DNA of 64,000 nucleotides, taken from the NCBI GenBank assembly GCA_902790635.1, contig CADASN010000014.1, forward strand, positions 1-64,000, read 5' to 3'. Within the stretch, counting starts at the first letter, position 1; each line of letters opens with the position of its first letter. Position numbers and translations under genes: made by a program. Under the pieces are notes generated by a model that made no database searches, had not been told where the DNA came from, and was given only the letters and a program-made list of their open reading frames with translations. The stretch comes from an uncultured Bacteroidia bacterium (GTDB lineage Bacteria; Bacteroidota; Bacteroidia; Bacteroidales; UBA932). Shown here one piece after another: positions 1-64,000 of the stretch.

Positions 1-238
1 CCTCGAGGGTCGTGCCGGGAGCGACACGCAGTTCGAAGTTACCGTCGATGTCGGTGACCACGCCGTTGGTGGTGCCGGGGACATACACGGAAGCTCCGAC
101 GATCGCTTCTCCTTTGGAATCCAGGACCTTACCCCGGGAGACCTGCTGCGCGAACGCGGAAGTCCCCGAAAGGAGCAAAGCCACGACAGCCGTAAGCGCC
201 ATCAGCGCTTTGCGGCTCACTGAGAAAATAGATTTCAT
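1..238 (-). CDS. SusC/RagA-type TonB-dependent receptor, N-terminus only
   Basis: Only the first 79 codons are in the window; the gene runs off the left edge. The visible part starts with a signal peptide (MKSIFSVSRKALMALT, then a hydrophobic stretch ending AFAQQ). A carboxypeptidase-regulatory-like beta-sandwich follows (GKVLDSKGEAIVGASVYVPG, then TNGVVTDIDGNFEL). That is the standard opening of outer-membrane SusC-family oligosaccharide importers, which work with a SusD lipoprotein. A -7 box lies 60 bp upstream. Its position beside the pectin genes suggests it imports rhamnogalacturonan fragments, which is inference. The same N-terminus would also fit a non-SusC TonB receptor. Confidence 0.75.
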   Translation of the reverse strand, partial: MKSIFSVSRKALMALTAVVALLLSGTSAFAQQVSRGKVLDSKGEAIVGASVYVPGTTNGVVTDIDGNFELRVAPGTTLE

Positions 239-297
239 CAAGCTTTGTTTTTTTGGTTGTTATTAATAAAGGTTGTTAATCGCCTTTTTAAATCACA

Positions 298-305
298 CAA
301 AGATA
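298..305 (-). promoter_or_regulatory. -7 box of the SusC-like gene
   Basis: On the minus strand this reads TATCTTTG, matching the Bacteroidetes consensus TAnnTTTG. It sits 60 bp before the start codon in an A/T-rich stretch. Confidence 0.55.
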
Positions 306-390
306 CGAAACATTTAAAAAATAGATTCAATTTTTTTAAAAAACGCTGCACATATTATAAATAATATCGCGAAAATGGACATCTTGGGGC

Positions 391-420
391 AAAAAAAGAC
401 CGCACCGGAAAGGTGCGGTC
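391..420 (-). terminator. Rho-independent terminator of rhaM
   Basis: A perfect 9-bp stem (GACCGCACC/GGTGCGGTC) with a 5-nt loop is followed on the minus strand by seven T residues, 27 nt after the rhaM stop codon. Confidence 0.85.
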
Positions 421-446
421 CCAAGGTATCGGACAGGGTCCGGAGA

Positions 447-764
447 CTATTCCATGTAGAAGCGCTCGTCCAGCGGGATGGATACCGGGGAGTTGTCGGG
501 ATTGACCTCCATGATATCGGCCATGTAGTCCCACCATTTCTGGACGATGGGGTTGCCTCCGAGGTCCTGGGAGCCTTCGTCGCCCTCGACTTCCTGATAG
601 GCGAACAGGATGTTGGTGTCCTTGTCCCACCAGATGGAGTAGTTCTTGACGCCGCTGTCAGACAGGAGTTTCTTGAGTTCGGGCCAGATGGCCGCGTGCC
701 TGCGCTGGTATTCGTCTTCGAATCCCGGCTTCAGGAACATTTTGAATGCTTCTCTTCTTGCCAT
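447..764 (-). CDS. rhaM: L-rhamnose mutarotase
   Basis: This 105-residue protein matches the RhaM family over its full length. It begins MARREAFKMFLKPGFEDEYQ, has the segment HAAIWPELKKLL, and carries the family's paired tryptophans in SIWWDKD and QKWWDYM. RhaM interconverts the alpha and beta anomers of L-rhamnose in the cytoplasm before isomerisation. It stands alone between the SusC-like gene and the RG acetylesterase and has its own terminator. The GH106 rhamnosidase in this window would supply its substrate. No rhamnose isomerase, kinase or aldolase is visible here. Confidence 0.9.
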   Translation of the reverse strand: MARREAFKMFLKPGFEDEYQRRHAAIWPELKKLLSDSGVKNYSIWWDKDTNILFAYQEVEGDEGSQDLGGNPIVQKWWDYMADIMEVNPDNSPVSIPLDERFYME

Positions 765-836
765 AATAAATTGGTCGTTTTAGATATTGTAATTGGTCAA
801 TTGCAGTTCTGCGTTGGTAAAGATACGGATATTTTT

Positions 837-844
837 TAAATTTG
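837..844 (+). promoter_or_regulatory. -7 box of the RG acetylesterase gene
   Basis: TAAATTTG matches TAnnTTTG exactly. It overlaps an alternative TTG start at 842 and lies 22 bp before the ATG at 866, which supports the ATG as the true start. Confidence 0.6.
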
Positions 845-865
845 AGCAGAAAAACCACAGCAACC

Positions 866-2089
866 ATGAAGAAAACCACCCTCCTTCTCAGTCTGCTCCT
901 CGCAGGCATTTCTGCCGCCGCGGCAGACTTCCCGATCATCCGTACCTATGATGCGGCCTCGCAGCAGCCGTTTGAGCTGAGCGTCCCGGTCCCGGATGGC
1001 AACTATTTGGTAACCCTGGAGATAGGATCCCGTAAAAGGGCGGCGCGGACTTTCGTCAAGGCCGAGTCCCGGCGCCTCTGCGTCAACGACCTGGCCACGG
1101 CCAAAGGCGAAATCAAGACCGTGAGCTTCCTGGTCAACAAGCGTGACCGGACCATCCGCGAGGAGGGCAAGGACCCCGTCGACGTCATCACCAAGCCCCG
1201 CGAGAAGTTCAAACTGGACTGGGACGGTGACCTGACCCTGGAGATCGGGGGAGACGCCCCGGCCGTGGCCTCCGTGCGCATCGAGCCGGCGCCGGCGGGC
1301 GTGACCACCGTCTTCCTCTGCGGGGATTCGACGGTCGTGGATCAGGATATCGAGCCCTGGGCCAGCTGGGGGCAGATGTTCCCCTGGTTCTTCGATACGC
1401 AGGTTGCGGTGGCGAATTATGCCGAGAGCGGCGAGCGCGCTGATACCTTCATCGGCGCCGGGCGCCTGCGCAAGATCCTTTCCGTGATGCAGCCGGGCGA
1501 CTATGTCTTCGTCGAATTCGGACACAACGACATGAAACTCAAGGGGCCCGGCAAGGGCGGCTATTATTTCTTCGCTACGCAGCTCAAGACCTTCATCGAT
1601 GAGGTGCGCGCGAAGGGAGGATTCCCCGTGCTCGTGTCCCCGACGCACCGTCGCAATTTCGATGCGGACAACCATATCATCGAGACCCACGAGGACTATC
1701 CGGAGGCCATGGAATGGGTGGCCCGCCGCGAAGGCGTGCCCTTCCTCGACCTGCACCGCATGAGCGCCGTCTTCTACGAGGCGATGGGACCGGAAGGTTC
1801 CAAGCGCGCCTTCGTGCACTACAAGGCCGGCTCCTTCGAGGGCATGCCGAACGATGTGGAGGACAATACCCATTTCAATACCTACGGTGCCTTCGAGCTC
1901 GCGAAATGCGTGGTCGTTGCCATCCAGGCCAGCGGCCTGCCGTTGGCGGCGCATGTGGCGAACTTCAGCGGCTTCAGCCCGGCCGTTCCCGACGCGCCGG
2001 AGAGTTTCCGCTGGCCGCTCAGTCCCTACCGCGATACCTACGGGGTGCAGGTGCTGGAGAAAAACGACAATGCGACCGTTATTCGATAA
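866..2089 (+). CDS. Rhamnogalacturonan acetylesterase (SGNH hydrolase, CE12-like)
   Basis: A secreted esterase of 407 residues that should remove acetyl groups from the rhamnogalacturonan backbone. The signal peptide is residues 1-20. Residues 21-145 form an N-terminal beta domain and about 148-390 the SGNH hydrolase. The block I nucleophile is Ser155 in CGDSTV, block III is GHND (219-222), and block V is DNTH with Asp333 and His336, so the catalytic set is complete. The ATG at 866 is preferred over an in-frame TTG at 842 because a -7 box overlaps the latter. The last codons read A-T-V-I-R-stop and lie inside a 25-nt palindrome. The gene diverges from rhaM in an RG-I gene cluster. Confidence 0.85.
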   Translation: MKKTTLLLSLLLAGISAAAADFPIIRTYDAASQQPFELSVPVPDGNYLVTLEIGSRKRAARTFVKAESRRLCVNDLATAKGEIKTVSFLVNKRDRTIREEGKDPVDVITKPREKFKLDWDGDLTLEIGGDAPAVASVRIEPAPAGVTTVFLCGDSTVVDQDIEPWASWGQMFPWFFDTQVAVANYAESGERADTFIGAGRLRKILSVMQPGDYVFVEFGHNDMKLKGPGKGGYYFFATQLKTFIDEVRAKGGFPVLVSPTHRRNFDADNHIIETHEDYPEAMEWVARREGVPFLDLHRMSAVFYEAMGPEGSKRAFVHYKAGSFEGMPNDVEDNTHFNTYGAFELAKCVVVAIQASGLPLAAHVANFSGFSPAVPDAPESFRWPLSPYRDTYGVQVLEKNDNATVIR

Positions 2090-2096
2090 CGGTCGC
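2072..2096 (+). repeat. 25-nt palindrome overlapping the acetylesterase stop codon
   Basis: The arms GCGACCGTT (2072-2080) and AACGGTCGC (2088-2096) are perfectly complementary, and the TAA stop lies at the edge of the loop. No T-tract follows. A second palindrome of the same design sits at 7425-7449, with paired substitutions that keep the stem. Confidence 0.7.
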
Positions 2097-2111
2097 AGTA
2101 CGGCTTGATTC

Positions 2112-2156
2112 ATCGAGGGGCGTACCCCTCGAGCTCCCCTCGGCGCTGCGCTTCGA
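2112..2156 (+). repeat. Hairpin repeat element, copy A
   Basis: The element starts with the hairpin CGAGGGG-cgta-CCCCTCG and continues with AGCTCCCCT and CGCTGCGCTTCGA. It aligns along its length with 58758-58805. It lies in the 93-bp gap between two convergent genes and contains no ORF. Confidence 0.65.
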
Positions 2157-2182
2157 GTCTTCAGATAATACCATCCCTTGCT

Positions 2183-3730
2183 TCAGCGAAGGATCGTGTA
2201 TCGGACGGCAGGGATGGCGACGGAGCCGCCGTCGGCAGTTGTGTTATAATGATACAGGCCCCAGCGGACGCCTTTCCAGAAGCCATAATCCACGAAGAAA
2301 GGCGCGCCGCAGGGCGTGAAGGTCTTGCCGTCCAGGCTGTAGGAGAAGCGGTAGGCCTGCGCCGGAATATCGAGTTGCAGGCGCAGCCATACTTTCCCGC
2401 CCCGCAAGGCGGCCAACGGACTCTCATTTCCTTGCGCATCCGTGAGATATAGCGAATTCCGGCCGTCAATCCGCCGGACGCCCAGCAGGCAGTTTCCACG
2501 CCCCAGGCAAGCCAGCCCGGCGCGGCCGCCGTCGGTGAGCGTGCGGACATCCAGCTCCGCCGTGACTTCGCTCTCATAGCCCAGCACCCGCTGGGTCAGC
2601 GTGTTGCGGGCCTGCAGGAAACTTCCGGCGCGGAGCGCGTGCAGCGTCAGCGCCCCGGGCCGCTCCGTGAGCGACCAGGCCCCGTCCGCGGGGTCGTGAT
2701 TCCATTGCCACTGCGGCCCGAGGACCGCCGTGGCGAAATCATCGTCCGTCTGCGGCAGCCCGGGCTTGCTGTCCGGGAAAGGCTTGGTCCACACCCGGAC
2801 CGGCTCGCCGATACCGTTGCGGTCCAGGTCCACGCCGACCACCGGCCAGCCGTCGTCGCTCCACTGCATCGGCTGCAGGTGAACCACGCGCCCCAGCGCA
2901 CCCAGGCGCTGGAAATGCAGGAACCACCACCTCCCGTCCGGGGTATCCACGATCGCGCCCTGATGGGGACCATTAATGTCGGTCGAACCTTGCTCCAGCA
3001 CCACCCTCTTCTCATAGGGACCATAAATACTTCTGGAGCGGAGCACCGTCTGCCAGCCGCCTTCCACACCGCCTTCCGGGATGGAGAGGTAGTACCAGCC
3101 GTCCCGCTTGAGCCATTTCGTGCCTTCGGCCACAGGGCCCGTGTAAACCGTCACGCCCTCGTCCAGCAGCGCCCGTCCGTCCGGACTCATCCGGTGGACG
3201 ATGATGGGCCCGGCGCCGTGCCGGCTGCGGCCCAGATAGGCCTGCCCGTCCTCGTCCCAAAAGGGACAGGGATCCTCCCATTTCGCCACCGCCTTTACGC
3301 AGTGCAGCGGGCTCCAGGGCCCTTCGGGCCGTTCCGCCTGCGTCATGAACAAGCCTTCGTCGGGGGTGCAGAAATAGATCCAGAACCTGCCGTCGTGCCA
3401 GCGGAGGGCGGGGGCCCAGGAGCCGCCGGCATAATGCCGGTTTTCCGACCAGCCCGGCAGGTCGAATCGGTCGTAAACCTGCGTCACGATCCGCCAGTTC
3501 ACCAGATCGTCCGACTCCAGGATCTGCATCCCGATGAAATGGAAGTCGGAAGCCACCATATAGTACTTGTCCCCGACCCGGATCACGTCTGGATCGGACC
3601 AGTCGCCGTTCAGGATGGGGTTGATGTACGTGCCGTTGCCTTGGTCGCCCCAGGCCAGGCGGGGCGCCTGTGCCCGGGCGGCGCCTGCGGCAAGCAGACA
3701 GCAAAGAGAGAGGAGGAGGAGTTTTCGCAT
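2183..3730 (-). CDS. Glycoside hydrolase family 43 (xylosidase/arabinofuranosidase-like)
   Basis: A secreted 515-residue enzyme with a signal peptide at 1-20. A five-bladed GH43 propeller spans about residues 30-320 and a C-terminal beta-sandwich of the accessory type usual for long GH43 enzymes spans 340-510. The catalytic triad is visible: Asp46 in WSDPDVIR, Asp153 in WEDPCPF and Glu202 in AEGTKW. The overall build resembles subfamily 12, but subfamily and substrate (arabinan side chains or xylosides) cannot be fixed by eye. It diverges from the GH106 gene; the two -7 boxes lie about 60 bp apart. The stop codon sits in a weak hairpin. Confidence 0.85.
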   Translation of the reverse strand: MRKLLLLSLCCLLAAGAARAQAPRLAWGDQGNGTYINPILNGDWSDPDVIRVGDKYYMVASDFHFIGMQILESDDLVNWRIVTQVYDRFDLPGWSENRHYAGGSWAPALRWHDGRFWIYFCTPDEGLFMTQAERPEGPWSPLHCVKAVAKWEDPCPFWDEDGQAYLGRSRHGAGPIIVHRMSPDGRALLDEGVTVYTGPVAEGTKWLKRDGWYYLSIPEGGVEGGWQTVLRSRSIYGPYEKRVVLEQGSTDINGPHQGAIVDTPDGRWWFLHFQRLGALGRVVHLQPMQWSDDGWPVVGVDLDRNGIGEPVRVWTKPFPDSKPGLPQTDDDFATAVLGPQWQWNHDPADGAWSLTERPGALTLHALRAGSFLQARNTLTQRVLGYESEVTAELDVRTLTDGGRAGLACLGRGNCLLGVRRIDGRNSLYLTDAQGNESPLAALRGGKVWLRLQLDIPAQAYRFSYSLDGKTFTPCGAPFFVDYGFWKGVRWGLYHYNTTADGGSVAIPAVRYTILR

Positions 3731-3749
3731 GGGACTGTATGTTCTCCTA

Positions 3750-3757
3750 CAAATTTA
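3750..3757 (-). promoter_or_regulatory. -7 box of the GH43 gene
   Basis: TAAATTTG on the minus strand, 20 bp before the start codon; half of a divergent promoter pair with 3807-3814. Confidence 0.55.
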
Positions 3758-3806
3758 CTGAAAAAAACAGTACCATGCAGGAAAACAACAAACCGCAATT
3801 ATTTAT

Positions 3807-3814
3807 TATTTTTG
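3807..3814 (+). promoter_or_regulatory. -7 box of the GH106 gene
   Basis: TATTTTTG matches TAnnTTTG and lies 19 bp before the ATG at 3833. Confidence 0.5.
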
Positions 3815-3832
3815 TGACACAAGTCTACCACC

Positions 3833-6800
3833 ATGTACGCACCGGTCATCCTCTTCCTTTTCCTTGGGCTCTTGAATAGCGCCCAGCCGCAGGCGGCGGG
3901 AATCCGGGCCGCAGACAGCGGCGTCCGCGAGGCGGTGCAGGTATTCCGCGATCCGCCGGATTCCGCGCGGACGAAGGTTTGGTGGTTCCACGGCGAGACC
4001 GCCACGACGCGTGAAGGCATCACTGCGGATCTGGAGGCCTTCAAGGCGGCGGGTGTGGGTGGTGTCGTGTATTATGACCAGGTCCACGGACCCGCAGAAG
4101 ATGCCCTGGATGCTTTCAGCCCGCCGTGGTGGGAGATGCTCAAGTTCGCCGCGCTGGAGGCGAAGCGGATCGGGCTGGGTTTCGAGATCCATGTGTCCAA
4201 CGGCTATGTGGCCGGCGGGCCGTGGATTACCCCGGAGACGGGGATGCAGCGGCTCTGTTCGGCCGACACGCTGGTGCGGGGCGGGAGCCGTTTTCGCGGC
4301 CGGCTGGCCGCGCCGAGTGCCCAGGACTGGTGGCGGGACGTGGCCGTGCTGGCCTGGCCCGTGCGGGCGGAGGACTGGCAGGATGTCGCCCTGGATGCCC
4401 TGTCCTGCCGGGTGCCGGCCGGCTTCACGGCGCGGAGCATCAGCTATACGGCGAAGAAGGCCCGCAAGTCGCGTATCGGGGCGATGAATTATCCGGACGG
4501 CCCGGCGCCGGAGTTCTACGGGATGAATTTCGAGCCGTACGGCATGGTCGGTACCCTGGAGTGCTCTGAGGACGGCGTGCATTGGCAGGCTGTCTGCGAT
4601 CTTCCGCGGCCGGGCGGTGCTTCGGGACTTGCGGAGCGGACGATTGCTTTTGCGGCGACGACGGCTCCGTGCTGGCGCATCCGGGATGCTGCGGACGGCC
4701 TGTCCGGTATCCGCCTCTCTTCGCGCGCCCGTCCGGACCGCTGGCAGGAGAAGGCCAATTATTACTCGGAGTTCCACGATGCCGGCTCGACACCCGACTA
4801 TGCGGCGGGGGCAGTCGATCCGGCTTCCGTGCTGGATTTGACGAAGTTGATGCGTCCGGACGGGACGCTGGACTGGGAAGTCCCACCGGGCGACTGGGTC
4901 GTAATGCGCCTCGCCGCCGAGAGCACCCGCGGCGCCATCAAGCACGGGCGGGCCAACCTCATGGGCCTGGAATGCGACAAGATGTCGCGCGAAGCAGCCC
5001 GGCTGCAGTTCCGCTCCTATGCCGGGCGTATCCTGGATACGCTTTCGCGCATCGGCGCGAAACCGGCCGGGGTCTGCATGGACAGCCACGAGGCTGGCCC
5101 GCAGAACTGGACGCCTGACTTCCCGCGCATCTTCCGCGAACGAAACGGCTATGACCTGTTGCCCTGGCTGCCCGCCATGCGGGGGTGCATCGTGGGCAGT
5201 GCGGCGCAGACCGAGCGCTTCCTGCTGGACCTGCGGCGGACGATCGCGGATGCCGTGACGCAGAATTACTATGGCGAACTGGACCGCTTGTGCCGCGCCG
5301 CCGGCGTCCGCTTCACGGCGCAGGCGACGGGCAACCAGCTGAGCCTGGGCGCTGATAACATCGGCGCCAAACGCCTGGTGGACAAGCCGCAAGGGGAATT
5401 CTGGGCCCGTGACGTCCATGGCAGTTTCGACATTGTGGACTGCGCTTCCGCCGCCCACCTCTACGGGAAGCAGATTGCTTCCGCGGAGGCTTTTACCGAT
5501 GCGAAATACAGCGATTCGCCCGCGACGCTCAAGCAACTGGCTGACTTCGCTTACTCGCGCCTGATCAACGAATTCGTGGTCTGTGCCTCCGCCTATCAGC
5601 CCCGCCTGGATGTGATCCCCGGGAACGTGGCGAACGGCCGGCAGTACTGCCTGAACCGCAACAATCCGATCTGGCCCTGGAGCCGCCCATTTTGGGATTA
5701 CCAGGCCCGATGCGCCGCCCTGCTCCGGCAGGGTGAGCCGGTGGTGGACCTGCTGGTGTATCTGGGGGATGACCCGCCGGTCAAGACACTGGCGCACCTG
5801 CTGCCCGTGATCCCCGAGGGGTACAACTTCGATACGACGGCACTGGATGGGCTATCCGGAGCCGTGGTGGCGCAGCGGTCCGACGGGACGTCCGTCCTGC
5901 GGCTCCCTTCCGGGATGGAATACAGGATGCTGGTGATCCAGCGGAATGTCCGCGTGGACGAAGCACTGCGCAAGCGGCTCGACGCCTGGCGAGCCGCCGG
6001 ACTGCCGGTGTATGAGGCAGGTGGCGCTTCGGACTTCTCCGTGCCGGTCCCTGTGCCCTTCGCCCCGGACCTGGGCTTCCGCAGCGCCGCCAGGCTGGAC
6101 GATTGCGTCCGCTTCGGACATCGCCGCCTGGCTGACGCGGACGTGTATTTCGTGTATAACCACAGTCCGGAAGCCTTCGCGCAGGAAGTCACCCTGCGGA
6201 CGCCCTACCGCCGGCTCTACCGGCTGGATCCGCTCGACGGATCCGTCTCTTCGCTCGCCCTGACCACCGCCGGGGGCGAAAACGGGCCCTGCTGCCCCGG
6301 GGAAGCAGAAAAACCGGCCGCCAGGGGCGAAAACGGGTCCTGCTGCCCCCGGGAAACAGAAAAACCGGCCGCCGGGGGCGAAATGAGCCCTCAGTGCCCC
6401 CGGGAAGCGGTCTGGCTGGAACTGGCGCCGGACGAATCGGTCTTCCTGCTTGCCACGGATGTCGCATTGGAGAATGAGTTTCCGGGCGCAGTCCTGCCGG
6501 AGTGTATCAGCAACGGATGGTATTCCCGCTACTCCCGACAGGGCCCGAACGGCCATGACCCGATCCCCGCGCTGTCGTCAGCTCCAGCAGTTTCCGGCAC
6601 CCTGCGCCTGTCCGGTCCCTGGACCGTACGATTCGATCCGGTGATGGGTGGTCCGGATCAAGCCGTTAAATTCAAGCTGTTGTCCGATTGGACGGAGAAC
6701 CCCGACCCGCGCATCCGCTATTATTCCGGTACGGCGGTCTATACAACGCATTTCCGCTGGCGTCCTGCCGGGAAAGGCAGAAAGAAAGGAGATCCCGGAT

Positions 6801-7153
6801 CTTCGTCAGGAATGACGGAAGGGGTGGCGACGAGTCGCAGGCAATACCTTCGGCTGGACGGGCTGAACTGGATGGCACACGTGACCGTAAACGGCCAGGA
6901 GGCCGGTACCATCTGGTGTGCTCCCTGGCGTCTGGACATTACGGATTATCTGCGCCCCGGCCGGAACGAGATCCGGCTGGAAGTGACCAACTCCCTGTAC
7001 AACAGGATGATCGGCGATGCCGTAGAGTATCCGGACGAACCCGGCGGACACTTCACCCACAGCTCCTTCCCGCTTGTCGATGCCGATACACCCCTGGTCC
7101 CCTCCGGCCTCCTCGGAGCCTGGCTGGAGACAAATCGGACGATTCAGAAGTGA
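3833..7153 (+). CDS. Glycoside hydrolase family 106 alpha-L-rhamnosidase, carrying inserted repeats
   Basis: A secreted enzyme of 1106 residues that should release L-rhamnose from rhamnogalacturonan. A short signal peptide (about 1-22) is followed by the GH106 catalytic barrel (VWWFHGETATTREGITADLE; GGVVYYDQV). A C-terminal beta domain carries the family signature VTVNGQEAGTIWCAPWRLDI and ends near NRMIGDAVEYPDEPGG. Two stretches in the C-terminal half look foreign. Nucleotides 6269-6412 are nearly three in-frame copies of a 51-bp palindromic repeat, giving the Gly/Glu/Cys/Pro-rich unit ENGPCCPGEAEKPAA. Nucleotides 6771-6830 encode GDPGSSSGMTEG from another palindrome. Both keep the frame, so the gene looks functional. 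The stop codon lies in a 13-bp direct repeat. Confidence 0.85.
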   Translation: MYAPVILFLFLGLLNSAQPQAAGIRAADSGVREAVQVFRDPPDSARTKVWWFHGETATTREGITADLEAFKAAGVGGVVYYDQVHGPAEDALDAFSPPWWEMLKFAALEAKRIGLGFEIHVSNGYVAGGPWITPETGMQRLCSADTLVRGGSRFRGRLAAPSAQDWWRDVAVLAWPVRAEDWQDVALDALSCRVPAGFTARSISYTAKKARKSRIGAMNYPDGPAPEFYGMNFEPYGMVGTLECSEDGVHWQAVCDLPRPGGASGLAERTIAFAATTAPCWRIRDAADGLSGIRLSSRARPDRWQEKANYYSEFHDAGSTPDYAAGAVDPASVLDLTKLMRPDGTLDWEVPPGDWVVMRLAAESTRGAIKHGRANLMGLECDKMSREAARLQFRSYAGRILDTLSRIGAKPAGVCMDSHEAGPQNWTPDFPRIFRERNGYDLLPWLPAMRGCIVGSAAQTERFLLDLRRTIADAVTQNYYGELDRLCRAAGVRFTAQATGNQLSLGADNIGAKRLVDKPQGEFWARDVHGSFDIVDCASAAHLYGKQIASAEAFTDAKYSDSPATLKQLADFAYSRLINEFVVCASAYQPRLDVIPGNVANGRQYCLNRNNPIWPWSRPFWDYQARCAALLRQGEPVVDLLVYLGDDPPVKTLAHLLPVIPEGYNFDTTALDGLSGAVVAQRSDGTSVLRLPSGMEYRMLVIQRNVRVDEALRKRLDAWRAAGLPVYEAGGASDFSVPVPVPFAPDLGFRSAARLDDCVRFGHRRLADADVYFVYNHSPEAFAQEVTLRTPYRRLYRLDPLDGSVSSLALTTAGGENGPCCPGEAEKPAARGENGSCCPRETEKPAAGGEMSPQCPREAVWLELAPDESVFLLATDVALENEFPGAVLPECISNGWYSRYSRQGPNGHDPIPALSSAPAVSGTLRLSGPWTVRFDPVMGGPDQAVKFKLLSDWTENPDPRIRYYSGTAVYTTHFRWRPAGKGRKKGDPGSSSGMTEGVATSRRQYLRLDGLNWMAHVTVNGQEAGTIWCAPWRLDITDYLRPGRNEIRLEVTNSLYNRMIGDAVEYPDEPGGHFTHSSFPLVDADTPLVPSGLLGAWLETNRTIQK
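6269..6412 (+). repeat. 51-bp tandem repeat inside the GH106 coding sequence
   Basis: Copies begin at 6269, 6320 and 6371, exactly 51 nt apart; the third is cut short. Each has a GCC[A/G]GGGGC left arm and a GCCCC-type right arm that form a hairpin, followed by an A-rich spacer. Because 51 nt is 17 codons the reading frame is preserved. Copy 3 is closest to the intergenic copy at 25223. Confidence 0.85.
6771..6830 (+). repeat. Palindromic element inside GH106 (GDPGSSSGMTEG)
   Basis: The core GATCCCGGATCTTCGTCAGG and following AATGACGG form an imperfect stem around TCTTCG. It encodes a low-complexity Gly/Ser stretch between two predicted beta-strands of the C-terminal domain. Similar peptides come from palindromic elements in other bacteria (general knowledge); no second copy was seen in this window. 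Confidence 0.5.
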
Positions 7154-7162
7154 CGATTATCG
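7150..7162 (+). repeat. 13-bp direct repeat, left copy
   Basis: GTGACGATTATCG is identical to 7425-7437. The GH106 stop codon TGA is at 7151-7153 within it. Confidence 0.6.
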
Positions 7163-7424
7163 CGACTAATAAGCGATTATTGGCCGCCTTCTTTCATTAT
7201 GCCATGCGGTTGCGGCTCCGCGGCAGCGACAGCTCGCCTCTGGAAGGTTCCGTTCGCTCCGCTCACTCCTTCCCTCCCAACGTCTCCTGCGTCATCGCTG
7301 CGCGATAACTTGTATCCGTCGGGCCCCTCCCGCTGACGAGCCGCGGGTGGCTACGCCTTCCTGAGGCGCCTGCCGCCTGCCGTCTCCGCTTCGCACCTGA
7401 TATCGTGGTCATTTTCCAGATGTT
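7163..7424. other. Non-coding block between convergent CAZyme genes, flanked by direct repeats
   Basis: These 262 bp hold no convincing ORF. They contain small hairpins (AATAA-gcga-TTATT near 7169; GCGGctCCGC near 7212) and GC-rich GCTCCGCT/CGCTGCGCG-like words also seen in other gaps of this window. The identical 13-bp flanks suggest a short non-autonomous insertion, but no terminal inverted repeats are evident. Confidence 0.4.
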
Positions 7425-7449
7425 GTGACGATTATCGGATAATCGTCAC
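7425..7449 (-). repeat. 25-nt palindrome overlapping the twin-propeller GH43 stop codon
   Basis: The arms GTGACGATTATC (7425-7436) and GATAATCGTCAC (7438-7449) are perfectly complementary around one base. On the minus strand the coding sequence ends V-T-I-I-R-stop inside it. It is the counterpart of the palindrome at 2072-2096. Confidence 0.75.
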
Positions 7450-9276
7450 TTCATCGCGATTGCAAGTCAGGGTGCGGCCATCCTCACATTTGAGTTCTGC
7501 TACCTGGATGAAGGTGGTGTTGGGGGAAAGGCCGTCGGCGCGGGGACCGGGGCGCTGCCCGGGCGCAAGCTTCGGCCGGGAGAGGTGGCAGAAATAGTAG
7601 ATGTAGGCATGATCGCCGCGGACGACGACATCGCAGTGATTGGCGGAGACGTCGTCGTAGGGCCCTTTGCCCGGCGTCTGCAGCAGATTGCCCGGCTGGC
7701 GCGTCCAATGCTCGGCATCGTCGCTGCGGAACACCGCGAAGCCCTTCCATTCATCGCAGATCAGCCACCAGCTTCCTTTCCAGAAGAAGGCCTTGGGACC
7801 TTCGCAGGCTTCGATGTCCGGCAGCAGGCCGTGGTCCTCCCAATTGTAGAGATCCCGGCTGTCGGCCCAGGCGATGCGCTTGCCGCTCGGCTCGTCGTTG
7901 TACCACATCCGCCAGGTCCCGTCCGGAAGCCGGGCCACGCCGGCATCGATCACCTTCTCGGTAATCAGGTCGAGAACTTTCTGGAACTTCCAGTGGATGA
8001 GGTCGTTGGATGTCAGGTGAACGATGTGACGCGGATGCCCCCAGTCGGAGAAAATGCCGGGGACGTAGGTCAGGTACATGTGGTATTCCTTGCCGTCGTC
8101 CACGACGGCCGGGGCCCAATAGGTCGGCTGGGCGTCGGGGCGGTAGCCGATCACAGCATCCTGCAGATACTCCCAGTGGGCCAGGTCGTCGGAGACGGCG
8201 ATCCCGATGGGGGAGCCGTGTACCCATTCCGCCCCGCGGCCGCCCTGAAGGTCTGCGCGGCGGGAGGTGTAGAACATATACCATTGCCCGGTCTCCCGGT
8301 TCTGCACGATTTCCGGGTCGGTCGGCCCGCCGTGGACCGGATCGGTATAGAGCGGCTTGGGCGCTGCCCCGCGGTAGTGCTCCAGCAGATTCTCCAGGAC
8401 GGCATCATCCACCTGGAAGGCCGTGCCGTGGCGGATGCCTTTCGGCAGGCTCAGCAGGTCTGCAGGCACCTCGGACCAGGTCTGGCCGTGGTCCGTGCTG
8501 CGCACCGCACCGTAGCGTCCTTCGCGGTAGCGGTCGAAATAGACGACCAGCGAGCCGTCCTCCAGGAAGAGGGGAGAGGGCCCTTCGGCCCAATATTCCC
8601 CGTGGATGGGGGCGGATACCCGGGTGGAGAAGCCGCGCTGCATGCTGCGGCTGCGCGTGACGCGCAGGTTTTTCTCCGCCGGGGCGGAATTCTCGTTCTT
8701 GACGACCATCAGCAACTCCCGGGTCTGCGGATCCCGCACGACGGCCGCGTCGATGGCGCTGAAGCCCGGATCGAAGTACAGGCGCGTGGGGGTGAAAGTC
8801 TTGAAATCCTTCGTGGTGGTGCAGTAGATCCGGTGGTTGAGGCCTTTCTCGGACTCGGAAGTGGCCACCTCGCCGTGCCGTCCGGGGATGGTGGTGGCCC
8901 ACAGGATCCAGAATGTCCGGGAGGGGGCATCGTAGAACAGCTCCGGTGCCCAGCAGTTGTGCGCTTCCGGCTCGTGCATCATCACGGGGATGGCCTGCTG
9001 CTCCGACCAGTGGATGAGGTCGGGCGAGGAGGCGTAGCCGATGATGCGGTCGGTCCAGCTGGAAGTCCAGACGAGGTGGAAGGTGCCGTCGGGCCCCTGG
9101 CAGATGCTGGGGTCGCGCATGAGCTTGTCATCGCCGATCTGCGGTACGAGCAGGGAGGCCCCTTCCGCCAGCGGTGTCCAGTTGTAGCCGTCGCGGCTGT
9201 AGGCCAGGTGCAGGCCGTCGGCCTGGCCGACAAAATAGGAAAACAGGTAGGAAACGAGGAGTGCTAACGCTTGCAT
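7432..9276 (-). CDS. Secreted protein with two GH43-like propellers
   Basis: The 614 residues hold two consecutive five-bladed beta-propellers after a hydrophobic N-terminus (about 1-18). Each has a full GH43-type acidic triad. The first is Asp55 (MRDPS), Asp176 (SAIDAAVV) and Glu231 (WAEGPS). The second is Asp320 (PTDPEI), Asp444 (VIDAGVA) and Glu492 (ACEGPKAF). Repeats such as SSPDLIHW and SNDLIHWK support two copies of the same fold. Substrates cannot be read from the sequence; pectin side-chain arabinose, galactose or related sugars are likely from context. It lies 7 bp downstream of a GH28 gene and is probably cotranscribed with it. Confidence 0.75.
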   Translation of the reverse strand: MQALALLVSYLFSYFVGQADGLHLAYSRDGYNWTPLAEGASLLVPQIGDDKLMRDPSICQGPDGTFHLVWTSSWTDRIIGYASSPDLIHWSEQQAIPVMMHEPEAHNCWAPELFYDAPSRTFWILWATTIPGRHGEVATSESEKGLNHRIYCTTTKDFKTFTPTRLYFDPGFSAIDAAVVRDPQTRELLMVVKNENSAPAEKNLRVTRSRSMQRGFSTRVSAPIHGEYWAEGPSPLFLEDGSLVVYFDRYREGRYGAVRSTDHGQTWSEVPADLLSLPKGIRHGTAFQVDDAVLENLLEHYRGAAPKPLYTDPVHGGPTDPEIVQNRETGQWYMFYTSRRADLQGGRGAEWVHGSPIGIAVSDDLAHWEYLQDAVIGYRPDAQPTYWAPAVVDDGKEYHMYLTYVPGIFSDWGHPRHIVHLTSNDLIHWKFQKVLDLITEKVIDAGVARLPDGTWRMWYNDEPSGKRIAWADSRDLYNWEDHGLLPDIEACEGPKAFFWKGSWWLICDEWKGFAVFRSDDAEHWTRQPGNLLQTPGKGPYDDVSANHCDVVVRGDHAYIYYFCHLSRPKLAPGQRPGPRADGLSPNTTFIQVAELKCEDGRTLTCNRDEVTIIR

Positions 9277-9283
9277 AAAAACT

Positions 9284-10696
9284 TTATCTTCCGGGCGCGA
9301 AGCCGTTGATTTTCATCTCTTCCCCTTCGGGGGTAAATTCGTCCCAGGTCACGTTGCGGACGATGATGTTGCGGGTGTTCGTCACGTTGTCGATGAACTG
9401 GGTGAGCCGGCCGACGTGGACGTTTTCTACGGTCACGCCGTCGATCGGGTCACGCTCGTCGCCGCGGAACTCATAGACGGCTTCCGCCTGGCGGCAGGTG
9501 GCATTCCGGATGCCGATGTTGCGGATCTTCGTAATCTTCGTCTCGAAGGTCGGGACAATCTCGCGCCACTGGTAGAGGACGTCGGTGTCGATCTCGATGA
9601 CGCGGTTGGCCTTGTCGGCGCTCACGTTCTCCATCCAGATGTCTTCCAGCAGTCCGCCGCGGCGGTGGTTGGTCTTGATGTAAAGCATCCGGTAAACGGC
9701 GTCAGTAGACTTGCAGTCATGCATATAGACATGCTGTACGCCGCCTGCCATCTCGGAGCCGATGCCCATCAGGCAATGGCCCTGGACCACCTCGCAGTTG
9801 CGCACGACCACGTACTTCGTCGGGGTGTCGAGCCGCCAGGCGTCCTGGTTGCGGCCGGACTTGATCACTACGGCGTCGTCGCCCTGGTCGAAGACGCAGT
9901 CCTCCACGATGGCGTGCTGGGTCATTTCCAGGTCGATGCCGTCATTGTTGTGTCCGTGCGCATAGACGTGCAGGCCGTGTACCCAGGCGTCTTTGCAGAG
10001 GTAGAGGTGGATGGTCCAGAACGGACTGTCCTGGATGCGGAAATCGCTGAGCTGCACGTTGGTGCAGCGGTTGAACTGGATGAGGTGCGGACGCATGTTG
10101 GCTTCGCCCTCCTCCATCCGGCGATGCTCCACGGGGATGCCGGTGGAGCACATCGCGTAGAGCTGGCGCGTGGCCTGGATGTGCGCCTCGGGACGTGCGA
10201 ACCAGGTCTCCCAGAAGGCCATCTTCGGGTGGATGAGTCCCGGGCCGCCGATGCCGACGTTCTCGCATTCGTAGGCATAGATCAGCGGGGAATAATTCAT
10301 GCATTCCGTGCCCTCCCAGGAGGTGTGCACGGCCGGCAGGTAGAGTTTCGGGTCGTCTTCGAAGATCAGCTCGGCCCCTTCGGACAGGTACAGCAGGCAG
10401 TTGCTCTGGAAGTGGACGGGTCCCGTGAGCCAGGAGCCGGCCGGGACGACCACGCGGCCGCCGCCGGCTTTGCGGCAGGCTGCCATCGCTTTCGCGAAAG
10501 CCGCAGTCGTGGCGCCGGCATCGCCCTGCCTGGCGCCGTACTTCGTGATGGGGAAATCTTTCGCCGGGAAGGCGTACATCTGCAGCGGAGCGAATTCGAA
10601 CGGCGCCTCCGGTGCCGTGACGACCGTCCCTATCTGGGCGGACAGCCGCAAGGGCACGGCGAGAACCAGAATCAGGAAGAATAATCTTTTACTCAT
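9284..10696 (-). CDS. Glycoside hydrolase family 28 (rhamnogalacturonan/polygalacturonan hydrolase)
   Basis: A secreted right-handed beta-helix enzyme of 470 residues; the signal peptide ends near LSAQ (residue 21). The GH28 active-site elements are all present and in order: NNDGIDLE, GDDAVVIKSG, the histidine in QGHCLMGIGSE, and RMLYIKTN. It should cleave galacturonate-containing backbones in the periplasm or at the cell surface. It is the first gene of a two-gene minus-strand operon with the twin-propeller protein and has a -7 box 23 bp upstream. Endo versus exo action and the exact linkage are not resolvable. Confidence 0.85.
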   Translation of the reverse strand: MSKRLFFLILVLAVPLRLSAQIGTVVTAPEAPFEFAPLQMYAFPAKDFPITKYGARQGDAGATTAAFAKAMAACRKAGGGRVVVPAGSWLTGPVHFQSNCLLYLSEGAELIFEDDPKLYLPAVHTSWEGTECMNYSPLIYAYECENVGIGGPGLIHPKMAFWETWFARPEAHIQATRQLYAMCSTGIPVEHRRMEEGEANMRPHLIQFNRCTNVQLSDFRIQDSPFWTIHLYLCKDAWVHGLHVYAHGHNNDGIDLEMTQHAIVEDCVFDQGDDAVVIKSGRNQDAWRLDTPTKYVVVRNCEVVQGHCLMGIGSEMAGGVQHVYMHDCKSTDAVYRMLYIKTNHRRGGLLEDIWMENVSADKANRVIEIDTDVLYQWREIVPTFETKITKIRNIGIRNATCRQAEAVYEFRGDERDPIDGVTVENVHVGRLTQFIDNVTNTRNIIVRNVTWDEFTPEGEEMKINGFAPGR

Positions 10697-10718
10697 AATC
10701 GTGAATGTGTGGCGTTCT

Positions 10719-10726
10719 CAAATATA
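10719..10726 (-). promoter_or_regulatory. -7 box of the GH28/GH43 operon
   Basis: TATATTTG on the minus strand, 23 bp before the GH28 start codon. Confidence 0.55.
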
Positions 10727-10754
10727 CGATAAAAATAGCGTACAAGCAAATCAC

Positions 10755-10784
10755 AAAAAAGGCGGTGAACCGGATCACCGCCTT
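10755..10784 (-). terminator. Rho-independent terminator of aspA
   Basis: A 10-bp perfect stem (AAGGCGGTGA/TCACCGCCTT) with a 6-nt loop is followed on the minus strand by a run of T, just after the aspA stop. Confidence 0.85.
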
Positions 10785-10805
10785 GGGAAAGAACTTCGGA
10801 TGGAA

Positions 10806-12218
10806 CTATTTCAGGAGTTCGTGCGCGCCGAGCATTGCGGCCGGGTCGAGGGCCTCGTCGAGCTTCTCCTGGGTCATGAGTCCCTCCTCGAGCACGAGGT
10901 CGTATACGCTGCGGCCGGTCGCCAGGGCCTTTTTGGCCACTTTCGTGCTGGCCTTGTAGCCGATGTAGGGGTTGAGGGCGGTCACGATGCCGATGGAGTT
11001 CTTGACCATCTCGTAGCAGTGCTCCTTGTTGACGGTGATGCCTTCGATGCACTTGGTGCGCAGGGTCTCGATCACGTTGCACAGCCAGGTCACGCTCTCC
11101 AGGACGGATTCGCAGATGACCGGCTCCATCACGTTGAGCTGCAGCTGGCCGGCTTCGGCGGCGAAGGCCACGGTGGTGTCGTTGCCGATCACCTTGAAGC
11201 AGACCTGGTTGGTAAGCTCGGGGATGACGGGATTGACCTTGCCGGGCATGATGGACGAACCGGGGGCCATCGGCGGCAGGTTGATCTCATGCAGGCCGCA
11301 GCGCGGGCCGGAAGCCATCAGACGCAGGTCGTTGCAGATCTTGGAGAGCTTGATGGCGAGCCGCTTGAGGGCGGCGGAATAGCTGACATATGCGCCCGTA
11401 TCCGGGGTGGCTTCCACGAGGTCCTCGGCCTTGGTCAAGGCGTCTCCGCAAAGCTCGGACATCCGGCGGGTGCAGAGTTCGGCGAAGCCCGGCACGGCGT
11501 TGAGGCCGGTGCCGATGGCGGTGCCGCCCATGTTGATCTCCCGCAGCAGCACGGCGTTGCGCTCGAGGTTGGAGATTTCCTCTTCGAGGTTGGTGGCGAA
11601 GGCGTTGAATTCCTGCCCGGCCGTCATCGGGACGGCGTCCTGCAGCTGCGTGCGGCCCATCTTGATGTAGTCCTTGAATTCCACGCCCTTGGCGCGGAAA
11701 GCGGCGATCAGGCCGCCCAGGCGGCTGACCAGCTTCTTGTTCATGCGGACGAAAGTATAGCGGAACGCGGTCGGATAGGCGTCGTTGGTGGACTGGGCGC
11801 AGTTGACGTGGTCGTTGGGGGAGCAGAACTGGTATTCGCCCTTCTTGTGGCCCAGCAGTTCGAGGGCGCGGTTGGCGATCACCTCGTTGGCGTTCATGTT
11901 GACGGAGGTACCGGCGCCGCCCTGCATCATGTCCACCGGGAACTGGTCGTGGAACTTGCCGGCTACGATCTCGCGGCAGGCCGCGCAGATGGCATCGGCG
12001 ATTTTCTCGTCCAGCACACCGAGTTCGGCGTTGGCCATCGCGGCGGCCATCTTGACGTAGGCGATGGAGATGATGTACTCGGGGTAGTCGCACATCCGCG
12101 TGGTGGAAATCTGGTAGTTGTTGAGGGCGCGCTGGGTCTGCACGCCATAGTAAGCGTCAGCGGGTACCTGAAGCTCGCCGAGCAGGTCGCTTTCGACCCT
12201 GAATTTCTTTGCAGTCAT
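10806..12218 (-). CDS. aspA: Aspartate ammonia-lyase
   Basis: A 470-residue cytoplasmic enzyme converting L-aspartate to fumarate and ammonia. It is full length, with the fumarase/aspartase superfamily SS-loop GSSIMPGKVNP and substrate-binding segments GGAGTSVNMNANEV and MGRTQLQDAVP. The start at 12218 (MTAKKFRVESDLLGE) is chosen over an upstream in-frame codon at 12263 because the protein family begins here and a -7 box lies 43 bp upstream. In Bacteroidetes the fumarate often feeds reductive succinate formation. It is monocistronic with its own terminator and seems only incidentally placed among the pectin genes. Confidence 0.93.
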   Translation of the reverse strand: MTAKKFRVESDLLGELQVPADAYYGVQTQRALNNYQISTTRMCDYPEYIISIAYVKMAAAMANAELGVLDEKIADAICAACREIVAGKFHDQFPVDMMQGGAGTSVNMNANEVIANRALELLGHKKGEYQFCSPNDHVNCAQSTNDAYPTAFRYTFVRMNKKLVSRLGGLIAAFRAKGVEFKDYIKMGRTQLQDAVPMTAGQEFNAFATNLEEEISNLERNAVLLREINMGGTAIGTGLNAVPGFAELCTRRMSELCGDALTKAEDLVEATPDTGAYVSYSAALKRLAIKLSKICNDLRLMASGPRCGLHEINLPPMAPGSSIMPGKVNPVIPELTNQVCFKVIGNDTTVAFAAEAGQLQLNVMEPVICESVLESVTWLCNVIETLRTKCIEGITVNKEHCYEMVKNSIGIVTALNPYIGYKASTKVAKKALATGRSVYDLVLEEGLMTQEKLDEALDPAAMLGAHELLK

Positions 12219-12260
12219 GTTTTGGTATGAAAAATTAGGTTTAGTGTCTTTTTGGGTGAA

Positions 12261-12268
12261 CAAAAGTA
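12261..12268 (-). promoter_or_regulatory. -7 box of aspA
   Basis: TACTTTTG on the minus strand, 43 bp before the chosen start; it overlaps the longer alternative reading frame, which argues against the upstream start. Confidence 0.5.
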
Positions 12269-12300
12269 GCGTGTTCTTCCCGAAAAACCAAAAAAATGCT

Positions 12301-12308
12301 TATCTTTG
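12301..12308 (+). promoter_or_regulatory. -7 box of the GH28/GH88 operon
   Basis: TATCTTTG, an exact TAnnTTTG match, 53 bp before the ATG at 12361. Confidence 0.6.
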
Positions 12309-12360
12309 ATACCGATACCCTGATGACCAATTATTGAGATAGATTAACCAATTGTTTATA

Positions 12361-13629
12361 ATGAAAAAGATTCTCTCCACCCTCGCCGGCCTTGCGATCG
12401 CCGGCCTGACCGTCTTTGCCGCCAATGTCTGGCCTGACGGGACCAAGATGGACAAATGGTTCACATCCGCACCCGCCAAACTGAGCGGCCCGGAGGCTGT
12501 CCGTTATGTGATCACGGACTACGGCGTCGTGCGCGACAGCACGCTGCTGCAGACCGAGGCCATCCAGAAAGTCATCGACCTGGCTGCCGGGAACGGCGGC
12601 GGCACCGTCGTCATCCCGCAGGGTACCTTCCTGACCAGCTCGCTCTTCTTCAAGTCCAAGACGCACCTCTATCTCGAGAAAGGCGCCGTGCTCAAGGGCA
12701 GTGATGACGTGTCCGACTACGCGGTCGTGCCCGTGCACATCGAGGGTGTGATCCAGCCGTATATCGCCGCCCTGGTCAATGCCTACGAGTGCGACGGCTT
12801 CTCCGTCCGCGGCGAAGGCGTGATCGACGGCAACGGCCTGCGCTACTGGCGCGATTTCTGGACCCGCCGCCGGGTCAATCCCCGCTGCACCAACCTGGAG
12901 GCCCTGCGCCCGCGCCTGTTCTACGCCGCCAACAGCAAGAACGTGCTGCTGGAAGGCGTGACCCTGCGCAACCCGGGCTTCTGGACCACCCATTTCTACA
13001 AATGCGACTTCGTGCGCGTCAAGGACATCGTGATCTTCGCTCCGCAGAAGCCGGTTCCGGCCCCGTCCTCCGACGGCGTGGACGTGGACGGCTGCAACAA
13101 TTTCCACATCACCGGCTGCCGCTTCCAGAACAGCGACGACCTGATCGCCATCAAGGGCGGCAAGGGCCCCTGGGCGGACCAGGATCCCGACAATGCCACC
13201 AACAGCAACATCCTCGTGGAGAACTGCTGGTTCGGCCCGGGCTCCGCGATGGTGACCTTCGGCAGCGAGTGCGTGGGCGGTCACAACGTCATCCTGCGCA
13301 ACTGCGAGGGCGCCGGCGCTTCCCGCGTGCTCTGGCTCAAGATGCGTCCCGACACCCCGCAGAACTATGAGTACATCCTGGTGGAGAACATCACCGGCAC
13401 GGTGGGCAACTTCATCTACGTGCATCCCTGGACCCAGTTCTTCGACCTGAAGGGCCGCGAGGACATCCCGAAGTCCTATGGATCCCACATCCTGATGCGC
13501 AACTGCGACGTGATCTGCACCCGCAAGCCCTACGATATCGTCGAGAAGCCCGAGGAGTTCGAGCTCAGCGACATCGTCTATGAGAACATCAAGATCGACG
13601 ACCGTTCCCAGCAGCAACCCGGCAGATAA
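12361..13629 (+). CDS. Glycoside hydrolase family 28 protein, atypical active site
   Basis: A secreted parallel beta-helix protein of 422 residues; the signal peptide ends around residue 20 (LTVFAAN). GH28 landmarks are SSDGVDVDGC, NSDDLIAIKGG and RVLWLKMRP. The catalytic histidine segment expected between them reads FGPGSAMVTFGSE and has no His. This GH28 branch therefore differs from its neighbour at 9284 and may act on another galacturonoside or be impaired. The ATG at 12361 is used rather than a TTG at 12352. The stop TAA shares its last base with the next ATG, so translation of the two genes is probably coupled. Confidence 0.78.
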   Translation: MKKILSTLAGLAIAGLTVFAANVWPDGTKMDKWFTSAPAKLSGPEAVRYVITDYGVVRDSTLLQTEAIQKVIDLAAGNGGGTVVIPQGTFLTSSLFFKSKTHLYLEKGAVLKGSDDVSDYAVVPVHIEGVIQPYIAALVNAYECDGFSVRGEGVIDGNGLRYWRDFWTRRRVNPRCTNLEALRPRLFYAANSKNVLLEGVTLRNPGFWTTHFYKCDFVRVKDIVIFAPQKPVPAPSSDGVDVDGCNNFHITGCRFQNSDDLIAIKGGKGPWADQDPDNATNSNILVENCWFGPGSAMVTFGSECVGGHNVILRNCEGAGASRVLWLKMRPDTPQNYEYILVENITGTVGNFIYVHPWTQFFDLKGREDIPKSYGSHILMRNCDVICTRKPYDIVEKPEEFELSDIVYENIKIDDRSQQQPGR

Positions 13630-16055
13630 TGAGAAGGGCGGTTCTGACGGCGCTGGGCAGCCTGTGCTGCCTCTTCGCGCTCCAAGCGGCTGCTCCGAAG
13701 CAGAAGATGGCGAAGTTCATCCAGAAGGAGATGGACTTCGCCGTCCTGCAGTCTATGCGGATGTATGAGTCCGTCAAGGACCTGGACGGCCGCCTGGTCA
13801 ATACGGTGAAAAACGGAGTCCTGGAGACCTGCGACTCCAAAAACTGGGTGGCGGGCTTTTTCCCCGGTACCTTGTGGTATCTCTATGAATATACGGGCGA
13901 TCCGGCCATCCTGGATGCCGCTGGACGGATGACGGAGCGGATGGCTCCGGAGCAGTACAACCGGGACAACCACGACGTCGGATTCATGATCTACTGCAGC
14001 TACGGCAACGGCTGGCGCCTGACCGGCCGGGACGACTACCGGCAGGTGATCGTCAATGCCGGCAACTCCCTGTCCACGCGTTTCAGCCCGGCGGTCGGCT
14101 GCACCCGCTCCTGGAATCCGCAGCCCTGGAAACACCGGGATTTCATCGTCATCGTGGACAATATGATGAACCTGGAGCTGCTCACGGTGACCTCGGCCCT
14201 GACCGGTGACGGGAAATTCATGGACATGGCCCGTACGCATGCCAACACAACCATCCGCAACCACTACCGCCCGGACTACAGTTCCTTCCACGTCGTCAAT
14301 TACGACGAGGGGACGGGGGAGATCCTGAGCAAGGAGACCGAGCAGGGCTACCAGGATGGCTCCGCCTGGTCCCGCGGACAGGCCTGGGGCCTGTACGGCT
14401 TCACGATGATGTACCGCCAGACCCGCGATCCACGCTACCTGGAGCAGGCCGTGAACATCGGCAAGTTCCTGATGAACCACCCGGCCCTGCCCAAGGACAA
14501 GATCCCGTACTGGGACCTGGACGTGCCCGTGGAGAAAGATACGCCCCGCGACGCATCCTCGGCCTGTATCATGGCGTCCGCGCTCATCGAGCTGTCCACT
14601 TTCGTAGAGGATCCTGTCCTCTCGCAGCAGTTCCTGACGCTTGCGGAACAGCAGCTGACCTCGCTCTCCAAGGCGCCTTACAAGGCGAAGCCGGGGGAGA
14701 ATGCCAATTTCATCCTGATGCACTCGACAGCCAACAAGCCGGCGAATACCTTCGACAAGCCGCTGGTCTATGCGGATTACTACTACGTCGAAGCCCTGCT
14801 GCGCTACAAGCGCCTGCTGGAGGGCCGTCCCGTCGTGGACGTCCGCACGGTGGTCTCGGACCAGGCGGACCGGGAGCTCTGGATCGGCACCCTGGACCGC
14901 ATCGCCCGCCCGGTGCTGACGCACCTGGCCGCGGGTACGCTGAAGCAGAACCTGCCGTTCGAATCCCTTTCTGATGATCCGCACCGCAAGGAAGTGTCGC
15001 GCCTGGAGGCTTTCGGCCGCACGGTGTGCGGCATCGCTCCCTGGCTGGAGCTCGGCCCGGACGACACGCCCGAAGGATGCCTGCGTGCCGAGTTTATTGA
15101 CTTGACAATCAAGGCCTTATCGAATGCCGCCGATCCGGCTTGCCCGGACCGGCTGGTTTTCGACGGCAGCCATGGCGGGCAGGCCCTCGTGGATGCCGCT
15201 TTCCTGGCGCAGGGACTCCTGCGCGCCCCGACGCAGCTCTGGGGCCGACTGGGCCCGAAAGCGCAGGCAGACCTCGTTGCCGCGCTGAAGTCCTCGCGCG
15301 AGATCAAGCCCGGCGAGTCCAACTGGCTGCTGTTCGCCTCGATCGTCGAGGCGGCGCTGCTGGAATTCACCGGCAGCTGCGAGATGGACCGCCTCCTGTA
15401 CGGCATACGCCGTTTCCTCTTCGACCAGTGGTACAAGGGGGACGCCTGGTACGGCGACGGCGAGGAGTTCCACTTCGATTATTACAATTCGCTGGTTATC
15501 CAGCCGATGCTGACGGATGTGCTGCGGGTGCTGCAGGGCCGGGATGTCCCGGAGAGCCGGTACCTGCCGCAGCAGCTCCTGCGCGAAGCGCGCTACGCCG
15601 CCCAGCTGGAGCGCCTCATTTCCCCGGAGGGGACCTATCCTGCCGTCGGCCGCTCCATCACCTACCGCTTCGGATCCTTCCACGCCCTCGCGCACGCCGC
15701 CCTGCTGGGCATCCTCCCGGAGGAGCTGCCCGCCGCGCAGGTGCGTTCCGCGCTGACCGCCGTGATCCGGCGCCAGCTCGCGACCCCCGGCAACTTCGAC
15801 CGCGACGGCTGGCTGACGGTCGGGTTCTCCGGACACCAGCTCCACATGTCCGAGCCTTACATCAATACGGGCAGCGAGTACCTTTGCTGCGCCGTCTTCC
15901 TGCCGCTCGGCCTGCCCGCGGACGACCCGTTCTGGGCGGCTCCGGCCCGGGAGTGGTCGCAGCTCAGGGCCTGGAAGGGGATCGATATCGGCGCCGACCA
16001 TGCCCTGCATGACCTGCGTGCCGTCCCCATGCGCGACAGTTTGCAGAAGAACTGA
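13629..16055 (+). CDS. GH88 unsaturated uronyl hydrolase fused to DUF2264
   Basis: An 808-residue two-domain protein with a signal peptide (about 1-22). Residues 30-400 are a GH88 alpha/alpha barrel, which hydrates and releases the unsaturated uronic acid left by polysaccharide lyases; candidate acidic residues lie in DNHDVGFM and FIVIVDNMMN. Residues 415-800 match DUF2264, another alpha/alpha-toroid family (WLELGPDD; GDAWYGDGEEFHFDYYNS; VGFSGHQLHMSEPYINTGS). As I recall, DUF2264 members have been assigned beta-glucuronidase activity (GH154), so one protein may remove both unsaturated and saturated uronates. It overlaps the GH28 gene by one base. Confidence 0.8.
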   Translation: MRRAVLTALGSLCCLFALQAAAPKQKMAKFIQKEMDFAVLQSMRMYESVKDLDGRLVNTVKNGVLETCDSKNWVAGFFPGTLWYLYEYTGDPAILDAAGRMTERMAPEQYNRDNHDVGFMIYCSYGNGWRLTGRDDYRQVIVNAGNSLSTRFSPAVGCTRSWNPQPWKHRDFIVIVDNMMNLELLTVTSALTGDGKFMDMARTHANTTIRNHYRPDYSSFHVVNYDEGTGEILSKETEQGYQDGSAWSRGQAWGLYGFTMMYRQTRDPRYLEQAVNIGKFLMNHPALPKDKIPYWDLDVPVEKDTPRDASSACIMASALIELSTFVEDPVLSQQFLTLAEQQLTSLSKAPYKAKPGENANFILMHSTANKPANTFDKPLVYADYYYVEALLRYKRLLEGRPVVDVRTVVSDQADRELWIGTLDRIARPVLTHLAAGTLKQNLPFESLSDDPHRKEVSRLEAFGRTVCGIAPWLELGPDDTPEGCLRAEFIDLTIKALSNAADPACPDRLVFDGSHGGQALVDAAFLAQGLLRAPTQLWGRLGPKAQADLVAALKSSREIKPGESNWLLFASIVEAALLEFTGSCEMDRLLYGIRRFLFDQWYKGDAWYGDGEEFHFDYYNSLVIQPMLTDVLRVLQGRDVPESRYLPQQLLREARYAAQLERLISPEGTYPAVGRSITYRFGSFHALAHAALLGILPEELPAAQVRSALTAVIRRQLATPGNFDRDGWLTVGFSGHQLHMSEPYINTGSEYLCCAVFLPLGLPADDPFWAAPAREWSQLRAWKGIDIGADHALHDLRAVPMRDSLQKN

Positions 16056-16063
16056 GAATTTAG

Positions 16064-16071
16064 TATATTTG
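16064..16071 (+). promoter_or_regulatory. -7 box of the sugar-acid operon
   Basis: TATATTTG lies 8 bp after the GH88 stop and 29 bp before the kinase ATG, so the six-gene operon has its own promoter. Confidence 0.65.
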
Positions 16072-16100
16072 TAAAATTTAATTTTAGACAACTAACCCAT

Positions 16101-17180
16101 ATGGCTATCACCCTCAAACAGGGCTGCAAGTACGCCCTTCTCGTCCCCACTTCGATGGGACTCCGCATTACCCCCGAAAACGGCCAGCCGGTCCAGAGCA
16201 GCGACATCTTCCGCCTCCAGGCCACCAGCGCAGAGACCAATGTCGCCAGCGTGGCCTCTTACCTCGGCCTTCCCGTCAAGGTCCTGACGACCTTTGTCAA
16301 AGGCAGTCCCTTTGCTTCTTTCATCAAGTCCAACCTCCGCGCCCGCGGAATGGATTTCGAAGGACCTGAGGTGGCGCAGGGCGGCCCCTGGGGCTATCGT
16401 CACCAGATCAACATCGCCGACAGCGGCTACGGCTCCCGCGGACCCCGCGTCTGGAACGACCGTGCCGGTGAAGTCGGCCGTACGCTCAATGTCAAGGATT
16501 TCGACCTCGACCGCATCTTCGGCCAGGAGGGCGTCCAGATCGTCCACCTCTCCGGCCTGATCGGCGCCCTGAGCCCCGAGACCAGCAAGTTCTGCCTCGA
16601 GATTGCCCGCGCTGCCAAGAAATACGGCACCCGCATCGCTTTCGACCTCAACTACCGCGCCTCCTTCTGGATCGGCCGCGAGCAGGAGCTGCACGACATC
16701 TTCTCCGAGATCTGCTCGATCGCGGACATCCTGATCGGCAACGAAGAGGACTTCCAGCTCTGCCTGGGCATCGAAGGCCCCGAGGCCGGCGGCAAGGACA
16801 TCGCTGCCAAGATCAACGGCTTCAAGGAGATGATCGGCCGCGTCAAGGCCCAGTATCCCAACGCCCAGGTCTATGCCACCACGCTCCGCCAGGTCAACAA
16901 CACCAACAGCCACAACTGGGGCGCCATCATGCTCGAGGGTGACAACTGGCACGTGGTCGAGCCGCGCGAGATCCACGTCCTCGACCGCATCGGCGGCGGC
17001 GACGGCTTCGTCGGCGGTCTCCTCTATGCCATCCTCAAGGGCTGGGAGCCCGAGAAATGGATCCAGTTCGGCTGGGCCACGGGCGCTCTCGCCACGACCA
17101 TGCTGACCGACTATGGCCAGCCGGCCGACGAGGAGCAGGTTTGGAGTATCTGGGCAGGCAACGCACGCGTAAAGAGATAG
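16101..17180 (+). CDS. PfkB-family sugar-acid kinase (KDG kinase or gluconokinase-like)
   Basis: A 359-residue cytoplasmic ribokinase-fold kinase. The catalytic loop DRIGGGDGFVGG holds the general base Asp301. FDLNYRASFW (181-190) resembles the FDxNxR segment of 2-keto-3-deoxygluconate kinases. It is the first gene of a tight operon with LarA-type epimerase, PdxB-like dehydrogenase, Gnd, UxaE and a mannonate-forming reductase. By homology it could phosphorylate KDG; by context (Gnd present, no mannonate dehydratase or KDPG aldolase in the window) it could make 6-phosphogluconate from gluconate. The substrate is not resolved. Confidence 0.75.
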   Translation: MAITLKQGCKYALLVPTSMGLRITPENGQPVQSSDIFRLQATSAETNVASVASYLGLPVKVLTTFVKGSPFASFIKSNLRARGMDFEGPEVAQGGPWGYRHQINIADSGYGSRGPRVWNDRAGEVGRTLNVKDFDLDRIFGQEGVQIVHLSGLIGALSPETSKFCLEIARAAKKYGTRIAFDLNYRASFWIGREQELHDIFSEICSIADILIGNEEDFQLCLGIEGPEAGGKDIAAKINGFKEMIGRVKAQYPNAQVYATTLRQVNNTNSHNWGAIMLEGDNWHVVEPREIHVLDRIGGGDGFVGGLLYAILKGWEPEKWIQFGWATGALATTMLTDYGQPADEEQVWSIWAGNARVKR

Positions 17181-17184
17181 TCCC

Positions 17185-18462
17185 ATGATGTATTTCGAAA
17201 GAGGTTCCCGCACGGATGTCATCACCGCGGAGGACACCCGGGCGATCCTGAAGCAGGTTTTTGATGCGATGGGGCCGCGCAAGCGTGTCCTGGCGATCCC
17301 GCCGGACTTCACCCGCTTCAACTCCTACGCCGGTCCGATCACGGAGATGGTCAATGACTATTTCGGCGATGCCTTGACGGATATCATGCCGGCGCTCGGC
17401 ACCCATTCCCCGATGAGCGACGAGCAGCTCTCCGTGATGTTCCCCAGCGTTCCGAAGGACAAGTTCCGCGTGCACGACTGGCGCAATGACATCGTGACCG
17501 TCGGCACCGTTCCCGGCTCCTATGTGAAGGAGGTCTCCGAAGGACGGCTTGACTATGAGATGAACGCGCAGGTCAACAAGCTCCTGCTCGACCCGTCCTT
17601 CGACCTGGTCCTGTCCATCGGGCAGGTTGTGCCCCACGAGGTGATCGGCATGGCCAACTACACGAAGAACATCTTCGTGGGCGTGGGAGGCTCCGACTTT
17701 ATCAACAAGAGCCACTTCATCGGCGCCAGCTACGGCATGGAGCGCATCATGGGCCGCGCCAAGAGCCCGGTACGCGACGTGTTCGAGTACGCCAAGGTCC
17801 ATTTCCTGTCGAAGGTGCCCATCGTGTATGTGCTGACCGTCCGGGCCAAGGACGAAGCCAGCGGCGAGATGGTGACCCGCGGCCTGTTCATCGGCGACGA
17901 TTTCGAATGCTTCCAGAAGGCGGCCGACCTGTCCCTCGCCACCAATTTCATTATGGTGGAGCGGGAGATCAAGAAATGCATCGTCTATCTCGATCCGGAG
18001 GAGTTCAAGAGTACCTGGCTGGGCAACAAGAGCGTTTACCGCACCCGCATGGCGCTGGCCGACGACGCAGAGCTGATCGTTCTGGCCCCCGGCCTCAAGG
18101 AGTTCGGCGAGGACAAGACCATCGACGGCCTGATCCGCAAATACGGCTACAAGGGTACGCCCCACACCCTGGAGTGCACCAACGCCAATGCCGACCTGCA
18201 GGCCAACCTCGGCGCTTCCGCGCACCTGATCCACGGCTCTTCCGAGGGCCGCTTCCGGATCATCTACTGCCCGGGCGACGGGATGACCCGCGAGGAAATC
18301 GAAGGCGTGGGCTTCGAATACTGCCACTACAACGACATGGTGGCCCGCTACCCGCTCGAATCCCTCAAGGACGGCTGGAACGTCGTGAACGGAGAAGAAG
18401 TGTACTACATCAGCAATCCGGCACTCGGCCTCTGGGCCTATCCTGACCGCTTCAAGGACTGA
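17185..18462 (+). CDS. LarA-family (nickel-pincer) racemase/epimerase, DUF2088
   Basis: A 425-residue lactate racemase homologue. Family-defining residues are all present when aligned with L. plantarum LarA: Asp41/Arg44 (DFTR, as Asp72/Arg75), His74 (GTHSPMS, as His108), His151 (VVPHE, as His174), Lys161 (cofactor-linked, as Lys184) and His177 (nickel ligand, as His200). The spacings His151-Lys161-His177 of 10 and 16 residues equal those in LarA. It should therefore use the nickel-pincer nucleotide. LarA homologues epimerise various 2-hydroxy acids; one group acts on D-gluconate/D-mannonate. Context with UxaE, a mannonate-type reductase and Gnd favours that reaction. It starts 4 bp after the kinase. 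Confidence 0.82.
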   Translation: MMYFERGSRTDVITAEDTRAILKQVFDAMGPRKRVLAIPPDFTRFNSYAGPITEMVNDYFGDALTDIMPALGTHSPMSDEQLSVMFPSVPKDKFRVHDWRNDIVTVGTVPGSYVKEVSEGRLDYEMNAQVNKLLLDPSFDLVLSIGQVVPHEVIGMANYTKNIFVGVGGSDFINKSHFIGASYGMERIMGRAKSPVRDVFEYAKVHFLSKVPIVYVLTVRAKDEASGEMVTRGLFIGDDFECFQKAADLSLATNFIMVEREIKKCIVYLDPEEFKSTWLGNKSVYRTRMALADDAELIVLAPGLKEFGEDKTIDGLIRKYGYKGTPHTLECTNANADLQANLGASAHLIHGSSEGRFRIIYCPGDGMTREEIEGVGFEYCHYNDMVARYPLESLKDGWNVVNGEEVYYISNPALGLWAYPDRFKD

Positions 18463-18463
18463 G

Positions 18464-19600
18464 ATGAAGATTGTATGTGACGACAAGATCCCCTTCCTCC
18501 GCGGAGTGCTCGAGCCCTTCGCGGAGGTGGTGTATCTGCCCGGGAAGCAGACGACGCCCGAGGTGGTCCGGGATGCGGACGCCATCATCACCCGCACCCG
18601 CACCAAGTGCGACGCCGCGCTGCTCACCGGATCTTCCGTGAAGGTGATTGCGACCGCCACCATCGGCTTCGACCATATCGATACCGCCTGGTGCGAGTCG
18701 CACGGCATCCTCTGGCGCAACGCCCCCGGCTGCAATTCCTGGTCCGTCAAGCAGTACATCGCTTCGGTGCTGGTCAGTCTGGCGCGACGCCACGGCCTCG
18801 ACCTGTCGGCGATGACCCTCGGCGTGGTCGGTGTGGGCAATGTCGGATCGAAGGTCGCCGAAGTGGCTTCGCTGCTGGGCATGAAGGTCCTGCTCAACGA
18901 CCCGCCGCGCGCCCGCGCGGAAGGGGAGCGGGGCTTCGTGTCCCTGGACGAGGTGATGGAGCGCGCCGACATCATCACGCTCCACGTCCCCCTGACGAAG
19001 GAAGGGGAGGACGCTACCTGGCACCTTTTCGATGCCGCCCGCATCGGGCGGCTCCGCCGGGACCAGTTCCTCTTCAATTCTTCCCGCGGCCCTGTCGTGG
19101 ACAATGCGGCCTTGAAGGCTGCCCTGAAGGCTGGAGCGCTGCGCGGCGCCGTGCTGGATGTCTGGGAGAACGAGCCGGACATCGACCGGGAACTGCTCGG
19201 ACTGCTCGAGTATGCGACGCCCCACATCGCCGGCTACAGCGCCGACGGCAAGGCCAACGGCACGACCATGAGCGTGCGTACCGTGGCTTCCGTGCTGGGA
19301 CTGCCGCTCACGGACTGGACCGCCTCCGGCGTGCCCGCGCCCGCACAGCCGCTTTCGTTCTGCATCGATGCTGCCGGCAAGTCCGGTGCGCAGGTGCTCG
19401 CGGAGGCCATCCTCCACACCTACGACGTGCAGCGGGATACGGATGCGCTGCGCGCCGCTCCCGAGCTGTTCGAGAAGCTCCGCGGGGACTATCCCGTGCG
19501 GCGCGAACCGACGGCTTTCTCCCTGCAACTCAAGGGCGGGACCGCCGAACTGGCGGGGACGCTCTCCAAAATCGGATTCCAACTAACAAACAACCAATAA
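18464..19600 (+). CDS. PdxB-like D-2-hydroxyacid dehydrogenase, catalytically complete
   Basis: A 378-residue NAD-dependent dehydrogenase resembling 4-phosphoerythronate dehydrogenase. The Rossmann motif is GVGNVG (residues 123-128) and the catalytic Arg208 (SSRGPVVD), Glu237 (ENEP) and His254 (TPHIAGY) fall at the same residue numbers as in E. coli PdxB. PdxB oxidises 4-phosphoerythronate for vitamin B6 synthesis. However, this copy sits inside a sugar-acid operon one base after the LarA gene, so it may instead oxidise or reduce a sugar acid of that pathway. A second homologue at 34293 lacks the arginine, so this copy may also be the genome's functional PdxB. Confidence 0.75.
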   Translation: MKIVCDDKIPFLRGVLEPFAEVVYLPGKQTTPEVVRDADAIITRTRTKCDAALLTGSSVKVIATATIGFDHIDTAWCESHGILWRNAPGCNSWSVKQYIASVLVSLARRHGLDLSAMTLGVVGVGNVGSKVAEVASLLGMKVLLNDPPRARAEGERGFVSLDEVMERADIITLHVPLTKEGEDATWHLFDAARIGRLRRDQFLFNSSRGPVVDNAALKAALKAGALRGAVLDVWENEPDIDRELLGLLEYATPHIAGYSADGKANGTTMSVRTVASVLGLPLTDWTASGVPAPAQPLSFCIDAAGKSGAQVLAEAILHTYDVQRDTDALRAAPELFEKLRGDYPVRREPTAFSLQLKGGTAELAGTLSKIGFQLTNNQ

Positions 19601-19609
19601 ATTATCATT

Positions 19610-21067
19610 ATGCAACCTGTTTCTGATATCGGACTCGTCGGACTCGCCGTCATGGGTGAGAACCTGGTCCTCAACATGGAAAGCAAAGGCTTCCACGTCA
19701 GCGTGTTCAACCGCACGGTCGAGAAGGTCGACAAATTCATCAACGGCCGCGGCAAGGGTAAGAACTTCTACGGTGCCCACTCCCTCGAGGACCTGGTCGC
19801 TTCCCTGAAGACCCCGCGCCGGGTCTTCCTGATGGTCAAGGCCGGCCAGCCGGTCGATGACTTCATCGACAAGCTGATCCCGCTCCTGGAGCCGGGTGAC
19901 ATCATCATCGACGGCGGCAACTCCCATTTCCCGGATACGGCCCGCCGTACTGCCTATGTGGAGAGCAAGGGCCTGCTGTACATCGGTACCGGCGTGTCCG
20001 GCGGCGAAGAAGGCGCCCTGAAGGGTCCCTCCATGATGCCCGGCGGCTCCCCGGCCGCATGGCCGCATGTCAAGCCCATTTTCCAGAGCATCTGCGCCAA
20101 GGTCGAGGACGGTTCCCCGTGCTGCGACTGGGTGGGTGAGAACGGTGCCGGCCACTTCGTGAAGATGGTTCACAACGGCATCGAGTATGGTGACATCCAG
20201 CTCATTTGCGAGTGCTACCAGATCATGAAGGATATCCTCGGCATGACCAACGAAGAGATGCACCAGACCTTCGCCGAGTGGAACAAGGGCGACCTCGACA
20301 GCTACCTCGTGGAGATCACCCGCGACATCCTGGCCAAGAAGGACGAGGACGGCAAGTACGTGCTGGACTACATCCTCGATACCGCCGGCCAGAAGGGTAC
20401 CGGCAAGTGGACGGCCATCGCTTCCCTGGACCAGGGCGTTCCCCTGACCCTCATCGGCGAATCCGTGTTCGCCCGCTGCCTGTCCGCCCAGAAGGAAGAG
20501 CGCGTCGCCGCCAGCAAGGTGCTCGTCGGCCCGAAGCCGGCCAAGTTTACCGGTGACCGTGCCGCTTTCCTGGAGGATCTCCGCAAGGCCCTCTTCTCCG
20601 CCAAGGTCGTCTCCTACGCCCAGGGCTACACGCTGATGCGTGCCGCGGCCAAGGAATACGGCTGGAACCTCAACTACGGCGGCATCGCCCTGATGTGGCG
20701 CGGCGGCTGCATCATCCGCAGCGTGTTCCTCGGCAAGATCAAGGAAGCCTTCGACAAGAATCCGGAACTGCCGAACCTCCTGCTTGACTCCTACTTCCAG
20801 GGCAAGCTCGCCGAGGCCCAGCAGAGCTGGCGCAACGTGATCGCCTGCGCAGTCATGAACGGTGTCCCGGCCCCGTGCCTCGCCGCTGCCCTCGAGTACT
20901 ACGACGGCTATCGCTGTGACCGTCTGCCCGCCAACCTCCTGCAGGCCCAGCGCGACTACTTCGGCGCCCACACCTATGAGCGCACCGACAAGCCGCGCGG
21001 AGAGTTCTTCCATACCAACTGGACCGGCCACGGCGGCGATACCGTTGCCGGTACGTACATCGCGTAA
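19610..21067 (+). CDS. gnd: 6-phosphogluconate dehydrogenase (decarboxylating)
   Basis: A full-length 485-residue enzyme converting 6-phosphogluconate to ribulose-5-phosphate, CO2 and reduced nicotinamide. Visible motifs are the N-terminal dinucleotide fold GLAVMGENL, DGGNSHFPDT, the signature GVSGGEEGALKGPSMMPGG, the catalytic Lys/Asn segment GAGHFVKMVHNGIEYGD, and a C-terminal tail ending in the HTNWTGHGG type. Neither zwf nor pgl is nearby. Its place between a LarA-family epimerase/kinase and UxaE implies that its substrate arises from uronate or gluconate rather than from glucose-6-phosphate, which is inference. Confidence 0.95.
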   Translation: MQPVSDIGLVGLAVMGENLVLNMESKGFHVSVFNRTVEKVDKFINGRGKGKNFYGAHSLEDLVASLKTPRRVFLMVKAGQPVDDFIDKLIPLLEPGDIIIDGGNSHFPDTARRTAYVESKGLLYIGTGVSGGEEGALKGPSMMPGGSPAAWPHVKPIFQSICAKVEDGSPCCDWVGENGAGHFVKMVHNGIEYGDIQLICECYQIMKDILGMTNEEMHQTFAEWNKGDLDSYLVEITRDILAKKDEDGKYVLDYILDTAGQKGTGKWTAIASLDQGVPLTLIGESVFARCLSAQKEERVAASKVLVGPKPAKFTGDRAAFLEDLRKALFSAKVVSYAQGYTLMRAAAKEYGWNLNYGGIALMWRGGCIIRSVFLGKIKEAFDKNPELPNLLLDSYFQGKLAEAQQSWRNVIACAVMNGVPAPCLAAALEYYDGYRCDRLPANLLQAQRDYFGAHTYERTDKPRGEFFHTNWTGHGGDTVAGTYIA

Positions 21068-21072
21068 TGATG

Positions 21073-21172
21073 GACGCCGCTGCGCGGTCTGTCAGACGGG
21101 CGGACGGATATTGTTTTTTCGGACAGGTTTGCCGAAAAACCAATTTCCGCTCCGCTTCGCTGCAGCGGCGTC
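21073..21172 (+). repeat. Nested inverted repeats between gnd and uxaE
   Basis: The outer arms GACGCCGCTGC (21073-21083) and GCAGCGGCGTC (21162-21172) are perfect 11-bp complements. An inner hairpin TTTTTCGG (21115-21122) / CCGAAAAA (21132-21139) lies between them. The 140-bp gap is by far the longest inside an otherwise tightly packed operon. It could be an mRNA-processing or attenuation structure or a small inserted repeat. Confidence 0.6.
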
Positions 21173-21207
21173 AGATTTTAGATAACTACTAGTAAACCAA
21201 TAACATT

Positions 21208-22353
21208 ATGTTAAAAATCGGAAAATATTCCTTCGGTACCGGCGACCGTTTCGCCCACGAGGGAGTGAACCAGCTCAAGGCCCTCATCGAGGCCGAGAAG
21301 CTCTTCGGCGTGCACTTCGTGCCCGTCTGGAACAAATCCAACCGCGAGCATAATATCATCGGCACCGAACCGCTCAGCACCCGCCAGGAGGCTGATGCCG
21401 CCGTCAAGGCACTGGGCTACAAGGACCAGTATTTCGTAGATGCGGACCACATCAACCTGAACAACGTGGACCGTTTCATCGATGCTTCCGACTTCTTCAC
21501 CATCGATGTCGCGGACTATATCGGCCATTCCGGCACGATGGAGGAGCGTTTCCTCCCGGCCATCAAGGAGGCCGGCAAGATCTACCGCCACATCGCCGCC
21601 AAGAAAGGCGAGGGCAACTTCGTGACCGAGGTTTCCATGGATGAGGTGGACGAGGCCCAGACCCCCGAGGAGCTTCGCTATATCCTGAAGGAGATTGCCA
21701 AGGAGCAGATTCCCGTCCAGACCATCGCCCCGAAGTTCACGGGACGTTTCAACAAGGGTGTGGACTACCGCGGTGACCTGGCCCGCTTCGAGAAGGAGTT
21801 CGAGCAGGACCTGCTCGTCATCGACGAGGCGGTCAAGGAGTATGGCCTGCCTGATAACCTCAAGCTCTCCATCCACTCCGGTTCCGACAAGTTCAGCATT
21901 TACCCGATCATGGGCCGCCTGATCCGCAAGTACGACAAGGGCATCCACATCAAGACCGCCGGCACTACCTGGCTTGAGGAGAACATCGGTCTCGCACTGG
22001 CCGCTCCCGAGGGGCTCGCGCTCGCGAAGAAGATCTATGTGAACGCCCTGGGCCGCATGGACGAACTGACCGTTCCGTACGCTACCGTCATCGACGTCGA
22101 CAAGACGGCCCTCCCGTCCCCCGAAGAGGTGGAGAAGTGGGATGCCGAGACCTACGCCAAGACCATGCGTCACAACCAGGCCGAGCCGCTCTACAACCCG
22201 AACTTCCGCCAGCTCATCCACGTCAGCTTCAAGATCGCTGCCGAGCTCAAGGACGAGTTCCTGCCGGCGCTCGAGAAGTACACCGATGTCATCGGCGACC
22301 AGATTACCGAGAACCTTTGCGAAAGACATATCAAGAGGCTTTTTGCTGAGTAA
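21208..22353 (+). CDS. uxaE: Tagaturonate C4-epimerase
   Basis: A 381-residue protein of the tagaturonate epimerase family, which interconverts D-tagaturonate and D-fructuronate so that galacturonate can enter the glucuronate branch. The family was first assigned in Thermotoga. Recognisable segments are FGTGDRFAHEG near the N-terminus, YFVDADHINLNNVDRFI, FFTIDVADYIG, and IHSGSDKFSIYP with likely metal or substrate residues. It is followed after 3 bp by the fructuronate-reductase-like gene, which would use its product. The family assignment is firm; the direction of flux is inferred from the pectin genes upstream. Confidence 0.85.
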   Translation: MLKIGKYSFGTGDRFAHEGVNQLKALIEAEKLFGVHFVPVWNKSNREHNIIGTEPLSTRQEADAAVKALGYKDQYFVDADHINLNNVDRFIDASDFFTIDVADYIGHSGTMEERFLPAIKEAGKIYRHIAAKKGEGNFVTEVSMDEVDEAQTPEELRYILKEIAKEQIPVQTIAPKFTGRFNKGVDYRGDLARFEKEFEQDLLVIDEAVKEYGLPDNLKLSIHSGSDKFSIYPIMGRLIRKYDKGIHIKTAGTTWLEENIGLALAAPEGLALAKKIYVNALGRMDELTVPYATVIDVDKTALPSPEEVEKWDAETYAKTMRHNQAEPLYNPNFRQLIHVSFKIAAELKDEFLPALEKYTDVIGDQITENLCERHIKRLFAE

Positions 22354-22356
22354 CAG

Positions 22357-23943
22357 ATGAAACTGACTGATATTCTTTCCAAGGGTTTCAACCCTGCGGA
22401 GTGGGAGCAGAAAGGCTACCAGCTCCCCAAGTTTGATATCGCTGCGGTTCGGGAGAAGACCCGCAAGGAACCCACCTGGGTACACTTCGGCGGTGGCAAT
22501 ATCTTCCGTGCTTTCCCTGCGGCCATGCTCAACGATGCGCTGAACACCGGCCAGTATGACCGGGGCGTCATCGTCGCCGAGACCTTCGATTTCGAAGTGG
22601 TGGACAAAGCCTATGCGCCCTACGACAACCTTTCCCTCTCCGTCAGCCTCCAGTCTACGGGTACGGTCGAGAAGAAGGTCATCGCCAGTGTCACGGAGGC
22701 CCTGAAGGCCGACTACCAGTTTGAGGACTGGCAGCGTCTCGTGGACATCTTCCGCGCACCTTCGCTGCAGATGATCTCCTTCACCATCACCGAGAAAGGT
22801 TATGGATACAACGAAGCCGACCTCGCGCGTGGCCTGAAGCCCGTCTTCGCCCTGGGCAAAGTGACCGCCCTGCTTCGCGAGCGCTGGGAGGCGGGATGCC
22901 TGCCCCTGACGGTGCAGTCCATGGACAACTGCTCGCACAACGGCGACCGTGTCAAGGCCGGTGTCATGGCTTATGCCGAGCGCTGGGTGAAGGACGGCCT
23001 CGTGCCGCAGGCTTTCCTGGATTATCTCCAGAACGAGACCCTGATCACTTTCCCCTGGTCCATGATCGACAAGATCACCCCGCGTCCCCACGGAAAGGTC
23101 AAGGCGATGCTCGCCGAGGACGGATTCGAGGACAATGAATACATCGAGACCGAGAAGCACACCTTCACGGCTCCCTTCGTCAACGCCGAAGAGACGCAGT
23201 ATCTGGTCATCGAGGACAACTACACCAACGGCCGTCCGCCGCTGGATCTCGGCGGAGCCCTCTACACTACGCGTGAGACGGTGGACAAGGTCGAGACCAT
23301 GAAGGTGACGACCTGCCTCAATCCGCTCCACACGGCCATGTCCATCTACGGCTGCATGCTGGGCTATACCCTGATCTCCGCGGAGATGGCGGATCCCGAC
23401 ATCCGTTCCTTCATCCAGAAGATCGGCTATATCGAGGCCATGCCCGTCGTGACGGATCCCGGCGTGTTGAATCCGTACGAGTTCATCGGCGCGGTGATCA
23501 ACCGCCGCCTCCCGAACCCCTTCATGCCCGACGCCCCGCAGCGTATCGCGATGGATACCTCCCAGAAGCTGGCCATCCGCTTCGGCGAGACCATCAAGAA
23601 GTACATCGCCCGCGGACTGGACAAGGAGAACCTCCAGCTGATTCCGCTCGTGCTGGCCGGCTATGCCCGTTACCTGAAAGGAATCAAGGACGACGGCACC
23701 CCGTTCGATCCTTCTCCGGATCCTATGCTCGAAGAGCTGCAGGCCATCGTGGCTCCGCTCCAGATCGGCAAGCCCGACCAGGACTACAGCTGCCTGAAGG
23801 CCCTGTATACCCGCAAGGACGTCTTCGGCCTCGACCTCTATGAAGCAGGTCTTGGCGAGAAGATCGAAGGCATGGTGAAGGAACTCTTTGCCGGCACCGG
23901 CGCCGTCCGTGCTACCCTGCACAAATACGTGGACGCCCGCTAG
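22357..23943 (+). CDS. uxuB: Mannitol dehydrogenase-family oxidoreductase, fructuronate reductase-like
   Basis: A 528-residue long-chain polyol dehydrogenase-type protein, the size of fructuronate reductases (UxuB/UxaB). It shows the N-terminal nucleotide-binding segment VHFGGGNIFRAFPAAML, the central SMDNCSHNGDRVKAGV stretch and the lysine-containing MKVTTCLNPLHTAMS typical of the C-terminal domain. It should reduce D-fructuronate to D-mannonate in the cytoplasm, directly after the UxaE step. It is the last gene of the operon and is followed by a strong terminator. The usual next enzyme, mannonate dehydratase UxuA, is not in the window. Confidence 0.82.
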   Translation: MKLTDILSKGFNPAEWEQKGYQLPKFDIAAVREKTRKEPTWVHFGGGNIFRAFPAAMLNDALNTGQYDRGVIVAETFDFEVVDKAYAPYDNLSLSVSLQSTGTVEKKVIASVTEALKADYQFEDWQRLVDIFRAPSLQMISFTITEKGYGYNEADLARGLKPVFALGKVTALLRERWEAGCLPLTVQSMDNCSHNGDRVKAGVMAYAERWVKDGLVPQAFLDYLQNETLITFPWSMIDKITPRPHGKVKAMLAEDGFEDNEYIETEKHTFTAPFVNAEETQYLVIEDNYTNGRPPLDLGGALYTTRETVDKVETMKVTTCLNPLHTAMSIYGCMLGYTLISAEMADPDIRSFIQKIGYIEAMPVVTDPGVLNPYEFIGAVINRRLPNPFMPDAPQRIAMDTSQKLAIRFGETIKKYIARGLDKENLQLIPLVLAGYARYLKGIKDDGTPFDPSPDPMLEELQAIVAPLQIGKPDQDYSCLKALYTRKDVFGLDLYEAGLGEKIEGMVKELFAGTGAVRATLHKYVDAR

Positions 23944-23961
23944 GCGGACATTCCTGAATGG

Positions 23962-23990
23962 AAAAGGCAGCCCGAGCGGCTGCCTTTTTT
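23962..23990. terminator. Bidirectional terminator between the sugar-acid operon and fabD
   Basis: AAAAGGCAGCC/GGCTGCCTTTTTT forms an 11-bp stem with a 5-nt loop. It has T-runs in both orientations and serves two convergent genes. Confidence 0.85.
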
Positions 23991-24006
23991 ATTGTTTTGA
24001 AATCAT

Positions 24007-24891
24007 TTACAGAATTGTTACCTCCGCTCCTGCGGCCGTCGCGATCCGCTTCACCAAATTCTGCAGGACGGTGCCGGGGCCGATCTCCCGGAAATCCGTG
24101 GCGCCGTCCGCGAGCATGTTCTTGACGGACTGGGTCCAGCGGACCGGAGATGTGAGCTGCTGCAGGAGGTTGTCCTTGATCCGCTCGGGATCCGTCTCCG
24201 GCAGGGCGGTGACGTTCTGGTAGATGGGGCAGCGGGGCGTGCGGACCGCGGTCTGGTCGATGGCTCTGGCCAGTGCCACACGGGCAGGCTCCATCAGCGG
24301 GCTGTGGAAGGCGCCGCTCACGCTGAGCGGCAGGGCGCGCTTCGCTCCCGCCTCCTTCATCGCCACGCAGGCACGGGCAACCGCTTCTTTTTCGCCGGAG
24401 ATCACCACCTGGCCGTCACAGTTGTAGTTGGCGGGGAGGACAATGCCTTCGATCCCCGCACAGATCTCCTCCACTTTCTCGTTCGGCATCGCGATGACGG
24501 CCGCCATCGTGCCGGGCACCTGCTCGCAGCACTTCTGCATCTCGCTGGCGCGCACGGCGACGAGGCGCAGGGCGTCCTCGAAATCCACGGCACCCGCCGC
24601 CACGAGGGCGGAGAATTCGCCGAGAGAGTGGCCGCCGACCATGTCGGGGGCGGGGAGGTCTTCGGTGCAGAGGGCCGTAGCCACGGAATGCAGGAAGATG
24701 GCAGGCTGGGTCACGCGCGTGGCGCGCAGGTCGTCGTCGGAGCCATCGAACATGATGTCCGTGAGACGGAAACCGAGGATCTCGTTGGCTCGCTCCATCA
24801 GTTCACGGGCCTGGAGGCTGCTCTCGTACAGTTCTTTTCCCATTCCCGGGAACTGGGACCCCTGTCCGGGGAAGACGTATGCTCTTTTCAT
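24007..24891 (-). CDS. fabD: Malonyl-CoA:ACP transacylase
   Basis: A 294-residue cytoplasmic enzyme that loads malonyl groups onto acyl carrier protein for fatty-acid synthesis. It has the N-terminal FPGQGSQFPGMGKEL, the nucleophile elbow GHSLGEFSAL with Ser89, Arg113 in VAVRASEMQ, and the second histidine in SGAFHSPLM. Length and motif order are those of FabD. It is monocistronic, convergent with the sugar-acid operon, and divergent from tRNA-Arg, with a -7 box 41 bp upstream of the start. Confidence 0.95.
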   Translation of the reverse strand: MKRAYVFPGQGSQFPGMGKELYESSLQARELMERANEILGFRLTDIMFDGSDDDLRATRVTQPAIFLHSVATALCTEDLPAPDMVGGHSLGEFSALVAAGAVDFEDALRLVAVRASEMQKCCEQVPGTMAAVIAMPNEKVEEICAGIEGIVLPANYNCDGQVVISGEKEAVARACVAMKEAGAKRALPLSVSGAFHSPLMEPARVALARAIDQTAVRTPRCPIYQNVTALPETDPERIKDNLLQQLTSPVRWTQSVKNMLADGATDFREIGPGTVLQNLVKRIATAAGAEVTIL

Positions 24892-24931
24892 AGGATGGTC
24901 TGTTTTTGAAAAATCGTTTCGTTTTGCAACG

Positions 24932-24939
24932 CAAATTTA
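24932..24939 (-). promoter_or_regulatory. -7 box of fabD
   Basis: TAAATTTG on the minus strand, in a divergent pair with the tRNA promoter 12 bp away. Confidence 0.6.
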
Positions 24940-24950
24940 CAAAAAAAGAG

Positions 24951-24958
24951 TATATTTG
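24951..24958 (+). promoter_or_regulatory. -7 box of tRNA-Arg
   Basis: TATATTTG, 28 bp before the mature 5' end of the tRNA. Confidence 0.6.
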
Positions 24959-24986
24959 CATTCCCCAACGGCAGACCCGCGGGTAT

Positions 24987-25058
24987 GCCCCTGTAGTTTA
25001 ATGGATAAAATTTCGGATTCCGGTTCCGACGATAGGCGTTCGATTCGCCTCGGGGGTA
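24987..25058 (+). tRNA. tRNA-Arg (anticodon CCG)
   Basis: All four arms fold. The acceptor is GCCCCTG/CGGGGGT with G-U wobbles at the first and sixth pairs. The D arm is GTTT/AAAT, the anticodon stem TCGGA/TCCGA around loop TTCCGGT, and the T arm AGGCG/CGCCT around TTCGATT. The discriminator is A and no CCA is encoded. The CCG anticodon reads CGG. The acceptor 3' strand is shared with the left arm of the following hairpin. Confidence 0.88.
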
Positions 25059-25098
25059 CGAGAAAGAGCCAACATTTCGTTGGCTCTTTCTCGTACCC
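25054..25098 (+). terminator. 20-bp perfect hairpin at the tRNA-Arg 3' end
   Basis: The left arm 25054-25073 and right arm 25079-25098 are perfectly complementary over 20 bp with a 5-nt loop (ATTTC). There is no downstream T-run. The left arm begins five bases inside the tRNA acceptor stem. It most likely acts as the tRNA terminator or processing structure. Confidence 0.7.
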
Positions 25099-25355
25099 GG
25101 CACCCTCGATTCAGCCGGGGAAGCATCCCCCACGGCCCCCTCGGTCAGCCTCCGGCCTCCGAAACGCTGCAGCCAGGGGCAAAACAGGCCCCCAGCGCCC
25201 CTGGCGGATGAAAAAATGGGCTGCCAGGGGCAAAATGGCCCCTCAGCGCCCCGGGCGAGCGAAAAACAAATGTCCCCGTATCCTGACAGGGCGGATTGCC
25301 GTCCGGGCAAGCCGCGCGTTGACAGGACGCTGTTGGAATATTGTAAACAATTGAT
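25099..25355. other. Intergenic region before the GH53 gene
   Basis: No plausible gene is seen between the tRNA hairpin and the GH53 promoter. The left part is C-rich with CCTCGG/CCTCCGGCC words, the middle holds two copies of the 51-bp repeat (25172-25273), and the remainder is unstructured to the eye. Confidence 0.6.
25172..25273 (+). repeat. 51-bp palindromic repeat, two intergenic copies
   Basis: Copies start at 25172 and 25223, exactly 51 nt apart. Copy 1 has a perfect 9-bp stem GCCAGGGGC/GCCCCTGGC. Both continue into a GAAAAA spacer. The same unit, with the same 51-nt period, lies inside the GH106 coding sequence at 6269-6412. Confidence 0.85.
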
Positions 25356-25363
25356 TAAATTTG
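25356..25363 (+). promoter_or_regulatory. -7 box of the GH53 gene
   Basis: TAAATTTG, 46 bp before the first ATG; an upstream TTG at about 25333 could be the -33 element. Confidence 0.5.
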
Positions 25364-25409
25364 ACTTTCGAAGTGTATTGTACCTTGAGATAAAATCACC
25401 CGACCTAAC

Positions 25410-26504
25410 ATGATGCGATCGATCCACAAACTTTTTCTGGGCTGTCTGGCCCTCGTTATTTCTGCGTGTACGCAGACTGAACCTTTCTGGCTTGGGGCCG
25501 ACATCAGCGGCTCCGAAGGGCAGCAGGCCCGGGGCGATTACTATTACGACGCGGAGGGCAACGGCCCGGTCGAGATCACGGCCCTGATGAAGCAGATGGG
25601 CCTCAATGCCGTCCGTTTCCGCGTCTGGGTGGAGCCCCGCCGCTGGGGCCGTCCCGGCCAGCCGGTGGACAGCACCGACAACCGCGGCCTCTGCAACAAG
25701 GAAGATGTCCTGCGCAGCTGTCAGCTGGCCAAGCAGTTGGGAATGGAGATCATGATAGACTTCCACTACAGCGATACCTGGGCTGATCCTGCACATCAGC
25801 CGATCCCGCGCTCCTGGCTGGGACATTCTTACGAGCAGATGAAGGAAGACCTCAAGGCCCATACCGTCGAGACCCTGCAGCTGCTCAAGGACAACGGTAT
25901 CAAAGTCAAATGGGTACAGGTGGGCAATGAGACCAGGAACGGCCTGCTTTGGAACAACGTCGGCGAGGAAGTGACCGAACACATGGGCCACAGCCGGCTG
26001 GATCCGGAGCAGTACGCCGGCTTCCTGGACGCCGGCTACGAGGCGGTCAAGAGCGTCTATCCCAAAGCCATCTGCATTGTCCATCTGGACAATGGCTACG
26101 ATCAGGCCCTCTATGACTGGAATCTCGGCATCCTCGAGAAGTATGGCACCCGTTATGACATGGTGGGCATGTCGCTCTATCCGTACTGGGCGGCGACCAA
26201 CGGACTTACCGATGCTGACAAGGTGATTGCCGACTGTGCGGCCAATATCCAGCACGTCTATGAGCGTTTCGGCAAAGAGTCCATGATCGTCGAGACGGGC
26301 GCCGAGGTCAATCTCGAGGATCCCGTCAAGATGGCCGAGAGCGTTCGCCAGATGCAGGAAATCGTGAAGATGGCCCGCAATGCCCCGCACAACCACGGCC
26401 TTTTCTACTGGAACCCCTGTTGCCGTCCCCGCGGCTACAGGCTGGGCGCCTTCGACATGGATGGCAAGCCGACCGGGATCATGGAAGCCTTTGTGGCAGA
26501 ATAG
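25410..26504 (+). CDS. GH53 endo-beta-1,4-galactanase, lipoprotein
   Basis: A 364-residue lipoprotein with signal peptidase II box LVISAC (Cys20), so probably tethered to the outer membrane. The (beta/alpha)8 barrel shows GH53 hallmarks: NAVRFRVWVEP, DFHYSDTWADP, the acid/base Glu174 in QVGNETRNG, and nucleophile Glu295 in IVETGAE. It should cut the beta-1,4-galactan side chains of rhamnogalacturonan-I, fitting the pectin genes upstream although separated by fabD and a tRNA. Two consecutive ATG codons are possible starts; the first is used. It stands alone, with a hairpin after the stop. Confidence 0.9.
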   Translation: MMRSIHKLFLGCLALVISACTQTEPFWLGADISGSEGQQARGDYYYDAEGNGPVEITALMKQMGLNAVRFRVWVEPRRWGRPGQPVDSTDNRGLCNKEDVLRSCQLAKQLGMEIMIDFHYSDTWADPAHQPIPRSWLGHSYEQMKEDLKAHTVETLQLLKDNGIKVKWVQVGNETRNGLLWNNVGEEVTEHMGHSRLDPEQYAGFLDAGYEAVKSVYPKAICIVHLDNGYDQALYDWNLGILEKYGTRYDMVGMSLYPYWAATNGLTDADKVIADCAANIQHVYERFGKESMIVETGAEVNLEDPVKMAESVRQMQEIVKMARNAPHNHGLFYWNPCCRPRGYRLGAFDMDGKPTGIMEAFVAE

Positions 26505-26505
26505 G

Positions 26506-26531
26506 CGGGGAACCGGAAAAACGGCTCCCCG
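26506..26531. terminator. Hairpin between the GH53 and flavin reductase genes
   Basis: CGGGGAACCG/CGGCTCCCCG pairs with one mismatch around loop GAAAAA; it lies between two convergent genes. The T-run is weak. Confidence 0.5.
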
Positions 26532-26537
26532 TATATC

Positions 26538-27101
26538 CTATTTCAGCTGCAGACCGGCTTTGAAGGCATCTCCGACAACCTCGCCCAGGGCCACGCAGGT
26601 GTGGTTGAACGGATCGAAGGTGATCGGGGAGAGTTTGGCAACATCGATATTGCCCTTTTCGTCCAGAATGCATTCGTCGGCACTCACGTTGACGATCTCG
26701 CCCCGGAGGATGCCCGTCTGCTCATCGTAGGAAGTCAATTTGCACTCCAGTGCCAGCGGCAGTTCCCGGATCAGCGGGGCGTCCACGAAAGCGGACCTTT
26801 CCACGTGCCAACCTGCCCGGGCAACCTTGTCGGGCACCTGGTTGCCGGATACCACACCCACATAGTCGCAGGCGACCAGCTGGTCTTTCGTGCCCATGCT
26901 GACGGTGAAGGCCCCGCGTTTGCGGAGGTCCTGCACGGTCTTGTGTCCCTTGCTGAGGTCCATCGAGATCTCTTTAAAGTCAGAAATCCCGCCCCATGCG
27001 GCATTCATGGCTGACGGGACATCATTCTCGCCATAGGCGGCGATAATGAAAACGGGTTGGGGGAAACAAAGCGGCTTCGCGCCAAAATCTTTTCTTGCCA
27101 T
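26538..27101 (-). CDS. Flavin reductase-like FMN-binding protein
   Basis: A 187-residue protein of the flavin reductase/split-barrel FMN-binding family. Evidence is FPQPVFIIAAYGENDVPSAMNAAWGG at the N-terminus and the later TKDQLVACDYVGVVSGNQVPDK, which usually line the FMN pocket. The start at 27101 (MARKDFGAKP) is preferred to the upstream codon at 27149, which overlaps the preceding gene's end. It is the last gene of a four-gene minus-strand run (DMT transporter, unknown secreted protein, AlaX, this). The physiological electron acceptor is unknown. Confidence 0.75.
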   Translation of the reverse strand: MARKDFGAKPLCFPQPVFIIAAYGENDVPSAMNAAWGGISDFKEISMDLSKGHKTVQDLRKRGAFTVSMGTKDQLVACDYVGVVSGNQVPDKVARAGWHVERSAFVDAPLIRELPLALECKLTSYDEQTGILRGEIVNVSADECILDEKGNIDVAKLSPITFDPFNHTCVALGEVVGDAFKAGLQLK

Positions 27102-27124
27102 ATTATCAAGGATTTGTCGTACGA

Positions 27125-27592
27125 TTACGGTTGAGGACTTACTTTCCAACGCACCCGCCAGCGGCCGTCCTCGAAGTCGTGGCTGAGGATTTTGAAGACG
27201 CCGATCCCGGAGGTGTTCCGGACATGCGCGCCGATGCAGGCGCAGGCATCGTAGTCGCCTACGCGCACGATCCGCAGGGTATCCGAGACATCGTCCGGCA
27301 GCTTGCTGAGGTCCACGATGGAGGCGGCTTCTGCCCGGGGGACAAACTCAATGGTGACATCCAGGTCCCTGGCAATCACTTCGTTGACAGTCCGCTCGAT
27401 CTCTGCGACCTGCTCATCGGTCGGGCAGGAATCCAGCTGGTAGTCGCATTTGGATTTTTTCTTCTCGATATGGGCGTTGCGTGAGCGCGGACAGCCGAAC
27501 ATGCGGACCATCGTCGCGTTCAGGATGTGCTCCGCCGTGTGCATCGGCGGATACTCTTCTTTGTTGTGGCTGTTGAGGACCGGTTCTTCCAT
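27125..27592 (-). CDS. AlaX-type alanyl-tRNA trans-editing protein
   Basis: A 155-residue free-standing homologue of the AlaRS editing domain, which deacylates mischarged tRNA-Ala (Ser or Gly). The zinc site is visible as His18-x3-His22 (MHTAEHIL) and Cys119-x3-His123 (CIGAHV). The short length places it among small AlaX proteins without the N-terminal extension or oligomerisation domain. It lies 18 bp downstream of a secreted protein gene and 23 bp before the flavin reductase gene. Confidence 0.8.
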   Translation of the reverse strand: MEEPVLNSHNKEEYPPMHTAEHILNATMVRMFGCPRSRNAHIEKKKSKCDYQLDSCPTDEQVAEIERTVNEVIARDLDVTIEFVPRAEAASIVDLSKLPDDVSDTLRIVRVGDYDACACIGAHVRNTSGIGVFKILSHDFEDGRWRVRWKVSPQP

Positions 27593-27610
27593 GTGGATTG
27601 TCAGTCTGGT

Positions 27611-28153
27611 TTACGGTTCGTCAGGGTGGATTCTCCGGTAGAACTTCACGCCGTTGACCATGGATCCCAGTTCGTTGTTGGCAATATAGGTGGCGCGGAC
27701 ATAGCCCTGGCGTTTCACGCTGAATTCGACGTTGCGTGTGAAGATGAAGCGGCGGGCGGTGAGATAGACCGGCTCCTCTTCTGCCGTAGCGGGATTGGCC
27801 AGGGCCAGGCAGCCCGTAGCTTCCAGGGTGGTGCCGTCCGGCTCTTTGGCGACGGCCCGGAATTCTTCCAGTTTGGCCTGGGCCTCTTCCAACGTGTCTC
27901 CCAGCGGGAGGAAGAGCTGGAAGAGCGGATCGAGATGCAGCTGCACGAAGTCGTCGCCGATACCCAGCGTACCGACACAAAGGTAGTAGTGGTGCTGGTC
28001 TGCTTCGGGCATATCGAAGACGGAAATGGTCTTCTCGCCGTCATTGATTTCTAGTTCAGTGATCTCCAGCATCTGTTTCAGGAGCGGGTTCTCCTGGGCA
28101 GAGGCAGCAACGGTCCAGACCAGGAGGGTAAGGAGACAGAGTATCTTTTTCAT
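27611..28153 (-). CDS. Secreted protein of unknown function
   Basis: Not recognised. It has 180 residues, a clear signal peptide (MKKILCLLTLLVWTVAASA), then a soluble mixed alpha/beta domain. The most distinctive segments are EADQHHYYLCVGTLGIGDDFV, a helix GDTLEEAQAKLEEFRAV, and a strand-rich C-terminus (YLTARRFIFTRNVEFSVKRQGYVRATY). It overlaps the DMT transporter gene by ATGA and is probably translationally coupled to it. No catalytic motif is evident. Confidence 0.7.
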   Translation of the reverse strand: MKKILCLLTLLVWTVAASAQENPLLKQMLEITELEINDGEKTISVFDMPEADQHHYYLCVGTLGIGDDFVQLHLDPLFQLFLPLGDTLEEAQAKLEEFRAVAKEPDGTTLEATGCLALANPATAEEEPVYLTARRFIFTRNVEFSVKRQGYVRATYIANNELGSMVNGVKFYRRIHPDEP

Positions 28154-29166
28154 GATTGGGTGTGTATGGGGTTAACTCTAAATGGGTTATTCTTTCTGTG
28201 CGCAACTATCGTGCCCGTGCCGGGGGGGGTGTGCTTGGGAACGAAGTTCACAAGTCCCACGCCCGTGAATACCAGCACGGTAGCCAGCACTTTCAAGGTG
28301 TTGAGCGTATCCAGGCCCATCACCAGGGCGATGGCCATGGCGATGACCGGCTGGACATAGGAGTACATGCAGACAACCACGGGACGGAGCCGCTTCTGCC
28401 CGAACGGAATGAGGAAATAGGCGATGAAAGTAGCGCCTACCACTACATAGATGACATGCCACATCACACCCGCGGGGACGGCTGCCAGGTCGGATGCCCG
28501 GAATGCGCCGAAGGCGAAAGGAAGCGCCATCAGGGAGGAGAAGAGGAACATCCACTTCATGAAAGTCACCACCGAATACTTCTGGATGACCGGCTTGAAG
28601 ATGCCTACATAGCAGGCGAAGCAGAGGGTGTTGGACACCATGCCCAGGATGCCCCAGATGGAGGTGGAATCGGCTCCCGAACGGATCGAAACGCAGTTGA
28701 AGATCAGGATGAACACGCCCACGAGGCTGAGGACGATGCCCGAGATGCCGCTCCAGGTGATGCGCTCGTGAATCACGATGGCCGAGATGATGAGTGTCAT
28801 GATCGGGCTGAGTGTGCTTAAGATCGAGACGTCGATGGCCGTCGTCTGGGTGATGGCGAAAAGGAACGATACCTGGGTCATGAAAAGTCCCAGGAAGGAG
28901 GCGATGACCACCTTCCAGACGTCTTTCTTCTCGATATGGTCATGCGGTGCCGTGAACAGGGACCAGATCCAGAACAGGGCCGTGGCGCCGAAGGAGCGCA
29001 GGCAGAACAGCGCCATCGGCGTGATGTTGCCGTCAAGGGCGATGTGCTTGCAGCTGATGATGTTGAATCCGAAGATGGCGTAGGCCGTGAAGCAGGCCAG
29101 GTTCCCGGCCACGGTGCCGTTCTGTGCTATTTTTCCTTTGATCCGCTGTCCCTGGGTCATGTTCAT
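28150..29166 (-). CDS. EamA/DMT-family transporter
   Basis: A membrane protein of 338 residues with about ten hydrophobic segments and the two EamA halves (first half ending near VGVFILIFNCV; second half from SNTLCFACYVGIF to LVFTGVGLVNFVP). The start is set at 29166, with another Met two codons later. The -7 box at 29186-29193 excludes the longer upstream frame. The family exports or imports small metabolites such as amino acids or nucleosides; the substrate is unknown. It is divergent from a second EamA gene, sharing a promoter region. Confidence 0.8.
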   Translation of the reverse strand: MNMTQGQRIKGKIAQNGTVAGNLACFTAYAIFGFNIISCKHIALDGNITPMALFCLRSFGATALFWIWSLFTAPHDHIEKKDVWKVVIASFLGLFMTQVSFLFAITQTTAIDVSILSTLSPIMTLIISAIVIHERITWSGISGIVLSLVGVFILIFNCVSIRSGADSTSIWGILGMVSNTLCFACYVGIFKPVIQKYSVVTFMKWMFLFSSLMALPFAFGAFRASDLAAVPAGVMWHVIYVVVGATFIAYFLIPFGQKRLRPVVVCMYSYVQPVIAMAIALVMGLDTLNTLKVLATVLVFTGVGLVNFVPKHTPPGTGTIVAHRKNNPFRVNPIHTQS

Positions 29167-29185
29167 TTTGCATTCAAACAAGTGA

Positions 29186-29193
29186 CAAATGTA
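29186..29193 (-). promoter_or_regulatory. -7 box of the minus-strand EamA operon
   Basis: TACATTTG on the minus strand, about 20 bp before the start codon. Confidence 0.55.
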
Positions 29194-29206
29194 ATCATTT
29201 TCCGTG

Positions 29207-29214
29207 TATATTTG
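29207..29214 (+). promoter_or_regulatory. -7 box of the plus-strand EamA gene
   Basis: TATATTTG, 26 bp before the ATG at 29240; it overlaps an alternative GTG start at 29204, which is therefore unlikely. Confidence 0.6.
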
Positions 29215-29239
29215 CACGACCGATTTGGCACGAACCCCG

Positions 29240-30121
29240 ATGAGACAATTGAGACGCCCCCTGATCCTTCTGCACACGGCCGTATTCCTGGCCGGCTGGA
29301 CGGGTATTTTCGGCAGGTTGATCTCGTTGAGCGGCCTTCCGCTGGTCTGGTACCGCATCATGGTCAGTGTGGTGACCCTGGCGCTGGTGCTGGCCCTGAT
29401 GAAGCGGCTCCACCGGACGGGATGGAAGTCCGTGGCGATGATTGCCGGTTGCGGAGCGATCCTCTCCGTCCACTGGGTGGCATTCTATGCGAGCATCCAG
29501 GCCTCCAATGTCTCCATCGGTGTGGCCTGCATCGCCACGACTTGCTTTTTTACCGCAATCTTCGACCCGCTCATCAACCGGAAGAAAGTGTCCTGGCTGG
29601 AAGTGCTGGTCAGTTTCATCGCCATCGCGGGAGTCCTGCTGATCTTCAGTCTGGATGTGCGGTATCGCCTGGGCATCGCCCTGGGGCTGCTGGCCTCGGC
29701 AATGTATTCCGTTTTCTCCATCCTGAATATCAATGTGGCGGCGAAAACGGGGGAGGACAGCGCTACGATGCTGCTGTATGAGCTGATCGGCGGCGTGCTG
29801 TTCCTCTCGCTGCTGATGCCTTTCTACACCTGGCTCTTTCCGGCGGACAGTATTGCCCTGCATGCGCGGGACGGCCTCTGGCTCCTGCTGCTGGGATCGG
29901 TCTTCACCATCCTGCCGTTCCTGTTCCAGCTGCAGGCGCTCCGTTCGCTGTCCGCTTTTACGGTCAATCTGACCTACAACCTGGAGCCGGTCTACAGCAT
30001 TGCCATCGCTGCCGTCCTTTTCGGTGAATACCGGGAAGTCGGTTTCTCTTTCTGGCTGGGTATCCTGCTGATTTTGATCTGCGTATTGATCCAGACCTGG
30101 CGGGTCTGGAAGAAAGCCTAG
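29240..30121 (+). CDS. EamA/DMT-family transporter
   Basis: A 293-residue integral membrane protein with about ten transmembrane segments and two EamA repeats (LILLHTAVFLAGWTGIFGRLI; ALGLLASAMYSVFSILNINVAAKTG; FTVNLTYNLEPVYSIAIAAVLFGE). The last segment is the typical conserved end of the second repeat. The ATG at 29240 is used because the promoter box overlaps the earlier GTG. The substrate is unknown. Its last four bases overlap the convergent phosphatase gene. Confidence 0.82.
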   Translation: MRQLRRPLILLHTAVFLAGWTGIFGRLISLSGLPLVWYRIMVSVVTLALVLALMKRLHRTGWKSVAMIAGCGAILSVHWVAFYASIQASNVSIGVACIATTCFFTAIFDPLINRKKVSWLEVLVSFIAIAGVLLIFSLDVRYRLGIALGLLASAMYSVFSILNINVAAKTGEDSATMLLYELIGGVLFLSLLMPFYTWLFPADSIALHARDGLWLLLLGSVFTILPFLFQLQALRSLSAFTVNLTYNLEPVYSIAIAAVLFGEYREVGFSFWLGILLILICVLIQTWRVWKKA

Positions 30122-30585
30122 ATTCCGGCAAGCCTACCCTTACCGCCGTCGAGCAGGGCTTCGCAGCCTTCCAGCAGGTCCTGGAAGGTCCGTTCGAAAT
30201 CTCCGGTGTACCAGGGGTCTGCGACATCGCGGCTCCTGCCGGTATAGGACATCATCAGGTGGATCTTCCCCTCCGGATCGGCGGGAATGATGTACTTGAT
30301 CCACCGCAGGTTGGATGCATCCATGCAGATGATGCGGTCGAAGCGCCCGTAGTCGGCGCGCGTCAGCTGGCGGGCCCGTTTGGCCGGGTCGAACCATACG
30401 CCGTGCTGCTGCAGGCTGCGTTTGGCCGGCGGATAGATGGGATTGCCGGTCTCCTCGTCGGAGACGGCCGCGGACTCGATATAATAGTGCTGTTCCAGGC
30501 CTTTTGCCCGGACCAGCGCCTTGAGGATGAACTCTGCCATCGGGCTCCGGCAGATATTGCCGTGGCAGACAAACAGGATTCTCAT
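30118..30585 (-). CDS. Low-molecular-weight protein tyrosine phosphatase
   Basis: A 155-residue cytoplasmic phosphatase. The P-loop is at the N-terminus, Cys7-x5-Arg13 in CHGNICRSP, and the general acid lies in the DPWYTGDF loop. Length and layout are those of the Wzb/YwlE family, which removes phosphate from tyrosine (sometimes arginine) residues, often of capsule kinases. No kinase or capsule gene is adjacent. It is 8 bp upstream of the BASS transporter stop and on the same strand. Confidence 0.88.
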   Translation of the reverse strand: MRILFVCHGNICRSPMAEFILKALVRAKGLEQHYYIESAAVSDEETGNPIYPPAKRSLQQHGVWFDPAKRARQLTRADYGRFDRIICMDASNLRWIKYIIPADPEGKIHLMMSYTGRSRDVADPWYTGDFERTFQDLLEGCEALLDGGKGRLAGI

Positions 30586-30592
30586 AGATGTC

Positions 30593-31441
30593 TCACTTGG
30601 AAAGCCGGGTCACTCCGACATAGATCAGGAGGATGATGTTCATCAACAGGGAGTACAGGATGGCGGGGATGGCCATGACTTCATCGGCGAAAATGAGCGG
30701 GCTGGATGCGATGGCGATGGCTTGTGCTGCATTCTGCATGCCGACTTCGATGATGACCGTCCGGCGCTGCCGGGCGTCGTTCCGGACCAGGCGGGACAGC
30801 AGGGATGAGCATCCGATGGCCAGCAGGATCAGGGCGGTCACGCAGGCACCCAGTACCCCGATGTTGTCGAGGATCGTCCGGTGATGCTGGATGTAGAAGA
30901 TGGTGATCAGGGTCAGCAAAAGCGGGAATGCCAGGCGCGAAAGCACCTTGTCGGTCTTCTCGGCCGCTTTCGGCCAGGCGTAGTGGAGGCCGATGCCCAG
31001 CAGGACCGGAAGGAGCATCAGGACCAGGTTCTGCTTGATGAGATTGCCTACCGGCAGGGTGATGCCGATATTCTCGCCGACCAGTTTTGTGGTCCAGCTC
31101 ATGATGACGGGTATCGTGAAAAGCGTGATGATGCTGCTGATGGCGGTCAGCGTGACCGAGAGGGCCACGTCTCCGTTCGCCAGCCTGGAGAACACATTGG
31201 AGGAGCTGCCGCCCGGACAGCAGGCGATGAGGACGAGGCCGATGAAAAAGACCGGCGTCAGGTGGAAGAGGTGAGCCAGGCCGAGTGCAATCGCCGGCAG
31301 CAGGATCAGCTGGCCAAACAGTGCCACGGCGATGGGCCAGGGGTGCCGGAATACCTTGCCGAAGTCCTCGAACCTGAGGGCAAGCCCCAGGTCGAACATC
31401 AGCAGGGTCAATATCGGCAGGACAATCCAGATGGTATTCAT
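30593..31441 (-). CDS. Bile acid:sodium symporter-family (BASS) transporter
   Basis: A 282-residue membrane protein with about nine to ten transmembrane segments. The family signature region is CCPGGSSSNVFSRLANGDVALSVTLTAISS, and a second conserved stretch is EVGMQNAAQAIAIA. These segments form the crossover helices that bind sodium in BASS proteins. The start at 31441 (MNTIWIVLPI) is chosen because the open frame upstream runs through the tRNA-Pro gene. The cargo is unknown; relatives carry bile acids, pantoate or other organic anions. Confidence 0.82.
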   Translation of the reverse strand: MNTIWIVLPILTLLMFDLGLALRFEDFGKVFRHPWPIAVALFGQLILLPAIALGLAHLFHLTPVFFIGLVLIACCPGGSSSNVFSRLANGDVALSVTLTAISSIITLFTIPVIMSWTTKLVGENIGITLPVGNLIKQNLVLMLLPVLLGIGLHYAWPKAAEKTDKVLSRLAFPLLLTLITIFYIQHHRTILDNIGVLGACVTALILLAIGCSSLLSRLVRNDARQRRTVIIEVGMQNAAQAIAIASSPLIFADEVMAIPAILYSLLMNIILLIYVGVTRLSK

Positions 31442-31450
31442 AGGCGCGGT

Positions 31451-31490
31451 AAAAAAAACAGGCACTTGCAAAACTGCATAAGTGCCTGTT
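31451..31490 (-). terminator. Terminator of tRNA-Pro
   Basis: AACAGGCACTT/AAGTGCCTGTT form an 11-bp stem with a 12-nt loop, followed on the minus strand by eight T residues. It lies between the tRNA 3' end and the BASS start codon. Confidence 0.85.
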
Positions 31491-31494
31491 CCTG

Positions 31495-31570
31495 TGGTCT
31501 GGGTGACTCGACTTGAACGAGCGACCTCCTGGTCCCTAACCAGGTGCGCTACCAACTGCGCCACACCCAG
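31495..31570 (-). tRNA. tRNA-Pro (anticodon AGG), CCA encoded
   Basis: The cloverleaf is complete: acceptor CTGGGTG/CACCCAG, D stem GCGC/GCGC, anticodon stem CCTGG/CCAGG around loop TTAGGGA, and T stem GCTCG/CGAGT around TTCAAGT. Discriminator A is followed by an encoded CCA. C1-G72, A73 and G35-G36-G37 are proline-type features. The wobble position is A, which is rare for proline tRNAs in bacteria. Confidence 0.85.
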
Positions 31571-31605
31571 ATGCCCTCGAAAGGGATTGCAAAGAGGCAA
31601 AAAAA

Positions 31606-32772
31606 CTATGACCGCCCCATTTCTGTCTCTTCGTCTTCTTCGTGATCGGTCTTTTCCCGGTCCGGAATCAGGCGCCGGACGGGCTTCCAGTTGTAGAAGA
31701 AGCGGCTGGCAATCACGCGCAGGACCGTGTAGGAGGGGATCGCCACGAGCATCCCGACGGCCCCGCCGACGTGGCCGGCGATGAGCAGGACGATGAAAAT
31801 CTCCAGCGGATGCGCCTTGATGCTGGTGGAGTAGATCAACGGCTGGTAGATGAAATTGTCCACCAGCTGCGCGCTGAGCATCAGGCCGAACACGATGAGG
31901 GCGAACCACCAGATCTGGACATCCAGTCCCATCCCCGTGGTGTATTTGAGGATGACGCAGAGCAGCACGCCTGTGATCTCTCCGATGAGCGGTCCGACAT
32001 ACGGGATGATATTGAGCAGGCCGGCGATGAAGGCGATACCCAGGGCATTGCGGACGCCGATCCCGGCGATGAGCCACAGGAGCAGGAAGTCCACGGCCAT
32101 CACGCCGAGGATCTCGATGATCAGGCCGACGAAATAGCGGGACAGGAGCCCCTCGATCTCGACGATGGTGGCGTCCACCCGGTTTTCGTGGCGGTCGGGG
32201 ACCAGCGCGGAAACGATGCGGCGGAAGAGCTTGTCGTCCTTGATGAAGAAGAAGGAGATGAAGACGGTCGCGAAGGCCCCGACGGCGAATCCGGCCACGG
32301 CGGAAGCAACGGAGCCGAGAAAGCCCGTGACGGCGGAGAAATTCGTGAATTCCTTGAGTTTGGCGGTCAGCAGGGCGATCCCGTCGAAGTCCTTCCCGAG
32401 TGCCGGGAACGTGGCGACGAGCCAGTCATTGATCCGGTCGAGGAAGCTGCCGTCCGGAACGGCCTGGCTCCCGTTGGCGGCTTCGCGGATGATGCCGGTG
32501 ACGACCGGGATGATCTGGGTGACAAGCAGCAGCAACAGGGCCGCGATGATGAGCAGGGTCAGGATGGCGAGCAGCCAGTCCGGCGCCCCCCGTCCCTTGA
32601 TGCGCAGTTTGCGGAGCACGCGCATGACCGGCTGGCCGATCAGCGACACCACGAAGGCGGCGATGATATAGACCAGCACGCTGCGGAAATACCAGCAAAG
32701 CAGGGCGATGATGGTGAATATCGCCGTATTGAGGACTATCCGGGCCAGCCGGTCGGTGCTGCGCTCTTCCAT
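31606..32772 (-). CDS. AI-2E family transporter
   Basis: A 388-residue membrane protein of the AI-2E/PerM family. It has an N-terminal pair of transmembrane segments, a large extracytoplasmic loop (about residues 85-150), and a C-terminal cluster of helices. The family core is GIAFIAGLLNIIPYVGPLIGEITG, and HPLEIFIVLLIAGHVGGAVGMLVAIP follows. The C-terminal tail is charged (HEEDEETEMGRS). Members have been linked to autoinducer-2 export or sodium/proton exchange, so the function here is open. It is 3 bp downstream of the DUF4301 gene. Confidence 0.82.
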   Translation of the reverse strand: MEERSTDRLARIVLNTAIFTIIALLCWYFRSVLVYIIAAFVVSLIGQPVMRVLRKLRIKGRGAPDWLLAILTLLIIAALLLLLVTQIIPVVTGIIREAANGSQAVPDGSFLDRINDWLVATFPALGKDFDGIALLTAKLKEFTNFSAVTGFLGSVASAVAGFAVGAFATVFISFFFIKDDKLFRRIVSALVPDRHENRVDATIVEIEGLLSRYFVGLIIEILGVMAVDFLLLWLIAGIGVRNALGIAFIAGLLNIIPYVGPLIGEITGVLLCVILKYTTGMGLDVQIWWFALIVFGLMLSAQLVDNFIYQPLIYSTSIKAHPLEIFIVLLIAGHVGGAVGMLVAIPSYTVLRVIASRFFYNWKPVRRLIPDREKTDHEEDEETEMGRS

Positions 32773-32775
32773 AGG

Positions 32776-34269
32776 CTACTGGTGCGCGTCGCGCAGGAGG
32801 TCAAGGACGACCTTGACCGGGTTGAAGGTTTCGATCGGGACCTCGACGAAGAGGGTGTTCCAGTCGGACATGGAGCCATTCCACAGGCCCGGGAGTTCCA
32901 GCGCCTTGAGTTCGCGGCCCTGATAGCTCTTGGAACTGATCAGGCCGGTCTCTTCATCGACATAGTCCAGCAGGTTGAACTTGCTGCCGTCGTGACGGCG
33001 CAGGCAGCAGACCAGGTCCACGGGGTTGAAGTGCGTGGCGGCCTTCAGGCAGGCGACCGCCTGCGGGTCGTCGGGATTGATCTGGGCGCCTTCGAGGATC
33101 TGCAGGGAGGTGGCGCCGTCCTTGTCGCGGATGATGAAGGGGCCGCCGCCCGGCTCGCCGAGGTTCTTGACCATGCCGCAGACGCGGATCGGGCGGTCCA
33201 GCTTGGCTCGCAGCGCTTCGGCGCGGTCACGGCTGTCCTTGGCTTCGGGCATCTCGATGCAGAGTTCGTCGCGCAGGAAGGCCTCGATCTCGTTGCAGAG
33301 CTCCTGGCATTCGGGCGTGGCGAAGGGATCGTCGAGGGCGACCACGGTACCGGGCACGAAGGAGAGGTCGGACATCTCCTTGCGGACCTGGGTCAGCTGG
33401 TCCAGGGCGAAAATGTAGCCGTGGATGCGGTCGCGGAGTTCCAGCGCGCGGCCCATCAGGACCTTTTTCCAAAGGTAGGTCGCCGGCTGCATGCGCTCCA
33501 CGCAGACGTTGTCGATGTTCTTGATGCTCACGAGTTCCGCATCCAGGGCGTTCAGGTTGTAGATGAGGGCGCCGTGGCCGGCAGGGCGGGTGAGGATGCT
33601 GCCGTCTTCCTTGAGGAAGGGCTTACAGTCTGCATCGACGGCGAGCGTGTCGGTCTCCTTGGCCTGGTAGGTGAAGGTGATGTTGTATTTCACGCCGTAG
33701 CGCGCTTCATACGCGTCCTTGATCTCTGCAACCGCGGCTTCGAACAGGGCCTGGTGCTCGGGAGAGATGGTCACGACGAGGTCCACGGTGCCGTCGGCAT
33801 TGCGCATGTAGGCCTGGCCTTCGACGAAGTGCTCCGCCAGGGCGGTGCGCACTTCGGCGGGATAGCGGTGGAATTTCAGCACCCCCTTGGGTTTGCTGCC
33901 GTAGGCGAGCCCGGCATCGGTCAGCAGTTTGCGGGCGGTGGCGGCTGGATCGAAGGGAGCGGTTCCGAAGACCTCCGGGGAATAGAAGGCGAATTTCTCC
34001 AGGTTGGCGGCCAACTTCTCGGTGGAGGCGTTGGGCGTGTCCATCCCGGCGAAAATATCCTTGAACATGCGGGAGGCGGCGCCGGAAGCCGGCACGAACT
34101 TGCAGCGGCCGTTGACTTCCGCCTCGTCGGCATAGCGGACGGCGGCGTCCTGCTGTTCTTGGTCCAGGACTTCGATGCCGTGGCCGGGCGTGGCCGGGGC
34201 GACGATCCGGAGCCAGGGGAATCCTTTGCGGAAGCGCTCGATCTGAGCATTCATAGTAATTTTGTCCAT
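32776..34269 (-). CDS. DUF4301 protein, possible nucleotidyltransferase fold
   Basis: A 497-residue cytoplasmic protein that matches DUF4301, a family found mainly in Bacteroidetes and without an assigned reaction. Several segments echo sugar-nucleotide pyrophosphorylases: FVPASGAASRMFK (58-70) as the nucleotide loop, PKGVLKF (127-133), RPAGHGAL (228-235) and IKNIDNV (249-255). I infer a GT-A-like nucleotidyltransferase fold. It is expressed between the defective PdxB homologue (24 bp upstream) and the AI-2E transporter. Either Met1 or Met6 may be the start. Confidence 0.75.
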   Translation of the reverse strand: MDKITMNAQIERFRKGFPWLRIVAPATPGHGIEVLDQEQQDAAVRYADEAEVNGRCKFVPASGAASRMFKDIFAGMDTPNASTEKLAANLEKFAFYSPEVFGTAPFDPAATARKLLTDAGLAYGSKPKGVLKFHRYPAEVRTALAEHFVEGQAYMRNADGTVDLVVTISPEHQALFEAAVAEIKDAYEARYGVKYNITFTYQAKETDTLAVDADCKPFLKEDGSILTRPAGHGALIYNLNALDAELVSIKNIDNVCVERMQPATYLWKKVLMGRALELRDRIHGYIFALDQLTQVRKEMSDLSFVPGTVVALDDPFATPECQELCNEIEAFLRDELCIEMPEAKDSRDRAEALRAKLDRPIRVCGMVKNLGEPGGGPFIIRDKDGATSLQILEGAQINPDDPQAVACLKAATHFNPVDLVCCLRRHDGSKFNLLDYVDEETGLISSKSYQGRELKALELPGLWNGSMSDWNTLFVEVPIETFNPVKVVLDLLRDAHQ

Positions 34270-34292
34270 ATCGTGTTATGTATTTGTGGTTG

Positions 34293-35324
34293 TCAGAAAT
34301 AAAACTCGCGCCGGTAGCTGTAGTTCGCCCGGAGTTCGCTGAAGCGCTCCGGCGACATCCGGAACATGAAGTCGTCCGTGAAGATGGGATAGTTGTACTG
34401 GATGATCGAGGCGATCTGCCCCTGCGTCTTCTCGTGCACGTCCACATGGACGGCCTGGTATTCGAGGATCTCCGTGGTGGGGAAGAAGTCGTACAGCTCG
34501 GCCAGGCCGAAGAAACGTGCGACGGCGCGGATGGCCAGCGAGGTACCGATCTGCTTGCCCTGAAGGGTGTAGCCGGCGATGTGCGGGGTGGCGATGTCCA
34601 CGAGGTCCATCAATTCGCGGTTGATGTCGGGTTCGTGGCACCAGGTGTCGAGCGCGACGGGGCCGAGCCTGGGGATGGCCCGGATGAGGTCTTCCTCGAC
34701 GACCAGCTCCCCCTGGGCGGTGTTGATGAAGAAGGCGCCGGGTTTCATTTTCTCGAAGAAGCCGGCATCCGCCATCCCGCGGGTCGTGTCGTTGACCGGG
34801 ATGTGCATCGTGACGATGTCGGACCCGGACAGGACGGTGTCCAGGTCGTGGAATTCGGTGTGCCATTCTTTCTCCTGGCGCCAGGGGTCGTAACGCAAGG
34901 TCTTGAATCCCAGGGCGAGCGCCATCTCTTCGACGCGCGTCCCGGCGGAGCCCAAGCCGATGATGCCCATCGTGGCTCCCGCCAGGGAAATGCTTTTGCG
35001 CGCGGCGGTTCCGTAGAGGGCGGAGAAAACGTAATTCGTGACGCCGCCGGCGTTGCAGCCGGAGGCGTTCCGGACGAAGATGCCGTGGTCCTTGCACCAG
35101 GCCTGGTCGATGTTGTCCATGCTGACCGTGGCGGTGGCGATGAGTTTGACGGCCGTGCCGTCCAACAGGGCTTCGTCGCAGCGGGTGCGGGTGCGGATGA
35201 CCAGGGCGTCCGCATCCATCAGGTCCTCCCGGCGGATCTCCGGCCCGTCGAGGTAGACCACTTCCGCCCAAGGCTCGAAGACGCCTTCGACGAAGGGAAT
35301 GGCTTTGTCGATGACGAATTTCAT
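34293..35324 (-). CDS. PdxB-like dehydrogenase lacking the catalytic arginine
   Basis: A 343-residue D-2-hydroxyacid dehydrogenase homologue, clearly similar to the protein at 18464 (RTRTRCDEALL; ATPHIAGYTLQGKQIGT). The dinucleotide motif GLGSAG and catalytic Glu231 and His248 are present. The arginine expected in the xSRG motif is Gln204 (NTAQGELVVE, codon CAG). Without Arg the enzyme should bind substrate poorly, so it may have lost activity or changed substrate. It starts 4 bp inside the end of the DUF721 gene, in an operon recF-DUF721-this-DUF4301-AI-2E. Confidence 0.78.
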   Translation of the reverse strand: MKFVIDKAIPFVEGVFEPWAEVVYLDGPEIRREDLMDADALVIRTRTRCDEALLDGTAVKLIATATVSMDNIDQAWCKDHGIFVRNASGCNAGGVTNYVFSALYGTAARKSISLAGATMGIIGLGSAGTRVEEMALALGFKTLRYDPWRQEKEWHTEFHDLDTVLSGSDIVTMHIPVNDTTRGMADAGFFEKMKPGAFFINTAQGELVVEEDLIRAIPRLGPVALDTWCHEPDINRELMDLVDIATPHIAGYTLQGKQIGTSLAIRAVARFFGLAELYDFFPTTEILEYQAVHVDVHEKTQGQIASIIQYNYPIFTDDFMFRMSPERFSELRANYSYRREFYF

Positions 35325-35641
35325 TTCAGGATCAGTTCTTGGACGGCCGGGGAGCCGTCACCGGTGAACAATTCGTCCTGCGCGAGCAGGGCGTTGACTT
35401 TCTCGAGGAGCGCCTCGCGCTGGAAGGACAGCTGGCTGCGCACCACCGAGGAGTCCACGGTGATGTAGAGCCGGCCGTCGCGGAAATAGCGGCGGACCGT
35501 GTAGCGGGCGGCACCGGATGCGGTATCCCAGGCGGCGTAGATGCGCCGGGTGTTGAGCCCCGGGGTGAGCCGGCTGGTCCGGACGAATTCGTGGATGAGC
35601 TCCTCCAGGGGAAGGGCTGTCTTGCGTGCGACCCTACTCAT
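35321..35641 (-). CDS. DUF721 protein (DciA-like)
   Basis: A 106-residue protein with the DUF721 domain (LIHEFVRTSRLTPGLNTRRIYAAWDTASG; VDSSVVRSQLSFQREALLEKVNALL). The domain is shared with DciA, the ancestral helicase-loading protein of bacteria without DnaC-type loaders. Its position next to recF, overlapping it by 8 bp, matches the usual Bacteroidetes arrangement and supports a DNA replication role. No other domain is present. Confidence 0.8.
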   Translation of the reverse strand: MSRVARKTALPLEELIHEFVRTSRLTPGLNTRRIYAAWDTASGAARYTVRRYFRDGRLYITVDSSVVRSQLSFQREALLEKVNALLAQDELFTGDGSPAVQELILK

Positions 35642-36737
35642 TGACGGGAGTGAAGACGCCTCCTGCCGTCTCGAAATAACTGCGGTCCGCGGTCAGCTTG
35701 TCCACGATGGATTCCGTACGGACCTTGTTGGAGTCTGAAAGGAAGATCTGGCCGAACTCCTTGCCGACGACCATCCGCAGGAGGTTGGCGACCCGGGACA
35801 TGTCGAGCTTGTCGAACAAGTCGTCCAGCAGCAGGATGGGCGGGAAGCCGCAGGCGGACTTCATCACTTCGTACTGGGCGAATTTGAGGGCGACCAGGAA
35901 TGACTTCTGCTGGCCCTGGGAGCCGCAGCGGCGGATTGGATGCCCGTTCATCGTGAAGAGGAAGTCATCCCGCTGGATGCCGGCCGTGGTGAACTTGAAG
36001 ACCTGGTCGCGGTCGCGGCGCTCGCGCAGCAGCCCGCGCAGGTCACCCTTCTGCAGGTCGGAGCGGTACTCGATCCCGACCTGCTCGCGGCCGCCGGAGA
36101 TCTCGGCGTAGTACTGCTGCACGATGGGGACGAGGCTGTCGCAGAAAGCCGCCCTGCGGGCAAATATGGGTTCTGCCAGGGCGGCGAGCCGCTCGTCGAA
36201 GGTCGAGAGCAGGTCCTCGTCGCCGACGCCGGCCTTGAGCAGTTTGTTGCGCTGCAGCAGGTAGCGGTTGTACTGCTGCATGTCGGCCAGGTAGGGCTGG
36301 TGCATCTGCGAGAGGACGGCGTTGACGAATTTGCGTCGCTCCTCGCCCGACTCGCTGACCATGGCGATGTCGGCGGGGGAGACCATCACGATCGGCAGGA
36401 CGCCGATATGCTCGGAGATGCGGGTGTAGGGCTTGTCGTCGCGCCGGATGCGCTTCTCGCCGCCTTCGCTGACCTGGATGCTGAAACGCGAGCTCGTCCC
36501 CCCGGGCATCAGGTAGGTGCCGGACAGGCCGAAGGCCGTCGTGCCGTAGCGGAAATTGAAGCGGTCGGAAGGGGAGAAGGCGCTCTTGGTCATGGACAGG
36601 TACCAGATCGCGTCGAGCAGGTTGGTCTTGCCTTCGCCGTTGCCGCCGCTGATGCAGTTGATGTTGGGCGAAAAGCTGAGCTCCTGCAAGGCGATGTTGC
36701 GGAAGTCCTGGATGACTATTTTCTGGAGCGTCGGCAT
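35634..36737 (-). CDS. recF: DNA replication and repair protein RecF
   Basis: A 367-residue SMC-like ATPase that loads RecA at gapped DNA with RecO and RecR. The Walker A motif GGNGEGKTNLLDAIWYLS is at about residues 32-49, the signature GSQGQQKSFLVALKFAQ at about 275, and Walker B PILLLDDLFDKLD near 305. Length is normal for RecF. It begins a five-gene minus-strand run. The -7 box lies only 5 bp before the ATG, suggesting a leaderless or nearly leaderless message. Confidence 0.93.
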   Translation of the reverse strand: MPTLQKIVIQDFRNIALQELSFSPNINCISGGNGEGKTNLLDAIWYLSMTKSAFSPSDRFNFRYGTTAFGLSGTYLMPGGTSSRFSIQVSEGGEKRIRRDDKPYTRISEHIGVLPIVMVSPADIAMVSESGEERRKFVNAVLSQMHQPYLADMQQYNRYLLQRNKLLKAGVGDEDLLSTFDERLAALAEPIFARRAAFCDSLVPIVQQYYAEISGGREQVGIEYRSDLQKGDLRGLLRERRDRDQVFKFTTAGIQRDDFLFTMNGHPIRRCGSQGQQKSFLVALKFAQYEVMKSACGFPPILLLDDLFDKLDMSRVANLLRMVVGKEFGQIFLSDSNKVRTESIVDKLTADRSYFETAGGVFTPVNE

Positions 36738-36742
36738 GTTTG

Positions 36743-36750
36743 CAAAGTTA
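36743..36750 (-). promoter_or_regulatory. -7 box of recF
   Basis: TAACTTTG on the minus strand, 5 bp from the recF ATG. Confidence 0.55.
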
Positions 36751-36762
36751 AAGAATAATTTC

Positions 36763-36770
36763 TAATTTTG
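36763..36770 (+). promoter_or_regulatory. -7 box of the TPR/yebC genes
   Basis: TAATTTTG, 36 bp before the ATG at 36807; it overlaps an earlier in-frame start codon at 36768. Confidence 0.55.
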
Positions 36771-36806
36771 CGGGCTAATTGGTTCAGAAATTATAACGAC
36801 AAAGAT

Positions 36807-37484
36807 ATGGCTCAGAAAAATCTGAAAGACAAGGAAGCCGAGCGGCAGGAGAATATCGAACAGACCGTCTCCGCCACCGAGCAGTTCTACAATGAGAACA
36901 AGAAATTGATCTGGGGTATCGTGGCCGCCGTCCTCGTGATCGGCCTCGGAATCCTCGCTTACAACAAATTCATCTACCAGCCCCGTTGCGTGGAGGCCAT
37001 GCAGCAGGCCTATCCTGCCGAGATGAGTTTCCAGAACGCCGAGTACGAGCTTGCGCTCAACGGCGACGGCAACAACCTCGGTTTCGCCGACATCATCGAC
37101 GAGTACGGCACCAAGGCCGGCAAGGCCGTCTACCTGTACGCAGGTATCTGCGAACTGGAGCTCGGCAACTATGAGGAGGCCCTTTCCTACCTCAAGAAGT
37201 ACAAGGGCAAGGAGCCCATCCTCGCTGCCCGTGCCCGTTCCTGCGAGGGTGACGCCTATGTCGCCCTGGGTGACTACAACGCCGCCGTCCGCAGCTACAA
37301 GGCCGCCGCAGCTGTGGCTGACAACGTCCTGGCCGCCGGTTACCTCCTCAAGGAAGGTTCCGCATACGAGGCGCTGGGCCAGAATGCCGAGGCACTGGCC
37401 TGCTACAAGACCATCGAGGAGGACTATCCGCAGTCCATCGAGGCCTACGAGATTGCCAAACATATCGCCAGAGTCGCCGAATAG
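36807..37484 (+). CDS. Membrane-anchored tetratricopeptide protein (YfgM-like)
   Basis: A 225-residue protein with a charged cytoplasmic N-terminus, one transmembrane helix (about 34-55, LIWGIVAAVLVIGLGILAYN) and a periplasmic TPR region. TPR units read AVYLYAGICELELGNYEEALSYLKKY, SCEGDAYVALGDYNAAVRSYK and EGSAYEALGQNAEALACYK. The layout is that of YfgM, an ancillary SecYEG-associated protein, but other tol-pal-type TPR proteins look similar. The start at 36807 is preferred because the promoter overlaps the earlier codon. yebC follows after 2 bp. Confidence 0.75.
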   Translation: MAQKNLKDKEAERQENIEQTVSATEQFYNENKKLIWGIVAAVLVIGLGILAYNKFIYQPRCVEAMQQAYPAEMSFQNAEYELALNGDGNNLGFADIIDEYGTKAGKAVYLYAGICELELGNYEEALSYLKKYKGKEPILAARARSCEGDAYVALGDYNAAVRSYKAAAAVADNVLAAGYLLKEGSAYEALGQNAEALACYKTIEEDYPQSIEAYEIAKHIARVAE

Positions 37485-37486
37485 TC

Positions 37487-38239
37487 ATGGGAAGAGCATT
37501 TGAATTCCGCAAGGAGCGCAAACTGAAGCGCTGGGGCCACATGGCCCGTACGTTCACCAAGCTGGGCAAGGAGATCACCATCGCCGTCAAGCAGGGCGGT
37601 CCCGACGTGACCGGCAACCCGCGCCTCCGCGCCCTCATGGCCGAGGCCCGTTCGGAGCAGATGCCGAAGGAGAACATCGAGCGCGCCATCAAGAAGGCCA
37701 CCGAGAGCAAGCAGGGTGACTTCAAGGAGATTATCTACGAAGGTTTCGGCCCGTACGGTGTCGCTTACCTCGTGGAGGCTGCCACCGACAACAATACCCG
37801 CACCGTGGCCAATGTCCGCAGCTATTTCAACAAATGCGGCGGTTCGCTCGGAACGACCGGCTCCGTGAGCTTCATGTTTGACCGCAAGTGCACCTTCCGC
37901 GTCAAGGAGAAAGAGGGCATCGACCTCGAAGAGCTCGAGCTCGAAATGATCGACTATGGCGTGGAGGAGCTCTTCCGCGAAGAAGAGGAGGACAAGGACG
38001 GCAACGTGACCCCCGTCATCGTGATGTACGGCGAATATACGGCCTATGGCCAGATCCAGAAGTACATCGAGGAGAACGGCTACGAGCTCATCTCCGGCGG
38101 TTTCGAGCAGATTCCGAATGTGGATCTCAAGGATGTCACCGAGGAGCAGCGCGCCACGCTCGAAAAGCTGACCGGCATGCTGGAGGATGACGAAGACGTC
38201 ACCAACGTCTACACGACGATGAAGCCCGCAGAGGAGTAA
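37487..38239 (+). CDS. yebC: YebC/PmpR-family regulatory protein
   Basis: A 250-residue cytoplasmic protein with all three YebC domains. It starts MGRAFEFRKERKLKRW and continues through TKLGKEITIAVKQGG, the helical SEQMPKENIERAIKKAT, and YEGFGPYGVAYLVEAATDNNTRTVANVRSYFNKCGG. Members were described as transcriptional regulators and more recently as factors that help ribosomes translate difficult proline stretches. It has 2 bp spacing from the TPR gene and is followed by a terminator. Confidence 0.92.
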   Translation: MGRAFEFRKERKLKRWGHMARTFTKLGKEITIAVKQGGPDVTGNPRLRALMAEARSEQMPKENIERAIKKATESKQGDFKEIIYEGFGPYGVAYLVEAATDNNTRTVANVRSYFNKCGGSLGTTGSVSFMFDRKCTFRVKEKEGIDLEELELEMIDYGVEELFREEEEDKDGNVTPVIVMYGEYTAYGQIQKYIEENGYELISGGFEQIPNVDLKDVTEEQRATLEKLTGMLEDDEDVTNVYTTMKPAEE

Positions 38240-38277
38240 TTTCAGGGCGTTCGTCGAAGAAACCAGCCCATTCGTCG

Positions 38278-38307
38278 AAAAACCGGACCGGAAACGGCCC
38301 GGTTTTT
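38278..38307 (+). terminator. Terminator after yebC
   Basis: AAAAACCGG/CCGGTTTTT form a 9-bp stem followed by the T-run of its own right arm; it is preceded by two TTCGTCGAA direct repeats. Confidence 0.75.
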
Positions 38308-38308
38308 C

Positions 38309-38316
38309 TATGTTTG
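38309..38316 (+). promoter_or_regulatory. -7 box of the secreted Met-rich protein gene
   Basis: TATGTTTG, 32 bp before the first ATG, immediately after the yebC terminator. Confidence 0.5.
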
Positions 38317-38348
38317 CTCCAGAAAGATGAACAACCAAAACTCATTTT

Positions 38349-38924
38349 ATGATGCATAAAAAACTAATCTCCCTGGTCCTCCTGCTCGCAAGTGCCGCAG
38401 GAGTGGCGATGGCTCAGGACGGACATCGCTACGGCATCAAGTCCGGCATCCTGACCCAGAAATCCGAGATGGGCGAGACCACCGTCTATTTCGACAACTA
38501 CGGCGCTCTCGAAGCCCAGAAGATGAAAATGAACTTCATGGGCATGGACACCGAGATGACGATCATCCGCAAGGACGGCAAGACCTATATGGTCAACGCC
38601 GCCGAGAAGCAGGTCCAGGAGATGCCTGCCGGTGGCGGCATGGGCGGTGCTGACATCAACTTCCTCAACCTGACCGATGCGGTCAAGACCGCCAACAAGA
38701 TCAAGGAAGCCGGCAAGGAGACCGTGCTCGGCCGCGAGTGCACCAAGTACACGATGCAGATGTCCCAGATGGGCATGGAGATGAACCAGACGGTCTGGAT
38801 CTACAAGGGCATCGCCCTGAAGTCCCTCACCGACGGCGGCCAGTTCCAGTTCGGCAACGAGGCTGTCAAGTTCGAGGAGAACGCCCAGGTTCCCGCCAGT
38901 GTTTTTGAAGTTCCCAAGTTCTAA
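38349..38924 (+). CDS. Secreted protein, DUF4412-like, function unknown
   Basis: A 191-residue protein with a signal peptide ending at AMAQ (about residue 23). The mature part is predicted all-beta and unusually rich in methionine (KMKMNFMGMDTEMTIIRKDGK; MQMSQMGMEMNQTVWIYKG). It resembles DUF4412-type LolA/lipoprotein-carrier-like proteins, but I cannot confirm the family. The methionines may form a hydrophobic or metal-binding face, which is speculation. It is monocistronic with its own promoter and terminator. Confidence 0.65.
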   Translation: MMHKKLISLVLLLASAAGVAMAQDGHRYGIKSGILTQKSEMGETTVYFDNYGALEAQKMKMNFMGMDTEMTIIRKDGKTYMVNAAEKQVQEMPAGGGMGGADINFLNLTDAVKTANKIKEAGKETVLGRECTKYTMQMSQMGMEMNQTVWIYKGIALKSLTDGGQFQFGNEAVKFEENAQVPASVFEVPKF

Positions 38925-38980
38925 ATATTTAAGTATTAAATTATAGGTAAAATTATTATTAACAAAGCTTCGGATTTTGA

Positions 38981-39016
38981 CAGACGGCCTGCGCGGGCCG
39001 TCTGTTAACTTTTTGG
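38981..39016 (+). terminator. Terminator of the Met-rich protein gene
   Basis: CAGACGGCC/GGCCGTCTG, a 9-bp perfect stem with a short loop, followed by TTAACTTTTT. Confidence 0.8.
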
Positions 39017-39060
39017 CGGGTCCTTGGGGATAATCAGAGAAAAATGCTTATCTTAGAGCG

Positions 39061-39471
39061 ATGAAAAAAACTCTCGTCCTGTCCAATGATATCCGGCAGA
39101 TTCCGGAACTCGCCGCCTTCGTGGAAGCGTTGGCGGAAGAGTTGTCGCTGAATCCTGCCGAGGCGATGAGCCTCAACCTGGCCTTGGAGGAAGCCGTGAC
39201 GAATGTGATGATGTATGCCTATCCTGCCGGCGTGACCGGGCAGGTGGAGTTGGAAGTGGATGCGCTGCCGGGCCGGCTGGTCTTCGAACTCAGCGACTCC
39301 GGCGTGCCGTTCGACCCTACGGCGGCTCCGGATGCCGACATCAGCCTGGGCGTCGAGGAGCGTCCGATCGGCGGATTGGGAATCTTCCTGGTCCGGCAGA
39401 TTATGGATTCCGTCGAGTACGCCCGGCGGGGCGGGAAAAATATCCTGACTTTGACGAAAAAACTAACTTAG
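39061..39471 (+). CDS. RsbW/SpoIIAB-like serine kinase (HATPase) of a partner-switching pair
   Basis: A 136-residue GHKL ATPase domain protein of the anti-sigma-factor kinase type. The N-box is LEEAVTNVMMYAY with Glu43 and Asn48, the G1 box DSGVPF (79-84), and the G2 box GGLGIFL (104-110), so ATP binding should be intact. Such kinases bind and inactivate a partner until a STAS protein, whose serine they phosphorylate, competes them away. The STAS gene follows after 4 bp. No sigma factor is adjacent; the rest of the operon is an ABC transporter whose ATPase ends in a related domain. Confidence 0.85.
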   Translation: MKKTLVLSNDIRQIPELAAFVEALAEELSLNPAEAMSLNLALEEAVTNVMMYAYPAGVTGQVELEVDALPGRLVFELSDSGVPFDPTAAPDADISLGVEERPIGGLGIFLVRQIMDSVEYARRGGKNILTLTKKLT

Positions 39472-39475
39472 ATAG

Positions 39476-39784
39476 ATGGAAATAGAAATTACCCAACAAG
39501 AGAATCAGATGACCGCACGCCTGGTCGGGCGTCTGGACACTCCGGCTTCCCAGGAAGCCGCCGTCAAGATCCAGCCTTTGCTGGACCATGCCGACAAGAC
39601 GATCGTAATGGATTGTACGGAACTCAGCTACATCAGCAGCTCCGGCTTGCGTCTTTTCCTGACGCTTCGCAAGGCCTGCGCCGCGAAGGGCGGCAAGGTG
39701 GTGCTCCATGCCATCAACAACGATATCCGCCAGGTCTTCACGATGACCGGCCTGCTGAGCCTGTTCGTCGTTGAGGATGCGTAG
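39476..39784 (+). CDS. STAS-domain anti-sigma-factor antagonist
   Basis: A 102-residue single STAS domain. The phosphorylation-site region is DCTELSYISSSGLRLFLTL, with Ser55/Ser56 as likely targets of the adjacent kinase. The beginning (MEIEITQQENQMTARLVGRLDTPAS) fits the first strands of SpoIIAA/RsbV proteins. It should form the switch pair with the RsbW-like protein upstream. It overlaps the transporter gene by 8 bp, so the pair is translationally tied to the transporter. Confidence 0.88.
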   Translation: MEIEITQQENQMTARLVGRLDTPASQEAAVKIQPLLDHADKTIVMDCTELSYISSSGLRLFLTLRKACAAKGGKVVLHAINNDIRQVFTMTGLLSLFVVEDA

Positions 39785-41222
39785 GTTCCTTCTCGCGCTG
39801 TCGCTCCTCCTGACATTGGGCGGATGCATCCGGCAGGATGCGCCCCGCTCCCTGGAGGATCTTCAGGATGCCCGGATCGGAGTCCTGACAGGCTTGGCAC
39901 ATCGCCATGACCTGCAGGATGCGTTTCCGGGTTCATCTTTTATGAATTTTGAGGATCTGCCGCTGATGTGCATGGCGCTTCAGGGGCGGAGGATCGATGC
40001 GCTGGTGTGCCTCGAACCGGGGCTGGATGAGTTGCTGGAAGGCAATCCCGGCTTCAGGGAATTACCGGGCCTTTCGATCCGGGATTCGGTCTGCGTGGCA
40101 TTCCGCCTGGACGATCCGGATCTGGCCGGGGCGTTTGATGATTTCCTGGAAGAGATCCGGGCCGACGGCCGGATGGCGGAGATGGAGGCGAACTGGTTCG
40201 GCCCGGACGCTGCCCGGTCCTTCTACCACGCCCATGGCGGGGCGGGAGAGCCCCTGCGGGTGGGCATCGAGGTCGGACAGTCCGGCCTGACCGTGATGGA
40301 GGACGAGGAGGAGACGGGGTTCGAACCGGAGCTGATGCGCCGCTTCGCCGATCACCTCGGACGCCCGGTCCGGTTCATCGAGATGACCGGGACCGGCATG
40401 GTTCCCGCGCTGGCCTCGGGCCGCGTGGACGCCCTGGTGGACGCCATCACCCCGACCCGCGAACGCTCGCAGAGTTTCCGTTTCTCGCGGCCGTATTATT
40501 CCTGCGACCTGCATGTGGTCGTCCTGGATCCGGATTATGTCCCCGAGATCCGCCGCCAGACGCTCGGTGAGGTCCTCCGGACGAACCTGGTGGACGAAGG
40601 CCGCTACAAACTGATTCTCAACGGCCTCTGGATCACGCTGCTGATCATGTTCTGCTCGGTGCTCCTGGGCAGCATCCTGGGAGCGCTGCTCTGCTGGATG
40701 CTGCTGTGCAAGTCGAAGGCCCTGAAGAAGTTTGCCCATGCTTATTGCGAACTGATCGAGGGCATCCCGATCGTGGTGCTTCTCCTTTTCATGTTCTACG
40801 TCGTATTTGCCGCGACGCCGGTGACGGCGGTCGTGGTCGCGATCATCACGTATTCGCTGCATTTCGCGGCCGGCGCCTGCGAGAGCTTCCACAACGGGAT
40901 CGAGAGTGTCCCGCACGGGCAGTTCGAGGGCGGCTTGGCGCTGGGCCTGACGGAGTTCGGGACCTATCGCTATGTCGTGCTGCCGCAGGCCATGCGCCAG
41001 ATCCTGACCTTGTTCAAGGGCAAGAGCGTGGCGTTGATTGAGAATACTGCCATCGTCGGATTCATCGCCATCCAGGACCTGACCAAGGTGACGGACATCA
41101 TCCGTACCCAGACCTACAATTCGCTGATCCCCCTGGTCGTGGTGGGTCTGCTGTATTTCCTGCTGGCCCGGCTGATCGGATGGGCCATTGACAAACTGGG
41201 CGATTATCTCCTGAAGAAATGA
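39777..41222 (+). CDS. Amino-acid ABC transporter: binding domain fused to permease, domain order permuted
   Basis: A 481-residue protein with a lipoprotein-type N-terminus (LLTLGGC). Residues about 30-145 look like lobe II plus the closing helix of a family 3 binding protein (ARIGVLTG; GRRIDALVCLEPGLDELL; IRADGRMAEMEANWFG). Residues 155-250 look like lobe I (LRVGIEVGQ; GFEPELMRRFADHLGRPVRF; RVDALVDAITPTRERSQSFRFSRPYY). Residues 275-480 are a HisM/GlnP-type permease with the EAA-like segment GLALGLTEFGTYRYVVLPQA. The lobe order II-I is the reverse of normal. ATG at 39777 is used. It overlaps the ATPase gene by ATGA. Confidence 0.78.
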   Translation: MRRFLLALSLLLTLGGCIRQDAPRSLEDLQDARIGVLTGLAHRHDLQDAFPGSSFMNFEDLPLMCMALQGRRIDALVCLEPGLDELLEGNPGFRELPGLSIRDSVCVAFRLDDPDLAGAFDDFLEEIRADGRMAEMEANWFGPDAARSFYHAHGGAGEPLRVGIEVGQSGLTVMEDEEETGFEPELMRRFADHLGRPVRFIEMTGTGMVPALASGRVDALVDAITPTRERSQSFRFSRPYYSCDLHVVVLDPDYVPEIRRQTLGEVLRTNLVDEGRYKLILNGLWITLLIMFCSVLLGSILGALLCWMLLCKSKALKKFAHAYCELIEGIPIVVLLLFMFYVVFAATPVTAVVVAIITYSLHFAAGACESFHNGIESVPHGQFEGGLALGLTEFGTYRYVVLPQAMRQILTLFKGKSVALIENTAIVGFIAIQDLTKVTDIIRTQTYNSLIPLVVVGLLYFLLARLIGWAIDKLGDYLLKK

Positions 41223-42307
41223 AAACGATCCTCAAAATAGAATCGCTCTATAAGCAGTTCGGTGACGTCCACGTTCTGAACGGCATCGACTGTGAGATCC
41301 GGGAGGGCGAGATCGTCTCCGTGATCGGACCGTCGGGCTGTGGCAAGAGTACCTTCATCCGCTGCCTGAACGGCCTGGAGCGTCCGACTTCCGGGCGTGT
41401 GCTGGTGGACGGCGTGGATATCTTTTCGCCGGAGGCGGATCTGCCCGCCATCCGGAGCAAGGTGGGGATGGTCTTCCAGGAGATCAACATCTTCGGCCAT
41501 CTGAGCGTCCTGGAGAACGTGATGCTCGGCCTGCTCAAGATCCGCAAAATGCCCCGGAAGGAAGCGAACGCCGAAGCGGTGCGCCTGCTGCGGCTGGTCG
41601 GTCTGGGCGAGAAACTGGACGCGATGCCGGATGCGCTTTCCGGCGGGCAGAAGCAGCGTGTGGGTATCGCCCGCTGCCTGGCGATGCAGCCGGAGGTGAT
41701 CCTGTTCGACGAGGCGACCTCCTCGCTGGATCCCAGGATGAAGACCGAGGTGCTCAGTGTGATCCGCGAACTGGCCAAACAGGGCCATACGATGCTGGTC
41801 GTGACCCATGAACTCAAGTTCGCGCGCGACGTCAGCACGCGCGTGCTCTTCATGCACGAAGGGCGGATCGTGGAGGAAGGCTCTCCGGAGCAGGTCTTCG
41901 ACCATCCGCAGAAGAGTCTGACGCGTGCGTTTGTCGACAACCTGCGCAGCCTGGTCTTCCAGATCGATTCGCAGGACTACGACCTCTACCAGCTCAATGC
42001 GGAGATCGAGTGGTTCTGCCAGCGCAATACGCTCGGCCGCCGCTATGTCTCACTGGAGCTGATTGTCGAGGAGATGCTCACCAAGATGATGCCGTTCACC
42101 GGTCCGATCCATATCTGCATCCACTGCAAGGAAATGTCGCAGGAAGTCTCGATTGAGATGGAGCAGGAGCAGTTCTCCGGCCAGATCGTCGGACGGGAAG
42201 GTACGGACGAGATCTCGCTGATGATCCTCCAGGGCCTCTGTGAGTCCATCGAGGAGGAGCAGCGCGGTACGACGCGCGTCGTCCGGATGGAAGCCCGGTC
42301 GGAATAG
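41219..42307 (+). CDS. Polar amino-acid ABC ATPase with C-terminal degenerate HATPase-like domain
   Basis: Residues 1-240 form a GlnQ/HisP-type ATPase: Walker A GPSGCGKST (37-45), signature LSGGQKQRVGIARCL (140-154), Walker B VILFDEATSSLDP and the switch histidine in VVTHELK. Residues about 246-362 are an extra domain. It aligns with the RsbW-like kinase of the same operon (SLELIVEEMLTKMM against SLNLALEEAVTNVM; the terminal LCESIEEEQRGTTRVVRM against IMDSVEYARRGGKNILTL). The N-box Asn is Lys289 and the G boxes are gone, so it should not phosphorylate. It might bind the STAS protein. Confidence 0.8.
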   Translation: MKTILKIESLYKQFGDVHVLNGIDCEIREGEIVSVIGPSGCGKSTFIRCLNGLERPTSGRVLVDGVDIFSPEADLPAIRSKVGMVFQEINIFGHLSVLENVMLGLLKIRKMPRKEANAEAVRLLRLVGLGEKLDAMPDALSGGQKQRVGIARCLAMQPEVILFDEATSSLDPRMKTEVLSVIRELAKQGHTMLVVTHELKFARDVSTRVLFMHEGRIVEEGSPEQVFDHPQKSLTRAFVDNLRSLVFQIDSQDYDLYQLNAEIEWFCQRNTLGRRYVSLELIVEEMLTKMMPFTGPIHICIHCKEMSQEVSIEMEQEQFSGQIVGREGTDEISLMILQGLCESIEEEQRGTTRVVRMEARSE

Positions 42308-42326
42308 CGTCCGGAATACCGGAATG

Positions 42327-42359
42327 AAAAGCGGAGATCCTTCCCAGGGTCTCCGCTTT
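42327..42359. terminator. Hairpin terminator between convergent operons
   Basis: AAAGCGGAGA/TCTCCGCTTT (extended by CC/GG with one mismatch) lies between the ABC ATPase and DUF2807 genes. A/T at the stem base suggests bidirectional use. Confidence 0.65.
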
Positions 42360-42383
42360 CCGTGTCAGATATAGTCCTATTGT

Positions 42384-43130
42384 TTAGTTGTTCGGTTTCC
42401 TGATTTTGCCGATGCCGCGGACCTTACTGGAAATGTTCTCCGCTTTGAGGCCGAGCGCGTCGATATCGCCGGCGCCGCTGATGCTGAGCTCGGCGTTGCC
42501 GGTCTGTCCGGAGACCGTCGCATCGCCCGCGCCGTTGATGGCCAGGGAGAGCTCGTCGCTTTCAAGCTTGGAGAGGGTCACATCTCCGGCTCCGTTGACG
42601 ATGATCTTGACCTTGCCGGCCTTCAGGCCGCTGATGCTCATGTCGCCGGCCCCGTTGACCGTGGCGTTGAAATCAAGTGCCGTGATGCCCTGCGGGGCGT
42701 CGAAGTCGACGGCACCATTGAAGGTAACCTCTTCGAGCACGGGGCTGGAGACGGAAATCTTGACATTCTTGAGCTTGTTGAACTTGGTGCCGTCGCTCTT
42801 GACCGTGAGGGTGCCGTTCTCGTTTTTCACGCTGAGGTGCGCGAGGACATTGTCCGGGGCGTTGATGCTGAAGGCGCAGTCGCCGGGCGTGTAAACCAGG
42901 TCGCCGGGGAAGTTGATCACCAGGTTGTGGAACTCGCCGGTCACTTCGTCCTGTGAGATGAAGTTGTCACTGGCATCGATGCTTTCGCCGTTCTCATCGG
43001 ATTCGAAGTGGATGCCGTAGTTGTTGCCCTGCATCTGCTGCTTGAGTTCGTCGCTGATCGTGATGAAGCGGCAGGAGGGGAGGGTGAGCAGCGCGCAGGC
43101 TGCAGCGAGGAGGAAAATATGGCGTTTCAT
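42384..43130 (-). CDS. DUF2807 lipoprotein (head GIN domain)
   Basis: A 248-residue protein with lipobox LTLPSC (Cys20) and a DUF2807 beta-helix-like domain. The repeats NATVNGAGDMSISG, IIVNGAGDVTLSK, AINGAGDATVSG and SISGAGDIDALG mark successive turns. Such proteins are abundant in Bacteroidetes envelopes; their function is unsettled. It is the last gene of the ABC-permease-GntR operon, 12 bp after the regulator, so it may be induced with an envelope-stress or antibiotic response. Confidence 0.8.
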   Translation of the reverse strand: MKRHIFLLAAACALLTLPSCRFITISDELKQQMQGNNYGIHFESDENGESIDASDNFISQDEVTGEFHNLVINFPGDLVYTPGDCAFSINAPDNVLAHLSVKNENGTLTVKSDGTKFNKLKNVKISVSSPVLEEVTFNGAVDFDAPQGITALDFNATVNGAGDMSISGLKAGKVKIIVNGAGDVTLSKLESDELSLAINGAGDATVSGQTGNAELSISGAGDIDALGLKAENISSKVRGIGKIRKPNN

Positions 43131-43142
43131 GTTTTATTGTTG

Positions 43143-43481
43143 TCAGTCAATGAATTCTTTGAGGTTGATGCCGAGCAGGGCGGCGCGGTTGCGGAAGATG
43201 GGGAGTTCCTCGTCGAGGAACTTGCGGCGCTCCGATTCGCGGATGAGGTCGATGGCGTCGCCGGCGACGAAGAAACCGATGCCGCGCTGGTTGAAGATGA
43301 CCTTGCGGTCTGTCAGGAGTTCGTAGGAACGGGCCACGGTGTTGGGGTTGACTCCGATCGTTGCGCCCCATTCCCGGACCGAGGGGATGCGCCCTCCGGG
43401 TTTGAATTCCCCGGTGAGGATCCGGTCGCAGAGGTTGTCTGCGATCTGGACATAGATGGGTTTGTTGGCGTCGAATTCCAT
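43143..43481 (-). CDS. GntR-family (YtrA-type) transcriptional regulator
   Basis: A 112-residue protein with a GntR winged helix (IYVQIADNLCDRILTGEFKPGGRIPSVREWGATIGVNPNTVARSYELLTDRKVI) and only a short helical tail, as in the YtrA subfamily. These regulators usually repress the ABC transporter operon in which they lie. Here it is the third gene after an ATPase and a membrane protein, 4 bp from the latter, consistent with autoregulation of the operon. Confidence 0.88.
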   Translation of the reverse strand: MEFDANKPIYVQIADNLCDRILTGEFKPGGRIPSVREWGATIGVNPNTVARSYELLTDRKVIFNQRGIGFFVAGDAIDLIRESERRKFLDEELPIFRNRAALLGINLKEFID

Positions 43482-43485
43482 AATG

Positions 43486-44286
43486 CTAGTGTTTTAGGGT
43501 GCGGAGGCGGTAGTAGATGCCGCCGAGAAGTCCGCCGATGATCAGGGTAAACAAGATGCTGATGGTCCAGTTGAAGGTGCTGATTGCCTTGTCCGGGCTG
43601 GAGAAGTATTCGGTGAACATCTGGGGATCGATGTCGGCGGTGCCCAGGACAGCGACCATCAGGGCGGAGCAGGCCATGCCGAACAGCATCAGGCAGAGGA
43701 GGGTCTTGGCGACCTTGGCTTTCTTGAAGCAGATGGCGCCGAGGGTGAAGACCAGGATGTTCTCGCACCAGGAGAGAAAGACGATGGCCGGGAAATTGAA
43801 GGTGATCCCTTCGGAAGCCAGCATCTCATGAAACTCGCGGCCCAGGCCGAGGGAGAACACGCGGTCACCGTAGGCGGTCGGGAAGACCAGCCCCATCAGG
43901 CCGTCGGTAGCGAAGAGCAGGGCGAACAGGATGACCGGGAGGACGATGCAGACGATCACGGCCATCGAGAGCCATTTCTCGAGGGTGGAGGCGGGAAGCA
44001 TCAGGAAGTCCGACCCCGCCCGTTTCTCCGTAACGAAACCGTAGAGTTTGGCGCCGGCACCGAAGAAGACCACGATGCAGGCCAGGAAGATGCCCAGGAA
44101 TTTCATCTCGTCGGGGGTCTCGCCGATGCCGTCGCCGCTGATCAGGCTGACGAACTGGAAGACCAGGAAAATGAGGGCCGGGATGATGCCGAGCAGCAGC
44201 AGGCTGATGCCGTAATTGTTCCAGCCACGGCGCAGGTCATACAGGAAGTAGTTGCCGAAGCGCTTGATATCGAAAATGTTATTCAT
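43486..44286 (-). CDS. ABC transporter membrane subunit
   Basis: A 266-residue protein with about six transmembrane segments (GISLLLLGIIPALIFLVFQFV; LGIFLACIVVFFGAGAKLYGFV; WLSMAVIVCIVLPVILFALLFAT; and others near the C-terminus). It is not similar to a well-characterised permease by eye. It overlaps the ATPase gene by 8 bp and precedes the GntR gene by 4 bp, so it is the membrane partner of that ATPase. The substrate is unknown; YtrA-type systems often respond to cell-wall-active compounds. Confidence 0.75.
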   Translation of the reverse strand: MNNIFDIKRFGNYFLYDLRRGWNNYGISLLLLGIIPALIFLVFQFVSLISGDGIGETPDEMKFLGIFLACIVVFFGAGAKLYGFVTEKRAGSDFLMLPASTLEKWLSMAVIVCIVLPVILFALLFATDGLMGLVFPTAYGDRVFSLGLGREFHEMLASEGITFNFPAIVFLSWCENILVFTLGAICFKKAKVAKTLLCLMLFGMACSALMVAVLGTADIDPQMFTEYFSSPDKAISTFNWTISILFTLIIGGLLGGIYYRLRTLKH

Positions 44287-45109
44287 GGTTGAAAAGGCTT
44301 TTTACGAGTTCTTTGTGCTTGTGGACAGTGTTGAAGAGGGCCTCGATGTTCACCTTGCTGTCTCGCTTGTCCGTGTTGGGGAGGACCTGGATGAAGCCGC
44401 CGGGCAGCTGCTCGGAGTAGAGGCTGTCGGGATGCAGGGTGACGCCGTAGTCAAAGTAGAGTTTGTCGGCGATCTGTTCCAGGGAAGCGTTGAGCAGGAC
44501 GTCCTGGCGGTCCAGGATGATGATCGGGTCGATGATGTTCTCGAGGTCACGCACCTGGTGGGTGGAGATCACGATGGTCGCATCTTCGGCCGTGTACTTC
44601 ATCAGGGCGGAGCGGAACTGCGCCTTGGAGGGGATGTCCAGGCCGTTGGTCGGCTCGTCCAGGAAGAGGAAGCGGACGCCGGCGGCAAGCGCGAAGGCGA
44701 TATAGGTCTTTTTGAGTTGGCCGGCGGACATGGCGTTCATCTTCTGGTCAGGCTCGACCTCGAACTCGCGGAGGATGGCCTCGAAGTTCGCTGCGGAGAA
44801 TTTCGGCCAGAACTTGCCCGTGGCTTTGCCCCAGGCGAGGGCCTTGTCGTTGACGGGAGCGACTTCATCGGGGAGGTAGTACTGGTCCTGGAGGAGGACA
44901 GGTTCGCGCTTCCAGGGATTGTGGCCATCCGTGGTGATCGTGCCTGCCTGGGTCTTCTTCAGGCCGCAGAGGAGGGTCAGCAGCGTTGTCTTGCCAACGC
45001 CGTTCTCTCCCAGCAGTCCGTAGATCTTGCCGGGTTCGAGGTTCATCGTAATGTTGCGGAGAACCTCTGTGGAGCCGTAGCTGAATGCGAGATTGTCGAT
45101 TTGTATCAT
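44279..45109 (-). CDS. ABC transporter ATPase of the GntR-linked system
   Basis: A 276-residue ATPase with Walker A GLLGENGVGKTTLLTLLCGL, signature MSAGQLKKTYIAFALA and Walker B RFLFLDEPTNGLD; the switch histidine is in ISTHQVRD. The C-terminal 70 residues form a small extra domain. It is the first gene of the operon; a -7 box lies 35 bp upstream. The nearby GntR regulator and DUF2807 lipoprotein suggest an inducible efflux or envelope-maintenance system, which is inference. Confidence 0.88.
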   Translation of the reverse strand: MIQIDNLAFSYGSTEVLRNITMNLEPGKIYGLLGENGVGKTTLLTLLCGLKKTQAGTITTDGHNPWKREPVLLQDQYYLPDEVAPVNDKALAWGKATGKFWPKFSAANFEAILREFEVEPDQKMNAMSAGQLKKTYIAFALAAGVRFLFLDEPTNGLDIPSKAQFRSALMKYTAEDATIVISTHQVRDLENIIDPIIILDRQDVLLNASLEQIADKLYFDYGVTLHPDSLYSEQLPGGFIQVLPNTDKRDSKVNIEALFNTVHKHKELVKSLFNHE

Positions 45110-45143
45110 AACCTTTGTAGTGTATTAGTTCATTAGCACACCA

Positions 45144-45151
45144 CAAAGGTA
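45144..45151 (-). promoter_or_regulatory. -7 box of the GntR-linked ABC operon
   Basis: TACCTTTG on the minus strand, 35 bp before the ATPase start; the A/T-rich stretch beside it separates it from the divergent nucleotidase gene. Confidence 0.55.
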
Positions 45152-45223
45152 CGGCAATTTTTGAATAATCCAAATTTTTTTTCAAATATTTTTCCTGTTT
45201 TTTTCACTCCGGCAGTTTTTTAT

Positions 45224-45231
45224 TAATTTTG
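45224..45231 (+). promoter_or_regulatory. -7 box of the 5'-nucleotidase gene
   Basis: TAATTTTG, only 6 bp before the ATG at 45238, so the transcript may have almost no leader. Confidence 0.5.
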
Positions 45232-45237
45232 TATGTG

Positions 45238-46974
45238 ATGAAACGCGTTTGCTATTGCCTTCTTGCGGCGGCGCTGCTGATACTGGCCGCCTCTTGCTCC
45301 CCGGACGAGCGTATCCTCCATATCGTGACTACCGGCGATGTCCATGGAAGTTGGTTTGATGAGCCTTACGTCGATGGGCAGGCGACCAAGACGAGCCTGA
45401 TGTCCGTCAGTGCCTGGGTGGACAGCCTCCGGGGGGCGGTAGGGGAGCGCAATGTCCTGCTGCTGGACGCGGGGGACTGCCTGCAGGGAGACAATGCTCC
45501 TTATTATTATAATTATGTCGCAGAGCTGGAGGAACATCTCTTCCCGCGTATCGTCTCCTATATGAAATATGACGCGGTCACCGTGGGAAACCATGACATC
45601 GAGACCGGGCATCCGGTCTATGACTGGATTGCGAAGGAACTGGCCGCCCGCAAGATTCCCTTCCTGGGCGGCAATGCCGTCCGAACGGACAACGGAGAGC
45701 CGTATTTCCCTGTTTATAAAATGTTCCGCCGCGGCGGGATGAAGGTGGCCGTGCTGGGTTTCACCAATCCGAACATGAAAGCCTGGCTGGCCGAACCGAT
45801 CTGGAGCGGCATCGAGTTCGTGTCCCTGATTCCCTGCGTGCAGGAATGGGTGGACCGCGTGCGGGCGAAGGAGAAGCCCGACGTGGTGGTGGTGCTGGTG
45901 CATTCCGGGACAGGCAGCGGTGACGGCGCGGTCCTGGAGAGCCAGGGTCTCGACCTGCTGGACACGCTGAAGGGCGTGGACGTGCTGGTAACTTCCCACG
46001 ATCACCGTCCCTATGTCCAGGAAAAGGACGGCACCTGGCTGATCAATGGCGGCGCCCGCGCCGGCAATGTCGGCCACGCGGTGATCAAGGCTGCCAAGAA
46101 GGACGGCCACCTGGACAAGGAGATCCGGGGCGAGTATGTCCGGATGGACAAGAACAAGGTCAACGAAGCGATGAAGGAGCATTTCCGTCCCGATTTCGAG
46201 CGGATCAAGGCCTTCACCCTGCAGCCTGTGGGTGAACTGGGTGTAGAACTTCGCACGCGTGACGCCTACACGGGCATGTCCGACTATACCAATCTCGTGC
46301 ATACGGTGCAGCTCGGTGTTCCGGATGTCCGCCTGTCTTTCGCCGCTCCATTGACTTACAACGGCACCGTCAATGCCGGACAGGTGATCTATAACGACAT
46401 GTTCACGATCTATCCTTTCGAGAACCAGCTCTACATCGTGAAGATGAAAGGCTCCGAGGTCAAGAACTACCTGGAGTACTCCTATGATCACTGGATCCAG
46501 ACACCGGGCCAGCATGTCCTGCGGATCCAGGATGCGCCCGACGCCCGGACCGGGGCGAAGCGCTGGTCTTTCGTGTATCGTTCATACAATTTCGACTCGG
46601 CGGCCGGCCTGGTCTATACGGTGGACGTGACCCGTCCCGCAGGCAGCCGCGTGCAGATCAAGTCCCTTGCGGACGGGTCCCCCTTCGACCCGGACGGCTG
46701 GTACAACGTAGCGATGACCTCCTACCGCGCCAGCGGCGGAGGCAACATCATTCCGGAGGGTGCCGGCCTGAGCCAGGAGGAGATGGACGAACGGATCGTG
46801 AACCGGCTGCCGGAGATCCGGGAGCTGATCTATCAGTATATCAAAGAGCACGGCACCATCGATGCCGCGCTCATCCGTGACCATAGCCTTCTCGGCGAGT
46901 GGCACTTCGTGCCGGAGAAACTCGTGAATCCGATGCTGGAGGCCGATATGGAGCTTATCTTCGGAAAGCCTTGA
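45238..46974 (+). CDS. 5'-nucleotidase / 2',3'-cyclic phosphodiesterase family lipoprotein
   Basis: A 578-residue exported metallophosphoesterase with lipobox LAASC. The N-terminal dimetal domain has the family motifs TTGDVHGSW, LLDAGDCLQGD, VGNHDIETG, VVLVHSGTG and TSHDHRPY. The C-terminal 5'-nucleotidase domain follows (about 310-540: YTNLVHTVQL; NDMFTIYPFENQLYIVKMKG; YRASGGGNII). It should remove phosphate from nucleotides outside the cytoplasm. The ATG at 45238 is used rather than the TTG at 45229, which overlaps the promoter. It overlaps the convergent ffh gene by 20 bp. Confidence 0.88.
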   Translation: MKRVCYCLLAAALLILAASCSPDERILHIVTTGDVHGSWFDEPYVDGQATKTSLMSVSAWVDSLRGAVGERNVLLLDAGDCLQGDNAPYYYNYVAELEEHLFPRIVSYMKYDAVTVGNHDIETGHPVYDWIAKELAARKIPFLGGNAVRTDNGEPYFPVYKMFRRGGMKVAVLGFTNPNMKAWLAEPIWSGIEFVSLIPCVQEWVDRVRAKEKPDVVVVLVHSGTGSGDGAVLESQGLDLLDTLKGVDVLVTSHDHRPYVQEKDGTWLINGGARAGNVGHAVIKAAKKDGHLDKEIRGEYVRMDKNKVNEAMKEHFRPDFERIKAFTLQPVGELGVELRTRDAYTGMSDYTNLVHTVQLGVPDVRLSFAAPLTYNGTVNAGQVIYNDMFTIYPFENQLYIVKMKGSEVKNYLEYSYDHWIQTPGQHVLRIQDAPDARTGAKRWSFVYRSYNFDSAAGLVYTVDVTRPAGSRVQIKSLADGSPFDPDGWYNVAMTSYRASGGGNIIPEGAGLSQEEMDERIVNRLPEIRELIYQYIKEHGTIDAALIRDHSLLGEWHFVPEKLVNPMLEADMELIFGKP

Positions 46975-48277
46975 GACGCTGCTGAAGGGAGCCGTCCACG
47001 GCCATCTTCATCATTTTGCGCGTCTGCTCAAACTGTTTGAGAAGTTTGTTGACGTCTGCGACGCTGGTACCGGATCCTTTCGCGATGCGGCTGCGGCGCG
47101 AGCCGTTGAGGCATTCGGGGTGCTCTTTTTCGTAAGGAGTCATCGACCGGATGATGGCCTCGGTCGGCTTGAATGCGTCGTCCGGGATGTCCACGTCTTT
47201 GAGCGCCTTGTCCATTCCGGGGAGCATCCCCGCCAGATCCTTCATGCTGCCCATTTTCTGGACCTGCTGGATCTGATTATAGAAATCATTCAGTGTGAAT
47301 TGGTTATGTGCAATCTTTTTCTTGAGTGCGCGCGCCTCTTTCTCGTCATACTGCTCCTGGGCCTTTTCGACCAGGGACACGACGTCGCCCATCCCGAGGA
47401 TGCGGTCGGCGACGCGCGCCGGATAGAAGATGTCGAGGGCTTCCATCTTCTCGCCCGAGCTGACGAACTTGATGGGTTTGCCGGTCACGGCCTTGATCGA
47501 GAGGGCCGCACCGCCGCGGGTGTCGCCGTCCATCTTGGTCAGCACCACGCCGTCGTAGTCGATGGCTTGGTTGAAGGCCTTGGCGGATTCGACGGCGTCC
47601 TGGCCGGTCATCGCATCCACGACGAAGAGGGTCTCAGTCGGATTGACGGCCTTGTGGAGGGTGGAAATCTCCGCCATCAGTTCCTGGTCCACGGTCAGGC
47701 GTCCGGCAGTATCCACGATCACGACGCTGTAGCCTTGCTGGCGGGCATACTGGATGGCATCTTTGGCGACTTTGACGGGGTCTTTCTCCCCGTCCTGCGA
47801 ATAAACCTCCACGCCCACCTGGGCGCCCAGGGTCTTGAGCTGCTCGATGGCAGCCGGACGGAAGGTGTCGCAGGCCGCGAGCAGGACCTTCATGCCGCGC
47901 TTGCTCTTGATGTGCAGGGCCAGCTTGCCGCTGAAGGTCGTCTTACCGGAACCGTTCAGACCGGCTACGAGCACCACGGCAGGGGAGCCTTTGACATTGA
48001 TCTCGCTATGCTCGGAACCCATGAACGCGGCCAGTTCGTCGTGGACGATCTTGACCATCATCTGCTGCGGCTTGACGGCCGTGAGCACACCGGTGCCCAG
48101 CGCCTGCGTCTTGACGCGGTCGCAGAATTCCTTGGCGACCTTGTAGGAGACGTCCGCGTCCAGCAGGGCCCGGCGGATTTCCTTGACGGTCTCGGCTACG
48201 TTGACTTCGGTGATCTTGCCTTCGCCCTTGAGGATCTTGAAGGATCTTTCCAGTCTGTCTGACAGATTTTCGAACAT
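46955..48277 (-). CDS. ffh: Signal recognition particle protein
   Basis: A 440-residue GTPase that binds signal sequences and the SRP RNA and delivers ribosomes to FtsY. The start at 48277 (MFENLSDRLERSFKILKG) is the family start; an upstream frame to 48640 is rejected. The NG domain shows GLNGSGKTTFSGKLA, DTFRPAAIEQL, DTAGRL and TKMDGDTRGG. The methionine-rich M domain includes the RNA-binding segment SRRSRIAKGSG. It is monocistronic and divergent from a small AraC gene. Confidence 0.95.
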   Translation of the reverse strand: MFENLSDRLERSFKILKGEGKITEVNVAETVKEIRRALLDADVSYKVAKEFCDRVKTQALGTGVLTAVKPQQMMVKIVHDELAAFMGSEHSEINVKGSPAVVLVAGLNGSGKTTFSGKLALHIKSKRGMKVLLAACDTFRPAAIEQLKTLGAQVGVEVYSQDGEKDPVKVAKDAIQYARQQGYSVVIVDTAGRLTVDQELMAEISTLHKAVNPTETLFVVDAMTGQDAVESAKAFNQAIDYDGVVLTKMDGDTRGGAALSIKAVTGKPIKFVSSGEKMEALDIFYPARVADRILGMGDVVSLVEKAQEQYDEKEARALKKKIAHNQFTLNDFYNQIQQVQKMGSMKDLAGMLPGMDKALKDVDIPDDAFKPTEAIIRSMTPYEKEHPECLNGSRRSRIAKGSGTSVADVNKLLKQFEQTRKMMKMAVDGSLQQRLKAFRR

Positions 48278-48304
48278 GGGAATTGCTACTAAAAATTCAA
48301 AGCA

Positions 48305-48312
48305 CAAAGATA
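48305..48312 (-). promoter_or_regulatory. -7 box of ffh
   Basis: TATCTTTG on the minus strand, 27 bp before the ffh start. Confidence 0.6.
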
Positions 48313-48704
48313 TGAAACTTTTTTTACGCCGCATAATCCATCGGCTCAAATGCGATCCCGCGGAGCAGCTGTATGAGCGGATTGCCCGGTCAGTAGATAC
48401 CTGGGTGGCCGGAAAGGGCTTCCTGAAAGTCCTTCCGACGGTGCCCGCCATCGCCTCCGATATCGGCGTGGGGCCGGACCAGTTGGCCCGGCTCATCCGG
48501 ATCCGAACCGGCCAGACCATACTGGGGTGGCGCAAGTGCCTGCGAATCGACGAAGCGAAAAGCATCCTGCGCGAATACCCCGCGCTGCCGCTTTCGTCCG
48601 TGGCGTCGATGGTCGGCATCGGCGACAAGTCCAATTTCAAGCGTCAGTTCACGGAAGTGGTGGGGATGTCTCCCGGGGAATGGCGGAAGCGGGGAACGGC
48701 GTGA
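48312..48704 (+). CDS. Small AraC-type DNA-binding protein
   Basis: A 130-residue protein consisting only of an AraC/XylS helix-turn-helix region. The first HTH reads AIASDIGVGPDQLARLIRIRTG; the second, more conserved, is LSSVASMVGIGDKSNFKRQFTEVVGMSPGEWRK. There is no ligand-binding domain, so control may be through expression or partners. Its start codon touches the ffh promoter box on the other strand. The gene ends 6 bp from the convergent CDF transporter gene. Confidence 0.72.
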   Translation: MKLFLRRIIHRLKCDPAEQLYERIARSVDTWVAGKGFLKVLPTVPAIASDIGVGPDQLARLIRIRTGQTILGWRKCLRIDEAKSILREYPALPLSSVASMVGIGDKSNFKRQFTEVVGMSPGEWRKRGTA

Positions 48705-48710
48705 CGGAGT

Positions 48711-49337
48711 CTATTTCCCGGACAGGGTCCGGAGGGCCTCCAGGGCCAGGCGGACGGTGTTGAAGAGGATAACGGCCGAGATGACGAGGCTGATCAGGGG
48801 ATCGATGATGTGCAGTCCGGTGCGGCTGATGACGATGCCGGAGATCACCACGCCAAGCGAAAGCAGCGAGTCGGTGGCCATGTGCAGGAAGGCGGCCCGC
48901 GTGTTGATGTCCTGGCGATGGCGCATCAGCAGCCAGGCACTCAGGCCGCTGACCAGGATGCCGACTCCGGCAGTCCAGGAGATGGCCGTCCCGTCCACCG
49001 GGGCGGGTTCGGAGATCTTGAGGATGCTCTCGCGGACAATCAGTCCGACGGCTACCAGCAGGATGAGGGCATTGACCAGGGCAATCCCGGCGGAGATCCG
49101 CCGGAAATCCCCGTTCTGCCGCAGTGCCAGGTGGAAGCCCACCAGGGCAATCAGCAGGGAGAAGACGTCGATGAGTTTGTGCCCGGCATCGGAGACCAGT
49201 CCCAGGGAATGGTGGGTCAGTCCGATGACCACTTCGAGAATGACGAAGGCCAGGTTGAGGGCGATGGACACCTTGTAGGCACCGTACAATGCGTGGTTGT
49301 CCGGCTCCGGCGGGATATGCTGATGAGTATGCATCAT
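48711..49337 (-). CDS. Cation diffusion facilitator transporter, short form
   Basis: A 208-residue membrane protein with six transmembrane segments and both CDF metal-binding motifs: Asp50-x2-His53-x3-Asp57 (SDAGHKLID) in TM2 and His152-x3-Asp156 (HMATD) in TM5. An N-terminal histidine-rich MMHTHQHI may also bind metal. It lacks the cytoplasmic C-terminal domain that most CDF proteins (about 300 residues) have. It should export Zn2+ or a similar ion in exchange for protons. The -7 box is 1 bp from the first ATG, so the second Met (49334) may be the leaderless start. Confidence 0.83.
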   Translation of the reverse strand: MMHTHQHIPPEPDNHALYGAYKVSIALNLAFVILEVVIGLTHHSLGLVSDAGHKLIDVFSLLIALVGFHLALRQNGDFRRISAGIALVNALILLVAVGLIVRESILKISEPAPVDGTAISWTAGVGILVSGLSAWLLMRHRQDINTRAAFLHMATDSLLSLGVVISGIVISRTGLHIIDPLISLVISAVILFNTVRLALEALRTLSGK

Positions 49338-49338
49338 A

Positions 49339-49346
49339 CAAAGATA
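49339..49346 (-). promoter_or_regulatory. -7 box of the CDF gene
   Basis: TATCTTTG on the minus strand, directly abutting the start codon. Confidence 0.5.
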
Positions 49347-49441
49347 CGCTTTTTTATGGTTCGGTGGGCCTTTTTTCCAATTTGCCAGTCCTAAATTCGC
49401 ATTTGAATGGACAAATTGTTATCTTTATAGTCCTTAATAAC

Positions 49442-50530
49442 GTGACTTTGGAAGCAACTATCCATGCGATTTTCTCGACCTTGCCCTTTGCCGTCTGCCT
49501 GGTCTGGTCCGTCCTGCTCTTCCAGGCGGCATGGAAGCGCCCGGTCGGTGCCCTCAGGATGCTGGCGGGCTTTGCCATAGTGTGCACTGTGCTGTATTTC
49601 TGCCATGCCGTTTATTTCAATGGGGAGGAAGTGCTGGTCACGCGTGCCATCTACCGTTGCGCAAACCTGGCTGTATATCCGTTGTTCTGGCTGTATATCC
49701 GCGCTTTGAGTGAAGCGGAGCCCCTGCCTTTCCGTGCCTTTTGGGCGCTGATTCCTGCTGTCGTGTCCTTGCTGCTGTCGACAATCGCCTATGCGTTGGG
49801 TGCCCCGGAGGATTTCGCCGAATTGCCGCTGCGCTTTATTTTCCTGGTTGAGGTGGCCTGGGTCAGTATCGCCGGGATCAGGCGGTTGGATGCTTATGAC
49901 CGCAAGGTGCATAATTTCTATGCAGATACGGAGGGGAAGTCGATGGTGCCGCTGCGCAACCTGTTGTATCTGCTGCTGTTGACATCATTGGTTTCGGCGC
50001 TGATGAGTGTCATGGGCCGTTCCGTATTCGCATCGGACCTGCTGCTGGTCATCCCTTCCATCCTCTTCAGCGTATTGCTTGCCTGCATTTTCGACATCGG
50101 CTCCCGGATAGAATATACTGCGCTGGAGGTCAGTGCCCGTCCTGAAAACGCCCTGGAGACGGATCCCGATACCGGTGAATTCCAGGCGTTGATGGACCGG
50201 ATCGTTGACCAGATGGAGAACAGGCAACTCTTCCGGACACCCGGCCTCAAGATCACGGACCTTGCTACGGAGTTGGGCAGCAACCGGACCTATGTGTCCA
50301 ACTGCATCAACCGCATGGCCGGACAATCCTTCTCGGACTACGTCAATTCGTATCGCATCCGGTATGCCCAGATCCTGATGCAGATGAATGACAGCGGCCA
50401 GACCCTCTCGCAGATCGGCACTCAGGCCGGCTTCTCGGGAGAGACTTCTTTCTTCCGTAATTTCAAGAAGATCACAGGTCAGACCCCTTCGGAGTGGTTG
50501 TCCTCCCGCAAGCCTTCGGACAAATCCTGA
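49442..50530 (+). CDS. Membrane-bound AraC-family regulator
   Basis: A 362-residue protein with about six to seven N-terminal transmembrane segments (FAVCLVWSVLLFQAAW; MLAGFAIVCTVLYFCHAVYF; FWALIPAVVSLLLSTIAYALG; LLYLLLLTSLVSALMSVMG). A cytoplasmic AraC DNA-binding region follows (LKITDLATELGSNRTYVSNCINRMAG and LSQIGTQAGFSGETSFFRNFKKITGQTPSEW). This build is common in Bacteroidetes for membrane-sensing regulators. GTG at 49442 is taken as the start because the upstream frame runs into the CDF promoter region; this is uncertain. Its 3' end overlaps the PrsW gene by 52 bp. Confidence 0.75.
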   Translation: MTLEATIHAIFSTLPFAVCLVWSVLLFQAAWKRPVGALRMLAGFAIVCTVLYFCHAVYFNGEEVLVTRAIYRCANLAVYPLFWLYIRALSEAEPLPFRAFWALIPAVVSLLLSTIAYALGAPEDFAELPLRFIFLVEVAWVSIAGIRRLDAYDRKVHNFYADTEGKSMVPLRNLLYLLLLTSLVSALMSVMGRSVFASDLLLVIPSILFSVLLACIFDIGSRIEYTALEVSARPENALETDPDTGEFQALMDRIVDQMENRQLFRTPGLKITDLATELGSNRTYVSNCINRMAGQSFSDYVNSYRIRYAQILMQMNDSGQTLSQIGTQAGFSGETSFFRNFKKITGQTPSEWLSSRKPSDKS

Positions 50531-51231
50531 GCATAGAGCCGCTTCATGCTCTTCAGGGACCAGCGCAGGGAGAAATAGATCAGCACAATCAGGAACAGCG
50601 GGACGAGTCCCAGCATCGTGGCTCCACCCACATCGTCCTGCACGCAGAAAACGGCAGTATCATACAGTCCGTGCAACAGGACAGGCAAGGCCCAGACGCA
50701 GAGCACGGCTTTACGGGGAGAGATCTCCCCGAAATGATACCTGGAATAGAAATACCCCATGATCACGGCATAGCAGAAATGACCGGGGACGGCAAACAGC
50801 CCCCGCATGATGCCGGTCGCAGCGACAGACTCTTCTTCGAGCATGAGGTAGAGTACATTCTCGATGGAGGCGAATCCGAGACCGACGCTGACGGCATAGA
50901 CAATCCCGTCCAGGCGCTCGTCAAAAAACGGGTTCTTCCTCAGTAAAAACCAGATCATCAGGAGTTTGACCGACTCTTCGGGGATGGCGGCCGCGAAGAA
51001 GGCGTGCCGCATGTGCATCCCGACAGAATCGTCCGGTCCCGGATCCACGTCCAGCCCCGTCCATTCGAAGACAGAAGCCAGGAAGACGGCTGAGAACGCT
51101 GACAGTATACCATACAGGAAACCCTTGGCCAGCTGGGCCGGGGGCTCCTTCTTGTATCGGTCCACCCACCAGGTGTAGGCGAACAGGACGGCGGCAGGCA
51201 GCAGCGCCAACAGGAGCTTCAGGAGAATCAT
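50479..51231 (-). CDS. PrsW-family intramembrane metalloprotease
   Basis: A 250-residue membrane protein with about seven transmembrane helices and PrsW-type motifs. These are AAIPEESVKLLMIWFL (glutamates), GLGFASIENVLYLM, and the histidines in VPGHFCYAVIMGYF and VLLHGLYDTAVF. PrsW cleaves anti-sigma factors in Bacillus. No anti-sigma substrate is adjacent. The gene is last in an operon with two paralogous secreted proteins, overlapping the second by 4 bp, so these may be functionally linked. Confidence 0.85.
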   Translation of the reverse strand: MILLKLLLALLPAAVLFAYTWWVDRYKKEPPAQLAKGFLYGILSAFSAVFLASVFEWTGLDVDPGPDDSVGMHMRHAFFAAAIPEESVKLLMIWFLLRKNPFFDERLDGIVYAVSVGLGFASIENVLYLMLEEESVAATGIMRGLFAVPGHFCYAVIMGYFYSRYHFGEISPRKAVLCVWALPVLLHGLYDTAVFCVQDDVGGATMLGLVPLFLIVLIYFSLRWSLKSMKRLYAQDLSEGLREDNHSEGV

Positions 51232-51878
51232 TCGAGGATGTATTTCTCCGTGGTGCCTGCCTGTGACAGGAGAACGACCTTGCGGTCGGGCGAGACCGCC
51301 AGGGAAGCGCGGGATTCAGGATCCTCGGGATTCCAGAGCGCGTAAGTGCTCCACCCGAATCCGTCCGTGCTGAAAAGCTCGGTGTATTCTGCTCCAGGGA
51401 AGAAACGCAGGGCCGCGCCCTTGCCGTTTTCCGGGATGTTGAAGAGCATGTAGGGCCCTTCCGGGTTGCCGGCTTCGCGGTATATGCGGTTGGTGTAGGG
51501 TTGCACGTTCGTGGTCAGGCGGGGCTCGGTCCGGTCCCAGGTGCCGTCTTTGGCGACGCAGTAGCCGTCGTGGGCATAGGTGAAATGGGCCAGGCAGCCG
51601 CTCTCATCCACGTAGTAGTATTTCCCCCTGTCCTTGATCCAGGCGCTTCGGGCCATGATGCCGCTGCCGGCTTTGTTGTAGATCATTTCCCCGGAGGGGA
51701 GGGTCTCCCAACTGCCGCCGGAGAGGGCGTAGGTGGCCGGGGTATAGTCGTCTTCAGGCTCGGCGATACCGAGTTCGGCGCGCCGCTGTGCGGCTGTCTT
51801 TTCCTGCTGCGCCCGGACGGCCGGGCAGAGCAGGGCTGCGCCGAGAAGCACGCAGAGGGCGAGGTGGATTCGTTTCAT
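51228..51878 (-). CDS. Secreted protein of unknown function, paralogue of its upstream neighbour
   Basis: Not assigned to a family. It has 216 residues and a signal peptide ending at AVRAQ. The mature part has a charged linker (EKTAAQRRAELGIAEPEDDY) then a beta-rich domain: GGSWETLPSGEMIYNKAG, YYYVDESGCLAHFTYAHDGY, REAGNPEGPYMLFNI, RKVVLLSQAGTTEKYILE. The same blocks in the same order occur in the protein at 51890, so the two arose by tandem duplication. It overlaps the PrsW gene by ATGA. Confidence 0.7.
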   Translation of the reverse strand: MKRIHLALCVLLGAALLCPAVRAQQEKTAAQRRAELGIAEPEDDYTPATYALSGGSWETLPSGEMIYNKAGSGIMARSAWIKDRGKYYYVDESGCLAHFTYAHDGYCVAKDGTWDRTEPRLTTNVQPYTNRIYREAGNPEGPYMLFNIPENGKGAALRFFPGAEYTELFSTDGFGWSTYALWNPEDPESRASLAVSPDRKVVLLSQAGTTEKYILE

Positions 51879-51889
51879 GGCTACAGGCT

Positions 51890-52642
51890 TTATTCTTTGA
51901 TGAATCTCAGGGTCTCACCGGCCTGGGACATCAGGACGGTCTTGCCGTCGGGCAGGACGACGAGGTGGGCACGGGTCTCCGGATCGTTCTCTTTGGCGAG
52001 GGCATAGGCGCCACGGCCGAACGGGTCAAGCAGGTAGGTCTCGGAGAAGCCCAGGGTCGGATAAGTGCGGGTGACCTTGTACCGGTCTTCCTGCACCGCT
52101 TCGAACTGGACATACAGACCTGTCGGGTTGCCCTCTTCGCGGTATTTGCATCCGGTGCCGGGCCGTGTATCTTCGGTCAGGCGCGGGATGTTCTCGACCC
52201 AGGAACCGTCTTCTCCGGCGTAATAGCCGTCGAAGGCGTAGATGTTGCGCGCCAGGCAGCCGCTCTCGTCGATGAACCAGAGCTTGTTGTTATCCGATAC
52301 CCACACGCTGCGGCGCAGCATGTCGTCCGCGAAGCGCCGGTACACGATCTCGCCGGACTCCAGGGTCTCCATGGCACCGTTGGTCAGGGCATAGTGCCAG
52401 GGCGTATGTCCCTCCGTGGCGGACACTTCGCGGGGATCCCGGATCTTGAGGCCGGGCACGACGAAGGCCCCGCCGTCCATGCCCGTATGCGCAATCTGGT
52501 CTTCGTAGGCTTCGTCCTCGGTCAGCCAGGGCTCGTCGGGCGGGGGATTGTTGGGCCCGCATGCCCCGAGAATATAGAGGCCGCCCACGACGATACCGCC
52601 GATACCGAGCAGCCAGCCGATGATCTTTCCAATATTACCCAT
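51890..52642 (-). CDS. Membrane-anchored protein of unknown function, paralogue of the next gene
   Basis: A 250-residue protein starting MGNIGKIIGWLLGIGGIVVGG, a hydrophobic anchor with a possible lipobox (LGAC). It continues with a Pro/Glu-rich linker and the beta-rich domain shared with the gene at 51228: GAMETLESGEIVYRRFAD, LWFIDESGCLARNIYAFDGYY, REEGNPTGLYVQFEAV, KTVLMSQAGETLRFIKE. The start at 52642 is used because upstream codons lack signal features. It is the first gene of the PrsW operon and lies 11 bp from its paralogue. The function is unknown. Confidence 0.7.
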   Translation of the reverse strand: MGNIGKIIGWLLGIGGIVVGGLYILGACGPNNPPPDEPWLTEDEAYEDQIAHTGMDGGAFVVPGLKIRDPREVSATEGHTPWHYALTNGAMETLESGEIVYRRFADDMLRRSVWVSDNNKLWFIDESGCLARNIYAFDGYYAGEDGSWVENIPRLTEDTRPGTGCKYREEGNPTGLYVQFEAVQEDRYKVTRTYPTLGFSETYLLDPFGRGAYALAKENDPETRAHLVVLPDGKTVLMSQAGETLRFIKE

Positions 52643-52745
52643 ATTCAGTCGAATTTGTTGAAAGTTAGCAAAGTCTGTCCCGAATTGCAAGGGGCTTGTT
52701 GTCGGATAGTACGAAAAGATTGCTGAATGATACAATTTGCGCCCG

Positions 52746-55304
52746 CTACAAGGACACGCGGAAGGAGACCTTGAATCCGTTCTTGGCGGCGCGGTCCAGT
52801 CCCTCGGTGTAGCTTATGCGCCGGAAATACTCTACGCGCAGGAGGTTGAAAATGTTCTCCAGACCGACGGAGTATTCCATGTACGGCACGGGACCGAGGA
52901 TCCGCGTTTGCTCGGGGAAGACATACAGTCCGCTGCCGGGGGTGGGCATGTTGCGTTCGCTGACCGTTCCGGCAAGGGCCCGGAAGGACATGACTTCCCG
53001 GAGGCCGAGGCGGTTGATCAGCGGGATGCGGTTGAGGATCCAGCCTTTGAGGAAATAGGTGGCGGAGAAACAGGCGTAGCGGTCGGAGATGAACTCCATG
53101 GGCTGCATCAGGTTGAAGGCGTCATCCTGCAGGATGAAAGACAGGTTGGCGTTGGGCGTGAACAGTTTGGGGAGGGGAACCCGGTTCCAGACGATACCGG
53201 CGTCCAGGGAGGCGTCGATGTGTCCGAAGGCGGAGAGCCAGAAGCGCTTCTGGGCATTGATCTCCGTCCGGTTGTACCAGAAACTGTTGTCAAAGCGCCC
53301 CACCGTGTGGGTCAGGCTGAAGATGGGGGCGTCGCGGGTGAGCAGCAGCGGGGCGTCCTTGCCCAGGCGGCTGGAGAAGAGCGGCTCGCCCGGGGCAAAG
53401 CGCAGGCGGGTGGTCCAGGAGAGGTCGTTGTAGTAGGGGACGGGTTCGGTCTGGCCGTCCGTTCCGAGGCGCTGATAGGAGAGCGTCCCCGTCGGTTCGA
53501 CGCGGTCGAGGCGCAGCCGGGTATCCAGGGACAGACGCGAAATCCACTCCCGCTCATAAGCCAGCTGGAAGCGGCGAACATACTGCAGGGGCTGGGCCGC
53601 GATCGAACTCATCATGATGTGGTCCCGGTCCATCAGGGCGAAACTCTGTCCGGGGCCTTCCAGGTCGTAACTGGCTTTCAGGGAGAGGTTGTGCCGCAGC
53701 GGCTCGTACGGGTGGTATTCCCGCGGGACAAAACTGTGGACCAGGGTCAGGTCCCCCTTCAAGCGTTTGTCACCGAAGCCGTAAGCGACGTAGGCGCTCA
53801 GGAAATTGCGGGGATTCAGGTTGGCGGTGGTCATGCCTCCGATGCGCAGGCGGAACCCTTCCACCGGATCGTAGTGGGCGATGCTGGACAGGGGGCCGTA
53901 ATCCCAGCGGGATGCGCTCCGGTCGCGGGATGTGGGCATGAATTCCGTGGAGAGGGTCTCGATGGCGTCAATGACGTCGCTCAGGCGCGGTTCCCGCCGG
54001 ATCTCTACCTTCAGGCTGTCCATGACGAGTTCCTTCTCCGAGAGGGGGGTGGTGCGGACATCGTGCCAATACTCGTCCGGGCGCCACCAGTCCTTGTTGA
54101 AAACCAGGCGGTCCGGCAGCCGGGCGAGGGTGTCGGGCATTGCGGCCGCGGTGCTGAAGTCGTAGTCGTGGTGGGTGACGCTGCGGCGGGCGTAGAGCTG
54201 CTGCATCCATTGGAAGATGTAGAAGCGTGCCTGGGTATTCTTCTCCCGGGATGCCCAGACGCCATCGGGCGTCTGGACGAAGTCTTCCTCGATGGACAGC
54301 TCGCTGACGAAGTTGAGGTTGATCCGGGCGGGGATGCCCAGGGCATAGCGCTTGAGGGCATAGCTGCCGTCGTTGACGACATACAGGTGGCCGGTGAACC
54401 CGTAGCTGCGGTTGTTGACCGGAACGAAGGTCAGATCGATGCATTCGATCCCGTCCACGCTCAGCGTATCGGAGATGTAGTATCGGTAGAAACTTGTGGC
54501 AAGCGAGGAGGAGAGCGGGCTGACGAAGCGGTTCATCAGGACTTCCATGTTGTCGTCGCAGATATCGGCATCCTTGAAGACGGACTGGATGTTGGCGCGC
54601 AGGGCACCCTTGTCCAGGAATTCAGCCATGCCCAGCAGGCGGCGCCGGTTGACGAGCGTGCGGGTCTTGCCGCTCTGGCGCTGGTAGTAGGTGAGTTCCT
54701 CCTGCTCGAGCAGCGAGATGGGCAGCACGGGCATCTGCTCCGTCTGGAGCGTATCCACATATTTCTCGAAGAAGGGAAATTTGCGCCAGAAGCGGCTGCT
54801 GTCGAAGTCCACGCGGAAATCGTCCAGGTAGATCACCTGCTTCTCGTAGTCCTTGCTGCTGTACTGCTCAAGCCGGTTGATGTGGTTGGCTCCCTTGCGT
54901 GCGATGACTTTCTCCACCAGCTCCACGGCCGGATTGCCGCGCCGCCGGTAGGGGACGTTGCGCTTGGGCTTGACCACGGCGCTCTGCAGGCCGTAGGCGT
55001 CTATGGGCAGGGCGATCTTGAGGCCTTCGGTGGTTTTCCCGGCTTCGACGGGGATGTTGAGGGTCTGGTAGCCGAGCATCTGGAAGCTCAGTACGTTGTA
55101 GTCGCGGAAGTTCTCGATCGAGAAGTCGCCGTCCAGCCCTGTGATCGTGCCGATGTTGGAGCCCAGGAAGACGACAGAGACATAGGGCAGGGGCTCTCCG
55201 CTGGCGGCGTCGATGACGACGCCCCGGACCCGGGTGGGCCCGGCGGCCAGGGCGGCGGCAGCGCATAGCAGCGCCAGACACAGCAGACAAGCCTTGCGGA
55301 ACAT
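52746..55304 (-). CDS. DUF5686 outer-membrane protein with carboxypeptidase-like domain
   Basis: An 852-residue protein. The signal peptide is about 1-21, a carboxypeptidase-regulatory-like domain spans about 22-105 (VRGVVIDAASGEPLPYVSVVFLGS), and a long DUF5686 region follows that ends as an outer-membrane-like beta domain. It shows many alternating aromatic strands (FSATYFLKGWILNRIPLINRLG; YMEYSVGLENIFNLLRVEYFRR) and a C-terminal FKVSFRVSL, typical of barrel insertion signals. The start at 55304 is preferred over 55346; the -7 box is 4 bp before it. The role is unknown; the family is common in Bacteroidetes. Confidence 0.83.
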   Translation of the reverse strand: MFRKACLLCLALLCAAAALAAGPTRVRGVVIDAASGEPLPYVSVVFLGSNIGTITGLDGDFSIENFRDYNVLSFQMLGYQTLNIPVEAGKTTEGLKIALPIDAYGLQSAVVKPKRNVPYRRRGNPAVELVEKVIARKGANHINRLEQYSSKDYEKQVIYLDDFRVDFDSSRFWRKFPFFEKYVDTLQTEQMPVLPISLLEQEELTYYQRQSGKTRTLVNRRRLLGMAEFLDKGALRANIQSVFKDADICDDNMEVLMNRFVSPLSSSLATSFYRYYISDTLSVDGIECIDLTFVPVNNRSYGFTGHLYVVNDGSYALKRYALGIPARINLNFVSELSIEEDFVQTPDGVWASREKNTQARFYIFQWMQQLYARRSVTHHDYDFSTAAAMPDTLARLPDRLVFNKDWWRPDEYWHDVRTTPLSEKELVMDSLKVEIRREPRLSDVIDAIETLSTEFMPTSRDRSASRWDYGPLSSIAHYDPVEGFRLRIGGMTTANLNPRNFLSAYVAYGFGDKRLKGDLTLVHSFVPREYHPYEPLRHNLSLKASYDLEGPGQSFALMDRDHIMMSSIAAQPLQYVRRFQLAYEREWISRLSLDTRLRLDRVEPTGTLSYQRLGTDGQTEPVPYYNDLSWTTRLRFAPGEPLFSSRLGKDAPLLLTRDAPIFSLTHTVGRFDNSFWYNRTEINAQKRFWLSAFGHIDASLDAGIVWNRVPLPKLFTPNANLSFILQDDAFNLMQPMEFISDRYACFSATYFLKGWILNRIPLINRLGLREVMSFRALAGTVSERNMPTPGSGLYVFPEQTRILGPVPYMEYSVGLENIFNLLRVEYFRRISYTEGLDRAAKNGFKVSFRVSL

Positions 55305-55308
55305 GCTG

Positions 55309-55316
55309 CAAAGATA
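55309..55316 (-). promoter_or_regulatory. -7 box of the DUF5686 gene
   Basis: TATCTTTG on the minus strand, 4 bp before the ATG; it also argues against the longer upstream start. The DUF5686 gene lies only 19 bp after the P-type ATPase stop. Confidence 0.5.
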
Positions 55317-55323
55317 CGAAAAA

Positions 55324-57243
55324 TTACCTAAGTGCCCGCATGGCATTGAGCACGGCCAGCACGGTCACGCCCACATCGGCGAAGACGGCCATCCAGAGCG
55401 TGGCGACCCCGCAGGCCGCGAGCACCAGTACGGCCAGCTTGATGCCCACGGCGAACCACATGTTCTCTTGCGCGATCCGCAGGGTCCGCCGGGCGATGCG
55501 GATCGCCAGCGCGACCTTGGACGGTTTGTCGTCCATCAAGACCACGTCCGCGGCTTCGATGGCGGCGTCGGAACCCAGCGCGCCCATGGCGATGCCCAGG
55601 TCGGCGCGTGCAAGCACCGGGGCGTCATTGATGCCGTCTCCGACAAAGGCGAGTTTCCCTCCAGTGAGCCATTCCTCCACGCAGCGGACCTTGTCCTCCG
55701 GCAGCAGGCCGGCCCGGAAGCCGTCCAGCCGGAGCGTATCCGCCACGGTTTCGGCGATGGGCTGCCGGTCGCCGGTGAGCATCATCACCTGCCGGACGCC
55801 CGCGGCGTGCAGTTCCGCCACGGCGCGGGCAGCGTCTTCCTTGATGCGGTCTGCGATCACGATATGTCCGGCATAAACGCCGTCCAGGGCCACGTGGACG
55901 AGGGTCCCCGTGTGCGTGCAGGGACGCCAGGCGGCACCGACCATTTCCATCAGTTTCTCATTGCCCACGGCCACGGTCCGGCCGTTGACCTCGGCGGTGA
56001 GGCCTTTCCCCGCGTATTCGCGGATGCCGCTGACGCTGCAGTCGTCCTGCTCATCGGGGTAAGCCTGCAGGAGCGCAGCTGCGATGGGATGGGTGGAATG
56101 CTGCTCCACATGCGCGGCCAGGTGCAGCAGTTCCCGTTCGTCCAGCTGCTCGGGATGGACGGCCGTGACTGTGAAGACCCCTTCGGTGAGCGTGCCTGTC
56201 TTGTCGAAGACGACGCTGCGTACGCGGGAAAGGGTGTCCAGGAAGGCTGCCCCCTTGACGAGGATGCCCTGGCGGGAAGCGCCGCCGATGCCGCCGAAAA
56301 AGGTGAGCGGCACGGAGATGACCAGCGCGCAGGGGCAAGAGACCACCAGGAACATCAGCGCCCGGTAGATCCAGGTCGCCCAGACGCCGCCCAGCAGGGG
56401 CGGAACCAGGGCCAGCAGCACGGCCAGGCCGACGACGACCGGAGTGTACACCCGCGCGAAGCGGGTGATGAAATGTTCGCTGCGGGATTTGTTCTCCGCT
56501 GCGTGCTCCACCAGTTCGAGGATGCGGGAAGCGGTGGATTCGCCGAAGGCCTTGACGGTGCGGATGCGCAGCACGCCGCTGAGGTTGACGCAGCCGGACA
56601 GGACTTCGTCGCCGACGGCGATTTCCCGCGGTACGCTCTCCCCGGTCAGCGCCATGGTATCGAGGGATGAACTGCCTTCCAGCACGATTCCGTCCATGGG
56701 GATGCGCTCTCCGGGGCGGACCAGGACGGTCTCCCCGACGGCGACGCTCTCGCAGGGAACGCTTTGCAGGACCCCGTCCCGTTCCACGTTCGCCTGGTCC
56801 GGCCGGATATCCATCAGATGGGCCACCGACCGGCGCGACCTGCCTTCGGCAATCCCTTCGAACAGCTCGCCGAGCTGGAAAAACAGCATCACGAAGACCG
56901 CTTCCGGAAATTGCGTCTCCGCTTCCGGCAGGAAGCCGATGGCGAGCGCGCCCAGCGTCGCGATGCTCATCAGGAAATTCTCATCCAGGGCCTCCCCGTG
57001 TGCGAGCGCCTCGGCCGCTTCTTTGAGCGTGTCCCAGCCGACGAGGAGGTAGGGGACCAGATAAAGCAACAGATACTGCCAGGCAGCCCAGGATGTTTTC
57101 TTTTCGATCAGGATGGCAGCGGCCAGCAGGACGGCCGCCGCGATGATTTTGACGATCCGTCCGCGCGCGCCCTCTTCTTCGTGGTGATGTTCGTGCACGT
57201 GCACGTGCTCGTGCTCATGGTGATGATGATGTTCGTGTGCCAT
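55324..57243 (-). CDS. Zn/Cd/Pb-type heavy-metal P1B ATPase
   Basis: A 639-residue efflux ATPase. It has a strongly His-rich N-terminus (MAHEHHHHHEHEHVHVHEHH) instead of HMA domains, the metal-site SCPCALV, phosphorylation site DKTGTLTEG, TGES actuator loop, HP motif in EQHSTHPIAAALL, and hinge VGDGINDAPVLARADLGIAMG. The last helix has FADVGVTVLAVLNAMR with the Asp typical of Zn/Cd/Pb pumps. It exports divalent metal to the periplasm. The ATG at 57243 is used; the -7 box is 27 bp upstream. It is divergent from the GH8 gene. Confidence 0.9.
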   Translation of the reverse strand: MAHEHHHHHEHEHVHVHEHHHEEEGARGRIVKIIAAAVLLAAAILIEKKTSWAAWQYLLLYLVPYLLVGWDTLKEAAEALAHGEALDENFLMSIATLGALAIGFLPEAETQFPEAVFVMLFFQLGELFEGIAEGRSRRSVAHLMDIRPDQANVERDGVLQSVPCESVAVGETVLVRPGERIPMDGIVLEGSSSLDTMALTGESVPREIAVGDEVLSGCVNLSGVLRIRTVKAFGESTASRILELVEHAAENKSRSEHFITRFARVYTPVVVGLAVLLALVPPLLGGVWATWIYRALMFLVVSCPCALVISVPLTFFGGIGGASRQGILVKGAAFLDTLSRVRSVVFDKTGTLTEGVFTVTAVHPEQLDERELLHLAAHVEQHSTHPIAAALLQAYPDEQDDCSVSGIREYAGKGLTAEVNGRTVAVGNEKLMEMVGAAWRPCTHTGTLVHVALDGVYAGHIVIADRIKEDAARAVAELHAAGVRQVMMLTGDRQPIAETVADTLRLDGFRAGLLPEDKVRCVEEWLTGGKLAFVGDGINDAPVLARADLGIAMGALGSDAAIEAADVVLMDDKPSKVALAIRIARRTLRIAQENMWFAVGIKLAVLVLAACGVATLWMAVFADVGVTVLAVLNAMRALR

Positions 57244-57269
57244 ATTGCGTGTTTTTTGTTTTCCGGGGA

Positions 57270-57277
57270 CAAAGATA
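57270..57277 (-). promoter_or_regulatory. -7 box of the P-type ATPase gene
   Basis: TATCTTTG on the minus strand, 27 bp before the ATG. Confidence 0.6.
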
Positions 57278-57340
57278 CCGGACTGTCGCTGCAACCCGGT
57301 TGCAAATGTGTTTCGGGACGGCCCTTCCGTTTTTTTTTGC

Positions 57341-57348
57341 TATATTTG
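57341..57348 (+). promoter_or_regulatory. -7 box of the GH8 gene
   Basis: TATATTTG, 85 bp before the ATG at 57433, leaving a leader of about 80 nt. Confidence 0.55.
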
Positions 57349-57432
57349 CGACAGACAATGCCAAAATCTTGAGGAGCCGGTTCCGGCTCACGCCCGGTTG
57401 CTTTGACTGGATATTAATTTAATAACGTGAGT

Positions 57433-58728
57433 ATGTCATTCAATTTCCTCAAGAGGATCCTGATCCTATCCGCTTGTCTGGCACCGCTGGTGGCGTGTGG
57501 CCAGAAAACCCTCAAGCCCTGGACGAAGGGCGGACTCGACACCGGAAAATACCGCAATGTCTTTCAGGAGATGGGCTATGCCCCGAAAGAGATCGACGCC
57601 AAACTGGAGAGCATCTACCAGGAAGTTTTCCACGGCCCGGACAAAGTCTATTTCGAAGTAGGTGACGACATGGGCTACATGTCTGACGTCAAGAACTTTG
57701 ACGCACGTACCGAAGGGATGTCCTACGGCATGATGATCACGGTCCAGCTTGACAAGAAGGACGAATTCGACCGTCTGTTCCGCTGGGCGAAGAAGTACAT
57801 GCAGTACCAGGACGGTCCGATGAAGGGCTATTTCGCCTGGAGCCTCAGCCCGGACGGCACCATTCGCGGTGCGGGTCCGGCCTCCGACGGCGAACTGTAT
57901 TTCATCACCTCGCTGATCTTCGCTTCCAACCGCTGGGGCAACGACGGAGAAATCAACTATCTCGCCGAAGCGCAGAATATCCTGAATTCTTCCTGGGAAA
58001 AGGACGGCTCCGAGGGCATCATGCCTTTCATCAACAAGGAGAACCACCTCATCGTATTCACGCCTGACGGACGGGGGATCTCCTACACCGATCCGTCCTA
58101 CCACCTGCCCGCCTTCTACGAAGTATGGGCCCGCTGGGCCGACGACGGCCGGGCTGATTTCTATCGCGAATGTGCGAAAGCCAGCCGGGAGTATCTCCAC
58201 AAGAGCATCAACCCGGAGACGGGCCTCAATCCGGACACCAACAACTTCGACGGCTCCTTCATCGAGATGCCGGCTTTCTTCGGCCGCACCATGAAGCCGG
58301 CGTTCCGTTTCGACTCCTGGCGCGTGCCGATGAACATCGCCCTGGATTATTCCTGGGCCTGTGCCGACCGCGAATGGCAGACGAATTATGCCAACACCAT
58401 CCAGGATTTCTTCTATTCCAAGGGGATTGATGAATTTGCCGATCAGTACAACGTTGACGGGACGGAGGTTGATTTCGCCATGCCGGCAGGCATGGGCGAG
58501 TTCCGCGGCACGGGTACGCGCCACTCCGTGGGCCTTGTCTCCACGCTGGCCGCAGCCACGCTCGCGGCCGACCACGAGATTGCCCGCGAGTTCGCACAGC
58601 GGCTCTGGGACAGCGAGAACAAGCCCTACGAGGACGGGTACTTCGACGCTTACTACGACGGAATATTAAGATTATTCGCGTTTATGCACCTAAGCGGCCA
58701 CTACCGCGTCATCGAGCCGGGGAAGTAG
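57433..58728 (+). CDS. Glycoside hydrolase family 8 (reducing-end xylose-releasing exo-oligoxylanase-like)
   Basis: A 431-residue lipoprotein (lipobox LVAC, Cys22) with a GH8 (alpha/alpha)6 barrel. The acid Glu94 is in DARTEGMSYGMM; other typical segments are GPASDGELYFITSL, YTDPSYHLPAFYEVWA, RFDSWRVPMNIALDYSW and the C-terminal AYYDGILRLFAFMHLSGHYRV. It most resembles Rex-type GH8 enzymes that trim xylose from the reducing end of xylo-oligosaccharides. ATG at 57433 is preferred to GTG at 57427. The final 34 bp are repeated 113 bp downstream around an inserted hairpin element. Confidence 0.87.
   Translation: MSFNFLKRILILSACLAPLVACGQKTLKPWTKGGLDTGKYRNVFQEMGYAPKEIDAKLESIYQEVFHGPDKVYFEVGDDMGYMSDVKNFDARTEGMSYGMMITVQLDKKDEFDRLFRWAKKYMQYQDGPMKGYFAWSLSPDGTIRGAGPASDGELYFITSLIFASNRWGNDGEINYLAEAQNILNSSWEKDGSEGIMPFINKENHLIVFTPDGRGISYTDPSYHLPAFYEVWARWADDGRADFYRECAKASREYLHKSINPETGLNPDTNNFDGSFIEMPAFFGRTMKPAFRFDSWRVPMNIALDYSWACADREWQTNYANTIQDFFYSKGIDEFADQYNVDGTEVDFAMPAGMGEFRGTGTRHSVGLVSTLAAATLAADHEIAREFAQRLWDSENKPYEDGYFDAYYDGILRLFAFMHLSGHYRVIEPGK
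58694..58727 (+). repeat. 34-bp direct repeat, copy 1 (3' end of GH8)
   Basis: This copy encodes the last residues GHYRVIEPGK. It is identical at 31 of 34 positions to 58807-58840. Confidence 0.8.
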
Positions 58729-58757
58729 CCTTCGCTTATGTGCATAGGTGTCGGACG

Positions 58758-58805
58758 ATCGAGGGGGCGTACCCCCTCGAGCACCCCTGCGTCGCTGCGC
58801 TCCGA
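58758..58805 (+). repeat. Hairpin repeat element, copy B
   Basis: CGAGGGGG-cgta-CCCCCTCG forms an 8-bp stem, followed by AGCACCCCT and CGCTGCGCTCCGA. It aligns with 2112-2156 and lies between the two copies of the duplicated GH8 end. Confidence 0.7.
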
Positions 58806-58806
58806 T

Positions 58807-58840
58807 GCGGCCATTACCGCGTCATCGAGCCGGAAAAGTA
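58807..58840 (+). repeat. 34-bp direct repeat, copy 2 (relic GH8 3' end)
   Basis: In one frame this reads GHYRVIEPEK followed by TAA, an alternative end of the GH8 protein. It is not connected to an open frame. Confidence 0.8.
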
Positions 58841-58846
58841 ATTCCG

Positions 58847-59734
58847 TTACCAGGGGGGCAACAGCTTGCGGTAGTACGGCCGCAGGGGATCGTCCACGAC
58901 GACGCTGGCCGAGCGGCTCGGGCAGACGGCGAACCAGCCCAGGGCGTTCTCGCCCCGGATGTTGGTCGGGGCGTTGGCGGGTTGGGGAGAGAAAATGGGG
59001 ATGCTGATCCCGCTCGAGCGCACCGCCGACTGGAAATCGTAGAAACCCTTGTCGAGGGTGAGCACGTTGAGCGTGATCTCGTCCCCGGTCTCCAGGTATT
59101 TGAAGCAGGGGCCGTGCTGGCGTCGCAGCTCCGTGGTCTGTATGAGCGTGGTGATGGGGAATCCCTTGACTTCCTTGCCGTTGAACATTTTGTCATCGAT
59201 GACTTCCGTCATAAAGTAGGGGTATTCCCAGCCGTTGATGGCGACGGAGACCTGGTAGTAACTGGCGAACTGCTCGTCCCGGCCCCAGACGGCAAGGGTC
59301 CAGAGACTGTCGATCCCCTTGGCCTTGTTGCCGGCGAAAGCATAGTCGACCGCATCCAGGCGGAAGCCCGGCTCCGGCATCGAGGCTTCGGCCTCATAGA
59401 CCTGACCTTCCGGCAACTCGATCCGCAAGTGGTAGTCCACGCCCGCTTCGCAGCAGAAACCCTCCGGGGCTAGGTAGCGGCCCCTTCCGTAGTGGTCAAA
59501 AACGGCATCATTGACAGTCACCCGGGCTTCGTACACGGAGGGGTCGTCCTCCTCCCGGAAATAGGAAATGGTGCGGGACAGCAGGACCTGCTGGAGCTCA
59601 TCGGGATTGTCCGTGAGCACGGACTCCACCACCAGGTAGTCGTGGTAGTCCGCGCGGGAATGGATGTCGATCTCCTCCGTACAGGCAGGCAGGAGCAGCA
59701 GATAACCCAGCAGCAGTGGAAGAATGCGTCTCAT
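58847..59734 (-). CDS. DUF4249 lipoprotein, partner of a TonB receptor
   Basis: A 295-residue lipoprotein (lipobox LLPAC, Cys18) of the DUF4249 family. The N-terminal beta domain contains YLVVESVLTDNPDELQQVLLSRTISYF and the Ig-like DDPSVYEARVTVNDAVF; the C-terminal part includes FCCEAGVDYHLRIELPEG and TLNVLTLDKGFYDFQSAV. DUF4249 genes commonly follow TonB-dependent receptors in Bacteroidetes, as here (8 bp gap). Its product is probably a surface-exposed binding lipoprotein for that receptor. The substrate is unknown. Confidence 0.83.
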   Translation of the reverse strand: MRRILPLLLGYLLLLPACTEEIDIHSRADYHDYLVVESVLTDNPDELQQVLLSRTISYFREEDDPSVYEARVTVNDAVFDHYGRGRYLAPEGFCCEAGVDYHLRIELPEGQVYEAEASMPEPGFRLDAVDYAFAGNKAKGIDSLWTLAVWGRDEQFASYYQVSVAINGWEYPYFMTEVIDDKMFNGKEVKGFPITTLIQTTELRRQHGPCFKYLETGDEITLNVLTLDKGFYDFQSAVRSSGISIPIFSPQPANAPTNIRGENALGWFAVCPSRSASVVVDDPLRPYYRKLLPPW

Positions 59735-59742
59735 GCCCTCAC

Positions 59743-62097
59743 TCAGAATTTGATGTTATAGGAAACGGAAGGGATCACGCTGAAAAGCCAGACCTTGAAC
59801 GGGGTCGTGCGTCTCTGGTCGTAATCGTAGCGGAAATCGACGGTCCAGGCGTTGTGCCGCGCATAGACGTTGTAGAAGGAGAGATTCCATTCGCCGCTCC
59901 AGCGCTTGCCCTCCACGCGCTGCCGCGTCCGCCAGGTGACGGACAGGTCCAGCCGGTGGTAGTCCGGCAGGCGGTCGAGGTTGCGGGAGGCATAGACGGG
60001 TTTCCAGGTATCCCGGTAGCGGAAGCGGCCGACGGGATAGGTTGTCGGTGCGCCGCTGTAGTACACCCATTCGGCGGAAGCCGACCATTGCTTGGAGAAA
60101 TCGTAAGTCAGCACGAAATTGACCGCGTGCTCGTGGTTCAACGGGGAAGGATAAGGCTCGCCGCCGTTCAGCTCCGGGATCCGGTAGTTCGCGCGCGACC
60201 AGGTGTAGGCCAGCCAGCCGTTCCAGCGGGTGAAATCGTACTTGAGCATCAATTCAGCGCCGAAGGCCCGGGATTCCCCGAAGCGGAGCAGGCCCTCCCG
60301 GTCGGGATTGTCCAGCACCAGGCCGGGATTGTCCACGAAGTCCATCGCGCCCTGGTTGTGCTTGTAGAAAGCCTCCAGGGAGAGTTGCAGGGCCTGTTCG
60401 GCGAACAGGGCGTTGATCCCGGCGGAGAATTGGTCGGAGACCTGGGGCTTGACGCCCGGTGAAGCGGTGAACCAGGTGTCGACGGGGCTTCCGCTGATGC
60501 TGACCCGGGCCTGCTGCAGGTACTGCACGGTCCGGGACCAGGCAGCTTTGAGCGAAAGGTCTTCATGCAGGGAGAGCGAAGCGGAAATGCGCGGCTCCAG
60601 CCCCATGTAGGTCTGGATGGGCGTCCCGCGTTCGACGGTCCGCACTTCCGTCAGCGCGTGCGAGGACGGGTCGAAATAGCGCTGCTCCGTCGGCCCGAAG
60701 GTCGTGAAGGTGGAGAAGCGCAGCCCGTAGCGCAGGGTGAGGTTCCGGATCTTGTGCTCGTTCTGGATATAGGCGGAAGGCTGGAAGGCATGGATTCCAG
60801 GCATTTCGATGCGGTTGACCAGGCTGGATTCTTCGCGGGGCTCGGTAGTGCCCGGGGAGATGGCGAACCAGGCCAGGTTCACCCCGGCGCGGAAGGTCAT
60901 GTCCGGACGGGGATACCAGCTCCATCCCGCCTTGACCCCCGTCTCCCGGATGCCTTGGAGGTAATCGAAGGCCGCATCCGGCATGTCGGTACCTATCGTG
61001 TTGCGGAACAAGGAGTTGTATGCCGTGACATCGGAAGTCAGTTTCTGGGACCAAAGGTGGTTCCAGCGCAGGGACTGGGTGTGGTTGGCGTTGCCGAACT
61101 GCATGTGCCCGAAGTCGAAATCCTCCAGGCTGAAGCCGAAGATGTCGCTGCCGCTGAACGCGCTCAGATAGATACGGTCGCGGCTGCCTGCCGTCCAGCT
61201 GAGCTTGGCATTGGCATCGTAGAAGAACATCCGGGTCTTGTCCGGGATGCGGTCGCCAAAGAGCGGGAAGAAGAGGTCGAGGTAGGTGCGGCGGGCCGAA
61301 AGCATGAAGGAGAGTTTGTCCGGTACGATGGGACCTTCGACAAACAGTTTGGAGGTAATCAGGCCGATGGAGGCGTTGCCGCCGAACTGCTGTTTGTTGC
61401 CGTCCTTGGTGGAAATGTCCAGCACGGAGGCGATGCGCCCGCCGTACTGGGCGGGGAAGTCCCCCTTGTAGAGCTCGGCGCTGCGGATGGCGTCGCCGTT
61501 GAACATCGACAGGAATCCCAGGAAATGTCCGCTGTTGTAGATGGGTGCACCGTCCATCAGGATCAGGTTCTGGTCCACGCCGCCGCCCCGTACGCTGAAG
61601 CCGGTGGATCCCTCGCTCGGAGCCTGTACGCCGGGCATCATCTGGATCACCCGGATGATGTCGGCTTCGCCCATCAGGGTGGGGAGCCGCTGCACGAGTG
61701 CGGCGTCCACCCGTTCCATGCCCAGCTGGGGTAGTACCAGCTCCTTTCTCTTCGAGCGGGAGAGGATGGTCGCGGCATCCAGTTGCTCGCGCTCCGGCTC
61801 CATCCGAAAATCCAGCTTTTGCGTACTGCTGACCTCCACCTCCGCCGTCTTGTAGCCGAAATAACTGCAGGTCAGGGTGTGGCTGCCCGGGGGGAGGGTG
61901 AGGGAATAGAATCCGCTGCCGTCGGTGGCGACGGCGGTTTTCCGGTCTTCCAGGTAGAGCACCGCCTGCACGAGCGGCTCGCCGCTGCCGGCGTCCGTCA
62001 CGTGGCCGGAGACCACGGCCCTGCGCCCCTGGGCGCCTGCCGGAAGCGACAGGACCAGCCAGAGAAAGGCGAAGAGGATGCGGCGCGCAGCGGTCAT
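59743..62097 (-). CDS. TonB-dependent outer-membrane receptor
   Basis: A 784-residue receptor. The signal peptide is about 1-22, the carboxypeptidase-like domain about 25-110 (VVSGHVTDAGSGEPLVQAVLYL), and the plug about 115-250 (GMERVDAALVQRLPTLMGEADIIRVIQMMPGVQ; GFSVRGGGVDQNLILMDGAPIYNSGHFLG). The remainder is a 22-strand-type barrel ending VIPSVSYNIKF. It lies 5 bp after the UvrA paralogue gene and 8 bp before the DUF4249 gene. It lacks a SusD partner, so it is more likely a small-molecule or peptide/metal-complex importer than a glycan one. Confidence 0.9.
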   Translation of the reverse strand: MTAARRILFAFLWLVLSLPAGAQGRRAVVSGHVTDAGSGEPLVQAVLYLEDRKTAVATDGSGFYSLTLPPGSHTLTCSYFGYKTAEVEVSSTQKLDFRMEPEREQLDAATILSRSKRKELVLPQLGMERVDAALVQRLPTLMGEADIIRVIQMMPGVQAPSEGSTGFSVRGGGVDQNLILMDGAPIYNSGHFLGFLSMFNGDAIRSAELYKGDFPAQYGGRIASVLDISTKDGNKQQFGGNASIGLITSKLFVEGPIVPDKLSFMLSARRTYLDLFFPLFGDRIPDKTRMFFYDANAKLSWTAGSRDRIYLSAFSGSDIFGFSLEDFDFGHMQFGNANHTQSLRWNHLWSQKLTSDVTAYNSLFRNTIGTDMPDAAFDYLQGIRETGVKAGWSWYPRPDMTFRAGVNLAWFAISPGTTEPREESSLVNRIEMPGIHAFQPSAYIQNEHKIRNLTLRYGLRFSTFTTFGPTEQRYFDPSSHALTEVRTVERGTPIQTYMGLEPRISASLSLHEDLSLKAAWSRTVQYLQQARVSISGSPVDTWFTASPGVKPQVSDQFSAGINALFAEQALQLSLEAFYKHNQGAMDFVDNPGLVLDNPDREGLLRFGESRAFGAELMLKYDFTRWNGWLAYTWSRANYRIPELNGGEPYPSPLNHEHAVNFVLTYDFSKQWSASAEWVYYSGAPTTYPVGRFRYRDTWKPVYASRNLDRLPDYHRLDLSVTWRTRQRVEGKRWSGEWNLSFYNVYARHNAWTVDFRYDYDQRRTTPFKVWLFSVIPSVSYNIKF

Positions 62098-62102
62098 GGG
62101 AT

Positions 62103-64000
62103 TCAGAGATATTTGCCGGTGATGCTGCCGGGGTTGGCGGCAATCTCCCCGGGTGTCCCGCTGGCGACGATACGTCCGCCCTGCAGACCGCCGCCGGGGC
62201 CCATATCAACCACATAATCAGCGCTCCGGATGACGTCGAGGTCGTGCTCGATGACGATGACCGTGGCCCCCTGGTCGATCAGGTGGCGGAAGACGGCCAT
62301 CAGCGTCCGGACATCCAGGGGATGCAGGCCGATCGTCGGCTCGTCGAAGACGAAGATGCTGCCGGACTGGGCGCGCCCCATTTCGCTGGCCAGTTTGAGG
62401 CGTTGCGCTTCGCCGCCGGAGAGGCTGGGCGTGGCTTCACCCAGGGTGAGGTAGCCCAAGCCGAGATCGTGGAGCACCTGCAGGCGACTGCTGACCAGCG
62501 GCAGGTCGGCGCATTCCTGGATTGCTTCGTCGATGCTCATCGACATCAGTTTCGGCAGGGAGCAGGGCTGGCCGCCTTTTTTCTTACGCGGAATCTGGTA
62601 GGCGATGCGGGCATAGCGGGAGCCGCGGCAGTCGGGACAGGGGATGTCCACATCGGGCAGGAACTGCACGTCCAGGCTGATGCTGCCGGTGCCGTCGCAG
62701 GTCGGACAGCGCAACGCGCCGGTGTTGTAGGAGAAGTCTCCGGCCTTGAATCCGCGGGTCTTTGCCTCTTCGGAGCGGGCGTACACTTTGCGCAGTTCGT
62801 CATGGATGCCGGCGTAGGTGGCGACGGTCGAGCGGACGTTGATGCCGATCGGGGTGGCGTCGATGAGCTTGACCTGCGAGATGCCCGGAGCTTCCGCCGC
62901 CATCACGTGGGCGGGCAGGGGCTTGCCTGCCATGGCGGCCTGCAGGCCGGGAATGAGGCTCTCGAGGATCATCGTCGTCTTGCCGGAACCGGACACGCCC
63001 GTCACCACGGACAGGCGTCCCTTCGGGAATCGGACCTCCAGCGGCTGCACGGTGTGGATCGCGCCGGTACGCATGGAGACGGACCCTTCGGCGAACAGCT
63101 CCGCTGCGCCGGACGATACCGCGTCAGGCATTGTCCGGGCCTCCTTTTTCCTGCCATCCCCGACCGGATCGGGAATCTCCAGGAAAGGTCCGATCTTGGA
63201 GACGGGATTGCTGCGGATATCCGCGACGGTGCCCTGTGCGAGGAGGGTCCCGCCGCCGGCGCCGGCGTCCGGGCCCAGCTCGATGATCCAGTCCGCATGC
63301 GAAAGCACCTGCGTATCGTGGTCCACCAGGAGTACGGAGTTGCCGTCCGCGACGAGGTCGTCCATCACCCCGGTCAACCCTTCGAGGTTGGAAGGGTGCA
63401 GTCCGATGGACGGCTCGTCCAGGACGTAAAGGACTCCGGTGGTACGGTTGCGCACCGACCGGGCCAGTTGGACGCGCTGCCTTTCTCCCGTCGAAAGGGT
63501 CGATGCTGCGCGGTCGAGGCTGAGATAGCTTAGGCCCAGGTCAACCAGCCGCCTGGCGGTGTCCTGGAAGGATTCGCAGATGCGTTCGGCCATCGGCCGC
63601 ATCGGCTCCGGGAGCGAAGCCGGCACGCCTTCCACCCAGACGATCAATTCGGCAAGCGTCATCCGGCAGGCGTCCGCGAGGCTGATTCCGCGCAGGCGCG
63701 GCGCCCGGGCCGCGTCAGAAAGGCGTGTGCCGCCGCAGTCGGGGCAGGGGTCCTGGCGCAGGAATTTCTCCACACGCTTCATCCCTTTCTCGTCCGTGAC
63801 TTTCGCAAGGGCGTTCTCCACCGAATAGACAGCGCTATAGTAGGTAAAGTCCATTTCGGCGAAGCCGTTGGTCTTCTCGTTCCTGTAGATGATGTGGCGC
63901 TTTTCGGCAGGCCCGTGATAGACGATTTCTTTTTCCTCCGGGCTGAGTTCCCGGAAGGGGATGTCCGTGCGCACGCCCATGTCGCGGGCGATGTCCTTCA
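62103..64000 (-). CDS. UvrA-family excinuclease ATPase, 5' end outside the window
   Basis: About 632 codons are visible and the frame stays open at the right edge, so the N-terminus is missing. It has both UvrA ABC halves: LSTGERQRVQLARSV with VLYVLDEPSIGLHP, then Walker A GVSGSGKTTMILESL, LSGGEAQRLKLASEMG and FVFDEPTIGLHPLD. Zinc modules are CPDCGGTRL and CPTCDGTGS...CPDCRGSRY. UvrA recognises bulky DNA lesions. Compact UvrA paralogues like this also occur as resistance or accessory factors, and it is not next to uvrB here. It is the first known gene of an operon with a TonB receptor and DUF4249. Confidence 0.85.
   Translation of the reverse strand, partial: KDIARDMGVRTDIPFRELSPEEKEIVYHGPAEKRHIIYRNEKTNGFAEMDFTYYSAVYSVENALAKVTDEKGMKRVEKFLRQDPCPDCGGTRLSDAARAPRLRGISLADACRMTLAELIVWVEGVPASLPEPMRPMAERICESFQDTARRLVDLGLSYLSLDRAASTLSTGERQRVQLARSVRNRTTGVLYVLDEPSIGLHPSNLEGLTGVMDDLVADGNSVLLVDHDTQVLSHADWIIELGPDAGAGGGTLLAQGTVADIRSNPVSKIGPFLEIPDPVGDGRKKEARTMPDAVSSGAAELFAEGSVSMRTGAIHTVQPLEVRFPKGRLSVVTGVSGSGKTTMILESLIPGLQAAMAGKPLPAHVMAAEAPGISQVKLIDATPIGINVRSTVATYAGIHDELRKVYARSEEAKTRGFKAGDFSYNTGALRCPTCDGTGSISLDVQFLPDVDIPCPDCRGSRYARIAYQIPRKKKGGQPCSLPKLMSMSIDEAIQECADLPLVSSRLQVLHDLGLGYLTLGEATPSLSGGEAQRLKLASEMGRAQSGSIFVFDEPTIGLHPLDVRTLMAVFRHLIDQGATVIVIEHDLDVIRSADYVVDMGPGGGLQGGRIVASGTPGEIAANPGSITGKYL

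Follow-up and report, generated by a model that had tools for sequence, protein, structure and literature searches.

A candidate hexuronate bypass with a group 18 LarA homologue in a Bacteroidales genome, and the frequent lack of detectable nickel-pincer cofactor genes among its carriers

The canonical UxuA-KdgK-Eda branch of hexuronate catabolism yields pyruvate and glyceraldehyde 3-phosphate without loss of CO2. Another route, running from mannonate through gluconate to 6-phosphogluconate dehydrogenase (Gnd), was proposed for Thermotoga by Rodionova in 2012, as cited in the parts of PMC6978723 used here. In this proposed GntE route of T. maritima, hexuronates reach the pentose phosphate pathway by way of UxaE, a mannonate/gluconate epimerase of the LarA type, a kinase and Gnd. 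The galacturonate pathway of Lactobacillus suebicus, described in the same parts of PMC6978723, also leads from mannonate to 6-phosphogluconate and then Gnd and is redox-neutral to ribulose 5-phosphate, but the kinase acts first, a phosphoketolase follows, and the genes are not identified in those parts of the paper. The sections of PMC7583248 drawn on here report that two LarA homologues (GntE) were shown in 2020 to epimerise mannonate and gluconate, that groups 19 and 20 of the LarA superfamily convert mannonate to gluconate, and that group 18 is hypothesised to epimerise a hexonate as they do.

The window is the whole stretch analysed here, 64,000 nucleotides of contig CADASN010000014.1 from a gut-type Bacteroidales genome, and the gene set found in it is widely shared. 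Six co-directional ORFs on the + strand at 16101-23943 (Table 1) include UxaE, a reductase (by family and position only), a LarA epimerase (LAR18), a kinase (KIN) and Gnd, the sole PF00393 match in the genome. Relative to the T. maritima route, PdxB is added, a PfkB kinase stands in place of GntK, and the LarA homologue belongs to group 18 rather than group 20. KIN, LAR18, PdxB and Gnd are spaced by 1-9 nt. A gap of 140 nt separates Gnd from UxaE and contains one terminator-like match (four were found in the region scan against 5.4 expected by shuffling), so the genes may form one or two transcripts. A preliminary description of this DNA had read them as a six-gene operon; the genes, their positions and their direction were confirmed, whereas a single transcript is uncertain. 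The GH88 and DUF2264 fusion gene upstream, co-directional with the operon, likely serves substrate supply.

Table 1. Genes of the hexuronate locus and its upstream flank, with model scores in bits.
Feature	Coordinates	Strand	Evidence
Rhamnogalacturonidase-like glycoside hydrolase, upstream	12352..13629	+	best model NF049899 568, below cut-off 650
GH88 + DUF2264 fusion, pectin-type gene upstream of KIN	13629..16055	+	PF10022 356; PF07470 42
PfkB-family sugar-acid kinase (KIN), candidate gluconate (or mannonate) 6-kinase	16101..17180	+	PF00294 75.6, cut-off 25.8
LarA homologue group 18 (LAR18), candidate mannonate/gluconate 2-epimerase	17185..18462	+	NF052594 638, cut-off 500
PdxB, 4-phosphoerythronate dehydrogenase	18464..19600	+	NF001309 462, cut-off 434
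Gnd, decarboxylating NADP 6-phosphogluconate dehydrogenase	19610..21067	+	TIGR00873 771, cut-off 426.7
UxaE, tagaturonate/fructuronate epimerase	21208..22353	+	PF16257 176, cut-off 27.1
Mannitol-dehydrogenase-family oxidoreductase, likely fructuronate reductase (UxuB role)	22357..23943	+	PF01232/PF08125; family and position

The last gene matched specific models weakly: fructuronate reductase (124 bits, cut-off 603), D-arabinitol 4-dehydrogenase (120 bits, cut-off 600) and tagaturonate reductase (107 bits, cut-off 359). Two related loci, L069 and L070, carry its orthologues (93% and 92% identical, respectively), and in two others, L076 and L085, an SDR D-mannonate oxidoreductase occupies the same place after UxaE.

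We consider it reasonably probable that the locus encodes a hexuronate bypass from galacturonate through mannonate, gluconate and 6-phosphogluconate to Gnd. UxaE would convert tagaturonate, derived from galacturonate, to fructuronate, and the product of the last gene would reduce this to mannonate. LAR18 would then invert C2 to give gluconate, using a tethered cofactor of the nickel-pincer type, and the PfkB kinase would form 6-phosphogluconate. Decarboxylation by Gnd to ribulose 5-phosphate and CO2 would recover the reducing equivalent consumed in the reductase step. A possible role of PdxB is to remove or use 4-phosphoerythronate, an inhibitor of Gnd. The preliminary description had proposed that pectin carbon reaches 6-phosphogluconate in this way, and comparative genomics backs the idea through hexuronate-gene neighbours and the co-occurrence of kinase and Gnd with the epimerase. 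It had also called the route possibly new; the proposal dates from 2012 (Rodionova, in the cited parts of PMC6978723), and GntE activity is documented in those of PMC7583248. What the present data offer is support, from genomes of Bacteroidales and other phyla, for a route, proposed but little tested earlier, by which carbon from pectin enters the pentose phosphate pathway at no net redox cost; they also point to its kinase genes.

Co-occurrence was examined in an order sample of 28 genomes with LAR18 (that of the window and 27 others) and 22 without. KIN orthologues were found in 22 of the 28 and in none of the 22 (p ~5e-9), and full-length Gnd in 25 and 2, respectively (p ~8e-9), both values ignoring kinship. 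Gnd occurs without Zwf in nine of these 25 LAR18 genomes, that of the window (83% complete) among them; the preliminary description had remarked on this for the locus, and it speaks for the bypass. The order kinase-LarA-(PdxB)-Gnd is repeated in many other genomes, and in relatives the surrounding genes include those for D-mannonate oxidoreductase, UxaC, UxaE and a LacI regulator. Neighbours were counted at the 62 loci whose flanks extend at least 4.5 kb to either side, each family being named from one or two of its members; an SDR of the D-mannonate oxidoreductase type was present at 54, Gnd at 53, the kinase orthologue at 41, PdxB at 34, UxaE at 26, UxaC at 24, Eda at 11 and UxuA at 7. PdxB lies directly upstream of 40 of the 67 full-length Gnd genes in the loci set. 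One genome (G169, 97% complete) has the kinase and LAR18 and gave no Gnd match.

The same neighbourhoods bear on whether LAR18 and the kinase act on other hexonates, for example altronate/allonate or idonate/gulonate, and merely share surroundings with hexuronate genes. In the sections of PMC7583248 used here, no group 18 member is among the 13 enzymes assayed, the authors warn that gene context is not always predictive of substrate, and a mannonate KM of 120 mM for the group 19 enzyme GntE1 led them to suspect another substrate. The frequency of the SDR and of Gnd, however, best fits mannonate as the compound entering and 6-phosphogluconate as the one leaving, and we regard action on other hexonates as quite unlikely.

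LAR18 resembles other members of NPN group 18 (NF052594) in its score, its LarA-like predicted fold and its identical active-site residues. Its nearest solved structure is 4NAR, the GntE of T. maritima, followed by lactate and malate racemases. H74, H151, K161 and H177 align with identical residues of 4NAR, and together with D41, T43 and R44 they are kept in all 35 LAR18 sequences from genomes with larB and larC and in all 43 from genomes without. These conserved residues include the putative cofactor lysine and nickel-ligand histidine as well as the catalytic histidines, which in LarA itself are His108 and His174 (PMC11770544).

Phosphorylation might instead come first, the kinase forming 6-phosphomannonate and LAR18 or another enzyme converting this to 6-phosphogluconate. 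Extracts of L. suebicus, according to the cited parts of PMC6978723, made no gluconate from mannonate, and with ATP gave 6-phosphomannonate and some 6-phosphogluconate. KIN lies immediately upstream of LAR18 in 61 of 108 loci, an arrangement compatible with either order. On the other hand, 4NAR belongs to a free-acid enzyme, and the mannonate-active LarA homologues in the literature sections used here act on the free acid, in assays that included no phosphorylated substrates; we therefore judge phosphorylation before epimerisation to be unlikely.

The enzymes of the textbook branch were searched for as well. Neither UxuA nor Eda was found within the window by tblastn with the proteins of relatives, as the preliminary description had noted, but its picture of a missing branch did not hold for the genome, where UxuA lies on contig C5 and Eda, together with a KdgK-like kinase, on contig C8. 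A search for UxaC that covered the window and three further stretches of the genome found none. The canonical branch shares the part from galacturonate to mannonate with the proposed bypass, uses a different PfkB kinase, and could operate in parallel from the other contigs; with UxuA, the KdgK-like kinase and Eda present, the bypass is not needed in this genome.

These genes raise the question of whether the operon kinase is simply the KDG kinase for UxuA and Eda, with Gnd and LarA incidental. Its closest solved relative, 2AFB, is a KDG kinase, and the C8 kinase likewise missed the curated KDG-kinase cut-offs (510 against 700, 245 against 440, 115 against 400 and 49 against 400 bits). The operon kinase fell far below the cut-offs of the four models (171.5 against 700, 102.8 against 440, 44.4 against 400 and 30.9 against 400 bits), so that on the best model the C8 kinase outscores it by 510 to 172 bits. 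Moreover, the C8 kinase adjoins Eda and is 51% identical to the Eda-linked kinase of locus L095, whereas the operon kinase shares only 27-31% identity with Eda-linked kinases, shows dozens of differences from them at conserved positions, and is absent from all 22 genomes without LAR18, though 10 of these have Eda. Judged from sequence comparison, it is probably not the KDG kinase of this genome, and the ordinary KDG route is a very improbable explanation of the locus. A separate KdgK-like kinase beside Eda implies that the operon PfkB kinase, which is not of the GntK gluconate-kinase type, is a different and dedicated one, a point in favour of the preliminary description. Both KIN and a KdgK-like kinase are carried by 12 of the 108 loci.

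Six LAR18 genomes of the order sample lack KIN. In five of them the oxidoreductase and LAR18 are separated by a protein of PfkA type and a HAD protein, which suggests an exchange of kinase; this rests on position, since PfkA-type proteins were looked for only near LAR18. The sixth (G006) has LAR18 and Gnd, with neither kinase type nearby and no KIN in the genome.

The search for larB, larC and larE that the preliminary description had called for gave no larC match in the window's genome (83% complete) and larB and larE matches only far below cut-off. T. maritima, which has larC and larB, served as search control. Unlike T. maritima, many LAR18 carriers are without these genes: neither larB nor larC scored over cut-off in 43 of 78 LAR18 genomes, the window's included, a count that takes in 50 named genomes and leaves out those of 30 other named loci. 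In the order sample, larE over cut-off was also missing from all 11 genomes without larB and larC (the window's own and 10 of the 27 others), and an active LAR18 in these genomes lacks an explanation. Because larB and larC are often near each other, one lost contig can remove both, and the absence in any single genome may be false. As a general explanation, incomplete assembly was rejected: seven of the 11 genomes are 96-100% complete, none of the 22 tested named genomes nearest to the window has larC or larB, and Draconibacterium aestuarii strain Z1-6 has neither, completeness figures being available for the order sample and not for named genomes.

Such genomes would have to obtain the nickel-pincer nucleotide from another source, make it by a different route or use a different cofactor. 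A joint reading, to which we give even weight for and against, is that many bacteria unable to make the nucleotide by the known pathway use group 18 LarA epimerases, and that kinases of two unrelated families, PfkB and PfkA type, have replaced one another at the hexonate step. The cofactor or a late precursor might be salvaged, vitamin-like, as a public good of the community; alternatively, the nucleotide may be made by a second pathway, or the same active site may hold a different cofactor. LAR18 enzymes with and without larB and larC are up to 89% identical, so these possibilities should be distinguishable by feeding and loading experiments, and the gap in cofactor biology exposed here is directly testable.

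Three further explanations were considered and set aside. That larB, larC and larE serve another LarA in the genomes possessing them is at odds with the Lar_N counts: of 17 such genomes in the order sample, 13 have no Lar_N protein besides LAR18 and four have others; among 11 named genomes of this kind, nine have one Lar_N protein and two have more. Since LAR18 itself scores only 24-48 bits with the Lar_N model, these counts may overlook divergent LarA proteins. Decay of LAR18 in lineages without the cofactor genes does not agree with the intact residues and the high identity of the pairs. Replacement of the missing cofactor by PdxB is not favoured: of the 25 closest loci (the window's own and L069-L092), 14 have PdxB as the next gene after LAR18, and in 7 Gnd comes next.

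An ORF check bore out the six operon genes of the preliminary description, all on the plus strand (table below). The kinase, LAR18, PdxB and Gnd genes are spaced 1-9 nt apart, and a gap of 140 nt precedes UxaE. They lie on contig C14 of a 2.24 Mb genome that is 83% complete. LAR18 is the group 18 LarA homologue, a candidate mannonate/gluconate 2-epimerase, and its loci were collected as a set of 108, comprising the window, 80 named loci from the matches listed and a further 27 that came from the order sample. The closest LAR18 among the 80 named loci (96% identical) is from a roe-deer abomasum Bacteroidales assembly.

Genes of the operon and related features in the window
Feature	Position	Strand	Basis or remark
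Rhamnogalacturonidase-like gene			5' of the operon, co-directional
GH88-like domain and DUF2264 fusion	13629-16055	+	808 aa; immediately 5' of the kinase, co-directional
KIN, PfkB kinase	16101-17180	+	profile search
LAR18, LarA homologue group 18	17185-18462	+	NF052594 'nickel-dependent putative hexonate epimerase', 638 bits, cut-off 500
PdxB (operon)	18464-19600	+	profile score 462, cut-off 434
Gnd	19610-21067	+	profile score 771, cut-off 427
UxaE	21208-22353	+	PF16257
Mannitol-dehydrogenase-family gene	22357-23943	+	weak fructuronate reductase matches (profile search)
Second PdxB-like protein	34308-35324	-	305 bits on the PdxB model (cut-off 434); shares 42% identity with operon PdxB

A pathway from hexuronate to 6-phosphogluconate is likely at this operon, as predicted here from its genes, and has previously been proposed elsewhere. 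The route had been described as possibly new, but according to the available text of PMC6978723, Rodionova et al. (2012) proposed that Thermotoga handles galacturonate by epimerising mannonate to gluconate, followed by a gluconate kinase and Gnd. In the accessible parts of PMC7583248, group 19 and 20 LarA homologues convert D-mannonate to D-gluconate and group 18 is hypothesised to act on a hexonate; 13 enzymes were assayed, group 18 not among them, and six of the 13 were inactive. A gluconate 2-epimerase from a eukaryote is also reported (PMC11770544, in part). Our literature search found no paper joining the pathway with a group 18 epimerase.

The preliminary description also took the branch of UxuA, KDG kinase and Eda to be missing, which is wrong at the genome level: UxuA is on contig C5, and on contig C8 a KdgK-like kinase adjoins Eda and an MFS transporter. 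The C8 kinase, too, scores below the curated KDG-kinase cut-offs, with a best model score of 510 bits against 172 for KIN (the operon PfkB kinase and its orthologues). Since this separate, higher-scoring kinase lies beside Eda, and KIN and a second, KdgK-like kinase occur together in 12 of the 108 loci, KIN probably does not serve as KDG kinase in this genome. Dozens of conserved positions differ between KIN (n=69) and the Eda-linked kinases (n=11); the two share other conserved positions along with the D-L-N-x-R arginine and a putative catalytic aspartate, residues whose roles we presume.

Six genomes carry LAR18 without KIN (G006, G022, G038, G074, G136 and G154). All but G006 have the gene order oxidoreductase, PfkA-type, HAD, LAR18, and the best model for the PfkA-type protein is PPi-dependent phosphofructokinase. 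Judged by gene position, because PfkA-type proteins were examined at LAR18 loci only, it looks as if one kinase has been replaced by another from an unrelated family, and this apparent swap is one of two parts worth following. At loci L034, L050, L055, L057, L058 and L142, PfkA-type and HAD genes lie upstream of LAR18, at the usual place of the PfkB kinase; in L142, a planctomycete locus, the oxidoreductase, PfkA-type and HAD genes are in a different order.

Neighbours were counted in the 62 of 108 loci with at least 4.5 kb either side of LAR18, families being named from representative members. The SDR D-mannonate-oxidoreductase family (54 loci) and Gnd (53) were the most frequent, ahead of KIN (41), PdxB (34), a LacI regulator (30), UxaE (26), UxaC (24), KdgK-like kinase (16), Eda (11) and UxuA (7). 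In L076 and L085 the SDR oxidoreductase occupies the position of the window's mannitol-dehydrogenase-family gene, which supports a fructuronate-reductase role for the latter. PdxB is directly 5' of 40 of the 67 full-length Gnd genes in the loci set. It may protect Gnd: according to PMC6449344, whose available text does not mention PdxB, 4-phosphoerythronate is a Gnd inhibitor and the cause of gluconate toxicity in a Bacillus subtilis mutant. The window also encodes a second PdxB-like protein, so the operon PdxB may have its own role. Locus L037 (genome G118) has extra partial Gnd pieces directly after the full-length gene, in the same cluster.

Among the 198 genomes of the order sample, 29 matched the group 18 model at E 0.001, 27 of them over its cut-off. 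The LAR18 set of 28 includes G154, whose copy is cut by a contig end, and omits G003 (19 bits). It was compared with 22 LAR18-less genomes taken non-randomly, from the list top and by handle number, and the Fisher values for the co-occurrences ignore kinship. KIN orthologues were present in 22/28 genomes with LAR18 and 0/22 without, full-length Gnd in 25/28 and 2/22, Zwf in 17/28 (one partial) and 4/22, and Eda in 22/28 and 10/22. A short 6PGD-type protein occurs in two further LAR18-less genomes. Three LAR18 genomes lack full-length Gnd. In G074 and G154 a contig end truncates the cluster, but G169 (97% complete) gave no Gnd match genome-wide. Gnd without Zwf, as noted earlier for the window, recurs at genome scale in nine LAR18 genomes, its own included. 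G008, of the window's genus and listed as 100% complete, has Eda and lacks matches to LAR18, KIN, Gnd, Zwf and LarC; the bypass seems variable within the genus.

The nickel-pincer nucleotide is made by LarB, LarE and LarC. Across these 50 genomes, larC, larB and larE exceeded their cut-offs in an identical 18, comprising 17/28 with LAR18 and 1/22 without. None of the three did so in the other 11 LAR18 genomes, seven of which are 96-100% complete; the window's own genome, for which this search had been suggested, is among the 11. In the named set, genome-wide searches for larB and larC covered 50 of the 80 loci (the 30 omitted include many short contigs); both genes were found in the same 18 genomes and neither in the other 32, including Draconibacterium aestuarii strain Z1-6. 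All 22 tested genomes of L069-L092, the loci nearest to the window, lack both genes, and most carry titles that point to rumen, abomasum, gut or faeces. Altogether 35 of 78 LAR18 genomes have larB and larC (plus), 43 have neither (minus) and none has just one. In four plus genomes (G143, G221, G225 and G226) LarC is short and divergent, with open frames of 268-284 aa that match, in two pieces, roughly the first 230 positions of the 375-position model; the last three hold L095, L105 and L108, from Carboxylicivirga and another Marinilabiliaceae. The literature searched did not describe any larA carriers that lack larBCE, although such carriers may already have been published, for instance in Desguin 2014, reportedly a genome survey. 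This orphan cofactor user is the other part worth following. The LAR18-less G016 has larB, larC and larE and no Lar_N match, a pattern also reported for many cyanobacteria (PMC11796402, in part).

By its sequence, LAR18 is intact in the minus lineages. Positions of the catalytic histidines and of what we take to be the cofactor lysine and nickel-ligand histidine are kept in 35/35 plus and 43/43 minus sequences, and the nearest plus/minus pairs are 89% identical. No two sequences are identical over the last 300 residues, though close strains may still be shared between the order sample and the named set. The LAR18 tree (n=78) requires nine changes of larBC status, at least four of them forced by well-supported branches, with gain and loss indistinguishable and many deeper branches unresolved. 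The window's LAR18 falls in an all-minus group of 26 (support 100/98). In the order sample, LAR18 is the sole Lar_N protein found in 13/17 plus and 11/11 minus genomes. LAR18 is thus the enzyme that the cofactor probably serves in most plus genomes of that sample. An AlphaFold model of LAR18 has a mean pLDDT of 88, and the top structure match of this predicted fold is GntE (4NAR; TM 0.70, 22% identity), followed by lactate and malate racemases.
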